A stretch of 39,948 bases of DNA from Alicyclobacillus mali NBRC 102425 (GTDB lineage: Bacteria; Bacillota; Bacilli; Alicyclobacillales; Alicyclobacillaceae): assembly GCF_001570745.1 (NCBI RefSeq), contig NZ_BCSG01000024.1:1-39948 (forward strand). Reading direction: 5' to 3'. The notes beneath the pieces were generated by a model that ran no database searches, was not told where the DNA came from, and worked only from the letters and a program-made list of their open reading frames with translations. Of this stretch, positions 1-39,948 are shown one piece after another. Position numbers and translations under genes: made by a program. Numbering within the stretch: the stretch's first letter is position 1; every line of letters begins with the position of its first letter.

Positions 1-84
1 AAAAGGCTCTCGTGGTAACATGGTGTGCGGAAACAGTCCCATTCGGGGAAATCCATGGCGATTCCGTCAAGGGAGCGTGTTGGG

Positions 85-861
85 ATGCAGAGACCGGTCG
101 AGCTCGAAGTGGATGGTCTCGTCCTTCGCGGCATGGAGCACGTGCCTGATGAGGCAGCGAGCGAGTCCGTGCCTGCGGCGATTTTGTTTCACGGCTTCAC
201 GGGCACCCACATCGAGCCCCATCAGCTGTTCGTCAAACTGAGCCGCGCGCTGGAGGCCGAGGGCGTGGCGGCGTTCCGCCTCGATTTCGCCGGTAGCGGA
301 GACTCCGACGGCGAGTTTCAGGACATGACCGCCACATCCGAGATCCGAGATGCGAAGGCCATTTTGGACTGGGTGCGGCGAGATCCTCGCATCCATTCGG
401 ACCGAGTGAGCCTCATCGGCCTCAGCATGGGCGGTTACGTCGCGTCCATCGTGGCCGGTGACGAGCCGGACAAGGTGGACAGGCTCGTGCTCCTCGCACC
501 GGCGGGCAACATGGCCGACATTGCGGACAAGCAGGCCGAGGCGCTGGGCGCTGCGGCGGATGCCGATGTGGTTGATCTCGGCGGCAACCTCGTGGGCCGC
601 AGATTGTATGAAGACCTCAAACAAATCGACGCGTTCGAGCGAGCCAAGCCGTTCCGCGGAAAGGTGCTGATCGTCCACGGGATGGAGGACCAGGCCGTAC
701 CGTACGAGGTGTCGCTCAAGTATCAGAACGAGGTGTACGGCGAGCGCGCGCGGCTGCATCTGATCGAAGAGGCGGATCACACGTTCAACAACCGGCACTG
801 GGAATCCGAGGTCATTCGAGAAGTCGTGCGGTTTTTGACGGGCGTGGATCGGTCGCAATGA
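85..861 (+). CDS. alpha/beta hydrolase (serine esterase type)
   Basis: A 258-residue cytoplasmic alpha/beta hydrolase, probably a carboxylesterase of the short feruloyl/cinnamoyl esterase group. An HGFTG oxyanion strand lies near residue 38. The nucleophile elbow GLSMGG places the catalytic serine at about residue 114, with a likely acid at Asp202 (HGMEDQAVP) and base at His232 (ADHTF). Family knowledge supports ester hydrolysis; the substrate cannot be read from sequence. I chose the ATG at 85 because AAGGGAG sits 9 bases upstream. An in-frame GTG at 25 would add 20 residues but has no ribosome site. No signal peptide is seen. proC follows 25 bases downstream on the same strand, so the two may be co-transcribed. 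Confidence 0.85.
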   Translation: MQRPVELEVDGLVLRGMEHVPDEAASESVPAAILFHGFTGTHIEPHQLFVKLSRALEAEGVAAFRLDFAGSGDSDGEFQDMTATSEIRDAKAILDWVRRDPRIHSDRVSLIGLSMGGYVASIVAGDEPDKVDRLVLLAPAGNMADIADKQAEALGAAADADVVDLGGNLVGRRLYEDLKQIDAFERAKPFRGKVLIVHGMEDQAVPYEVSLKYQNEVYGERARLHLIEEADHTFNNRHWESEVIREVVRFLTGVDRSQ

Positions 862-886
862 CCGCGCGCCAACAGGAGGTGGAGGG

Positions 887-1705
887 TTGAAGCGGCTTTT
901 TGTCCTCGGCGCCGGTTCGATGGCCGAGTCGTTTATCAAAGGCATCGTGGAAGAGGGCGTGATCGATCCGCGGGACATCTTCGTCTCCAATCGATCGCGT
1001 AGGGAACGATTGTTGGAATTGAGCGAATGGTATGGCATCACACCCGCCGATTCCGTGGCGCGGGCGGCGGACGCGGACCTCATCATTCTCGCGGTGAAGC
1101 CGTACGACATGATGGAGGCTTTGAAACAACTACGTCCTCATCTGTCGGATCAGGTGCTCTTGTCGTTTGCAGCGGGCATCCCCATTGAAGCCATGCAGCG
1201 CGCGACGGGGGGGCACCCGTACATCATTCGCACCATGCCGAACGTGCCGGTGGCGGTTGGCATGGGGGCCATCGCGCTGTCGGCGCCTTCGACGGTGCCG
1301 CGGGACAAGCTTCGCCGGGTCGTCGAGATGCTGGCCGGTCTCGGGCAGGTGGTCGAGATTGAGGAGGGGCTGATGGACGCCGCCACCGCGTTTTCCGGCA
1401 GCGGCCCGGGGTTCATCAGCTATCTCCTCGAGGCGATGGAACAGGCGGCGGTAGAACTCGGCTTCGCCCCGGAACTCGCGCGAAAGCTTCTGGTGCAGAC
1501 GGTCATCGGCACGGCGCACGTCCTGCGCGAGTGGGATCTGAGCCCGAGCGAATTGCGACGCCGCGTGACCTCGCCGAACGGCACCACCCACGCCGGCGTC
1601 GAGGTGATGCAGTCGCAGGGCGTGTATCAGGCCATCGTCGAGGCGGTGAGGAGGGCGGCCGTCCGCGCGGAGGAGATGGGGCGCGAGTACACGCGCGAGG
1701 GCTGA
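887..1705 (+). CDS. proC: pyrroline-5-carboxylate reductase
   Basis: Catalyses the last step of proline synthesis, the NAD(P)H-dependent reduction of 1-pyrroline-5-carboxylate to proline, in the cytoplasm. The 272-residue length is normal for ProC. The N-terminal Rossmann motif VLGAGSMAES binds the cofactor, AVKPYD follows near residue 68, and the C-terminal dimer/active-site segment includes FSGSGP and the signature region TSPNGTTHAGVEVM (usually SPGGTT in relatives). The start is a TTG, supported by AGGAGGTGG five bases upstream. No proA or proB lies in the window. Confidence 0.95.
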   Translation: MKRLFVLGAGSMAESFIKGIVEEGVIDPRDIFVSNRSRRERLLELSEWYGITPADSVARAADADLIILAVKPYDMMEALKQLRPHLSDQVLLSFAAGIPIEAMQRATGGHPYIIRTMPNVPVAVGMGAIALSAPSTVPRDKLRRVVEMLAGLGQVVEIEEGLMDAATAFSGSGPGFISYLLEAMEQAAVELGFAPELARKLLVQTVIGTAHVLREWDLSPSELRRRVTSPNGTTHAGVEVMQSQGVYQAIVEAVRRAAVRAEEMGREYTREG

Positions 1706-1731
1706 GGCATGGCCCCAGGCCCTCTGACGCT

Positions 1732-2229
1732 TCAGTGCGGGCGGTGTTCGGTGATGCCCGCGACGAGATCGAGCGCGTGGCGTAGGATGGGCGCAATCAC
1801 CCGGAACCCCTCGTCCACGGCGCGGGGGCTGCCCGGGAAGTTGACAATGAGCGTCTGGCCGCGGATGCCCGCCGTCTGGCGGGAGAGCATGGCGTGCGGC
1901 TTGTTGGGCCAGGCGGAGGCGCGCATCGCCTCGCCGATGCCCGGGATCTCCCGCTCGATCACGTCCCGCGTCGCCTCCGGCGTCACGTCCCGCGGGCCGA
2001 GGCCCGTCCCGCCCGTGGTGGCGACGAGGTGCACGCCTTCGAGCGAGAGCGCGCGCAGGCGCGCGGCGATTCGGGCGCGATCGTCCGGCACCACGACGGC
2101 GTGGCGCACTTCAAACCCCGCCTCGCGGAGCAACGATGCGAGGAGCGGCCCGCTCTCGTCCTGGCGCTCGCCTCGGCTCGCGGAATCGCTCACGGTGATC
2201 ACGGCAGCCGTGCGCACGGTGTTCTCCAT
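1732..2229 (-). CDS. molybdenum cofactor biosynthesis protein, MogA/MoaB family
   Basis: A 165-residue member of the MogA/MoaB/MoeA-domain family, which adenylylates molybdopterin before metal insertion. The diagnostic loop TTGGTGLGPRDVTPEA lies near residue 75, and the end of the fold carries NFPGSPRA, matching the NLPGSP block of the family. The ATG has an excellent AGGAGGTAC ribosome site, so the longer upstream open frame is not coding. The gene is alone here, divergent from the dienelactone hydrolase gene and convergent with proC; no other moa or moe genes are visible. MogA and MoaB cannot be separated by eye, so no symbol is given. Confidence 0.9.
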   Translation of the reverse strand: MENTVRTAAVITVSDSASRGERQDESGPLLASLLREAGFEVRHAVVVPDDRARIAARLRALSLEGVHLVATTGGTGLGPRDVTPEATRDVIEREIPGIGEAMRASAWPNKPHAMLSRQTAGIRGQTLIVNFPGSPRAVDEGFRVIAPILRHALDLVAGITEHRPH

Positions 2230-2318
2230 GATGTACCTCCTCTGTATGTCACAATCCATTCGCTTCCATGTTGAGCCTCTCCTCTCACTGTGACACAATA
2301 ACCGTGGAGGTGGCAAAC

Positions 2319-3140
2319 GTGGCACTGCACACGGAATGGGTTCGATACGGCGAAAACGGGCAGTATCTGGGCTACTTGGCCCACCATGATCGGCTGGCGG
2401 ACGGACAACCGGCCGTGATCGTGCTTCAGGAGATCTGGGGCGTGGACGAGCACATCCAGGACGTCGCGGACCGGTTTGCGCGCGCAGGCTATGTGGCGCT
2501 TGCGCCGGACCTGTACGCGGAAGGCGGGAAGCGCAAACCAGGGCTTGAGCCGGAGGCCATCGAGGCGGTGAAGCGGTTTCTGGATTCGGTGCCGCCTCAG
2601 GCGTGGCACGACGCATCGGCGCGCGATCGCGCCCTGGAGACGCTGCCCGAGCCGGAGCGAACGACGGTTCGCCACACGTTTGGACAGCTGTTCGGCGGTC
2701 TGAATCTGGACGCGTACAACGACCATCTGCTGGCCGCCGCGGGCTTTTTGCGGGACACGTATCCCATGACGAAAGGGCAACCGGTGGTCTCCATCGGCTT
2801 CTGCATGGGCGGCGGTCTGTCCGCGAGGCTGGCGACGCTCGATCCGAAGCTCGCGGGCGCGGTCATTTTTTACGGGCAGGCTCCGAGCGCGGAACGCATT
2901 CCCAACATTCAGTGCCCGGTGCGCGGGTTCTACGCGTCGCTCGATCCGCGCATCACGGACGCAGTTCCGGCGTTTGCCGAAGAGATGAAGAAGGCGGGGA
3001 AGGACTTCCAGTACCGCGTGTACGAAGGCGCGCACCACGCGTTCTTCAACGACACGCGCGCGTCGTATCACCCGCGGGCGGCGAGATCGGCGTTCGCAGA
3101 AGTCCTCACGTTCTTCAACCAGGTGACTGGAGGCGTGTGA
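2319..3140 (+). CDS. dienelactone hydrolase family protein
   Basis: An alpha/beta hydrolase of the dienelactone hydrolase family, 273 residues. The nucleophile is a cysteine (GFCMGGG, about Cys162), which separates this family from serine esterases. The likely partners are Asp209 (YASLDPRI) and His240 (GAHHAFF). The family opens dienelactones or related lactones and esters; the physiological substrate is unknown. GTG at 2319 is the best start because GGAGGTGG lies five bases upstream; an ATG at 2268 would run through the intergenic region. pgcA begins 27 bases after the stop. Confidence 0.88.
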   Translation: MALHTEWVRYGENGQYLGYLAHHDRLADGQPAVIVLQEIWGVDEHIQDVADRFARAGYVALAPDLYAEGGKRKPGLEPEAIEAVKRFLDSVPPQAWHDASARDRALETLPEPERTTVRHTFGQLFGGLNLDAYNDHLLAAAGFLRDTYPMTKGQPVVSIGFCMGGGLSARLATLDPKLAGAVIFYGQAPSAERIPNIQCPVRGFYASLDPRITDAVPAFAEEMKKAGKDFQYRVYEGAHHAFFNDTRASYHPRAARSAFAEVLTFFNQVTGGV

Positions 3141-3167
3141 ATTCTCTGCGCGTAAGGAGCGCGGATT

Positions 3168-4919
3168 TTGGGAGGGATGGAGACGGTGACGAAGGCGCAG
3201 CAGGCGTATGAACAGTGGTTGCAACAACCGCATCTGCCTGAAGATCTCCGCGCGGAACTCGAGCGCATCCGCGGCAACGATGGCGAGATCGAGGAACGCT
3301 TCGGGGCGGACCTCGACTTTGGCACGGGCGGACTTCGCGGCGTCATGGGCGCGGGGCTGAACCGGATGAACGTGTACACGGTGCGGCGCGCCACGGCGGG
3401 CCTGGCGCTTCACCTGAAGGAGCGCTTTGGCGAGGACGTGGCTGAGCGAGGCGTGGCCATCGGCTACGACGTGCGGCACAACTCGGCCACGTTCGCCGAG
3501 GCGGTGGCCCTGACGCTCGCGGCGTACGGCATCAAGGCTCACCTGTTCCCCGTGGTCTCCCCGACGCCGGAGCTCTCCTTTGCTGTGCGCGATCTCGGCT
3601 GCGCGGCGGGCGTCATGATCACCGCAAGCCACAACCCGCCCAAGTACAACGGCTACAAGGTGTACAACGAGCACGGAGGGCAGGTCCTTGAGGACGACGC
3701 CCGCGACATCAAGGATCGCATGGAGTCGATTCAGGATCTGTTCGCGATCCCGCACTTGCCTCGGGAAGAGGCGGAGGCGCGCGGGCTTTTCACCATGATT
3801 CCGGCTTCACTTCGGGCGAAGTACATCGAGGCGGTGGTCAGCGAAGTCCGCGATCCGCGCCTTGGCGACGAGCGCTCCCGCCTGTCCATCGTGTACACGC
3901 CGCTTCACGGGACGGGCAACGTCCCGGTGCGCGAGGCGCTTTCTGCGGCCGGTTACAAGGACGTCCATCTCGTTGAGGCACAGGTCGAGCCGGACGGCGA
4001 CTTCTCGACTGTGAAGAGCCCGAACCCGGAGGAGCAGGAGGCGCTCGCGCTCGGCGTGAAGCTCGCCGAGGAGGTCGGCGCGCACCTTGTCATGGGCAAC
4101 GATCCCGACTGCGATCGCGTCGGGATCGCCGTGCGCGACGCATCCGGGCGCATGCAGCTATTGACCGGCAACCAGGTGGGCGCGCTCATCGTTCACTACC
4201 TGTGCGAGCGTCATCGCGACACGGGCGGGTTTCACCTTCCGCCCATCGTGTTCAAAACCATCGTCACGTCCGACATGGGCAAGCACATCGCGGAATCGTA
4301 CGGCGTGCACGTGGAAGAGACGCTCACGGGCTTCAAGTACATTGGCGATCGCGTCACGCGCCACGAGGCGGACGGGACCTACCGCCTGCTCGCCGGGTAC
4401 GAGGAGAGCTACGGCTACCTCGTGTCGCCCATCGTGCGCGACAAGGACGGCGTGCAGGGCGCGCTCGTCATCGCCGAGATGGCGGCCTGGCACCTGGCGC
4501 ACGGCCGGACGCTCGTGGATGTGCTGCGCTCCCTGTACGAGCAGTACGGCTGGTACGGGGACAAGCTCGTCAATGTGGAGCTCGAGGGCCACGACGGCGT
4601 GGAGCGCATGAAGCGCGCGCTTCAGGATCTGCGGGAGCGCCCGCTCGAGGTGCCCGGACTCGCGCTCGTCGCCGTGGAGGACTATCTCGAAAGGGAGCGG
4701 CGCTTCCCGGGGACGGATCGCGCGGAGCCGTTGACGCTGCCGGTATCGGACGTGCAGAAGTTCATCTTTGAGGGCGGGCATTGGGCTGCCATTCGCCCGT
4801 CGGGCACGGAGCCGAAGATGAAGATGTACTTCGGCGTGCGCGGAAGGAATGAGACGGAGCGAGACGAGCTGTTGGACAAGCTGGTCCAGGCGCTCACGGC
4901 GAGGGCGCGTATGGAATGA
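3168..4919 (+). CDS. pgcA: phosphoglucomutase / phosphomannomutase (PgcA type)
   Basis: A 583-residue alpha-D-phosphohexomutase interconverting glucose-1-phosphate and glucose-6-phosphate, feeding UDP-sugar and cell-envelope synthesis. All four family landmarks are visible: the phosphoserine loop TASHNP (Ser about 154), the Mg-binding loop DPDCDR, the sugar-binding loop GYEESYGY and the C-terminal phosphate-binding RPSGTEPK. Length matches Bacillus PgcA. The start is uncertain: TTG at 3168 has AAGGAG eight bases upstream, while GTG at 3186 has GGGAGG ten bases upstream. The stop overlaps the MFS gene start by four bases (ATGA), indicating translational coupling. Confidence 0.93.
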   Translation: MGGMETVTKAQQAYEQWLQQPHLPEDLRAELERIRGNDGEIEERFGADLDFGTGGLRGVMGAGLNRMNVYTVRRATAGLALHLKERFGEDVAERGVAIGYDVRHNSATFAEAVALTLAAYGIKAHLFPVVSPTPELSFAVRDLGCAAGVMITASHNPPKYNGYKVYNEHGGQVLEDDARDIKDRMESIQDLFAIPHLPREEAEARGLFTMIPASLRAKYIEAVVSEVRDPRLGDERSRLSIVYTPLHGTGNVPVREALSAAGYKDVHLVEAQVEPDGDFSTVKSPNPEEQEALALGVKLAEEVGAHLVMGNDPDCDRVGIAVRDASGRMQLLTGNQVGALIVHYLCERHRDTGGFHLPPIVFKTIVTSDMGKHIAESYGVHVEETLTGFKYIGDRVTRHEADGTYRLLAGYEESYGYLVSPIVRDKDGVQGALVIAEMAAWHLAHGRTLVDVLRSLYEQYGWYGDKLVNVELEGHDGVERMKRALQDLRERPLEVPGLALVAVEDYLERERRFPGTDRAEPLTLPVSDVQKFIFEGGHWAAIRPSGTEPKMKMYFGVRGRNETERDELLDKLVQALTARARME

Positions 4920-6103
4920 CGGCCTGGCGGCGGACGCTCGTCATTCTATGGTGCGCGAATTTCTGCGCCGCGGCCGGCATGAGCCAGATCATCCCGTTCA
5001 TCCCGCTCTACCTGGCCGAACTCGGCCTGCACACGGAGCGGAGCATCGATCATTGGGCGAGCTGGGTCTTTTCCGCGCAGTTCGTCACTTCGTTCATGTT
5101 TCAGCCCGTCTGGGGCTCGCTCGCGGACCGGTATGGACGAAAGCCCATGCTGTTACGCGCCGGCTTCGGCATGGGCGTGATGACGGCGCTCATGGGGCTC
5201 GTCGGGGCCCCGTGGCAGCTTTTGGTTCTCCGGCTCGTGAACGGCGTATTCTCCGGGTTCATCGCCATGGCGATTTCCCTTCAGGCCTCGGTGACCCCGG
5301 CGGAGAACGCGGGCCGCGCGCTCGGCACGCTCCAGACCGGCAACATCGCCGGATCGCTCATCGGGCCGCTCGTGGGCGGAATCCTGGCTGAGTGGCTGGG
5401 CTTTCGCGGCTGCTTCTTCTTCACGGGCGCGATGCTCGTTCTGGCGAGCCTCATCGTGCTCCTGTTTGTACACGAGCCGAAAGGGACGCGGCGGGCGCGG
5501 GCGAAGGCCCGGAGATCTTGGAAAAGCCTCGTGGGGCTCTGGCCGGTATTTCTCGGCTCTTTCATGACCCAACTCGCCATGATGAGCATCGAGCCCATTG
5601 TGACCATCTTCACCCGCAGCATCTACCACGGCGCGCACCTCACGCTCGCCGCGGGGCTTGTCGTGGCGACAAGCGGCATTGCCAATCTCGTCGGCACGCC
5701 GACCTTGGGCCGGGTGGGCGATCGCGTCGGGCAGCAGCGCGTGCTATTGCTCGCGTTTCTGGGTGCCGCATGCGCGTTTTTGCCGCAGGCTCTCGCGCAT
5801 GCGCTTTGGCTTCTGCTGATCGGCCGGTTTCTGTTGGGGCTCTTTGTCGGCGGCATGCTGCCGTCGCTGCAGGCGCTGGTGCGCAAGCTCGCGCCGGAGG
5901 ACAAGCAGGCGACCGCGTACGGCCTCAACTCGAGCGCCACGTTCTTCGGCAATCTGATAGGCCCGCTCATCGGCGGGCAGGTGGCGGCGATGTACGGCAT
6001 CCGCTCGGTGTTCTACGTGACCATGGCGCTTTTGCTCCTGAACGCGGCCGTGATCGCCGCAAATCGTCGGAGGCTTGCGCCGCATGGCGCCGAGGAGGTT
6101 TAG
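4916..6103 (+). CDS. major facilitator superfamily transporter
   Basis: A 395-residue integral membrane protein with about 12 hydrophobic segments in two halves. The loop after TM2 has the MFS motif A-like SLADRYGRKPML (residues about 66-77), and a related GRVGDRVGQQ loop lies in the second half. It resembles drug-efflux MFS proteins of the MdtG type, but the substrate is inferred only at family level. The start ATG overlaps the pgcA stop (ATGA), so it is translated with the mutase, although a functional link is not obvious. Confidence 0.85.
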   Translation: MTAWRRTLVILWCANFCAAAGMSQIIPFIPLYLAELGLHTERSIDHWASWVFSAQFVTSFMFQPVWGSLADRYGRKPMLLRAGFGMGVMTALMGLVGAPWQLLVLRLVNGVFSGFIAMAISLQASVTPAENAGRALGTLQTGNIAGSLIGPLVGGILAEWLGFRGCFFFTGAMLVLASLIVLLFVHEPKGTRRARAKARRSWKSLVGLWPVFLGSFMTQLAMMSIEPIVTIFTRSIYHGAHLTLAAGLVVATSGIANLVGTPTLGRVGDRVGQQRVLLLAFLGAACAFLPQALAHALWLLLIGRFLLGLFVGGMLPSLQALVRKLAPEDKQATAYGLNSSATFFGNLIGPLIGGQVAAMYGIRSVFYVTMALLLLNAAVIAANRRRLAPHGAEEV

Positions 6104-6160
6104 GCTCGCCCGAAACTGGCCATGATGGTGGCCAACTGGATTCGGTCGGGAGGCGGAACA

Positions 6161-6280
6161 TTGAAAGCGCGGTTGGTGCGCGTGGTTCACCTCGTCATCG
6201 CCAGCGTCATGCTCGCGTGCACGGCCATCAGCCTGGTGGCCATCGCCCTCGAGCTTGCGGTGCGCCGGCTGCTGGCGTGA
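6161..6280 (+). CDS. small single-pass membrane protein (hypothetical)
   Basis: A 39-residue ORF with TTG start and GGGAGGCGG four bases upstream. The product has a short basic N-terminus (MKARLVRVVH), one hydrophobic segment (about residues 9-31) and a basic C-terminal end (VRRLLA), i.e. a plausible single-span membrane peptide. It sits between the MFS gene and the TagA-like gene on the same strand. An ATG at 6122 would extend it by 13 residues without a good ribosome site. No family is recognised. Support is the ribosome site plus the membrane-like composition only. Confidence 0.42.
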   Translation: MKARLVRVVHLVIASVMLACTAISLVAIALELAVRRLLA

Positions 6281-6352
6281 GGCTGTGGGCGTGCGAACGA
6301 GGCCGGTGCGAGCGGAGCGACACACGTCAACGAACGATGGAGGCATAGGCCA

Positions 6353-7117
6353 GTGGCTGTGCAGGGATTTGCCAAGGACGTCGTGGACGTGCTCGGCGTC
6401 AGGTTTCACCGCGTCACCATGGCGGAGGCGGTGGAGAAAATCCTCTTCTGGGCGGCGGACGGCGGCCATCACCTCGTGGTGACGGCTGGACCGGAATTTG
6501 TCATGCAGTGCCAGCGCCAGGAGGCGCTGTTGCGCCTCGTCAATTCGGCCGATCTCGTCACCGCCGACGGCATCGGCGTCGTCTGGGCGGCCCGCAGGCA
6601 GGGACGCCCCGTGCCCGAGCGCGTGACGGGCGTGGAGCTCGTCCCTCAGGTGTTGGCGGAAGCCATGCGGCGGAATCAGGTGCTGCGCGTATACCTGCTC
6701 GGGGCCACCGAGGCATCGCTCGCTGCGTGCCTGGACAACTTGCGGGCGCAGTACCCCGCGCACGCGTTCGCAGGACATCATGGCTATTTTCAACACCCGG
6801 ATCTCGAGCGAATTCTCGAAGAGATCCGAGCGTTTCGCCCGCATCTTTTGCTCGTGGGCATGGGACAACCGCGCCAGGAGCTGTTCCTCCGAGACGTGAT
6901 GGGCAAGCTGCCTCCGCTCGTGGGGATGGGCGTGGGTGGCTCCATCGACGTGTGGGGCGGCACTGTGCGCCGGGCGCCGGAGGCGTTTCGCCGCGTGAAT
7001 CTGGAGTGGTTGTACAGGCTCATCACGGAGCCCAAGCGGTTTCGCCGCCAACTGGCGCTGCCGAGGTTCGCGTTAAAGGTCATCTCATCGCCTGGCAAGC
7101 GCGAGGCCCGTGATTGA
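6353..7117 (+). CDS. WecG/TagA/CpsF-family glycosyltransferase
   Basis: A 254-residue GT26-family glycosyltransferase. Members transfer N-acetylmannosamine(-uronate) or glucose to lipid-linked sugars in teichoic acid, enterobacterial antigen or capsule synthesis. Typical blocks are present: TADGIGVVWAARRQG near residue 66, VYLLGATE near 112, and LLVGMGQPRQELF near 163, followed by GVGGSIDVWGG. The product lacks a signal peptide and would act at the cytoplasmic face. GTG start with GGAGG ten bases upstream. No other teichoic acid genes are adjacent, so the exact polymer is unknown. Confidence 0.88.
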   Translation: MAVQGFAKDVVDVLGVRFHRVTMAEAVEKILFWAADGGHHLVVTAGPEFVMQCQRQEALLRLVNSADLVTADGIGVVWAARRQGRPVPERVTGVELVPQVLAEAMRRNQVLRVYLLGATEASLAACLDNLRAQYPAHAFAGHHGYFQHPDLERILEEIRAFRPHLLLVGMGQPRQELFLRDVMGKLPPLVGMGVGGSIDVWGGTVRRAPEAFRRVNLEWLYRLITEPKRFRRQLALPRFALKVISSPGKREARD

Positions 7118-7148
7118 AGCCGTCCTCAACATTGTCAAGGGAAAATCC

Positions 7149-7177
7149 TTGACTGCCCAGAGGCCATCGACTACGAT
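7149..7177 (+). promoter_or_regulatory. sigma-A type promoter of metK
   Basis: TTGACT (7149-7154), a 17-base spacer and TACGAT (7172-7177), followed by AAG. Transcription would begin near 7184, giving a leader of about 65 bases. The leader contains a small hairpin (CAAGC ... GCTTG around 7199-7219). No S-box (SAM-I) riboswitch pattern is visible before metK. Confidence 0.65.
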
Positions 7178-7251
7178 AAGGTTTGTTTTGCGATGGACAA
7201 GCGGGATCCCCTGGCTTGCCAAATCCTCTGCGCGCCAAAGGAGGCTCCAGA

Positions 7252-8439
7252 TTGGCACAGCGACGCCTGTTTACCTCGGAATCCGTGACGGAAGGTCACC
7301 CGGACAAGATTTGCGATCAGATCTCCGACGCAGTGTTGGACGAGATTTTGACATATGATCCGCTCGCGCGCGTCGCGTGCGAGACGTCGGTGACGACGGG
7401 ACTCGTGCTCGTCATCGGCGAGATCACGACGAGCTGCTACGTGGACATCCCGAAGGTGGTGCGCCGCACCATTTCCGAAATTGGATACACCCGCGCGAAG
7501 TTCGGCTTCGACGCCGAGACCTGCGCCGTCATCACGTCCATCGACGAGCAGTCCCCGGACATCGCGCAGGGCGTGGATCGCGCCCTCGAAGTGCGGAACA
7601 TGACGGACGCGCAGATCGACGAGATTGGTGCGGGTGATCAGGGACTCATGTTCGGCTTCGCGTGCGATGAGACGCCCGAGTTGATGCCGCTGCCGATTTC
7701 CCTCGCGCATCGGTTGTCGCGCCGGCTCGCGGAAGTGCGCAAGAGCGGCGAACTCACGTACCTGCGCCCGGACGGCAAGACGCAGGTGACCATCGAGTAC
7801 GAGGGAGACCGGCCCGTGCGCGTGGACACGATTGTCATCTCCACGCAGCACGACGAGCAGACGACGCTCAAGACCGTCGAGCGCGACATGATTGAGCGCG
7901 TCATCCGCCCGATTGTCCCCCAGGAGTGGCTGGATGAGAACACGAAGTACCTCATCAACCCGACGGGGCGGTTTGTCATCGGCGGACCGCAGGGCGACGC
8001 CGGGCTCACGGGCCGGAAAATTATCGTCGACACGTACGGCGGCTACGCTCGCCACGGCGGCGGTGCCTTCTCCGGCAAGGATCCGACGAAGGTCGACCGG
8101 AGCGCCGCGTATGCGGCTCGCTACGTCGCGAAGAACATTGTCGCGGCCGGGCTCGCAAGGAAGTGCGAGATCCAGCTCGCGTATGCGATTGGCGTGGCGC
8201 GGCCGGTGTCCATCTCGGTGGACACGTATGGGACGGGACAGGTGAGCGACGAGAAGATCGTCGAGATCGTCCGCGAGGTGTTCGACCTTCGCCCAGCGGC
8301 CATCATTCGCGATCTCGACCTTCGCCGGCCCATCTACCGCCAGACGGCGGCGTACGGCCACTTCGGGCGCACGGACGTCGATCTTCCGTGGGAGCGGACG
8401 GACAAGGTGGAGGAGATCCGCCGCCTCGCGCTGACCTGA
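7252..8439 (+). CDS. metK: S-adenosylmethionine synthetase
   Basis: Forms S-adenosylmethionine from methionine and ATP in the cytoplasm. The 395-residue length is normal. Diagnostic motifs are [14 protein letters not shown] at the N-terminus, [10 protein letters not shown] (about residue 125) and [16 protein letters not shown] (about residue 265). The TTG at 7252 is the start: AAAGGAGG lies seven bases upstream and the product then begins [11 protein letters not shown] as in relatives. Transcribed alone between its own promoter and a strong terminator. Confidence 0.96.
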
Positions 8440-8550
8440 CCAGTGAGCTGAGCGCGCTGACAAAAGTTTGTCGCGGCCCCAGCGGACCCTCACAAACACC
8501 GCTTTTGGCATCGAATGTATGAGATATCACCCTTACACCCCATGATGTGT

Positions 8551-8583
8551 GCCTTCCGGCGCCCCGCCGGAGGGCGTTTTTTT
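8551..8583 (+). terminator. intrinsic terminator of metK
   Basis: A 10-bp stem (8551-8560 with 8566-8575, one G-U pair), five-base loop GCCCC, then G and seven T (8577-8583). The best classical terminator in the window; it separates metK from the response regulator gene. Confidence 0.9.
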
Positions 8584-8608
8584 CGTGCACCCGGCATGAG
8601 CGTGAATC

Positions 8609-8617
8609 TGGTATTAT
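8609..8617 (+). promoter_or_regulatory. extended -10 promoter of the DegU-like regulator
   Basis: TGG followed by TATTAT (8612-8617), an extended -10 element, directly downstream of the metK terminator and 55 bases before the regulator start. No good -35 is seen, as expected for extended -10 promoters. Confidence 0.5.
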
Positions 8618-8672
8618 CAAGCTGAAGAAGAGATTGGACATCCGGGGGTTGCTTGCAAGCAAGGGGGATGGA

Positions 8673-9338
8673 ATGACCAACGAATTTCCGATTCGCGTCG
8701 CGATTGCGGACGACAATGCGGAATACCGACTTACGCTCGCAGACCTTTTGGCATACGAGCCGGACATTGAGGTGGTGGCCGTTTGGGCAAACGGCCACGA
8801 GGTGCTCCGGGATGTGGAGCACGTTCGCCCGGATGTGCTGCTGCTCGACATCACCATGCCCGAGGTGGACGGCATCTGCGTGCTGAAGGCCGTGCCTCTC
8901 CTCGCCTGGCGCCCGAAAATCGTGGTGTTGACCATGCACGAGCAGTCGCCGGTGGTGCTCGAAGCGGTGCGTGAGGGCGTGAGCGGGTACATCGTCAAGG
9001 ACGCGCCGATGGAGGACCTTCTTCGGGCCATTCGCGAGGCGCACGAGGGACGCGCCATGGTGCATCCGCAGGTGATGCGCGCGGTGCTCGGCGAGATCGA
9101 GCGGTATGCGAAGCCGAACGATGGATGGAAAGACCTCCTGACGGCGCGCGAATTCGACGTGCTCTGCCAGATGGCCGCCGGCAAGTCCAACGAACAGATT
9201 GCCGAGTCGCTCCATATCACGGTGAAGACGGCGAAAAACCACGTGTCGCACATTTTGGCGAAGCTCCACGTCTCCGACAGGAGCCAAGCTATCCTGCATG
9301 CGTATCGAGAGCGGTGGATTCTGCCCGACAGGGTCTGA
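8673..9338 (+). CDS. NarL/LuxR-family response regulator, DegU-like, orphan
   Basis: A 221-residue transcription factor. The receiver domain (about 1-125) has the acidic pocket ADDN, the phosphoacceptor Asp59 in LLLDITMP, Thr in VVLTMHE and Lys in YIVKDAP. The C-terminal LuxR-type helix-turn-helix has LTAREFDVLCQMAAGKSNEQIAESL and TVKTAKNHVSHILAKL. It resembles DegU in length and in the closing block DRSQAIL. No histidine kinase is adjacent, unlike the degS-degU pair of Bacillus. The ATG at 8673 is preceded by a GGGGGA site; upstream in-frame sequence is terminator DNA. Confidence 0.87.
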   Translation: MTNEFPIRVAIADDNAEYRLTLADLLAYEPDIEVVAVWANGHEVLRDVEHVRPDVLLLDITMPEVDGICVLKAVPLLAWRPKIVVLTMHEQSPVVLEAVREGVSGYIVKDAPMEDLLRAIREAHEGRAMVHPQVMRAVLGEIERYAKPNDGWKDLLTAREFDVLCQMAAGKSNEQIAESLHITVKTAKNHVSHILAKLHVSDRSQAILHAYRERWILPDRV

Positions 9339-9406
9339 CTTGAAGTACGGCTGCGTGGGTCCCTTCTCGCGCCAGCGCATACGCTGGGGCAAGGAGGTGA
9401 GCCCGC

Positions 9407-9814
9407 ATGTGGATGGCGGTCGCGTTTGCCGCGGCGGTCGCCGTGTACCTCGGGTGCGCGTTGGCGGGTCGGTTCGTGCATGGGGCGTCGTCTCGGCCTC
9501 AGGCGTGCGAGTGGCTCGTGCTGGTGACCGAGGGATGTGGCGGCGCCGTGGAGGGTGTGTTGCGGAAGGCGTGCGGGAGATGGCGCTCGCCCGCGTCGCG
9601 CGTGGTCGTGATCGACGTGGCGCCAGCGGATGAGGCGCGGGCTGTGGTGGAGCGACTGGCGGAACGAATGGCTTGCGCGGTCACGTACATGGCGGTCAGC
9701 GACAGGGCGGAGGCGGACCGAGAGGTGGCCGCCATCCGCCTGGGCTGCGCGCCGGAATGCCGGGTCCGCGTCATCCGCGTGGTGGGCGCCGTCAGCGCCC
9801 GCGCGGCCCAGTGA
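9407..9814 (+). CDS. membrane-anchored hypothetical protein
   Basis: A 135-residue protein of unknown function. AAGGAGGTGA lies six bases before the ATG. The N-terminus (about residues 2-24) is hydrophobic and ends in a basic residue, so it is an uncleaved anchor or signal. The remainder is soluble, arginine-rich, and has an alternating beta/alpha look (WLVLVTEG, SRVVVIDVAP, ACAVTYMAV, CRVRVIRVV), suggesting a small alpha/beta domain. Four or five cysteines are scattered without an obvious metal motif. It follows the DegU-like regulator by 68 bases and ends one base before the convergent XRE-TPR gene. I do not recognise the family. Confidence 0.65.
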   Translation: MWMAVAFAAAVAVYLGCALAGRFVHGASSRPQACEWLVLVTEGCGGAVEGVLRKACGRWRSPASRVVVIDVAPADEARAVVERLAERMACAVTYMAVSDRAEADREVAAIRLGCAPECRVRVIRVVGAVSARAAQ

Positions 9815-9815
9815 A

Positions 9816-11246
9816 TCAGAATACGAACGGAACCGGCGGGCGCGGCTCGCGCATCAGCTCGTCGAGCTTCTGAATGTAACGAAGCGCCAGGTCGAACTCT
9901 CGCGCCTCGGCGAGCCAGCGGATGAGGTTCTGGCAGGTCCGGCGGTGGAGGGACGCCTCGCCCCAGTCCGGAAATGACTGCTCGTACGCGATGAGCTGCT
10001 TGCGCAGCGACGTGCGCTCGCGCGGCCGCTTGGCGTAGGCGGCCTCCATATCCAGCAGGGTGAGCTTGAGCCGCGCCCGCCTCGCCGCGAGGTCTTCGCT
10101 TTCGGGTAGCTCAGCCGCGATGGCCTGTGCCATCTCGAGCAGCATCGCCGCGCGTTCCAATTCGCCCTCGTCCAAGAGGCTGGCGATCTCGTCGGCAAAC
10201 GCGGCGAGATCGCACCCCGGCGAGACGGCGGTCATGAGGTACGCGTCCTGCAACCGGGTGGACAGTCGGCCCGCGCCGGGAGCGGCGCCCAGGCGAAGGT
10301 GCAGCGCCGCGTGGGCCTCGGAGAGCCGCCCCACGAAGAGGAGCGCCGTCGCTTGCTCCGCGAGGCCTCGCGCGCGTGCCGGATCGACGGCGAGGTGGCG
10401 AAGCGCGTCCGCGGCGAGGCCCTCGGCCACGGCGAAAAGCGCCGGCGCGGACGCGGACAACTGCTCGGCCGCGGCGAGATACGGTCGCTCCCTAGGTGCC
10501 TTGGGAGGCTTGGACACGGGCGCAGGGGCCGGTGCGGGCGCGAACTCGGCCCGCAGGCGCGGCTGCGGAGCGAAGCTCGTCCGCCGCCACGGGACGTCGA
10601 AGCCCTCAGCGTGCGGGTCGAGATCGTCGAGGTGGAGGTACAGTTCCAGGGCGAGCGCGTGGAGCTCGTGCGACGGGATGGCGTGCGTGGACGCGAGCGC
10701 GTCGACGCGCGCGAGGGCGTCCTTCCACAGGCGCACGGCGGCGGGGACGTTGCCGCGATCGCACTCTGCAAAGCCAAGCTCTCGCAGGGCGTAAAACACC
10801 ATGCGAGGGTCGTCCGCGTTCTGCGCCGCCTCCGCCAGCGGCACGAGTAGCGCCACGGCCTCCTCGTCCGCTCCCAAGCCCCGCAGCGCACGTGCGAGCG
10901 TAAGCCGGTACTCGCTCAGGCTGCGCGTGTGGAACGAGGCCTCCGGCAGGTGCGTGAGGATGTCGCGGGCGCGATGCGGGTGTCCCGCGGCCACGTCGTA
11001 CTGGGCGACGCGGATGGCCGCCTGGAGCAGGGCGAGCGGATCCACATCGGCCAACAGTGTGTCGATGGGCTCGCCGAGCAAATCCGCCACTCGGATGAGG
11101 AGCGGGTACGGCGCAAGGGCCCTGCCAGATTCAATGTCATCTATTTCATCGGGACTTGCAGTTTCGCCCGCCAGTTCGGTCGGGCTCAGTCCGCGCGCTG
11201 TGCGGAGGGTTCGGATGGCTTCTCCTATCGACACGTCCACACCCAC
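9816..11246 (-). CDS. XRE-type helix-turn-helix protein with TPR-like repeats
   Basis: A 476-residue putative cytoplasmic regulator. The N-terminal 65 residues look like an XRE/Cro helix-turn-helix (IGEAIRTLRTARGLSPTELA, then IDDIESGRALAPYPLLIRVADLL). The rest is a long run of helical hairpins of TPR character. This architecture occurs in peptide- or signal-responsive Firmicute regulators, but the ligand and targets here are unknown. An alanine/proline-rich linker sits near residue 235. Start: GTG at 11246 as listed, or GTG at 11240, which has better spacing from the GAGGAAG site. Divergent from the two-component pair, sharing a 139-base promoter region. Confidence 0.78.
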   Translation of the reverse strand: MGVDVSIGEAIRTLRTARGLSPTELAGETASPDEIDDIESGRALAPYPLLIRVADLLGEPIDTLLADVDPLALLQAAIRVAQYDVAAGHPHRARDILTHLPEASFHTRSLSEYRLTLARALRGLGADEEAVALLVPLAEAAQNADDPRMVFYALRELGFAECDRGNVPAAVRLWKDALARVDALASTHAIPSHELHALALELYLHLDDLDPHAEGFDVPWRRTSFAPQPRLRAEFAPAPAPAPVSKPPKAPRERPYLAAAEQLSASAPALFAVAEGLAADALRHLAVDPARARGLAEQATALLFVGRLSEAHAALHLRLGAAPGAGRLSTRLQDAYLMTAVSPGCDLAAFADEIASLLDEGELERAAMLLEMAQAIAAELPESEDLAARRARLKLTLLDMEAAYAKRPRERTSLRKQLIAYEQSFPDWGEASLHRRTCQNLIRWLAEAREFDLALRYIQKLDELMREPRPPVPFVF

Positions 11247-11344
11247 TTCCTCTAGCTTCCGAATTAAGTTTCACATATTGGCATGGATTTGACAAGATTC
11301 AAAGGAATTCTCCATCCTGATCGTGGCCGAGTCCTGTCGCTTCT

Positions 11345-11353
11345 TGCTACAAT
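11345..11353 (+). promoter_or_regulatory. extended -10 promoter of the two-component operon
   Basis: TGC followed by TACAAT (11348-11353), an extended -10 element 32 bases before the regulator start. A TTGACA at 11289-11294 is too far upstream to be its -35. Confidence 0.5.
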
Positions 11354-11385
11354 AAGGCCAGTACCAGTGAGCGGAGGGAAAACGT

Positions 11386-12105
11386 GTGCCTACCGTGTTG
11401 GTAGTGGACGACGAGGCGTCCATTCGCACCTTGGTGGAATACAACTTCAGTCGCTCGGGGTTTGACGTGGAGACGGTGGACGACGGCCGCGTCGCGTACG
11501 AGAAACTGAAGCAGGGCGCGTCGAAGTACGACCTCGTCGTGCTCGACCTGATGCTGCCGGGGATGGATGGGCTCGAAGTGTGCCGACGGCTGCGCCAGGA
11601 GGGCGTCCAGATCCCCATCATCCTCCTGACGGCTCGGGACGAGGAGGTGGATCTCGTCCTCGGGCTCGAGCTCGGCGCGGACGACTACGTCACCAAGCCG
11701 TTCAGCCCGCGGGAACTCGTCGCGCGCGCCAGGGCGGTGTTGCGCCGCACCGAGAATCGCGAGGAGGATGCCCAGCCCACGTCGAGCGGGAAGGTGTTGC
11801 GCGCAGGCAACATCGTGATGGACGTGGCGCGTCACGAGGTCCGCGTGCGGGGCCAACTTGTCGAGTTCACGCCGAAGGAATTCGAACTCCTGCAATATTT
11901 CATGGAGAATCCGGAGCACGTGTTGTCGAGAGATCAGCTTTTGGACCGCGTCTGGGGCTACAGCGCGGCCACGGACACGCGCATCGTGGACGTCCATGTC
12001 TCGCATCTTCGCGAAAAGATCGAGGATGATTCCAAGAATCCCAGGTACATTCGCACGGTGCGCGGCATCGGGTACAAGTTTACGGAAGGTACGTCGGGGT
12101 CATGA
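11386..12105 (+). CDS. OmpR/PhoB-family response regulator (PhoP/WalR-like)
   Basis: A 239-residue DNA-binding response regulator. The receiver has the acidic pair VVDDE, phosphoacceptor Asp54 (VVLDLMLP), Thr in LLTARDE and Lys in YVTKPFSPREL. The C-terminal winged helix shows LVEFTPKEFELLQYF and the recognition region TRIVDVHVSHLREKI, ending RTVRGIGYKF. GTG start with GGAGGGAA five bases upstream. The stop overlaps the kinase start (ATGA). The best family match by eye is Bacillus PhoP, the phosphate-response regulator, but WalR is close and this assignment is inference. Confidence 0.92.
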   Translation: MPTVLVVDDEASIRTLVEYNFSRSGFDVETVDDGRVAYEKLKQGASKYDLVVLDLMLPGMDGLEVCRRLRQEGVQIPIILLTARDEEVDLVLGLELGADDYVTKPFSPRELVARARAVLRRTENREEDAQPTSSGKVLRAGNIVMDVARHEVRVRGQLVEFTPKEFELLQYFMENPEHVLSRDQLLDRVWGYSAATDTRIVDVHVSHLREKIEDDSKNPRYIRTVRGIGYKFTEGTSGS

Positions 12106-13391
12106 TCGCCTTTGTCATCGGGCTCGGCGCTGGGCTGGCCATCGGCGCGCTGTTCGCGGTCTGGCAGACGAGCTGGTTTCGCAGCCTCAGGCGCTACCTG
12201 CTCGACGCCATGGACGCCATCGTTCAGGGCCGCTACGAGGTGCGCATGTACGAGTACCGGAGCCGCCCCGCCGAGATCGCCATCTTCCGCCATTTCAACC
12301 GCATGGCCGAGCGCATCCAGGAGACGCTGGCGGATTTGTCGCAGGAGCGAGACATCCTTCGGCACATCCTGCAGAACATGACCACCGGCGTCATCTACCT
12401 CAGGAGCGACGGCCAGGTGCAGATGGTCAACCACGCCGCCGAGCGGCTGTTCCGCAGGCCGGTGGAGCAGTGGAAGGACCGGGATCACTGGACCGTCTTT
12501 CGCAACTATCAACTCGGCTCGGCGATTGATCACGCCCTTCTCTTCGGCACGCCCTGGTCCGGGGAGTTTCAGATCCGCGAAGGTGTCACCGTCGCCGTGC
12601 GACTGGTACCCATTTCGGCGGCGCCCCGCATGCGCAGCAAGGCCGACGGCCGGCACGACGTGCTCATGCTCGTGAACGACGTCTCCGAGTGGCGCCGCCT
12701 CGAGCGCATGCGGAGCGACTTCGTCGCCAACGTCTCCCACGAGCTGAAGACGCCCATCGCCGCCATTCGCGGCTTTGCCGAGACCTTGCTCGACGGGGAC
12801 GTGGACGAGGAGGCGCGCGAAAAGTTCCTGCGCACCATCTACGAGGAGTCGCTCCGCATGGGCAACCTTGTCTCGGATCTGCTCGAGCTCTCGAAGCTCG
12901 AGGCGAGCGACAGCCACGTCGATCCCGTCGCTGTCGATCTCTATGAGGTGCTCGTGCGCGCCGTCGATCGCGTCAGGCCCGTCGCTGGCGAGAAGCAGAT
13001 CTCTATCGAGTTGCCGCGCGAACAGCGCCTGCACGTCTGGGCCGAGCCTGATCTCCTGCTGCAGGTGTTTCTCAACCTCCTGACGAACGCCATCCACTAC
13101 TCGCCGCCCAAGAGCCGGGTCTGCGTCACCTGGGACGTGCTGGTCGATCGCGTCAAGGTGCACGTGAAGGACAACGGCATCGGGATCCCCAAGGAGTCCT
13201 TGCCGCGGGTGTTCGAGCGGTTTTACCGCGTACACAAGGACCGCAGCCGAGCCTCCGGAGGGACGGGCCTCGGCCTCGCCATCGTCAAGCATATCGTCAC
13301 CGCGCTCGGCGGCGAGGTCGGCGTCGAGAGCGAGGAGGGCAAGGGCAGCGACTTCTGGTTCACGCTCTCCAGGCTCGACGCGCGGCCGTGA
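12102..13391 (+). CDS. sensor histidine kinase (PhoR/PnpS-like)
   Basis: A 429-residue membrane kinase, translationally coupled to the regulator before it. Order: one N-terminal membrane helix (about residues 1-26), a HAMP-like linker, a PAS domain starting near residue 85, HisKA with phosphoacceptor His213 (SHELKTPIAAIRG), then the ATP-binding domain with LLTNAIHYS (N box), DNGIGIP (G1) and GTGLGLAIVKHI (G2). There is no extracellular sensor loop or second membrane helix, so sensing must be intramembrane, by the PAS domain or through a partner. Such short PnpS-like kinases occur in phosphate control. Confidence 0.92.
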   Translation: MIAFVIGLGAGLAIGALFAVWQTSWFRSLRRYLLDAMDAIVQGRYEVRMYEYRSRPAEIAIFRHFNRMAERIQETLADLSQERDILRHILQNMTTGVIYLRSDGQVQMVNHAAERLFRRPVEQWKDRDHWTVFRNYQLGSAIDHALLFGTPWSGEFQIREGVTVAVRLVPISAAPRMRSKADGRHDVLMLVNDVSEWRRLERMRSDFVANVSHELKTPIAAIRGFAETLLDGDVDEEAREKFLRTIYEESLRMGNLVSDLLELSKLEASDSHVDPVAVDLYEVLVRAVDRVRPVAGEKQISIELPREQRLHVWAEPDLLLQVFLNLLTNAIHYSPPKSRVCVTWDVLVDRVKVHVKDNGIGIPKESLPRVFERFYRVHKDRSRASGGTGLGLAIVKHIVTALGGEVGVESEEGKGSDFWFTLSRLDARP

Positions 13392-13418
13392 TGGCCCAAT
13401 CGGAGGGGAGGCGCGCCC

Positions 13419-14156
13419 GTGCCACGCGCGTACACGCTACCGTTTCTGGCCGAGCGCCTTGTGCGGCAAATGCTCAACTGGATCTTTCCCTCGAACGATG
13501 AACTTTGCCCCGTCTGCAGCCGCCCAATTCCGCCTGAACTCGCCGAGCGCCGCTCCAGCCAGCGGACCGCGATGGGGCGGCTCTGCGCCTTCTGCCAGCA
13601 GAACCTCGCGCTCGTGCCCATCCAGGTGCAACATACCCAACTTCGCGCCGCCGGGCGCCCGATGATGGTCGCGAGCGCCCTCGTTTACGATCACTTCGTC
13701 CGAACACTCATCCGCGCCTACAAGTACGATCGCGTCGTCGAGATCGGCCCTTATTTTGCGGCCGTCCTCGAGGCCGCACGGGCAGTCCGCCCGCCAGCGG
13801 ATGTCGTGGTGCCCGTGCCGACCGCCCCGGACCGCCTGCGCACGCGGGGGTACGATCACGTCCTACTCGTGGCCTCCTCCTGTGCCCGCGCCGGGGGCCT
13901 GCCGTGCGTGCGGGCGCTTGCTCGCCTCGGCGCATCCGGCCACACCCGCTCCCAGACCACGAAAGACAGGTCTCGCCGCCTGCGCGAACTCGCGGGCCAG
14001 TTTGTCGTCGCAGACCCAGGCGCCATCCGGGGACGGCGCGTCTTGCTCGTCGACGACGTGATGACGACCGGCGCGACGCTCACGACGTGCGCCCACGCGC
14101 TGTACCGGGCCGGTGCGCGCGCGGTGCACGCGGCCGTGATCGCCCGGGTGGAGTGA
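13419..14156 (+). CDS. comFC: ComFC-type phosphoribosyltransferase-like protein
   Basis: A 245-residue ComF-family protein required for DNA uptake or processing during competence in relatives. The N-terminus has a CxxC...CxxC zinc ribbon (CPVC, CAFC). The C-terminal PRT fold has the PRPP-binding loop VLLVDDVMTTGAT near residue 208, preceded by VPVPTAP and the QTTKDR-type loop. GTG start with GGGGAGG seven bases upstream. comFA and comFB, which precede it in Bacillus, are absent here. Its place before yvyF and flgM matches Bacillus gene order. Confidence 0.9.
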   Translation: MPRAYTLPFLAERLVRQMLNWIFPSNDELCPVCSRPIPPELAERRSSQRTAMGRLCAFCQQNLALVPIQVQHTQLRAAGRPMMVASALVYDHFVRTLIRAYKYDRVVEIGPYFAAVLEAARAVRPPADVVVPVPTAPDRLRTRGYDHVLLVASSCARAGGLPCVRALARLGASGHTRSQTTKDRSRRLRELAGQFVVADPGAIRGRRVLLVDDVMTTGATLTTCAHALYRAGARAVHAAVIARVE

Positions 14157-14260
14157 GAGTGTGACGCCACCGGCGGGGGCTGCGGGTGTGGCAGCAGCAG
14201 GTAGGCCGGCCGCGCCCCGTGGCATTGGCGCGGGAGGCGTTGGAGAGGCAGTCGGCGGTC

Positions 14261-14277
14261 GGCCGGAAAATCCGGCC
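14261..14277. other. perfect hairpin upstream of yvyF
   Basis: GGCCGGA, loop AAA, TCCGGCC: a seven-bp perfect stem in the 189-base interval between comFC and yvyF. It has no T-run directly after it, so it may be a weak terminator of comFC or a leader structure. Nothing else convincing is seen in this interval apart from a doubtful 60-codon frame (14161-14343). Confidence 0.4.
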
Positions 14278-14345
14278 ATGGCGCGTGGCCAGCTGTGGCA
14301 GGATTTTGTCGAGGAATCGCGAATCATGACGGTGGAGGGATGACC

Positions 14346-14723
14346 GTGGCGATTGCCAACTGCCGACGATGTGGGAAGCTCTTCAACCGCATGGGGCGCG
14401 ACATCTGTCCGGACTGCGTCAAAGACGAGGACGAGAAGCTCGCGACCATCCGTGCGTATCTTCGCCAGCACCCGCTCGCGAACATCTACGAAGTCGCAAA
14501 CGGGACGGATGTGTCGTACGACGAGATCGTCCAATTCATCCGCGACGGGCGACTGTTGTTGCGCAACAACCCGAACATGGTGTACCCGTGCGAGCGGTGT
14601 GGCACGCCCACGCAGTCGGGCAGGCTTTGCGCGAACTGCGCGAAGGAGATGGCGAGGGGACTGCGCCTCGGCCAGCGACCTGATGATCGCGATCGTAATC
14701 CCGGATTTTACAGTAAGTCCTGA
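14346..14723 (+). CDS. yvyF: flagellar-operon zinc-ribbon protein, YvyF family
   Basis: A 125-residue protein of the TIGR03826/YvyF family found between comF and flgM in Bacillales. Two zinc-ribbon ends frame it: CRRC/CPDC near residues 6-25 and CERC/CANC near 80-100. The middle (NIYEVANGTDVSYDEIVQFIRDGRL) looks like a MerR-type or winged helix. Its role is probably regulatory in flagellar or competence control but is not established. GTG at 14346 is preferred since GGAGG lies seven bases upstream; the ATG at 14340 abuts this site. Confidence 0.85.
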   Translation: MAIANCRRCGKLFNRMGRDICPDCVKDEDEKLATIRAYLRQHPLANIYEVANGTDVSYDEIVQFIRDGRLLLRNNPNMVYPCERCGTPTQSGRLCANCAKEMARGLRLGQRPDDRDRNPGFYSKS

Positions 14724-14747
14724 ACAGCATGGGGAGATGAGGCGTGA

Positions 14748-15284
14748 TTGGACAACACGGTGTCACTAGATGCCTACATACCCTATATCCAAAGGTTGGC
14801 AAGGCGTCTGATTCGGTATCGAAGAAGCGCGATGATCGATGAACAAGACTTGATTTCTTCGGCAATTACGGCTCTGTGGCAGCGTTCACAAGAGCGCGAG
14901 GTCAATGAGCGATACGCCAAGCAAGTCATTAAATATGCGATGCTGACGGTGTTGCGCAATTCTGCACTCCTAAAGATGCCGAAATCCACCCCCATGGCAC
15001 AAGCCATCCAAGCCTATCAGCGTGCTAGCGACGTTCAAAGCGCTGAGTATGTCGCTGTCGAAGATCCGATGGAACGATGGGAAAATGAAGAACTTGTTCG
15101 CCAGGCGGCCTTGAAAATTTCGGAGTTGCGTCGCGAAGATCAGATCCTACTTTCCTTAATTTTTGTGGAATCCCTGAGCTTCCAAGAAGCTGCAGATGTT
15201 TTGAATCAAACGAAGGCTCAGGTCTACCATCGATATCAGTCTCTCATTCGACAGCTTCAAACCTCGCTTGGCTTGGCGCAGTGA
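14748..15284 (+). CDS. small sigma-70 family factor in the flgM operon
   Basis: A 178-residue RNA polymerase sigma factor. Region 2 is seen at about residues 8-75 (IPYIQRLARRLIRYR, IDEQDLISSAITALWQ, then AMLTVLRNSALL). Region 4 is at about 125-172 (LRREDQILLSLIFVESLSFQEAADVLNQ, then VYHRYQSLIRQL). There is no recognisable region 3, giving an ECF-like architecture. It lies between yvyF and flgM, where Bacillus has no gene; Bacillus SigD is encoded elsewhere and is about 254 residues. TTG start with a weak AGG five bases upstream. The DNA is clearly less GC-rich than comFC. It may direct late flagellar genes or a local regulon; this is inference. Confidence 0.8.
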   Translation: MDNTVSLDAYIPYIQRLARRLIRYRRSAMIDEQDLISSAITALWQRSQEREVNERYAKQVIKYAMLTVLRNSALLKMPKSTPMAQAIQAYQRASDVQSAEYVAVEDPMERWENEELVRQAALKISELRREDQILLSLIFVESLSFQEAADVLNQTKAQVYHRYQSLIRQLQTSLGLAQ

Positions 15285-15358
15285 AGACGGAGGCTCAGGC
15301 GAGCGCAGCGGCGTATGTGCAGAGCATGCTCACCGCGAAAAGAAGGTTTGCATGAAGG

Positions 15359-15393
15359 GCCATTTGTCTGGAACAGACAGATGGCTTCTTTCT
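15359..15393 (+). terminator. terminator after the sigma factor gene
   Basis: A 12-bp stem (15359-15370 with 15374-15385, one G-U pair), loop GAA, followed by TTCTTTCT. It lies 75 bases after the sigma stop and 116 bases before the chosen flgM start, so flgM probably has its own promoter. I could not find a convincing sigma-A or sigma-D promoter between 15394 and 15508. Confidence 0.7.
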
Positions 15394-15508
15394 ATGTTGG
15401 CCGCATGTCACAGCAGAAGGTAAGACAACTTCGCAAAAAATTTTTATGAGCCGCGCGAACGATCGCCGCAAACAGGACGTTGTACAAAGTGAGGAAGGTG
15501 AGGAACGA

Positions 15509-15706
15509 ATGGTTTCTCCATCGGGTGCGTCTGGCCGAATTCCGGAGGACGTAAACACGCAGAGCGTGACCGCACGTGTATCGTCAACGAAGTTTGACCA
15601 TATCCGCGACTTGCAGCAGAAGATTGCGAGCGGCCAATATCAGATCGACGTCGATCGCATCGCGCAAGGCATGATTCAGCGAGGCGTGTTGAACAACAAT
15701 GGATGA
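15509..15706 (+). CDS. flgM: anti-sigma factor FlgM
   Basis: Negative regulator that holds the flagellar sigma factor until the hook-basal body is complete. The conserved FlgM helix is clear at the C-terminus (KFDHIRDLQQKIASGQYQID, then VDRIAQGMI). With the ATG at 15509 (AAGGTGAGG six bases upstream) the protein has 65 residues, short for FlgM (about 88 in Bacillus). An ATG at 15446 would give 86 residues but has no ribosome site. It overlaps flgN by eight bases. Its cognate sigma could be the small factor just upstream or a SigD encoded elsewhere. Confidence 0.85.
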   Translation: MVSPSGASGRIPEDVNTQSVTARVSSTKFDHIRDLQQKIASGQYQIDVDRIAQGMIQRGVLNNNG

Positions 15707-15986
15707 AGTTGAAATTGCCCTCACAAAGCTCGAATTGCTCACAGAGGAAATAGTAGCGTGCCTTCGGAATGCGGATGTGTCCAGTTTATTGGTCTTGATG
15801 TCAAGGCAATGTGCCCTTATGGAGCAATTGGCCAAACAACAGGTGGATTCCGAGCATCATGAGCGGCTCCGTCACATCGCAGATCTCGTAGGGTTGCAGC
15901 AACGGCTGATCGAGCAAGGACTCCATCTCTCGACTGCATTTCTAAATCGGCTTTATCAATACGTTCGCTTCTCAGAGTGGGCGTGA
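15699..15986 (+). CDS. flgN: FlgN-like flagellar export chaperone
   Basis: A 95-residue all-helical cytoplasmic protein, assigned as FlgN (YvyG in Bacillus), the chaperone that delivers FlgK and FlgL to the export gate. It is short, rich in leucine and glutamine with heptad-like spacing (TKLELLTEEIVACLR, LMSRQCALMEQLAKQQ, LVGLQQRLIEQGL), as expected for FlgN. The assignment rests on size, helicity and position between flgM and flgK; primary-sequence conservation is low in this family. The start overlaps the flgM end by eight bases, suggesting coupled translation. Confidence 0.75.
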   Translation: MDEVEIALTKLELLTEEIVACLRNADVSSLLVLMSRQCALMEQLAKQQVDSEHHERLRHIADLVGLQQRLIEQGLHLSTAFLNRLYQYVRFSEWA

Positions 15987-15989
15987 AGG

Positions 15990-17420
15990 ATGGGACAGGG
16001 AATGGGCATACCGACGTTTTCGCCGCTGTACGTGGGTTTATCTGGTTTGCAGGCGATGCAGGAAGCTCAGAGTGTCGTTGGGAACAACATCGACAACGCG
16101 AACACGCCTGGCTATGCTCAGGAATCCGTCAACTTTGTCGAGGCCAATCCCTATCCGCCCATCCCGGGACCCGGTCCGTTTGTTGGGGGGCAGTTCGGGC
16201 AAGGTGTGCTGGTGCAGTCTGTCACTCGCCAAGACGACTGGTTCTACGATGAACAGGATTGGGCGAATCAGAGCACATATCAGATGTACACCACCTTCAG
16301 TACTGTACTAACTCAGGTGGAAGGTATCGTGAATGAGCCCAGTTCTACCAGTTTGCAGAACGCGCTTGATCAATTCTTTTCCGCCTGGCAGACGCTTTCG
16401 ACGGATCCGTCCAACACAGGGGCTAAGCAAGCCGTTATCTCGCAGGGGCAAGTGCTTGCACAGACCTTTAATATGGTGAGTTCCCAGTTGCAGAGCACAC
16501 AGCAGGATGTGTTGAACCAGGTCAACAGCCAGTTTCAACAACTTCAGCAGTATGCTCAGCAGCTATCAGCTATCCAAACTCAGATTCAGAAAATCGCGCA
16601 ACAAAATGTGTCGGGGTCTCCGGTGTCGAATCCAAACACGTTGTTGGACGAGCAGAGCGCGATCATTGGCAAGATGTCGCAACTTGCGAACCTCACGTTG
16701 AGTCAAAATGCGGACGGTACGATTTCGGTGAGTGTCGGCTCGGGACCGCAGGCCATTTCGATGGCGCAGATGGAAACGGGCGCGACGGTCTCTGACTCTG
16801 GTGGACAGTTGCAGCTTACCATCGGGAGTCAGACGGTTCCCTTGTCCTCGGTTGTCCAAGGAGGACAAATTGCTGGGAACGCGCAGGGCTATGGGGAAAT
16901 CTCGGGGCTGCTGAATCAGCTTACGCAGTATGAAGATGTCCTGGCATCGAAGGTCAACGCAGCGCTCGGAAACCAAACCTTTTTTGACGCCCCATCAAGC
17001 GGTGGTTCCTTCGCGGTGGATGCTGGCATGACCGTCGCGACATTGCAGACCGGGCCGAGCGGTGCGTCTGGGGACAACCGATATGCGCTGAACGTCGTCA
17101 ATCTGCAAACGACCCCAACGCCACTTTCCTGGGTCGATGGGACAGGCTCTACGCAGACCGAATCAGGCACATTCGACCAATTGCTCGGCAGTATGGTTTC
17201 CCAACTCGGGACGCTTGCAGCGGGTGTAAGTCAGAACGCCACGACCGCGAACGCTCTGCTGCAACAATCCACGCAACTTCGTCAATCGGTGTCGAGTGTC
17301 TCGATTGACGAGCAGGCGACGTACATGATCGCATTTCAAAACGCCTACTCGGCGGCGGCGAAATACATTGCGACCTTTCAAACCATGTTAAACAGTCTCA
17401 TGAACATGGTCCAGTCATGA
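15990..17420 (+). CDS. flgK: flagellar hook-associated protein 1
   Basis: Forms the first hook-filament junction ring outside the cell. The N-terminal rod motif NNIDNANTPGYAQ (about residues 32-44) and the C-terminal helical segment SSVSIDEQATYMIAFQNAY to the end are diagnostic. Length 476 is in range. Composition is extreme: by my count only five lysines and three arginines in the whole protein, with abundant Gln, Ser, Thr and Asn. ATG at 15990 is listed; an in-frame ATG at 16002 (MGIPTFSP) lies 11 bases after AAGGA and is equally possible. Confidence 0.94.
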   Translation: MGQGMGIPTFSPLYVGLSGLQAMQEAQSVVGNNIDNANTPGYAQESVNFVEANPYPPIPGPGPFVGGQFGQGVLVQSVTRQDDWFYDEQDWANQSTYQMYTTFSTVLTQVEGIVNEPSSTSLQNALDQFFSAWQTLSTDPSNTGAKQAVISQGQVLAQTFNMVSSQLQSTQQDVLNQVNSQFQQLQQYAQQLSAIQTQIQKIAQQNVSGSPVSNPNTLLDEQSAIIGKMSQLANLTLSQNADGTISVSVGSGPQAISMAQMETGATVSDSGGQLQLTIGSQTVPLSSVVQGGQIAGNAQGYGEISGLLNQLTQYEDVLASKVNAALGNQTFFDAPSSGGSFAVDAGMTVATLQTGPSGASGDNRYALNVVNLQTTPTPLSWVDGTGSTQTESGTFDQLLGSMVSQLGTLAAGVSQNATTANALLQQSTQLRQSVSSVSIDEQATYMIAFQNAYSAAAKYIATFQTMLNSLMNMVQS

Positions 17421-17440
17421 CCCGTGTGGGGTGAACTGCG

Positions 17441-18409
17441 GTGCGCGTCACCACATCCATGGAACAGGCTCAGTTTCTCTTTAACCTCGAAAACATCAAC
17501 ACCGCAATGCAGAAGGTTCAGCAGCAACTCTCGACCGGAAAAACGCTGAACTTGCCGCAGGATGATCCGGTTGCGGTCTCTCAGGATATGAGCTTGACCG
17601 CGGAAGTATCCCAGGTTCAAGCGGGGCTGTCGACGGTCTCTTCGGCCTTATCTTGGATGAACGCAACGCAATCGGCTATGCAAGGCATGGTGTCGCAACT
17701 CCAGCAAATTCAGTCAAACCTGGAAGGTGTGTTGAATGGGCCCAATCAGAGTTCTGGGGATTTATCCGGCTATTCGGCAACCGTGTCTCAGCTTGTGCAA
17801 GGCATTTATCAAATTGCCGATGAAACGGTGGGCAATCGGTATCTCTTTGGAGGGCAGGCGGACGACACAGCGCCGACGACGTACCTTTTGAGTCCTGGAA
17901 CTTCTCTTCCGAACGGAGCGGGTCCGAGCGCTTCCGCAGGAACGAATTACAATCCGTTCGATGATGCACAGGCGAGTCCACCGAACGTAAACGAGCAGAT
18001 CGCTCCCGGGATACAAATTCGGACGACCGTCACAGCGTATGACATCTTTCTCACGACACCTCAAGGAGGAACGCGTAATCTTCGTGATACGCTCTCGGCG
18101 ATTCAGTCCGACCTTCAGTCAGGAAATACAGGAGCCTTACGTCAAGATTTAAGTGACTTACAGGCGAATTTGAATCAAGTGATCAGCTTGAACGCTGCGC
18201 TCGGTTCGCGCATTCAGCGAATGACGGCGGCTCAAAATCAGATGACCCAATTTCAGACGAATCTCACGAACTTGAAGGGGGGGATTGAAGGAGCAGATAT
18301 GGCGCAGGTCATGACGCAGTTCTCAACGGATCAGGTGATCTACGAAGCTGCGCTGCAAATGGGCGCCCAAATCTTGCTCCCATCACTCATCAACTATCTA
18401 CCTTCATGA
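17441..18409 (+). CDS. flgL: flagellar hook-associated protein 3
   Basis: Second junction protein, between FlgK and the filament. The 322-residue product has the flagellin-like N-terminal domain (QQQLSTGKTLNLPQDDPVAVSQDM, compare flagellin LSSGxRI...DDPAG) and the C-terminal coiled region (ADMAQVMTQFSTDQVIYEAALQ) typical of FlgL. Charge is low: about three lysines and eight arginines. The GTG start has a modest GGGGTGA eight bases upstream and follows flgK by 20 bases, so the two are one operon. Confidence 0.93.
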   Translation: MRVTTSMEQAQFLFNLENINTAMQKVQQQLSTGKTLNLPQDDPVAVSQDMSLTAEVSQVQAGLSTVSSALSWMNATQSAMQGMVSQLQQIQSNLEGVLNGPNQSSGDLSGYSATVSQLVQGIYQIADETVGNRYLFGGQADDTAPTTYLLSPGTSLPNGAGPSASAGTNYNPFDDAQASPPNVNEQIAPGIQIRTTVTAYDIFLTTPQGGTRNLRDTLSAIQSDLQSGNTGALRQDLSDLQANLNQVISLNAALGSRIQRMTAAQNQMTQFQTNLTNLKGGIEGADMAQVMTQFSTDQVIYEAALQMGAQILLPSLINYLPS

Positions 18410-18432
18410 CTTTTGTGGTTTATAAAAAAGAA

Positions 18433-18448
18433 GCGCGCCAAAGCGCGC
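18433..18448. other. GC hairpin in the hag leader
   Basis: GCGCGC, loop CAAA, GCGCGC, in the 83-base interval between flgL and hag. On the plus strand no T-run follows. On the minus strand the hairpin is followed by TTCTTTTTTATAA, a perfect terminator layout, so it could stop antisense transcription entering flgL, or fold in the hag 5' leader and stabilise that mRNA. No sigma-D consensus (TAAA ... GCCGATAA) is seen upstream of hag. Confidence 0.5.
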
Positions 18449-18492
18449 GGCCATCCGTCCCAACAGAAAACACTGAGAAGGAGGCAATACTC

Positions 18493-19350
18493 ATGTCCCT
18501 GAACTTTAGTGTAAACAACAATGCGTCCGCCGCAAGCATTCTGTCCAATCTCCAGTATGTCAATAATCAAATCAACACGTCCTATCAACAACTTTCCACA
18601 GGTAATCGCATCAACAGCGCAGCGGATGATCCGGCGGGCTACGCCATTTCTCAACAAATGACGTCTCAGGTGAACGCCCTAAACCAAGCCATTCAGAACG
18701 CGCAGAACGGTATCAGCATGTTGCAAACCGCTTCTGGCGCCATGAACCAAATTACTTCTATCCTTCAGACGATGAACACGCTCGCGGTTGAGGCGGCGAA
18801 CGGTACTGAGAATTCTACAGATCTGCAGAACTTGGACCAGGAATTTGTGGCGCTGCAGAAACAGATCAACAATATCGCCTCACAGACCAAGTTCAATACC
18901 ATGACCCTGCTCGACGGTTCGTTTGCATCAACGGGTATCATCTTCCAAATCAATACCGACTCGACGAGTAACTCGGAGCTGTCGGTTACGATTGCGGACG
19001 TCCAAATTTCGTCCTTGTTTACTGGCGTTTCGCTTGGCTCTGATGGCTATCTTCACATCACATCCCAAGCGGCGGCGACTGCAGCCATTTCCGTGGTTCA
19101 GGCAGCGATTACGTCGTTGTCCGCCTACCAGGCCAACATTGGCGCGGTACAAGACCAGCTGAATTACACGGTTTCGAACCTGCAAAATACGGCCAACAAT
19201 CTTCAGAACGCCGACTCAACCATCACCAACACTGACATGGCGCAAGCTTATACGCAATTCAGCCAGGAGCAGGTGTTGCAGCAGGTTGGCCTGGCAATGC
19301 TCTCTCAGGCCGATCAGCAGCCAGACGCAATCCTGAAGCTGCTCCAATAA
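18493..19350 (+). CDS. hag: flagellin
   Basis: The filament subunit, 285 residues. The N-terminal D0/D1 region shows QQLSTGNRINSAADDPAGYAIS and the C-terminal D1/D0 region shows ADSTITNTDMAQAYTQFS, ending ILKLLQ. The variable middle is short. By my count it has only three lysines and one arginine and about 22 charged residues in all, where mesophilic flagellins carry many basic residues in the conserved ends. The ATG at 18493 has AAGGAGG eight bases upstream, by far the strongest site in the flagellar cluster, consistent with high expression. Confidence 0.96.
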   Translation: MSLNFSVNNNASAASILSNLQYVNNQINTSYQQLSTGNRINSAADDPAGYAISQQMTSQVNALNQAIQNAQNGISMLQTASGAMNQITSILQTMNTLAVEAANGTENSTDLQNLDQEFVALQKQINNIASQTKFNTMTLLDGSFASTGIIFQINTDSTSNSELSVTIADVQISSLFTGVSLGSDGYLHITSQAAATAAISVVQAAITSLSAYQANIGAVQDQLNYTVSNLQNTANNLQNADSTITNTDMAQAYTQFSQEQVLQQVGLAMLSQADQQPDAILKLLQ

Positions 19351-19372
19351 GATAGGCCCGAAGTGTGTTCAT

Positions 19373-19404
19373 GCGATCCCGGCTTGACTTAAAGTCGGGA
19401 TCGC
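19373..19404 (+). other. hairpin between hag and fliD
   Basis: GCGATCCC pairs with GGGATCGC, with an inner GACTT/AAGTC stem. It lies 23 bases after the hag stop and 18 before fliD. There is no T-run, so it is more likely a partial terminator or a 3' stabiliser that lets hag be expressed above fliD than a full terminator. Confidence 0.55.
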
Positions 19405-19422
19405 GGACGAGGGGGTGGGCGT

Positions 19423-21015
19423 ATGAGTATGAATATTTCATCGAGTAATTCCAGCAATCTGCAAACAGCAGCAAGTTTACTGCAGCAGTTGAACACCATT
19501 TCAAATCCAGCAGGCACGGGTTTGCCTGTGTCACAGTATGTACAGGATTTGCAAGAGATTTTGCAACAAGAGCTGGAGGCACCCATTCAGAATCAGATAT
19601 CCACGCTTCAGTCGCAGCAAAATGCATACAGCGCTTTGCAATCAGCGTTGCAGACGTTTCAACAAGCTACCGAGACGCTTGCGAGTTTGCAGAGCTGGAG
19701 TACGACATCCGCCTCGTCCACGAATTCAAGCGTGGCCACCGTATCCGTTTCTCCAGGGGCGAATGTGGGGACTTACAACATTCAGGTTAGCCAATTGGCG
19801 CAGGCAGAAATGCAAGTGCAGACCGCAAATATGCAAACATCCGCTACTGGGACATCCTCACTGGCTGCGGGCACTTTGTCCATTCAGCCCACCCACCTAA
19901 ACAACGGACAGGCTGTGCAAATTTCCATTTCGTCTGGTGAGTCCCTTCAGGACATTGCGAACGCTGTGAATCAGTATACACAGCAGACGGGCGTTGCGGC
20001 GTCCGTGGTGTCCAACGGGCAGGGGGGATATTTTCTAGCGCTTTCATCCATTCAAACAGGATCTAATTATGGATTTCAGGTGACGGACACCGTGGGTGGT
20101 GGCTCAGGGGGACAATTTGGCTTTCAAGTCCTCTCCAATGCCCAGGATGCGGAGATTGTGCTAGGCTCTCCGTCCGGGACATCATCTTCCGGCTCGTCTG
20201 GAACCACGGTCACGTTGACTTCATCGACAAATACCTTTCAAAACATGATTCCCGGCTTGACCATCAATGCGATTTCGACGGGGTCCACCACGCTCTCGGT
20301 TGTTGAGAATACAAGCGGAGCCAAGAGCGCCGTGACGACGTGGATGAACGCGTACAATACACTCGTGGATACACTCCGACAAGATACTGAATATACCGCG
20401 CCATCGTCTGGAGCAACAAATGGGAGCAGCCCCACCGTCGGCCCGCTGTTCGGAGATCCGCTCGCTCAGAGCATGGTGTCCGAATTGGCGTCACAAGCCA
20501 TGCAAACTGTCAGTGCAGTCAATAGCCAAATGAATTCGCTCGCCTCGATTGGAATTGTGTTGGATCCCAGCAATGGCCACCTGGAGTTTCAATCGCCGAG
20601 TGGGTTTTCGAGTGCGGTCGGGACTTTGCCCGACGGGCAGCAAATGTTTGACCAAGCGCTGACGAACAACTTGTCGGATGTGGAGCAACTTTTCGGCGTG
20701 GTCAATACGACGGCCTCGCAAGCCATACCGACTTCGGGCGTTTTAGGGAATCTGTATAACTATATTAACGTGTTGTTGGAGGGAAACCCAAATGGCACGG
20801 GTCAGTCTCCTATCTCAACGGCTGTACAGTCCCTGTCCCAACAACAGTCGACGTTGCAAAACTATTTGAACACGGTACAGCAACAAATTCAGCAGCGGGT
20901 TCAGCAATACGAAGCTCAGCTCAACCAACTGAACGAGGTCATGGCGCAGATGCAGGCACAAATGCAACAGTTATCCGCGATGTTCGGACAGAGCTCGAAT
21001 AAGCCGACTGGGTGA
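19423..21015 (+). CDS. fliD: flagellar filament cap protein
   Basis: Cap at the filament tip that folds incoming flagellin. The 530-residue protein has helical ends: QYVQDLQEILQQELEAPIQNQ near residue 38, and a long Gln-rich coiled coil from about 460 to 520. In between lie FliD-type domains, including LNNGQAVQISISSGESLQDI and SGAKSAVTTWMNAYNTLVDTL. Only two lysines and two arginines were counted in the whole protein. ATG start with a GGGGGTGGG site. Transcribed with hag or from a site close by. Confidence 0.93.
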   Translation: MSMNISSSNSSNLQTAASLLQQLNTISNPAGTGLPVSQYVQDLQEILQQELEAPIQNQISTLQSQQNAYSALQSALQTFQQATETLASLQSWSTTSASSTNSSVATVSVSPGANVGTYNIQVSQLAQAEMQVQTANMQTSATGTSSLAAGTLSIQPTHLNNGQAVQISISSGESLQDIANAVNQYTQQTGVAASVVSNGQGGYFLALSSIQTGSNYGFQVTDTVGGGSGGQFGFQVLSNAQDAEIVLGSPSGTSSSGSSGTTVTLTSSTNTFQNMIPGLTINAISTGSTTLSVVENTSGAKSAVTTWMNAYNTLVDTLRQDTEYTAPSSGATNGSSPTVGPLFGDPLAQSMVSELASQAMQTVSAVNSQMNSLASIGIVLDPSNGHLEFQSPSGFSSAVGTLPDGQQMFDQALTNNLSDVEQLFGVVNTTASQAIPTSGVLGNLYNYINVLLEGNPNGTGQSPISTAVQSLSQQQSTLQNYLNTVQQQIQQRVQQYEAQLNQLNEVMAQMQAQMQQLSAMFGQSSNKPTG

Positions 21016-21026
21016 GGAGGGCATCC

Positions 21027-21374
21027 ATGACGCCGGGTGTATCTCCGTCTCTTTACGATCTGGGGAATCGTGTACTCGCAGCCCTACGAGCGGGCGAGTT
21101 CGAATTGGCGAACGAGCTCGCGCGACAGTGGAGAGATGCCATAAACGCAGGCGCCCCGCCCAGTTGGGATGACGGCCGCCGACTTCTCCTCCAAACAGCC
21201 GCTATTTCGGCATGTATCGCGGAGGAGCAGAATCGGGTTCGAGCTCAACTCGGGGCATTGCGGCAGGCTGCACTCGTGTCGCTGGCGTACGTCACCCACA
21301 TGTCAACCGAGACCTCGAGGAGAAAGGACGTTGCGTGCGATGCGGTTGTCCGCCTGTATGATTGTCAAAGATGA
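21027..21374 (+). CDS. FliT-like small helical protein (possible flagellar chaperone)
   Basis: A 115-residue, all-helical, arginine-rich cytoplasmic protein directly after fliD, where Bacillus has fliS and fliT. Its pattern (LYDLGNRVLAALRAGEFELA, then an IAEEQNRVRAQLGAL helix) recalls FliT, the FliD chaperone, not FliS, whose N-terminal motifs are absent. The assignment rests on position and shape. The ATG at 21027 has GGTGAGGAGGG about seven bases upstream. Its 3' end overlaps the next gene by 35 bases in another frame. Confidence 0.6.
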   Translation: MTPGVSPSLYDLGNRVLAALRAGEFELANELARQWRDAINAGAPPSWDDGRRLLLQTAAISACIAEEQNRVRAQLGALRQAALVSLAYVTHMSTETSRRKDVACDAVVRLYDCQR

Positions 21375-23604
21375 GGCTCATGTCATTAAGCGATGCCTCG
21401 AATCTCTCCGCGATGTGGCAGACGAAGTCGTGATTGTGGACACGGGATCGACGGACGCAACGCGTGAGATAGCGGAGTCCTTTGGCGCCAAGGTCTACGA
21501 GTTCGTGTGGACTGGTGACTTCAGTGCGGCGCGAAACATGGCGCTTGAACACGCTTGTGGCGATTACGTCCTTGTCATAGACGCGGATGAATTTCTGCCG
21601 AAGGACGACGGGCTCCGTTTGCGTCAAGCGGTGGAGCGCGGCGAAGCGGATGCATTCACGGTGGATATTATCAACTATCTTGGCTCGGTACGACGTTTTA
21701 TTCGTTCTCCTGGCGTACGTGTCGTCAGAGTGTTTCGTCGAGGTTTTCGCTATCGTGGAATTATCCATGAGCAAATCTTGCATGACCTCGTCGAAGCAGG
21801 AGCACACATTGAGATGCTCGATGTGGAGCTGCATCATCTCGGCTATTTAGAGGAATTCATCAAATTAAAAAACAAGTCAGAGCGCAACATCCAGCTCCTC
21901 GAAAAGGAACTTGCTGATCATCCGGAAGACCTGTTTCATGTGACGAACCTAATGGCTGAATACGGAAGACTGGGGAGAAACAATGATATCGTTCGTATAG
22001 GCGAGCCGATGGTTGAGAAGGTGCGGCCGGAGCATTTTGCGCGGCAATCCCATCTCATTCTCCGCCTTTACAGAATGCTCATGACCGCATACGGTGAGCT
22101 GGGGGAAATGAACAAGCTGCAGGAATTTGGTACGCGAGCCATGCGGATTTTTCCGAATGCCGCGGACCTCCCTTATACCTTGGGTGTATATGCTCTCAAG
22201 CATCGGCGGTTGCGTCAGGCGCGTGCCGCTTTTGAACAGGCGCTGGAGATCGGAGAGCCTAAGGTGCATCTTGTGGATTCCATTCCTGGCTCGGGATCGT
22301 ACGCGGCTCATGCGAAGCTCGGGGAATTGTGGGTATATCTGGGTGATCTCATTGCGGCTAGGCGTCATTTCTTTCAAAGTTTGCGTGCCTATCCCCGACA
22401 GGAGCGATTGTACGCGTTTGTTGCGGGCGTCGTGCCGATTCGTGAACGGGGTGTTTATACGCAGCTCAAGGAGATGGCCAGGCATGATCCACTCTGCTTG
22501 ACGTTTGCAACTTGGGCCGGCGTGTTATGGGGAGTGCCAGACGCATTCGACGACGTAGCCAGTTTGCCCGCGATGCCCGAGACGGCAGCGCTTGTTGCAA
22601 AACTGAGAGCAGCCGTGGCTCTGCGGCAGTCCGTCGATGCGAGTGCCTTTGCAGGCGACTCGCTTGGGCTTCGCGAATACAAGTGGCTTCAGTTTCTCGC
22701 ATCGCTGGATGAGAAGATGGATATTCGAGAACTGGATCTCCAGGAAGATGCGAGATACCAGGCGCTTCGCCCTTGGTTACTGAATGAACAAATTCCCAAG
22801 AAACTGGCGCCTCTTTTCGATGATCTTCTGCTTGCTTCGGCATACCGTACCCTTTATAGCTGGATGCCCAAAGCCGTGGATCGCGACGACTGGTTTGTGC
22901 ATGCCGTGTGCTCTCCCTTGGCAGAAGGCATGAGCTGCGTCGAGTGGAAGGGAGAACTGCCTTGGGAGATAGAACTGCGGGCCATGTGTGCTTTTTCGAA
23001 GAGGAGCTTTGAGCGAAGTGCCGTGGAATTGGAGCGAGCGCTCGACTTTGAGCCAACGGTTCGCAAGATTATCATTGAAACCGACTTGGCTCTTGTGTAT
23101 CAGAATGTGCAGCACGCTCAGACCATTGTTCGGCAGGCCCTTATCGCATTCCCTTCGTCGGAACTTCTTCATGCTGTGGCAGCCAAGCTGCAAGTCAGGA
23201 GCCGCCACGTGCGGTCTTTGGACGAACTGTTGGAAGGTGATCTGGAAGTGAACCCGCATCGGGCGTACCAAGGATCGGTCAAAGCCATGCCGCTCAAGGC
23301 GAAAATCGTGAAGCTCCATGAGCGGGCCTGTGAATGCGTTGACGAGATCCGTAGGCTTGTGGAATCCGAAGATATTATGGGCGCTCGCCGCTACATCGAG
23401 TACGTTCAGGATATCACGGCGTTCTTGCGAAGCAACCTTGACCTCACCTATGAGGCAGCCAAGGCAGCCGATGCATCTTACGCATATTACTACCGTATGC
23501 TTGTGGATTGGTATCTCCAACCTGCGAAGGTGAAGGAACAGTACGAAGAAATGCGAACGTTTTGGGCTTCCTGGGCGCAAACATGGGAAAAAGTGGAGGC
23601 GTGA
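21340..23604 (+). CDS. family 2 glycosyltransferase with TPR-like repeats (candidate flagellin glycosyltransferase)
   Basis: A 754-residue cytoplasmic enzyme. The N-terminal GT-A domain (about 1-230) starts LSACMIVKDEAHVIKRCLES, with VDTGSTDAT and the metal-binding DAD at residues 81-83 (VIDADEF), then a FRYRGIIHEQI segment typical of GT2-TPR proteins. TPR-like helical repeats follow from about 230 to 400, and the long helical remainder is not recognised. GT2-TPR enzymes modify proteins or peptides (SunS of sublancin is one). Position after fliD suggests O-glycosylation of flagellin. ATG at 21340 is chosen; AAAGGA lies 11 bases upstream, inside the preceding ORF. Confidence 0.8.
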   Translation: MRLSACMIVKDEAHVIKRCLESLRDVADEVVIVDTGSTDATREIAESFGAKVYEFVWTGDFSAARNMALEHACGDYVLVIDADEFLPKDDGLRLRQAVERGEADAFTVDIINYLGSVRRFIRSPGVRVVRVFRRGFRYRGIIHEQILHDLVEAGAHIEMLDVELHHLGYLEEFIKLKNKSERNIQLLEKELADHPEDLFHVTNLMAEYGRLGRNNDIVRIGEPMVEKVRPEHFARQSHLILRLYRMLMTAYGELGEMNKLQEFGTRAMRIFPNAADLPYTLGVYALKHRRLRQARAAFEQALEIGEPKVHLVDSIPGSGSYAAHAKLGELWVYLGDLIAARRHFFQSLRAYPRQERLYAFVAGVVPIRERGVYTQLKEMARHDPLCLTFATWAGVLWGVPDAFDDVASLPAMPETAALVAKLRAAVALRQSVDASAFAGDSLGLREYKWLQFLASLDEKMDIRELDLQEDARYQALRPWLLNEQIPKKLAPLFDDLLLASAYRTLYSWMPKAVDRDDWFVHAVCSPLAEGMSCVEWKGELPWEIELRAMCAFSKRSFERSAVELERALDFEPTVRKIIIETDLALVYQNVQHAQTIVRQALIAFPSSELLHAVAAKLQVRSRHVRSLDELLEGDLEVNPHRAYQGSVKAMPLKAKIVKLHERACECVDEIRRLVESEDIMGARRYIEYVQDITAFLRSNLDLTYEAAKAADASYAYYYRMLVDWYLQPAKVKEQYEEMRTFWASWAQTWEKVEA

Positions 23605-23619
23605 TCGAGCGATCACGCC
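23598..23619. terminator. bidirectional hairpin containing both convergent stop codons
   Basis: GGCGTGATC, loop GAGC, GATCACGCC: a perfect nine-bp stem. The plus-strand stop (TGA 23602-23604) and the minus-strand stop (23613-23615) both lie inside the arms. On the plus strand TTTC follows; on the minus strand a T-rich stretch follows about seven bases on. Confidence 0.7.
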
Positions 23620-24497
23620 TTTCGTGCGATAATGGCTATCTCTGTCTGAATGTTAAACTGGGGTCCGGTCTCTTCAAGGTTGGCTTGGTCCATAAGCTTT
23701 TGAAATTGGACCTCATCCACGATTCCCGACTCGATCAGCTGCTTCCGTTTGGCTTGCCACTGTGCCAGTAACACATGCTTAGTGCGCTTGTCTGGCGTGG
23801 ACTGATAGCGTGAAGTCGGCAGCACAAGCGTTTGCACAACGTCCATCCCCGCTTGATCAACCCAAGACGCCAGCTTGCGACCTACGGTGCGGTCGCCGCC
23901 CTGTGTAAATTGAAGTTCGATGAGCTTCGTCTTGACAGTTGACAAGGCTGGGGGATCTGGCGGATACGCAAGGGAGAGACCATCGTCCACGTCGATGAGA
24001 CACAAGATTCCTCCCGTTCGAAGATTGCGGGCCGCTTGAAGAACCGCTTTCTCTGGTTCTCGCAGGTGTTGCAACACAAATCTCGCGCAAATCACGTCCA
24101 TGGGGTACGGCAACTCGAAGGTCGTCACGTCGGCTACGGTAAACTCAAGCACACTAGAGGGGTGTAACGCACCCGCTTGTCTGGCTAGAGCTTCGAAAGA
24201 GCGACATGCGTGTATAGCTTCGTGATTTCTATCCAATCCCCAAATGTGTACAGGATAAAGGCTGGCTAAATCGAATACGAGCGCGCCATAACCGCAGCCT
24301 AAGTCGGCGACGTATCCGCCGTCTGTCAAGGGAAGGGTAGACAGTAGTGCCCGGCGTGTCGCGGACGTGTACACCGTTTGGAGGAGAAGCCACCGCTCTT
24401 GCGTAGGCACCTTCAATAGGAAGTTCTGCCACGTATGATCGAGTTTTTGAAGTCGCTTATACGCGGGAAGAGTTGTTCCGTACTCTGGTCCACTCAT
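23613..24497 (-). CDS. class I SAM-dependent methyltransferase
   Basis: A 294-residue cytoplasmic methyltransferase. The SAM-binding motif I is VADLGCGYGALVFDLA (about residue 65), followed by acidic LDRNHEAI, then motif ICARFVLQHLREPEKAVLQAARNLRTGGILCLID. The substrate is unknown; its place beside glycosyltransferase genes hints at sugar or flagellar modification, but a metabolite target is possible. The ATG at 24497 has GGGAG eight bases upstream; the longer frame runs into the hpf promoter region. It converges on the GT2-TPR gene with eight bases between. Confidence 0.82.
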   Translation of the reverse strand: MSGPEYGTTLPAYKRLQKLDHTWQNFLLKVPTQERWLLLQTVYTSATRRALLSTLPLTDGGYVADLGCGYGALVFDLASLYPVHIWGLDRNHEAIHACRSFEALARQAGALHPSSVLEFTVADVTTFELPYPMDVICARFVLQHLREPEKAVLQAARNLRTGGILCLIDVDDGLSLAYPPDPPALSTVKTKLIELQFTQGGDRTVGRKLASWVDQAGMDVVQTLVLPTSRYQSTPDKRTKHVLLAQWQAKRKQLIESGIVDEVQFQKLMDQANLEETGPQFNIQTEIAIIARKA

Positions 24498-24572
24498 CTT
24501 GACACTCCCTTTGCTAAACTTGGAACAACGAAAACGATGCGCTGCACCATTTTGTTTTTGTGGAGTTCGCTC

Positions 24573-24578
24573 TATAAT
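24573..24578 (+). promoter_or_regulatory. -10 element of the hpf promoter
   Basis: A perfect TATAAT 29 bases before the hpf ATG. The -35 is weak: TTTTGT with a 17-base spacer, or TTGTTT with 15. Confidence 0.55.
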
Positions 24579-24606
24579 GGGGGCACCCCAAAAGGAGGCG
24601 TTGCCC

Positions 24607-25176
24607 ATGAAGGTTCAAGTTCACGGCGACAACATTGCTGTCACGTCGGCATTGCACCAGTACGTCGACAAACGGATCAGTCGCTTGGCGCGATTCTTCG
24701 AGGGCGAGAACGACAAGCATGTGTACGTCACGATGGCTGTCGAAGGAACGGACCACCGTGTCGAAATGACGGTATATGCCTATGGTGTGATTTTTAGAGT
24801 AGAAGAAAAATCCCCCGATATGTATGCCTCCATAGACCTCGCAGCAGATCGACTTGAAGAGCAAATCCATCGTTATAAAGACAAGATAACAGTTTCCCGA
24901 AGGCAGCGGTCTCGGACCGGACGGGAGAGTGACGCTTTGTATCAACAAAGGGTCGTCCTAGCCAACACAGACGCACTTGACGTCAGTGATGAATTTCGAG
25001 TGGTTCGAGTCAAGCGGTTCGCGATGAAGCCGATGACCGTGCAAGAAGCCATTTTGCAAATGAATTTACTTGACCATGACTTCTTCGTGTTCACCAACGC
25101 CGACACGGACGAAATGAACGTGGTTTACAGAAGAAAAAACGGCGACTACGGGCTAATTGAACCCGACGGCATATGA
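24607..25176 (+). CDS. hpf: ribosome hibernation promoting factor, long form
   Basis: A 189-residue long-type HPF (YvyD), which dimerises 70S ribosomes into inactive 100S particles in stationary phase or stress. The N-terminal S30AE domain (MKVQVHGDNIAVTSALHQYV to about residue 100) is joined by a short linker to the C-terminal dimerisation domain (VVRVKRFAMKPMTVQEAILQMNLLDHDFF ending GLIEPD). AAAGGAGG lies eight bases before the ATG. Bacillus has hpf between the fliT end of the flagellar cluster and secA, so its position is conserved although three glycan-related genes now flank it. Confidence 0.95.
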   Translation: MKVQVHGDNIAVTSALHQYVDKRISRLARFFEGENDKHVYVTMAVEGTDHRVEMTVYAYGVIFRVEEKSPDMYASIDLAADRLEEQIHRYKDKITVSRRQRSRTGRESDALYQQRVVLANTDALDVSDEFRVVRVKRFAMKPMTVQEAILQMNLLDHDFFVFTNADTDEMNVVYRRKNGDYGLIEPDGI

Positions 25177-25204
25177 GCAAGCCGATTAAGGGGTGAAGCA
25201 TTGT

Positions 25205-25248
25205 AGACGTCACTGAGCCCGTCTGCAGGTCGGACGGGCTCAACGTCT
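25205..25248. terminator. large hairpin between hpf and glf
   Basis: GAGCCCGTC (25215-25223) pairs with GACGGGCTC (25233-25241); an outer AGACGT (25205-25210) pairs with ACGTCT (25243-25248). It lies between convergent hpf and glf and has no T-run, so termination is likely but not classical. Confidence 0.6.
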
Positions 25249-25276
25249 CCTGGAGCGCTCTGACGAACTGTAAGCG

Positions 25277-26371
25277 TCATCGGCCGAGCACAGTATCTAC
25301 AAAGTGGAGAGCCTGTGCTACCACTTGATCCATATTGTAGTATTGATACGTCCCGAGGCGTCCAAGAAAATGCACACGTTCCTCCTTGCGAGCAAGCGTC
25401 TGATACTGAAGGTAGAGTCGTTGGCTTTCGTCACATGGCACGGGATAATACGGATCTCCGTCTGACTGTGGAAACTCGTACATGAGCACGGTTTTTGAAT
25501 GGAATTGTCCAGTTAAATGCTTCATTTCCGTAACACGCGTGAAGTCGTATTCGTTTGGCCAGTTGATGGTCGCCACTGGCTGCACAAACTCACTGTCGTG
25601 ATACGCGAGCTGAAAAGACAGCGATCGGTACGGGAGCTTGCCGAACCGAAAATCATAGTATTCGTCGACGGGGCCGGTCCACACCAATGTATCGTAGTCA
25701 ATGCTGCCCCTCAACTCACGAAAGTCTGTCCCAAGCAGAATGTGAATGTTGGGGTGGCTCAACATGCGCTCCACCATCTTTGTGTATCCCTGCGAAGGGA
25801 TACCTTGATAGCGATCTGTGAAATACCGGTCATCTCGATTCATTCGAATCGCAATTCGGCCACAAACCGAGGGTGCGAGATCTTCTGGATTAAGCCCCCA
25901 CTGTTTTTTTGTGTAGTTTTTAAAAATTTTCTCGTATACACGGGCGCCCATTCGACTCATAACGACGTCTCGAGAATTCTCGACGCGAGGCACAGCCATG
26001 ATGTCCTGCTGGATGAGAGACTGTAGACGCGGCTCGTCCACACTTACATGGTAGAGAGCAGCAATGGTGTCCAGGTTGACTGGCAAGGGCACAAGCTGGC
26101 CGTCCACCATCGCTCGAACTCTATGCTGATAAATGCGCCACGACGTAAATTGACTCAGATAGTGAAAGACGCGCTCGCTGTTGGTGTGAAAGATATGTGG
26201 ACCGTATCGGTGAATGAGAAGCCCGTGCTCGTCGTATTCGTCGTAGGCGTTGCCGGCAATGTGGCGGCGTCGCTCTACGACGAGGACACTCATGCCCAGT
26301 TGTCGCGCGGCCCGTTCTGCCACTGTAGCACCGCATAGACCAGCACCCACAACGATGAGATCGAATCGCAA
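25277..26371 (-). CDS. glf: UDP-galactopyranose mutase
   Basis: Flavoenzyme converting UDP-galactopyranose to UDP-galactofuranose, the donor for Galf-containing glycans. The 364-residue length is typical. The FAD-binding motif VVGAGLCGATVAER is at residue 7, the VERRRHIAGNAYDE block near 31, and YGPHIFHTNSE near 56. A conserved arginine-containing region (YQGIPSQGYTKMVERML) and the C-terminal FLGRLGTYQYYNMDQV are also typical. TTG start with GGAGGGG six bases upstream. It lies 78 bases after the GT2 gene on the same strand, probably in one operon. Confidence 0.94.
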   Translation of the reverse strand: MRFDLIVVGAGLCGATVAERAARQLGMSVLVVERRRHIAGNAYDEYDEHGLLIHRYGPHIFHTNSERVFHYLSQFTSWRIYQHRVRAMVDGQLVPLPVNLDTIAALYHVSVDEPRLQSLIQQDIMAVPRVENSRDVVMSRMGARVYEKIFKNYTKKQWGLNPEDLAPSVCGRIAIRMNRDDRYFTDRYQGIPSQGYTKMVERMLSHPNIHILLGTDFRELRGSIDYDTLVWTGPVDEYYDFRFGKLPYRSLSFQLAYHDSEFVQPVATINWPNEYDFTRVTEMKHLTGQFHSKTVLMYEFPQSDGDPYYPVPCDESQRLYLQYQTLARKEERVHFLGRLGTYQYYNMDQVVAQALHFVDTVLGR

Positions 26372-26449
26372 CTGAAACCCCTCCGGAACCGGGATGGTTT
26401 TTCAAGGGAACAATGTGTAACTGATACAGTCGTGACGAGCGCGCACACG

Positions 26450-27346
26450 TCATATGAAGATTTGATGTTCAATTAGGAACATCGCGATTTGCCGATTCGA
26501 AAGCGACGAGCGCGCCAAATGACTGAACAGGCGCTCCCGAGTGGCGTCGCGCACCTGACGTGCAATCATTTGCTCTTCCGAGGACATCAAATGTGCATAT
26601 TCGCTCAGAATAATCTCGGTCGCTCGGCATTGATCGATCAAACTTGCGAGAGGGTCCTTTTGGGAGTTACCTGCGTTATGGATTCGATAATAGCCAAGGG
26701 CTTCAGACACGAACACGCACTTGGCGCCATGAAGCAAAAAGGATACGTGTCGAAGCCAATCGTGTGAAATGCGCAAGCGTCTATCTTCAATACCACAGTC
26801 AAGAAAAAGCGAGCGACGGTAAATGGCGCGCGGACTGATGTGCACGCCTTGGAGGATCATCTTTCGAAGGAGATCCGGGTTGCTTGGAAACGTGTGATCT
26901 TCTCCTCCAAATATGAAGCGAAAGGAGGGATGTCGTGGTTGCCCGTATAATCGAGTCTGCCGAGGTACGTCTCCTTCCAAGGCGAAAAGATCAGAGAAGC
27001 CGATGTCCGCTCCGTTCATCTCCATCGCTTCAATGACCCGAGAGCTGTACTGCGGCATGAGAACGTCGTCTGCGTCGAGGAAAGTGAGGTATTCGCCATT
27101 CGCGTGTAAAAGGCCAAAATTGTATGTATAGTTGGCGCCTCGATTGACGCCGTTCCGAAATAAGTGCACACCTCGATCGCGGTAATTTTCGACAATCTGC
27201 GCGGTTTGGTCGGATGAACCGTCGTCGACAACCAAGATTTCCTTGGGCTCGTAGGTTTGACGCACGGCGGATTCCAAGGTTTCGCGTATCCACCGTTCCG
27301 CGTTGTATGCAGGAATGACGACAGACAAGAGCCTGTTTCCGTTCAA
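26450..27346 (-). CDS. family 2 glycosyltransferase
   Basis: A 298-residue cytoplasmic GT-A enzyme. The N-terminus reads LLSVVIPAYNAERWI, with VVDDGSSDQT near residue 40 and the metal-binding DADD (LTFLDADDVL) near 91. A later SHDWLRHVSF segment is the probable catalytic-base region of this group. No membrane helices. TTG start with GGAGTG upstream. Transcribed with glf, which suggests that it may use UDP-Galf or build a glycan that contains Galf; acceptor and donor are not established. Confidence 0.86.
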   Translation of the reverse strand: MNGNRLLSVVIPAYNAERWIRETLESAVRQTYEPKEILVVDDGSSDQTAQIVENYRDRGVHLFRNGVNRGANYTYNFGLLHANGEYLTFLDADDVLMPQYSSRVIEAMEMNGADIGFSDLFALEGDVPRQTRLYGQPRHPSFRFIFGGEDHTFPSNPDLLRKMILQGVHISPRAIYRRSLFLDCGIEDRRLRISHDWLRHVSFLLHGAKCVFVSEALGYYRIHNAGNSQKDPLASLIDQCRATEIILSEYAHLMSSEEQMIARQVRDATRERLFSHLARSSLSNRQIAMFLIEHQIFI

Positions 27347-27397
27347 TAGAGTTCACTCCGTTTGTTGATCCGAGATGTTTGCAACCATTCTACCTTG

Positions 27398-27426
27398 ATA
27401 ATACACATTTCCTTGTGCGTTGTCTG
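27398..27426 (-). promoter_or_regulatory. promoter of the GT2-glf operon
   Basis: Read on the minus strand: CAGACA (27421-27426), 17-base spacer, TATTAT (27398-27403), 52 bases before the TTG start. Its -35 overlaps the -35 of the divergent secA promoter. Confidence 0.5.
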
Positions 27427-27448
27427 CGGTTAGAGAATGGGGTAGAAT
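27420..27448 (+). promoter_or_regulatory. sigma-A type promoter of secA
   Basis: TTGTCT (27420-27425), 17-base spacer, TAGAAT (27443-27448), 43 bases before the secA GTG. Confidence 0.6.
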
Positions 27449-27490
27449 GAGATTTTAGAAGTTCACCGCACATGGGGGTGTGACCGTTCG

Positions 27491-29881
<2,391 letters not shown>

Positions 29882-30012
29882 TGGCGGTGTGCCGCCGATA
29901 AGCGCCATTCGGAGGGGGAGGGCGAGCGGCGGGCTGAGCCTATGGCGCAACACCGCCGCCAGTGGTTCCAAGGCGCCCGCCTTGCCCGCGCACGCGGCGG
30001 CCATCCGTTTGA

Positions 30013-30018
30013 TACAAT
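30013..30018 (+). promoter_or_regulatory. possible -10 element upstream of prfB
   Basis: TACAAT, 40 bases before the prfB start at 30053. No -35 of good quality is seen, so prfB may also be read from secA. The secA-prfB interval (171 bases) otherwise shows only a small GGCGG/CCGCC hairpin just after the secA stop. Confidence 0.4.
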
Positions 30019-30052
30019 AGCGACCGAAACACCGCAGGGAGTGATGAACCAC

Positions 30053-31205
30053 ATGGCAGAGACGTACGGCGAGCTTCGCCAGGAACTCAAGAGTATGGCC
30101 ACCAGGTTGGCGGACTTCGGGAGGTCTCTTTGACGTCGCGGGCAAAGAGCACCGCATCGCGACGCTCGAGGCGCTGATGGCCGCGCCCGACTTCTGGGAC
30201 GATCCCGACCGCGCCCAGAAGATCATCGCGGAGATGAACGGCGTAAAGTCGGTCGTGGACACGATGAAGCGGCTCGAGTCGCTCCATCAGGACGCCGAGG
30301 TGGCGCTGCAGCTCGCGCAGGAGGAGGACGATCCCGACCTGTTCGCCGAGGCGAACGGGCTTGCGGAGCAGTTGAATTCCGAGATGGACGAGTTCGAGCT
30401 GCAGCTCATGCTGTCGGGCGAGTATGACAAGAACAACGCCATTCTCGAGCTGCATCCGGGCGCGGGCGGCACGGAATCGCAGGACTGGGCCTCGATGCTC
30501 CTGCGCATGTACACGCGCTGGGCGGAGGATCACGGCTACAAGGTCGAGGTGCTCGACTACCTGCCCGGCGAAGAGGCGGGCATCAAGAGCGTCACGCTCC
30601 TCGTCAAGGGCCACAACGCATACGGGTATCTCAAGGCGGAGAAGGGCGTGCACCGCTTGGTCCGCATCTCCCCGTTTGACGCGTCGGGGCGCCGGCACAC
30701 GTCCTTCGCGTCGGTGGACGTCATCCCCGAGATTGCCGAGGACGACGATTCCATCGAAATCCGGCCAGAGGAGCTGCGCATCGACACGTATCGATCCACC
30801 GGCGCGGGTGGCCAGCACGTGAACACCACCGACTCGGCGGTGCGCATCACGCACATTCCCACCGGGATTGTCGTCACGTGTCAGAGCGAGCGATCGCAGA
30901 TTCAAAACCGGGCCCGCGCGATGGAGATCCTGAAATCGCGCCTCGCGGCGAAGCGCCGGGAGGACCGGGAGCAGGAGCTCGCGCAGCTGCGCGGCGAGCA
31001 GAAGGAAATTGCCTGGGGCAGCCAAATTCGCTCGTACGTGTTTCACCCGTATTCGCTTGTGAAGGATCACCGGACGAGTCACGAGACGTCCAACACGCAG
31101 GCGGTCATGGACGGCGAGATCGACCCATTCATCCACGCGTATCTCCGCTGGGAACTCGCGCGGCAACAGGCGCGCGAAAATGAGGCGGTGCGGGACGCAA
31201 CATAA
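30053..31205 (+). CDS. prfB: peptide chain release factor 2 (programmed +1 frameshift)
   Basis: Terminates translation at UGA and UAA. The first 26 codons (from [12 protein letters not shown]) end at an in-frame TGA at 30131-30133; reading continues in the +1 frame from GAC at 30132 and gives about 383 residues in all. The stop-recognition tripeptide SPF ([15 protein letters not shown]) and the catalytic GGQ ([18 protein letters not shown]) are both present. Start ATG at 30053 is listed; ATG at 30044 is possible. The N-terminal piece matches Bacillus PrfB in length and in the MA-RLADF stretch. The C-terminus is somewhat longer and charged. Confidence 0.96.
30119..30134 (+). promoter_or_regulatory. 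RF2 autoregulatory frameshift site
   Basis: GGGAGG (30119-30124), a three-base gap, then CTT TGA C. This is the classical RF2 arrangement: an internal Shine-Dalgarno three bases before the slippery CTT and a UGA stop with a following C. Low RF2 favours frameshifting and so more RF2. Confidence 0.93.
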
Positions 31206-31230
31206 CTTCGGACAAAAGATCGAAGACTAC

Positions 31231-31254
31231 GGCCGAGTGGGCAACCGCTCGGCC
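31231..31254 (+). terminator. hairpin after prfB
   Basis: Ten-bp stem (31231-31240 with 31245-31254, one G-U pair) with GCAA tetraloop, then TCTGTATGTCTG. A moderate terminator between prfB and zwf. Confidence 0.6.
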
Positions 31255-31322
31255 TCTGTATGTCTGTGACGACTTTGTGTAGAATGGAAGCGGACTGATA
31301 TACAAAGAGGAGATGGAGTGCT

Positions 31323-32885
31323 ATGGGAGTGGAGAGCCAGGTCAACACCCGCAGGCAGGTGCCGCCGCACGTCTTCGTGCTGTTCGGCGCAACGGGCGAT
31401 CTTGCCCACCGCAAGTTGTTCCCCGCCCTGTATCAGCTCGAGAAGAAGGGGCTGTTGCCGGAAGGGATGAGCATTGTCGGTACTGCGCGCCGCAGCTATA
31501 CGGACGACTCGTTCCGCGACGAGGTGCGCAAGGCGCTCGATTCGTTCGTGAAGGAGGGCGTCGAGGACGACGTTTGGTCGCGCCTCGCGCCGCGCATTCA
31601 CTACATCGCGGGCAACGTCGACAACGAGGACGACTTCAGAAAGCTCGCCGATTTCGTGGGCGAGATCGAGAAAGAGAAAGACCACGGCGGCAATCGGCTG
31701 TTCTACCTCTCGATGGCGCCGCGCTTCTTCGGCGAGACGGCGCTCAACCTGAAGAAGGCGGGGCTCGCCGACACGAAGGGCTGGCGGCGGCTCATCATCG
31801 AGAAGCCGTTTGGGCACGACTATCAATCCGCGGCGGAGCTCAACCAGGAGCTGTCGACCGCGTTTTCCGAAGACGAGATCTTCCGCATCGATCACTACCT
31901 TGGCAAGGAGATGGTGCAGAACATCGAGGTGATCCGCTTCGCCAACTCGATGTTCGGCCCTCTCTGGGACAACCGTTCCATCTCCTGCGTGCAGATCACG
32001 TCGAGCGAGACGGTGGGCGTCGAGGACCGCGCCTCGTACTATGAGACAGCCGGGGCGCTGCGCGACATGGTGCAGAACCACATGCTGCAGATGGTCATGA
32101 TGGTCGCCATGGAGCCGCCAAGTCGCCTGCACACCGAGGCCATCCGCGACGAGAAGGTGAAGGTGCTGCGATCGCTTCGCGCTTATCGCGAGGACGAGGT
32201 GGGGCAGCACGTGGTGCGCGGCCAATACGCTGCGGGCGAGATCGACGGCAAGTCCGTGCCGGGCTATCGCGAGGAGCCGGGCGTGGCGCCGGACTCGAAG
32301 ACGGAGACCTTTGTCGCGGCGAAGCTCTTTATCGACAACTTCCGTTGGGCGGGCGTGCCCTTCTACATCCGCACCGGCAAGCGGATGCCGAAGAAGTCGA
32401 CGGAGATCGTCATCCAGTTCCGCAACATGCCGGAACACCTGTACTTCAACCAGGATGGCAAGCTCGGCCCGAACCTGCTCGTGATTCGCATCAACCCGGT
32501 GGAAGGCATGTACCTGCAGCTCAACGTCAAGCGGCCGGGCACGGAGAACGTCGTCGTGCCGGTTGCACTCGAGTTCAGCCAGCCGGCGGACAAGTCGCCC
32601 GAGGCGTACGAGCGCCTGCTGCATGACGCGATGCACGGCGATTCGACTTTCTTCACGCGCTGGGACGAGGTGGCGCTCGCGTGGAAGTTCGTCGATCCCA
32701 TCGCCAACGCGTTCGCCGAGGGCCGCGTGCCGCTCGACACGTACAAGGCCGGCACGTGGGGCCCGAAGGCTTCGGACGATCTCGTCCAGCCAAACCCGGG
32801 CCTGTGGTGGCCGCTTTACGGCAACGAGTCGCCGATGCAGGATCTGGAGCGGGCTGTCGGCCACCTCGTGGAGGTGAAGCGTTAA
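31323..32885 (+). CDS. zwf: glucose-6-phosphate 1-dehydrogenase
   Basis: Catalyses NADP-dependent oxidation of glucose-6-phosphate to 6-phosphogluconolactone, the entry to the oxidative pentose phosphate pathway. The 520-residue protein has the nucleotide-binding [16 protein letters not shown] at residue 19 and the active-site [13 protein letters not shown] near 190. [19 protein letters not shown] lies near 340. The ATG at 31323 is preceded by GGAG four bases upstream in a GAGGAG-rich leader. A weak promoter (TTGTGT, 18 bases, TATACA at 31275-31304) is possible. The stop overlaps the next start by one base (TAATG). Confidence 0.96.
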
Positions 32886-33535
32886 TGGCGAAGGTGTACG
32901 ACGTGAGCATGCTGATCCACGAGGGCATGCAGGTGTACAAGAACAAGGACGACAAGCGGCCGAAGTTCGAAACCACGTCCGACTTTCAAACCGGGTCTGC
33001 GCACGAGACCCGGTTGCATCTGGATGCGCACACCGGCACCCACATCGACGCCGAGCTGCACATGGTGCCGGGGGGCAAGACCATCGAGGCGGTCGGGCTG
33101 GACAAGCTCATCGGCCCGTGCCGCGTGATCGACCTGACCGGCGTGCAGGACGGCATCACGCGCGCTGACCTTGAGCCGCACGCGCCGAAGGCGGGCGAGT
33201 TTCTCCTCTTCAAGACACGCAATTCGTTCGAGGAGACGTTCAACTTTGAGTTCATTTACCTGAAGGAAGACGGCGCCCGCTACCTGGCCGAGATCGGCGT
33301 GCGCGGCGTGGGAACGGATGGCCTTGGTGTCGAGCGATCCCAACCGGATCACATGACGCATGTGGCCCTTCTGTCGAAGGACATCGTGGTTCTCGAGGGG
33401 TTGCGGCTGAAGGATGTACCGCCTGGCGAGTATGTCCTGATTGCGCTGCCGCTCAAGCTCACCGGGATTGACGCCGCGCCCGCGCGCGTCATTCTCGTCG
33501 ACGGGCTTGAGCTCGGGTCCGTCACGTTCGCCTGA
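32885..33535 (+). CDS. cyclase / kynurenine formamidase-like metal hydrolase
   Basis: A 216-residue protein of the cyclase family (KynB-like). The metal-binding motif HTGTHIDAELH is at about residues 44-54, and the C-terminal ALPLKLTGIDAAPARVI segment is typical. Members hydrolyse N-formylkynurenine or related amides and esters. No other tryptophan-degradation gene is here, so the substrate is open. GGAGGTGA, inside the zwf 3' end, lies eight bases upstream, and the start overlaps the zwf stop, so the two are coupled. It may act on a sugar-lactone-related substrate, which is speculation from context. Confidence 0.85.
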   Translation: MAKVYDVSMLIHEGMQVYKNKDDKRPKFETTSDFQTGSAHETRLHLDAHTGTHIDAELHMVPGGKTIEAVGLDKLIGPCRVIDLTGVQDGITRADLEPHAPKAGEFLLFKTRNSFEETFNFEFIYLKEDGARYLAEIGVRGVGTDGLGVERSQPDHMTHVALLSKDIVVLEGLRLKDVPPGEYVLIALPLKLTGIDAAPARVILVDGLELGSVTFA

Positions 33536-33601
33536 CCCGCGGACGGCCTGTACAGGCGACGACGCGGCAATTAGGAGGGCTCTGACGCGCGGCTCCGAGC
33601 A

Positions 33602-33630
33602 GTGACAACATGGTCGCTGTGTGATATACT
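33602..33630 (+). promoter_or_regulatory. promoter of the CAU tRNA gene
   Basis: GTGACA (33602-33607), 17-base spacer, TATACT (33625-33630), 16 bases before the tRNA. Confidence 0.7.
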
Positions 33631-33646
33631 GTGAGGAGAAGCGCAA

Positions 33647-33723
33647 GGGCCCATAGCTCAGTCGGTCAGAGCGGCCGGCTCATAACCGGTTGGTCCCAGG
33701 TTCAAGTCCTGGTGGGCCCACCA
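33647..33723 (+). tRNA. tRNA with anticodon CAU, probably tRNA-Ile2
   Basis: A 77-base tRNA gene with encoded CCA. Acceptor GGGCCCA pairs with TGGGCCC; the anticodon loop CTCATAA (33679-33685) gives CAU; the T-loop GTTCAAG is normal. A CAU anticodon can be initiator Met, elongator Met, or Ile2 (C34 changed to lysidine by TilS). The first base pair is G-C, which speaks against initiator. Acceptor pairs C4-G69 and C5-G68 match those recognised by E. coli TilS, and the CTCATAACCGG arm resembles Bacillus Ile2. Ile2 is favoured; elongator Met remains possible. Confidence 0.9.
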
Positions 33724-33735
33724 CGGGTGCAGGAC

Positions 33736-33781
33736 GCCCCGAAACGCCCGAAGACGGGGCGTTTCGGGGCTGCGGCTTTTT
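33736..33781 (+). terminator. strong terminator of the CAU tRNA
   Basis: 14-bp perfect stem (33736-33749 with 33757-33770), then TGCGGCTTTTT. It ends 13 bases after the tRNA begins to be trimmed. The remainder of the interval to 34033 contains the minus-strand small ORF and its promoter. Confidence 0.85.
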
Positions 33782-33856
33782 GGCGGCCGCGGACGAGCGG
33801 ACATTCATCCGGGCAGTCTCGTCAGAATCTTTCGCGCGGTCCGCGCTTCGCGCACT

Positions 33857-33946
33857 TCACTTGTGATGGCGGCGCTTGCCGCGCGCAACGACCAAGACCC
33901 GCTGCCCGGGGTGGAGGACAATCACAATCGGCTTCTTATGCTTCAC
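33857..33946 (-). CDS. 29-residue basic small protein (hypothetical)
   Basis: A minus-strand ORF with GTG start, GGAGGAG five bases upstream and its own promoter. The product starts MKHKKPIVIVLHPGQRVLVV and ends ARGKRRHHK: basic N-terminus, a valine-rich beta-like core with PGQ turn, and a very basic histidine-containing tail. The net charge suggests nucleic acid, ribosome or membrane-surface binding, but no family is recognised. It is antisense to no plausible plus-strand gene. Its evidence is the complete promoter, ribosome site and frame rather than similarity. Confidence 0.6.
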   Translation of the reverse strand: MKHKKPIVIVLHPGQRVLVVARGKRRHHK

Positions 33947-33977
33947 AGCTGCTCCTCCTTTCCGCACCGGATGTTGC

Positions 33978-34006
33978 ATCGTACGGCTGGGGATGTGCGT
34001 TGTCCA
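33978..34006 (-). promoter_or_regulatory. promoter of the 29-residue ORF
   Basis: Read on the minus strand: TGGACA (34001-34006), 17-base spacer, TACGAT (33978-33983). Transcription would start near 33971, leaving about 25 bases of leader with the ribosome site. The TACGAT -10 is the same as at metK and pgaC. Confidence 0.6.
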
Positions 34007-34033
34007 CGGCGCATGTGCGAAGGGGTGAGAACT

Positions 34034-34918
34034 GTGCCGAGTACTGTTGGCTATCAGCCCACGGCGGGAGCGGTGTTGCAGGAACCGAGCCTTTGGATCT
34101 GTGTCGGGATCGCCGTCCTGCTCGTGTTGGTGGGTCTCTTGAGGCGCCGAGCTTTTTTGCAGCACGGGTTCAAAGGCTTGTCGACCGCCTTTTGGCTGCT
34201 CGCCTGTGTACCGTTTTTGCTGGCGGTGTACGTCCTTGTCTCCGGTCTCCGAAGCGGGTGGCGGCTCGTCGGCGGCGTGCTCCAGGTGCGCACAGATGCG
34301 GGTGTGACCGAGATCGATCTCGCCCGCGCGCACGCGGCCTGGGTGGCGCAGAACGGCGTCTACGGGTTGGCGGATCGACTGCTTGGGACGAGCGCGGGTG
34401 CGTATGCGAGCGGCCTGTTTCGCCTGAACAATGGGCAGGTCGCGGATGTGTACGTCCTCGCCGGTGCGCCTCGGCTCGCCGTGTCGGACGGCCACGCGCT
34501 CGTGATTCTCGGCACGCCTGGACTCGACGCGCTGGTGCACCATGTGTCCATGGGTGCGGTTCCCTCTGTGCCGCCCGTGAACGTTCTGCCGTTCCATCCG
34601 GTTGCAGGTCTTGTCGCGCTCGTCGTCTCTGCCGCGACAGTGCTGCTTCACGTGGGCATGTGGCGGCGCTATCGGACGCACGTGCCGGATCGCGTGACGT
34701 CGCACTGGGATGTGTCGGGGCGGCCCGATGGAAAGATGAGTAGGACAGCGTTTTATCACTGGGGGCTCGGCGTCGCGATTGGCCTGGGCATCTTGTTCAC
34801 TCTGATCTCGTGCATGACATGGGTGGCGTGTCTCCTGGGGGCGCTCGTCGAACTGGCAATTGCCCTTCTCTGGGGCATGGTGTGGCGGATGAACGTTCGG
34901 TCAGCGCGTGTCGCCTGA
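34034..34918 (+). CDS. DUF1648-type membrane protein
   Basis: A 294-residue membrane protein. Two hydrophobic segments lie near the N-terminus (about 20-38 and 50-70), then a soluble region of about 110 residues with beta-rich character (GGVLQVRTDAGVTEIDLA, VADVYVLAGAPRLAV). A membrane segment follows near 192-212, then the DUF1648/SdpI-like signature VTSHWDVSGRPDGKMSR, then two more membrane segments. The soluble part may be a PH-like domain, as in relatives that join PH and DUF1648 modules. Function is unknown; SdpI-type proteins give immunity to toxins. GTG at 34034 with AGGGGTGA upstream. Confidence 0.72.
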   Translation: MPSTVGYQPTAGAVLQEPSLWICVGIAVLLVLVGLLRRRAFLQHGFKGLSTAFWLLACVPFLLAVYVLVSGLRSGWRLVGGVLQVRTDAGVTEIDLARAHAAWVAQNGVYGLADRLLGTSAGAYASGLFRLNNGQVADVYVLAGAPRLAVSDGHALVILGTPGLDALVHHVSMGAVPSVPPVNVLPFHPVAGLVALVVSAATVLLHVGMWRRYRTHVPDRVTSHWDVSGRPDGKMSRTAFYHWGLGVAIGLGILFTLISCMTWVACLLGALVELAIALLWGMVWRMNVRSARVA

Positions 34919-35019
34919 TGCAGGCCTCGTCGACTTGCCGTAGGTCGGGACAAAGACCGCGTCGCTTTCGTCTGCTTCTCCGTAGCATGGTGGTGATCCT
35001 CGCGGAAGGAGGGACCATC

Positions 35020-35124
35020 ATGTACGGCGGATGCTTCGGCTCCTACACACAGTGGGCTGTGGTGTTTCTGATCATCTTCGTGCTGTTCTTCCTGTTGGTG
35101 CCGGCGTACAACAACGGCGTCTGA
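35020..35124 (+). CDS. YjcZ-like small membrane protein
   Basis: A 34-residue peptide, MYGGCFGSYTQW followed by a hydrophobic segment (AVVFLIIFVLFFLLV) and PAYNNGV. Glycine/tyrosine-rich N-terminus plus one membrane span is the pattern of the YjcZ/sporulation small-protein family of Bacillales, though similarity is only compositional. AAGGAGGG lies six bases before the ATG, an excellent site. It follows the DUF1648 gene by 101 bases and is followed by a strong terminator. Confidence 0.72.
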   Translation: MYGGCFGSYTQWAVVFLIIFVLFFLLVPAYNNGV

Positions 35125-35196
35125 CGCGGTGGCATCAGAACGCCGCGGACAGTCACCTCAAGCGGCATGGAATGCTCAGGCTTCGCGGACCTGAAC

Positions 35197-35231
35197 GGCA
35201 GGCTGCTCAATCGGAGGCGCCTGCCTTTTTT
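35197..35231 (+). terminator. terminator after the YjcZ-like gene
   Basis: GGCAGGC (35197-35203) pairs with GCCTGCC (35219-35225), followed by six T (35226-35231). Confidence 0.8.
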
Positions 35232-35267
35232 CGTAATCAGCGCAGGGATCTTGTTGGATGAATGCAC

Positions 35268-35296
35268 TTGAATCCACTCTGCGAATCTGGTATTCT
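35268..35296 (+). promoter_or_regulatory. promoter of tRNA-Gly
   Basis: TTGAAT (35268-35273), 17-base spacer, TATTCT (35291-35296), 14 bases before the tRNA. Confidence 0.7.
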
Positions 35297-35310
35297 CTTT
35301 GCCGTGACGT

Positions 35311-35384
35311 GCGGGTGTAGTTCAACGGTAGAACTCCAGCCTTCCAAGCTGGCGGCGTGGGTTCGACTCCCATCACCCGCTCCA
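35311..35384 (+). tRNA. tRNA-Gly (anticodon UCC)
   Basis: A 74-base gene with encoded CCA. Acceptor GCGGGTG pairs with CACCCGC; anticodon stem CCAGC/GCTGG; loop CTTCCAA with TCC at 35343-35345, reading GGA and other glycine codons by wobble; T-loop GTTCGAC. Discriminator base T, usual for tRNA-Gly. Confidence 0.95.
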
Positions 35385-35390
35385 CAGCAT

Positions 35391-35419
35391 AACCACCGTG
35401 TCAGACCTCATCTGGCCGG
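35391..35419 (+). terminator. hairpin after tRNA-Gly
   Basis: ACCACCG (35391-35397) pairs with CGGTGGT (35413-35419), with inner CAGA/TCTG. The following CATTTCGT is a poor T-run. This hairpin argues against starting the next CDS at 35398. Confidence 0.55.
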
Positions 35420-35433
35420 TGGTCATTTCGTAT

Positions 35434-36129
35434 ATGGGGGTTCGATTTTCTCCTTTGAGACTGACGTCGCTGCTCCTGACGACGCTCGTTTTAAGCGCGG
35501 CTGCCTCGACTGTCGACTGGTTAATGAATCGCCTGGAAACCAGACACGTCATACCGCTCCTTGTGGACGCCGCCGCGGCACTCGTCATCTTCCTGATCAC
35601 TGTTGCGACCGCGAACTGGTGGGCTGCAAAGACATGTTTTACTTTTCGCGGCGTTCCTCATTGGCACACGAGTCTGTGGCGTTCCCTCGGCCCTATGATC
35701 ATTGAGGGCATTCTGATGTTGGTCGGCGCCGCCGAGATCGCACATCTCACCATGCCTTCAGGCCATCGAGCTGCGCTCTCGGTTGTGGAGATTTTGATTT
35801 TGGTTGCAGCGTGCGTCGTTTACTTCGGTGCCCTCACGGTCACCGGCGTTGCGATGGTCTTGGCCATCACCGGGCTGGGTACGAACACGTGGCACTCCTT
35901 CGCGTCTGCTGTGCGATGGTTGCGATCCCGCCCTTGGCCCTTGTTCTTGATGTCTGCCGCTCTGCTCGCGTTTGAAGAAGTGGCTTCGCTTGCCGTCGGC
36001 GCCATTTCGAAGGCGGGGGTGGCCGAGTTTTTGCGTGATACCATTCTCCTTGCGTACGGGCCTCTCTGGGTATGGTGTTTCTCCTGGGTTGACGGTGAAG
36101 CGCAGGCGCAATCCGTAGAGGATCGATGA
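35434..36129 (+). CDS. multi-pass membrane protein (hypothetical)
   Basis: A 231-residue integral membrane protein with about six hydrophobic segments (near residues 9-28, 38-60, 80-100, 107-135, 170-190 and 200-217). The pattern recalls Yip1-type or RDD-like small membrane families, but no signature is certain. The start is uncertain: ATG at 35434 has no good ribosome site; GTG at 35398 lies within the tRNA-Gly terminator hairpin. It stops 141 bases before the hairpin shared with the convergent ArsR gene. Confidence 0.65.
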   Translation: MGVRFSPLRLTSLLLTTLVLSAAASTVDWLMNRLETRHVIPLLVDAAAALVIFLITVATANWWAAKTCFTFRGVPHWHTSLWRSLGPMIIEGILMLVGAAEIAHLTMPSGHRAALSVVEILILVAACVVYFGALTVTGVAMVLAITGLGTNTWHSFASAVRWLRSRPWPLFLMSAALLAFEEVASLAVGAISKAGVAEFLRDTILLAYGPLWVWCFSWVDGEAQAQSVEDR

Positions 36130-36270
36130 AGTGGCCATTCCTCGCTGGCGTGGACCAAGGGACATCTCGCGATGCATCGGTCAGCGGACAGTGCCAACCC
36201 TTGCCGTGTGGGACCGCGGCGCTCGAAACGATGGGGTGCCATCATGGATGCGGACTTGCGCCGTGCATGT

Positions 36271-36298
36271 AGCCGGCCCAAGGCGGACTGGGCCGGCT
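36271..36298. terminator. bidirectional hairpin between convergent genes
   Basis: AGCCGGCCCA pairs perfectly with TGGGCCGGCT across an eight-base loop (10-bp stem). It sits 17 bases past the end of the minus-strand gene, and no T-run is present on either strand. Confidence 0.6.
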
Positions 36299-36315
36299 CT
36301 GCACACGTCGCGCCG

Positions 36316-37035
36316 TCACGAAAGCGCCTTGGCCACGCCCTCCAGACCGCGAACCATCGCCTCCCAGCCCATGCGAGCGCCCTGGTACGCCTGTTCGGCC
36401 TGAATATTGCGCTGTTCCAGCAGGAGCCGCGTCGTGCCTTCTGGTGTTTCTTCCAGTTTCCATGCGATCTCGTTTTTCTCTCCGAGGCTCTCCCAGGTGT
36501 ACACAAGGCGACGTGGCGCTTCCGCGGCGAGAACCTCTCCTTCGACGACGCCGTCCCATCCATCGGTTCCCTGCATCTTGAAGTAGAATTGATGCCCCAC
36601 AATCGGGCGGAACGTGTTCTCTTTGAAAAACATCCACTGGGTCAAAAGCTCGGATTCGGTGAGAGCTCGCCACACGGCCTCGACCGGGGCATCGAGATGA
36701 AACTCCATCTGTAACGACTTCATGTCACAACGTTCCTTTCTCAAGAAATTTTGCAGGCTTAGAACCTGCGCACGCCAGAACGATTCGTAAAACGACACCC
36801 AGTCATACACCTGCTTGAGGGGCGCGGCGTTCAGGCGGTATAACGTCTCGCGGCCTTGCCGGCGCTCCGAGACGATTCCAGCCTGTTTCAGGACCGCCAG
36901 GTGCTTGGACACCGCCGTTCTTCCGATGTTCATTCCTTGCATCAGGGCGTGAAGTGGCAACTCGGATCCGGCGGCCAGTTTCCGGATCAAGTCCCGCCGA
37001 TGCGCATCCGCGATGGCTCGAAACACATCCGCCAC
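36316..37035 (-). CDS. ArsR-type regulator fused to an SRPBCC (AHSA1-like) domain
   Basis: A 239-residue two-domain protein. Residues about 1-90 are an ArsR winged helix (VFRAIADAHRRDLIRKLA, then MNIGRTAVSKHLAVLKQAGIVSERRQGRETLYRL). After a linker, about 105-235 form an SRPBCC/START-like ligand-binding domain (MEFHLDAPVEAVWRALTESELLTQWMF, then VVEGEVLAAEAPRRLVYTWESLGE). In most genomes these are two adjacent genes; here they are one frame. No metal-binding cysteine pair of ArsR type is seen. GTG at 37035 has GGAGGGAGG seven bases upstream. Confidence 0.88.
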   Translation of the reverse strand: MADVFRAIADAHRRDLIRKLAAGSELPLHALMQGMNIGRTAVSKHLAVLKQAGIVSERRQGRETLYRLNAAPLKQVYDWVSFYESFWRAQVLSLQNFLRKERCDMKSLQMEFHLDAPVEAVWRALTESELLTQWMFFKENTFRPIVGHQFYFKMQGTDGWDGVVEGEVLAAEAPRRLVYTWESLGEKNEIAWKLEETPEGTTRLLLEQRNIQAEQAYQGARMGWEAMVRGLEGVAKALS

Positions 37036-37147
37036 GGCCGTTCCTCCCTCCGTCGTGCCACCCATCGGTGTCATGTGTAGAATAGGACACCTTTTGGTGT
37101 CGACTCAAGCGTGGCAAGACAGGGACCGCGAGCTTCTTCATCTGGTC

Positions 37148-37177
37148 TTGACACCATATACCCGTATAGGTATATAT
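37148..37177 (+). promoter_or_regulatory. promoter with overlapping palindromic operator, disulfide oxidoreductase gene
   Basis: TTGACA (37148-37153), 17-base spacer, TATATA (37171-37176): a nearly perfect sigma-A promoter. Inside the spacer and -10 lies ATATACC, CGTATA, GGTATAT, an inverted repeat with seven-bp arms, well placed for a repressor. The TACC...GGTA core resembles operators of the CsoR/CstR family (inference). Confidence 0.7.
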
Positions 37178-37226
37178 GAATCAGAAGGGTATCAACGCAT
37201 GTGAATGCGCGCAAGGGGGAATCACG

Positions 37227-37874
37227 ATGCTGTCCTCTCGAGATCAGGCTGCGATTCGCGAACGGCTCCAGGAACTCACACAGCCTGTCGTCATCAAGTT
37301 CTTTGAAGCGTCTCTCGGATGTCCGACGTGTCCAGAGATTCGCGGCCTCTTGAGACAGGTCGCCGAATTGTCGGATCAGCTGACACTCGAGGTGCACAAT
37401 CTCTACATTGATGAGGAAGAGGCCAAAAAGTATAGCGTCGATCGGGCGCCGACCATTGTGTTGACGGACGGATCGCGCAAGGACTACGGCGTGCGCTTCT
37501 ATGGGGCGCCGTCTGGATATGAATTTGCGACGCTTTTGGATGACATTCGCATGGTGGCGAGCGGGGACTCGGGCCTTTCCGCCGGCACGAAGAGTCGCCT
37601 CGCGGAGTTGAAACAGCCTGTGGATCTCAAGGTGTTCGTCACGCCGACGTGTCCGTACTGCCCGGCGGCAGTCAGGCTGGCGCACAGGTTCGCGTTCGAG
37701 TCGCCGCTTGTGACGGCGAGCATGATTGAGGCGACCGAGTTCCCCGAGTGGGCCACGCGGTTCAACGTCTACGGCGTGCCGAAGACGGTCATCAACGATT
37801 CGGAAGCGTACGCCCTGGAAGGCGCCCTGCCGGAGGACGTCCTGCTGGATCAGATCTTCGCCACACAGGCGTGA
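37227..37874 (+). CDS. protein disulfide oxidoreductase with two thioredoxin folds
   Basis: A 215-residue cytoplasmic redox protein of the thermophile PDO/glutaredoxin-like family. The N-terminal unit has CPTC (about residues 33-36, in LGCPTCPEIRGLL); the C-terminal unit has CPYC (about 147-150, in TPTCPYCPAAVRLAHRFA). Conserved cis-proline regions follow (DRAPTIVL and VYGVPKTVI). Such proteins form or shuffle disulfides and take part in thioredoxin-like reduction in hyperthermophiles and some thermophilic bacteria. AAGGGGGA lies six bases before the ATG. Confidence 0.9.
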   Translation: MLSSRDQAAIRERLQELTQPVVIKFFEASLGCPTCPEIRGLLRQVAELSDQLTLEVHNLYIDEEEAKKYSVDRAPTIVLTDGSRKDYGVRFYGAPSGYEFATLLDDIRMVASGDSGLSAGTKSRLAELKQPVDLKVFVTPTCPYCPAAVRLAHRFAFESPLVTASMIEATEFPEWATRFNVYGVPKTVINDSEAYALEGALPEDVLLDQIFATQA

Positions 37875-37923
37875 CAACGGCGTCCGAATCGGTGTGTTTT
37901 GCACCCAGCGGCGAGACAGTCAA

Positions 37924-37951
37924 ATGGGCGCGGGAAACGCACCGCGCCCAT
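37924..37951. terminator. bidirectional hairpin between convergent genes
   Basis: ATGGGCGCGG pairs with CCGCGCCCAT (10 bp), loop of eight bases, between the disulfide oxidoreductase gene and pgaD. No T-run on either strand. Confidence 0.6.
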
Positions 37952-37955
37952 GCCA

Positions 37956-38399
37956 CTACCGGTCTTGTGGCCAATTGACAACCTTTTCTCGCTGCCAGCG
38001 TTCGATCTCGCCCACAGGTACGCCGAGCATCTCGGCGAGTTCCGCGTCCGACACGGGCGCGGGTGGCTTGCGCCTGCGAAGGCGGCCGAATCGCAGGCGG
38101 TTGTAGGAAGCCCAACCGACGAACACCGCAGCCGCCATGGCCGCGATCGCGGCTCCCATACGGACCACATGAAGCGGCGTGGCACTCGGCAGCAGTTCCA
38201 GGACGTACACGTGAAACTTGTTCCAGCCGAGCACCCACAAGATGCTGGACAGAAGCACCTGAAGGGCCACTGCGCTCAACCACAGCCACCCGGTCAGCGT
38301 CACCGCGGCTTCGAACCATCGCTTGGGCCGCGTGGATCGCGACCCGCGCCGCACGACGAGTTCGTCCCATTCCACCTGCGACTTTTCAGGTAGGCTCAT
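37956..38399 (-). CDS. pgaD: PgaD-like subunit of poly-N-acetylglucosamine synthase
   Basis: A 147-residue membrane protein. Two membrane segments (about residues 27-57 and 78-98) are followed by NRLRFGRLRRRK and a C-terminal helix (SDAELAEMLGVPVGEIERWQ). E. coli PgaD has the same order: two spans, NKLRF, then a similar helix. PgaD partners PgaC, and c-di-GMP binding stabilises the complex there. The start overlaps the pgaC stop (ATGA). pgaA and pgaB are not in the window. Confidence 0.8.
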   Translation of the reverse strand: MSLPEKSQVEWDELVVRRGSRSTRPKRWFEAAVTLTGWLWLSAVALQVLLSSILWVLGWNKFHVYVLELLPSATPLHVVRMGAAIAAMAAAVFVGWASYNRLRFGRLRRRKPPAPVSDAELAEMLGVPVGEIERWQREKVVNWPQDR

Positions 38400-39628
38400 G
38401 CCGACACCCCCCGATCCGGGCTCTGCCAAGTGGCGTACCGTCCGCGTCGCGCCGCCCACATGGCCCAGCACGCCTTCGGCACCGCCCAGACCACGACGAA
38501 CGCGCCGATCATCCAATAGGCGGCGGGATACCAGATGGCGTAGAAGTAGCAGCGCCAGAGCGAGTCGCGCTCGTATCGCTGCTCAATCCACAGGGCGACC
38601 GAGCTCTGCACGAGCGACGTCAGGCCGAGCCAGGTGCCGGCTTCCGCCACGTACGTCCAGGGAAGGCCATGCGCCACGCGAAAGACGAGAATCCACACGA
38701 GACTCAGAACCCATAGATATGACCAGGTGATGCCAAGGACCTCTTCCACGTAGAGGGGAATCATGCGCCGATTCTTCCACGTCCAGAGGACCGAGGCGTT
38801 GCGGATGAGGACCTCCACGCCGCCCTGCGCCCAGCGGGCGCGCTGGCGGATGAGGCTCATCAGGCGCTCGGGTGCCCACATGAAGCAGAGGGCTCTCGGC
38901 TCGTACCGGATGTCCCACGCCCGCCGCTCGAGCTTCCACGACACCGCGATGTCATCTGTGACCATGTCCTCGTCCCACATGCCGCAGTCCACAAGGGCGC
39001 GTTTTCGGAAGGCCGCAATCACGCCGGAGACGGTCATGATCTTGCCGAGCACGCGCTGTGCGCGCTTGATGAGCCCGATGATGCTCGCATACTCCAGCAC
39101 CTGAATCTTGCCGAGCAACGTACCGCGATTGCGAATGCGCGGGTTGCCCGTCACGGCGCCGACGCGCTCGCTGCCAGGCGCCACGAAGTGCCACACGAGG
39201 AAGCGCAGCGCGTCCCTGGCCAGCACGGCATCCGCGTCCACCGTCACGAGGATCTCACCCCGGGACGCGACGAGACCTGCATTGAGTGCGTGCGCTTTTC
39301 CGCGCTGGACAGGCAGGTTCACCACGCGCACTCGGGCATCGCGGGCCGCCATGCGCTCCAGCACGTCTCGCGTGCTGTCGGTGCTGCCGTCATTCAGTGC
39401 GACAATTTCGTACGCCGGATAATTCAACTGAAGCATCCGGCTAATGGTGTCCTCGAGGACATCGCCCTCGTTGTGGCACGGAACGAGGATGGACACAAAC
39501 GGGGTCTCGGGCAGTTCCGGGGGTTCAGGAGACGACTGACGTTCGCGCCGCCATGCGTAGACAGCCCCGCCCACCATCCAGACGATGCTCATGACAAAGG
39601 GGTACAAGAACAGGAAACCGTGTACCAT
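38396..39628 (-). CDS. pgaC: poly-beta-1,6-N-acetylglucosamine synthase-like glycosyltransferase
   Basis: A 410-residue membrane GT2 processive synthase. An N-terminal membrane helix (about 1-24) precedes the GT-A domain with VSILVPCHNEGDVL, NDGSTDST, TVDADAV, the acceptor motif VTDDIAVSWK and the processive QRARWAQGG. Three or four C-terminal spans follow. The family polymerises N-acetylglucosamine from UDP-GlcNAc across the membrane as a biofilm polysaccharide. Start: ATG at 39628, with GAGGAG nine bases upstream; a GTG at 39646 would add six residues. The operon has a long leader of about 215 bases. Confidence 0.87.
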   Translation of the reverse strand: MVHGFLFLYPFVMSIVWMVGGAVYAWRRERQSSPEPPELPETPFVSILVPCHNEGDVLEDTISRMLQLNYPAYEIVALNDGSTDSTRDVLERMAARDARVRVVNLPVQRGKAHALNAGLVASRGEILVTVDADAVLARDALRFLVWHFVAPGSERVGAVTGNPRIRNRGTLLGKIQVLEYASIIGLIKRAQRVLGKIMTVSGVIAAFRKRALVDCGMWDEDMVTDDIAVSWKLERRAWDIRYEPRALCFMWAPERLMSLIRQRARWAQGGVEVLIRNASVLWTWKNRRMIPLYVEEVLGITWSYLWVLSLVWILVFRVAHGLPWTYVAEAGTWLGLTSLVQSSVALWIEQRYERDSLWRCYFYAIWYPAAYWMIGAFVVVWAVPKACWAMWAARRGRYATWQSPDRGVSA

Positions 39629-39948
39629 GCGCCGTTTGCTCCTCACTGAACTCGTCTTTCAGCCGCGGCGATCCGGCCGAGTCCTTGTGCCGAACCGCGC
39701 GATCCCGCGGACCCTGAGCGGGACCCGATACGAATATTTTGTGCGCGATTCATTTCCGACGGCACATGCCCAGATAGCAGCCCGAGATTTCTCAATTGTA
39801 AAGCCCGTGCGGAACGCGCACACGCAATGGCGAAATGAGGATCCCTCTTATCGTACCAAGTGCTTACGTGAGGCCCAAGAGGAACTTGCTAGCAATTCGA
39901 TGGTACCTCCCGATTGTTTTGGGCATTTCGTTGTCGTAGAATACATAT
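39629..39948. other. pgaC upstream region
   Basis: This 320-base stretch has no gene. On the minus strand it has a possible promoter (TTGGGC 39873-39878, 17 bases, TACGAT 39850-39855). The presumed leader of about 215 bases has GC-rich self-complementary patches (for example GTGTGCGCG/CGCAC around 39815) but I do not recognise a riboswitch class. The distal part (39880-39948) shows nothing. Confidence 0.45.
39850..39878 (-). promoter_or_regulatory. possible promoter of pgaC-pgaD
   Basis: Read on the minus strand: TTGGGC (39873-39878), 17-base spacer, TACGAT (39850-39855), 222 bases before the pgaC start. Confidence 0.4.

What the first reader, a model, noticed from the sequence alone, without database searches (positions are those of the whole stretch)
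15990..21015. Extracellular flagellar proteins nearly devoid of lysine and arginine
By counting in the translations: Hag (285 residues) has three K and one R; FliD (530) has two K and two R; FlgK (476) has five K and three R; FlgL (322) has three K and eight R. Total charged residues in Hag are about 22 and in FliD about 30. The cytoplasmic neighbours (FlgN, FliT-like protein, glycosyltransferase) have normal charge, so this is not a codon-composition effect. Conserved basic positions of the flagellin ends (for example those near KMR in mesophilic flagellins) are replaced by Gln, Thr or Ala. This fits adaptation of the filament to an acidic exterior and raises the question of how axial assembly, which uses salt bridges in mesophiles, is achieved.
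Basis: partly seen in the sequence, partly recalled or inferred. Interest (0 to 1): 0.75.

Follow-up and report, generated by a model that had tools for sequence, protein, structure and literature searches.

The report
Flagella nearly free of positive charges
In this Alicyclobacillus-type bacterium the parts of the swimming flagellum that stick out of the cell have lost almost all lysine and arginine, probably so that the filament does not become strongly positively charged and fall apart in acid.

Summary
In detail: Hag has 3 K + 1 R in 285 residues, FliD 2 + 2 in 530, FlgK 5 + 3 in 476, FlgL 3 + 8 in 322, while cytoplasmic neighbours hold 9.5-14% K+R. None of 47 FliDs from other Bacilli (median 11.4%) is as low, nor any Hag, FlgK or FlgL compared. 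All 45 complete FliDs from its order have 0-3.5%; one of 515 residues has no K or R. The hook proteins share the trait, the rod less so; binding-protein lipoproteins of this genome have 5.3-8.1%.

K/R appears actively excluded: differences between relatives yield K/R at 0.04-0.31 of the codon expectation, against 0.77-1.08 for a cytoplasmic neighbour. Calculated charge at pH 3 is +0.9 to +2.9 per 100 residues, against +9 to +11 in other Bacilli.

Best explanation: exclusion of residues that stay charged in acid, so that the filament is near neutral outside. Similar depletion recurs in other acidophiles, but also in some bacteria not known to me as acidophiles. It is an extreme, organelle-wide form of a known acidophile trait.

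The parts
15446..15706 (+). FlgM anti-sigma factor; cytoplasmic control, K+R 14.0%
   Evidence: Pfam PF04316 31.6 bits; composition
15699..15986 (+). FlgN-like export chaperone (named by position; no Pfam match); cytoplasmic control, K+R 9.5%
   Evidence: position before flgK; homologues in 20 other loci, some of them duplicates of one genome
15990..17420 (+). FlgK hook-filament junction protein, 476 aa, K5 R3 (1.7%)
   Evidence: Pfam FlgK_D1, Flg_bb_rod; counts
17441..18409 (+). FlgL hook-filament junction protein, 322 aa, K3 R8 (3.4%)
   Evidence: Pfam Flagellin_N/C, place downstream of flgK; counts
18476..18484 (+). Shine-Dalgarno-like AGAAGGAGG before hag
   Evidence: sequence read
18493..19350 (+). 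Hag flagellin, 285 aa, K3 R1 (1.4%), calculated charge -14 at pH 7, +4 at pH 3
   Evidence: Pfam Flagellin_N/C; counts; charge; model matches filament structures
19423..21015 (+). FliD filament cap, 530 aa, K2 R2 (0.75%)
   Evidence: Pfam FliD_N, FliD_C; counts
21012..21374 (+). FliT-like small protein (by position; no Pfam match); cytoplasmic control, K+R 13.3%
21340..23604 (+). GT2 glycosyltransferase - TPR - FliS fusion, 754 aa; cytoplasmic control, K+R 12.9%
   Evidence: Pfam PF00535 residues 4-126, PF02561 FliS residues 644-752; TPR match below its cut-off

Best explanation
The exposed axial proteins of the flagellum (hook FlgD/FlgE, junction FlgK/FlgL, filament Hag, cap FliD) have been selected to contain almost no residue that carries a positive charge in acid. 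At the external pH of such organisms (about 3-4 for A. acidocaldarius) carboxylates are largely protonated, so lysine, arginine and histidine would dominate the charge. A normal filament would carry about +9 to +11 per 100 residues at pH 3 and its packed subunits would repel each other. Replacing K/R with Gln, Thr, Ser, Asn and other uncharged residues keeps each subunit near zero charge outside. Assembly then rests on apolar packing and uncharged or carboxyl hydrogen bonds. Shown here: the depletion, its restriction to exported proteins among those examined, its spread through the order, codon-level exclusion of K/R, and retained fold in models.
For: Composition of the four proteins and their cytoplasmic neighbours. 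Order against other Bacilli, K+R medians: Hag 1.4 vs 8.9, FlgL 3.1 vs 10.4, FlgK 2.0 vs 8.9, FliD 1.5 vs 11.4%, while other long ORFs at the same loci are 12.2 (41 loci) vs 11.3% (44 loci). Histidine is low too, 0.2 vs 0.4-1.0%. Calculated charge per 100 residues at pH 3: own Hag +1.4, FliD +0.9, FlgK +1.2, FlgL +2.9; other Bacilli without the four low genomes +9.9, +11.0, +9.1, +10.8. Conserved basic columns kept by this genome: Hag 1 of 21, FlgL 6 of 22, FlgK 5 of 23, FliD 0 of 30. K/R gains at 0.04-0.31 of expectation in 9 relatives (0 against 4.4 expected in a tenth, near-identical one), against 0.77-1.08 for GT-FliS in the same ten genomes. Gradient by exposure: rod FlgB 5.2, FlgC 3.5, two FlgF/G-type proteins 4.2 and 5.3%; hook FlgD 0.6, FlgE 1.4-1.7%; cytoplasmic FliG 12.4, FlhA 10.1%. 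FliDs below 4% form 10 groups in a 190-row tree. Precedent: Lactobacillus agilis filaments needed 10-fold more HCl than Salmonella's to come apart (passages of PMC4802830).
Against: Trinickia terrae (FliD 1.5%), Caballeronia humi (3.5%) and two Novosphingobium (3.6, 3.9%) are low without being known to me as acidophiles. Most 'other Bacilli' are unnamed, so their neutral habitat is assumed; four of the 47 (G136, G063, G082, K. tusciae) are themselves low in FliD. For Hag, FlgL and FlgK the order's upper range (7.8, 8.1, 5.7%) overlaps that of other Bacilli. Acididesulfobacillus hag and fliD are 72% and 56% identical to an Alicyclobacillaceae pair, so those two genes are not independent cases. 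Acidic residues also fall about 2-fold, which low pH alone does not demand, and Liquorilactobacillus sicerae lowers K/R (FliD 3.1%) but not D/E (17.1%). A. acidocaldarius DSM 446 is described as non-motile. No filament was measured.
Confidence: 0.8

Rival explanations
1. Base composition or codon bias of the genome removes K/R.
For: The window is GC-rich (60% GC), which disfavours lysine codons.
Against: GC-rich DNA favours arginine, yet R is about as rare as K. Neighbours are normal. Random codon changes in these genes would give 12-14.5% K/R.
Confidence: 0.01
2. It is only the general charge poverty of all exported proteins of acidophiles; nothing is special about the flagellum.
For: 16 binding-protein lipoproteins with a recognisable lipobox (of 19 loci fetched from 22 matches) have 5.3-8.1% K+R (median 6.8), below cytoplasmic values. 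The A. acidocaldarius amylase has 6.4% K+R+H (review PMC6172347, passages).
Against: The exposed axial proteins are about 2- to 11-fold lower than that median (0.6-3.4%), and the rod is less affected. A common cause with a stronger effect on a polymer is likely, so this is partly true.
Confidence: 0.12
3. A charge-poor cassette was inherited or spread by gene transfer and persists without selection by acid.
For: hag-fliD of Acididesulfobacillus groups with Alicyclobacillaceae. The trait runs through a whole order.
Against: Hundreds of differences between relatives avoid K/R. FlgK and FlgL of Acididesulfobacillus are low (3.3, 4.8%) though not closely related to the order's. Several separate low groups exist.
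Confidence: 0.05
4. K/R loss serves something else: resistance to trypsin-like proteases, escape from flagellum-binding phages or surface recognition, or export through the type III gate under the reversed membrane potential of acidophiles.
For: Fewer K/R does mean fewer trypsin sites. The low FliDs of Trinickia and Caballeronia show that low K/R may arise outside extreme acid.
Against: Histidine and D/E are lowered too and conserved positions along the whole proteins are affected. An inside-positive potential would, if anything, favour exporting positive residues (established reasoning, not tested). FliK, also a type III substrate (established knowledge) but not part of the exposed polymer, keeps 8.4%.
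Confidence: 0.07

Closest known systems
Charge-poor extracellular enzymes of acidophiles (alpha-amylase of Alicyclobacillus acidocaldarius, Matzke et al. 1997, as summarised in PMC6172347)
   Same: Extracellular, K/R/H reduced against neutrophile relatives, polar residues increased; same reasoning about positive repulsion in acid (passages).
   Different: Amylase 6.4% K+R+H and 10.5% D+E; here 0.75-3.4% K+R in the four window proteins, across a multi-protein organelle, reaching zero in one FliD of a relative.
Bacillus subtilis / Salmonella-type flagellar filament
   Same: Same Pfam domains and fold; best structure matches of the Hag model are flagellin filaments, TM about 0.8. E115 of the B. 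subtilis 5-start contact is kept as E117 in 40 of 41 other order members.
Acid-stable filaments of Lactobacillus agilis (PMC4802830)
   Same: Filament from an acid producer that resists acid better than Salmonella's (passages).
   Different: Its K/R content was not examined here. The lactobacillus L. sicerae is K/R-poor but D/E-rich.
Positively charged acid-stable maltose-binding protein of A. acidocaldarius (Schafer et al. 2004, via PMC6172347)
   Same: Extracytoplasmic protein of the same genus.
   Different: Opposite solution: basic surface (passages). So low K/R is not the only route in this genus.

Membership tests
Bacterial flagellin / flagellar axial proteins | Flagellin N and C helical domains, FliD_N/FliD_C, FlgK_D1 | tested here: met
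   Pfam above cut-off for all four proteins
Bacterial flagellin / flagellar axial proteins | Flagellin / cap fold | tested here: met
   Hag model pLDDT 72, top Foldseek hits are flagellin filaments, TM about 0.8; the zero-K/R FliD of G035 pLDDT 79, top hits FliD caps, TM 0.60 for the first. Shallow alignments (14 and 15 rows); D0 ends poorly modelled.
Bacterial flagellin / flagellar axial proteins | Assembles into a working filament | not testable with these tools
   needs electron microscopy and a motility assay
Charge-poor acidophile exoproteins | K+R lower than in homologues from other Bacilli | tested here: met
   0 of 47 FliD, 0 of 22 Hag, 0 of 17 FlgK, 0 of 18 FlgL are lower
Charge-poor acidophile exoproteins | Effect limited to exported proteins | tested here: met
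   window neighbours 9.5-14%, FliG 12.4, FlhA 10.1%, other long ORFs at order loci median 12.2% K+R; the whole genome was not surveyed
Charge-poor acidophile exoproteins | Host lives at low pH | tested here: inconclusive
   close named relatives are Alicyclobacillus, and A. acidocaldarius grows at pH 3-4; this strain itself is unnamed
Charge-poor acidophile exoproteins | Stable and functional in acid | not testable with these tools
   needs purified filaments
pH-gated carboxyl-pair polymer (as in tobacco mosaic virus coat; recalled) | Two carboxylates facing each other across a subunit interface | tested here: inconclusive
   by homology E117 (S0) faces D221 (S+5); Asp at 221 in 30 of 174 aligned rows (duplicates included), all from the order, a close Bacillota MAG or Acididesulfobacillus, but only about half of the order has it

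The most novel reading that the evidence does not exclude
The K/R-free axial proteins form a pH-gated polymer. In the near-neutral cytoplasm each subunit is strongly negative (Hag -14, FliD -22 at pH 7, calculated) and cannot assemble. On export into acid the carboxylates are protonated, net charge passes through zero near pH 3.5, and subunits lock together, helped by a carboxyl pair E117-D221 across the 5-start interface where B. subtilis has a Glu-Asn hydrogen bond. The filament would then need acid to exist and would fall apart at neutral pH, the mirror image of ordinary flagella.
Probability: 0.2. Interest if true: 0.75.

Novelty: new variant of a known kind. Interest (0 to 1): 0.56.

Why it matters
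Ordinary flagella fall apart in weak acid (Salmonella filaments at 0.5 mM HCl, passages of PMC4802830), yet flagellated acidophiles exist. A filament built with almost no Lys/Arg suggests that polymer assembly, capping and the hook joint do not need most of the conserved basic residues, and gives a natural series (0 to 14.6% K+R in FliD) for testing which contacts hold a flagellum together. It also has a practical side: tryptic proteomics will hardly see these proteins, so 'no flagellin detected' in such organisms means little. My full-text searches (most listings were capped at 12-20 of up to 198 papers) listed no paper on K/R depletion of acidophile flagella; the library lacks most subscription journals.

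Tried and rejected
GC or codon bias: rejected. Alkaliphile parallel: I recalled that some alkaliphile flagellins are poor in basic residues; the one named alkaliphile here, Halolactibacillus alkaliphilus, is normal (Hag 11.4%, FliD 12.6%), and the 15 papers listed of 118 showed none on it. Acididesulfobacillus as an independent case: dropped for hag and fliD after finding 72% and 56% identity to Alicyclobacillaceae. A required E117-D221 pair: weakened, because about half of the order has Asn at 221, including some of the most K/R-poor flagellins. Counting inter-subunit salt bridges in a filament model: not possible, no filament coordinates in reach. Naming the strain: not achieved.
Full report
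What was checked. The numbers agree with the finding: Hag (18493-19350) 3 K and 1 R in 285 residues, FliD (19423-21015) 2 and 2 in 530, FlgK (15990-17420) 5 and 3 in 476, FlgL (17441-18409) 3 and 8 in 322. Pfam recognises all four. The Hag start used is supported by a Shine-Dalgarno-like AGAAGGAGG before ATG 18493 and by relatives that start at the same place. The cytoplasmic neighbours FlgM, the FlgN-like and FliT-like proteins and the glycosyltransferase-FliS fusion hold 9.5-14% K+R.

Where it comes from. The window is contig 24 of a 2.79 Mb genome. The nearest named flagellins are those of Alicyclobacillus hesperidum, A. tengchongensis and A. montanus, 71-80% identical.

How unusual it is. 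FliD places were searched in 37 genomes of the family (34 with a match), 51 of the order (46 with a match) and 200 of the class (145 with a match). I fetched regions for the order members with a FliD and for 47 other Bacilli genomes from 32 families, one to three per family (one further stretch, L216, gave no flagellar protein). Proteins were assigned with profile HMMs built from the window proteins; partial ones were left out of the counts, among them the FliD of G032 (2.3%), so numbers differ by protein. Medians of K+R, with ranges, order against other Bacilli: Hag 1.4 (0.7-7.8, n=42) vs 8.9 (4.0-12.4, n=22); FlgL 3.1 (1.4-8.1, n=43) vs 10.4 (3.9-13.4, n=18); FlgK 2.0 (1.2-5.7, n=42) vs 8.9 (3.7-10.5, n=17); FliD 1.5 (0.0-3.5, n=45) vs 11.4% (1.9-14.6, n=47). 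The ranges of Hag, FlgL and FlgK thus overlap. FliD separates the groups except for four other Bacilli: G136 1.9, G063 3.5, G082 3.9 and Kyrpidia tusciae 4.9%; the remaining 43 lie at 7.6-14.6%. Other long ORFs at the same loci have medians of 12.2% (41 loci) and 11.3% (44 loci); this control takes the longest non-overlapping ORFs and is not curated. Acidic residues fall too, by about half, and histidine is 0.2 against 0.4-1.0%. One order member, G035, has a 515-residue FliD with no lysine and no arginine. Among the first flagellin of each of the 80 named loci, only the three Alicyclobacillus and the related MAG L047 are below 3%; Trinickia terrae (3.3%) is next.

Scope along the organelle. 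In this genome the rod proteins FlgB, FlgC and two FlgF/FlgG-type proteins have 3.5-5.3% K+R, the hook cap FlgD 0.6% and the hook FlgE 1.4-1.7% (the range reflects the start chosen), while cytoplasmic FliG and FlhA have 12.4 and 10.1% and FliK 8.4%. A search for FlgD in 61 genomes matched 48; 30 loci were fetched. In the 26 from other Bacilli FlgD ranges 3.8-14.2% and FlgE 5.3-9.2%, some FlgE being cut by the end of the locus; the four order members have FlgD 0.6-2.9% and FlgE 1.4-4.3%. Lipoproteins on the outside of the membrane are milder: 16 of 19 binding-protein loci had a recognisable lipobox and show 5.3-8.1% K+R, median 6.8. So the depletion is strongest in the exposed polymer.

Which residues went. 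I took columns basic in at least 60% of the other Bacilli (four low genomes left out; 19 Hag, 15 FlgL, 14 FlgK, 43 FliD). This genome keeps K/R at 1 of 21 in Hag, 6 of 22 in FlgL, 5 of 23 in FlgK and 0 of 30 in FliD, two of the 30 being gaps here. In Hag the replacements are mostly Gln, Thr, Ser and Asn; in FliD also Ala, Ile, Phe and others. A few basic positions survive across the order, such as FlgK R80 in 42 of 42, so exclusion is strong but not absolute.

Selection. The codons of these genes are close to K/R codons: 12-14.5% of random nonsynonymous changes would give K or R. Between this genome and nine relatives the observed share is 0.04-0.31 of that expectation; a tenth, nearly identical relative shows 0 against 4.4 expected. 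The same test on the cytoplasmic GT-FliS protein gives 0.77-1.08 in those ten genomes and 0.69-1.41 over all 44 comparisons listed, some of them duplicate genomes or partial hits. Of the 12 listed FliD pairs from other Bacilli, 11 give 0.45-0.89 and the twelfth, of the low-K/R genomes G082 and G136, gives 0.09. The model is simple (single changes, transition weight 2), but the contrast is large.

Link to acid. Calculated with model pKa values, charge per 100 residues at pH 3 is +1.4 for Hag, +0.9 for FliD, +1.2 for FlgK and +2.9 for FlgL here, against medians of +9.9, +11.0, +9.1 and +10.8 in other Bacilli without the four low genomes; at pH 7 Hag and FliD are at -4.9 and -4.1. Organisms of known pH fit: A. 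acidocaldarius (pH 3-4; passages of PMC6172347) FliD 1.8%; K. tusciae (pH optimum 4.2-4.8, flagella seen; passages of PMC3236038) 4.9%; Acididesulfobacillus acetoxydans (optimum 5.0, motile; passages of PMC8982180) FliD 2.2%, FlgK 3.3%, FlgL 4.8%. In the order of Acididesulfobacillus 39 of 41 genomes had a FliD; of 42 FliDs measured 7 lie at 1.3-3.8% and 35 at 4.9-12.2%. One of the low ones (2.4%) has a contig length I recall for Desulfosporosinus acidiphilus (pH 3.6-5.5), and it forms a clade with two unnamed relatives at 2.6 and 3.8%. Among Lactobacillaceae 11 of 151 genomes had a FliD; Liquorilactobacillus sicerae (from cider, recalled) is lowest at 3.1%, the other 13 FliDs have 4.5-11.9%, and its D/E is not reduced (17.1%). 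On a FastTree of 190 FliD rows, some of them duplicates, the 61 below 4% form 10 groups after midpoint rooting; shared composition may pull low sequences together and branch support was not used, so this count is rough.

Results against. Trinickia terrae, Caballeronia humi, Novosphingobium nitrogenifigens and N. umbonatum have FliD at 1.5-3.9% and are not known to me as acidophiles. The hag-fliD pair of Acididesulfobacillus is closest to Alicyclobacillaceae among the sequences held (72% and 56% identity) and is probably transferred. A. acidocaldarius DSM 446 is reported non-motile (passages of PMC3035248). The habitat of nearly all G genomes is unknown to me.

How the filament may hold together. 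In B. subtilis E115 bonds to N240 of the S+5 subunit, mostly conserved between species (passages of PMC5643327). E115 is kept as E117 in 40 of 41 order members other than the window; the N240 site is Asp in this genome and in 21 of those 41, Asn in 20. Over 174 aligned flagellin rows, duplicates included, Asp occurs there in 30, all from the order, the related MAG L047 or Acididesulfobacillus; three other Bacilli have Glu. A Glu-Asp pair would be stable only when protonated, which invites the pH-gated reading; but half of the order lacks it. AlphaFold models keep the fold: Hag pLDDT 72 with flagellin filaments as best matches, the zero-K/R FliD pLDDT 79 with FliD caps as best matches. In Salmonella FliD, single changes to serine at the cap-flagellin interface were largely tolerated while arginines impaired motility (passages of PMC12221982), which suits an interface without charges.

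Prior knowledge. Charge-poor extracellular proteins of acidophiles are known, with the A. acidocaldarius amylase as the example (6.4% K+R+H; passages of PMC6172347), and the electrostatic reasoning is stated there. A maltose-binding protein of the same species took the opposite route. Acid-stable filaments are reported for Lactobacillus agilis (passages of PMC4802830). My searches, read as capped listings, showed nothing on the K/R content of acidophile flagella.

Verdict. A real, strong, order-wide and apparently selected feature that extends a known acidophile trait to a whole polymeric organelle and carries it to near or complete absence of K/R. The mechanism is well founded physically but untested.

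Noticed in passing
window 21340-23604 (+): One protein fuses a GT2 glycosyltransferase, a TPR-like region and the flagellin chaperone FliS, which suggests that flagellin is glycosylated while held by its chaperone. Of 10 relatives scanned, 6 carry the FliS domain and 4 do not. The modular FlmG of Caulobacter is a possible parallel (seen in a search listing only).
   Followed up: partly
L125 (G002, A. acidocaldarius DSM 446) flgK-hag region: The genome paper (PMC3035248, passages) calls flgN, fliJ and fliT missing and the strain therefore non-motile; a homologue of the window's FlgN-like protein is present at E 9e-33, and its axial genes exclude K/R as if in use. The statement may rest on missed annotation.
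   Followed up: partly
L050 (Acididesulfobacillus acetoxydans), L146, L157, L140: hag and fliD of an acidophilic sulfate reducer are 72% and 56% identical to an Alicyclobacillaceae pair while flgK and flgL are not: likely transfer of a filament cassette between acidophiles.
   Followed up: partly
L155:3844-5388 (-), genome G035: A FliD of 515 residues with no lysine and no arginine at all, hence no trypsin site.
   Followed up: yes
L245/L117 (Trinickia terrae), L252/L090 (Caballeronia humi): FliD K+R of 1.5 and 3.5% and D+E of 3.4 and 4.0%: charge-poor caps outside known acidophiles.
   Followed up: no
L217-L234, own genome: Mature binding-protein lipoproteins are lysine-rich but arginine-poor (for example K22 R6), unlike the arginine-rich cytoplasmic proteins of this GC-rich window.
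   Followed up: no
window 14748-27346: Third-position GC is about 0.53-0.64 in the ORFs of this stretch, filament cluster included, against 0.73-0.90 in most of the listed ORFs further out.
   Followed up: no
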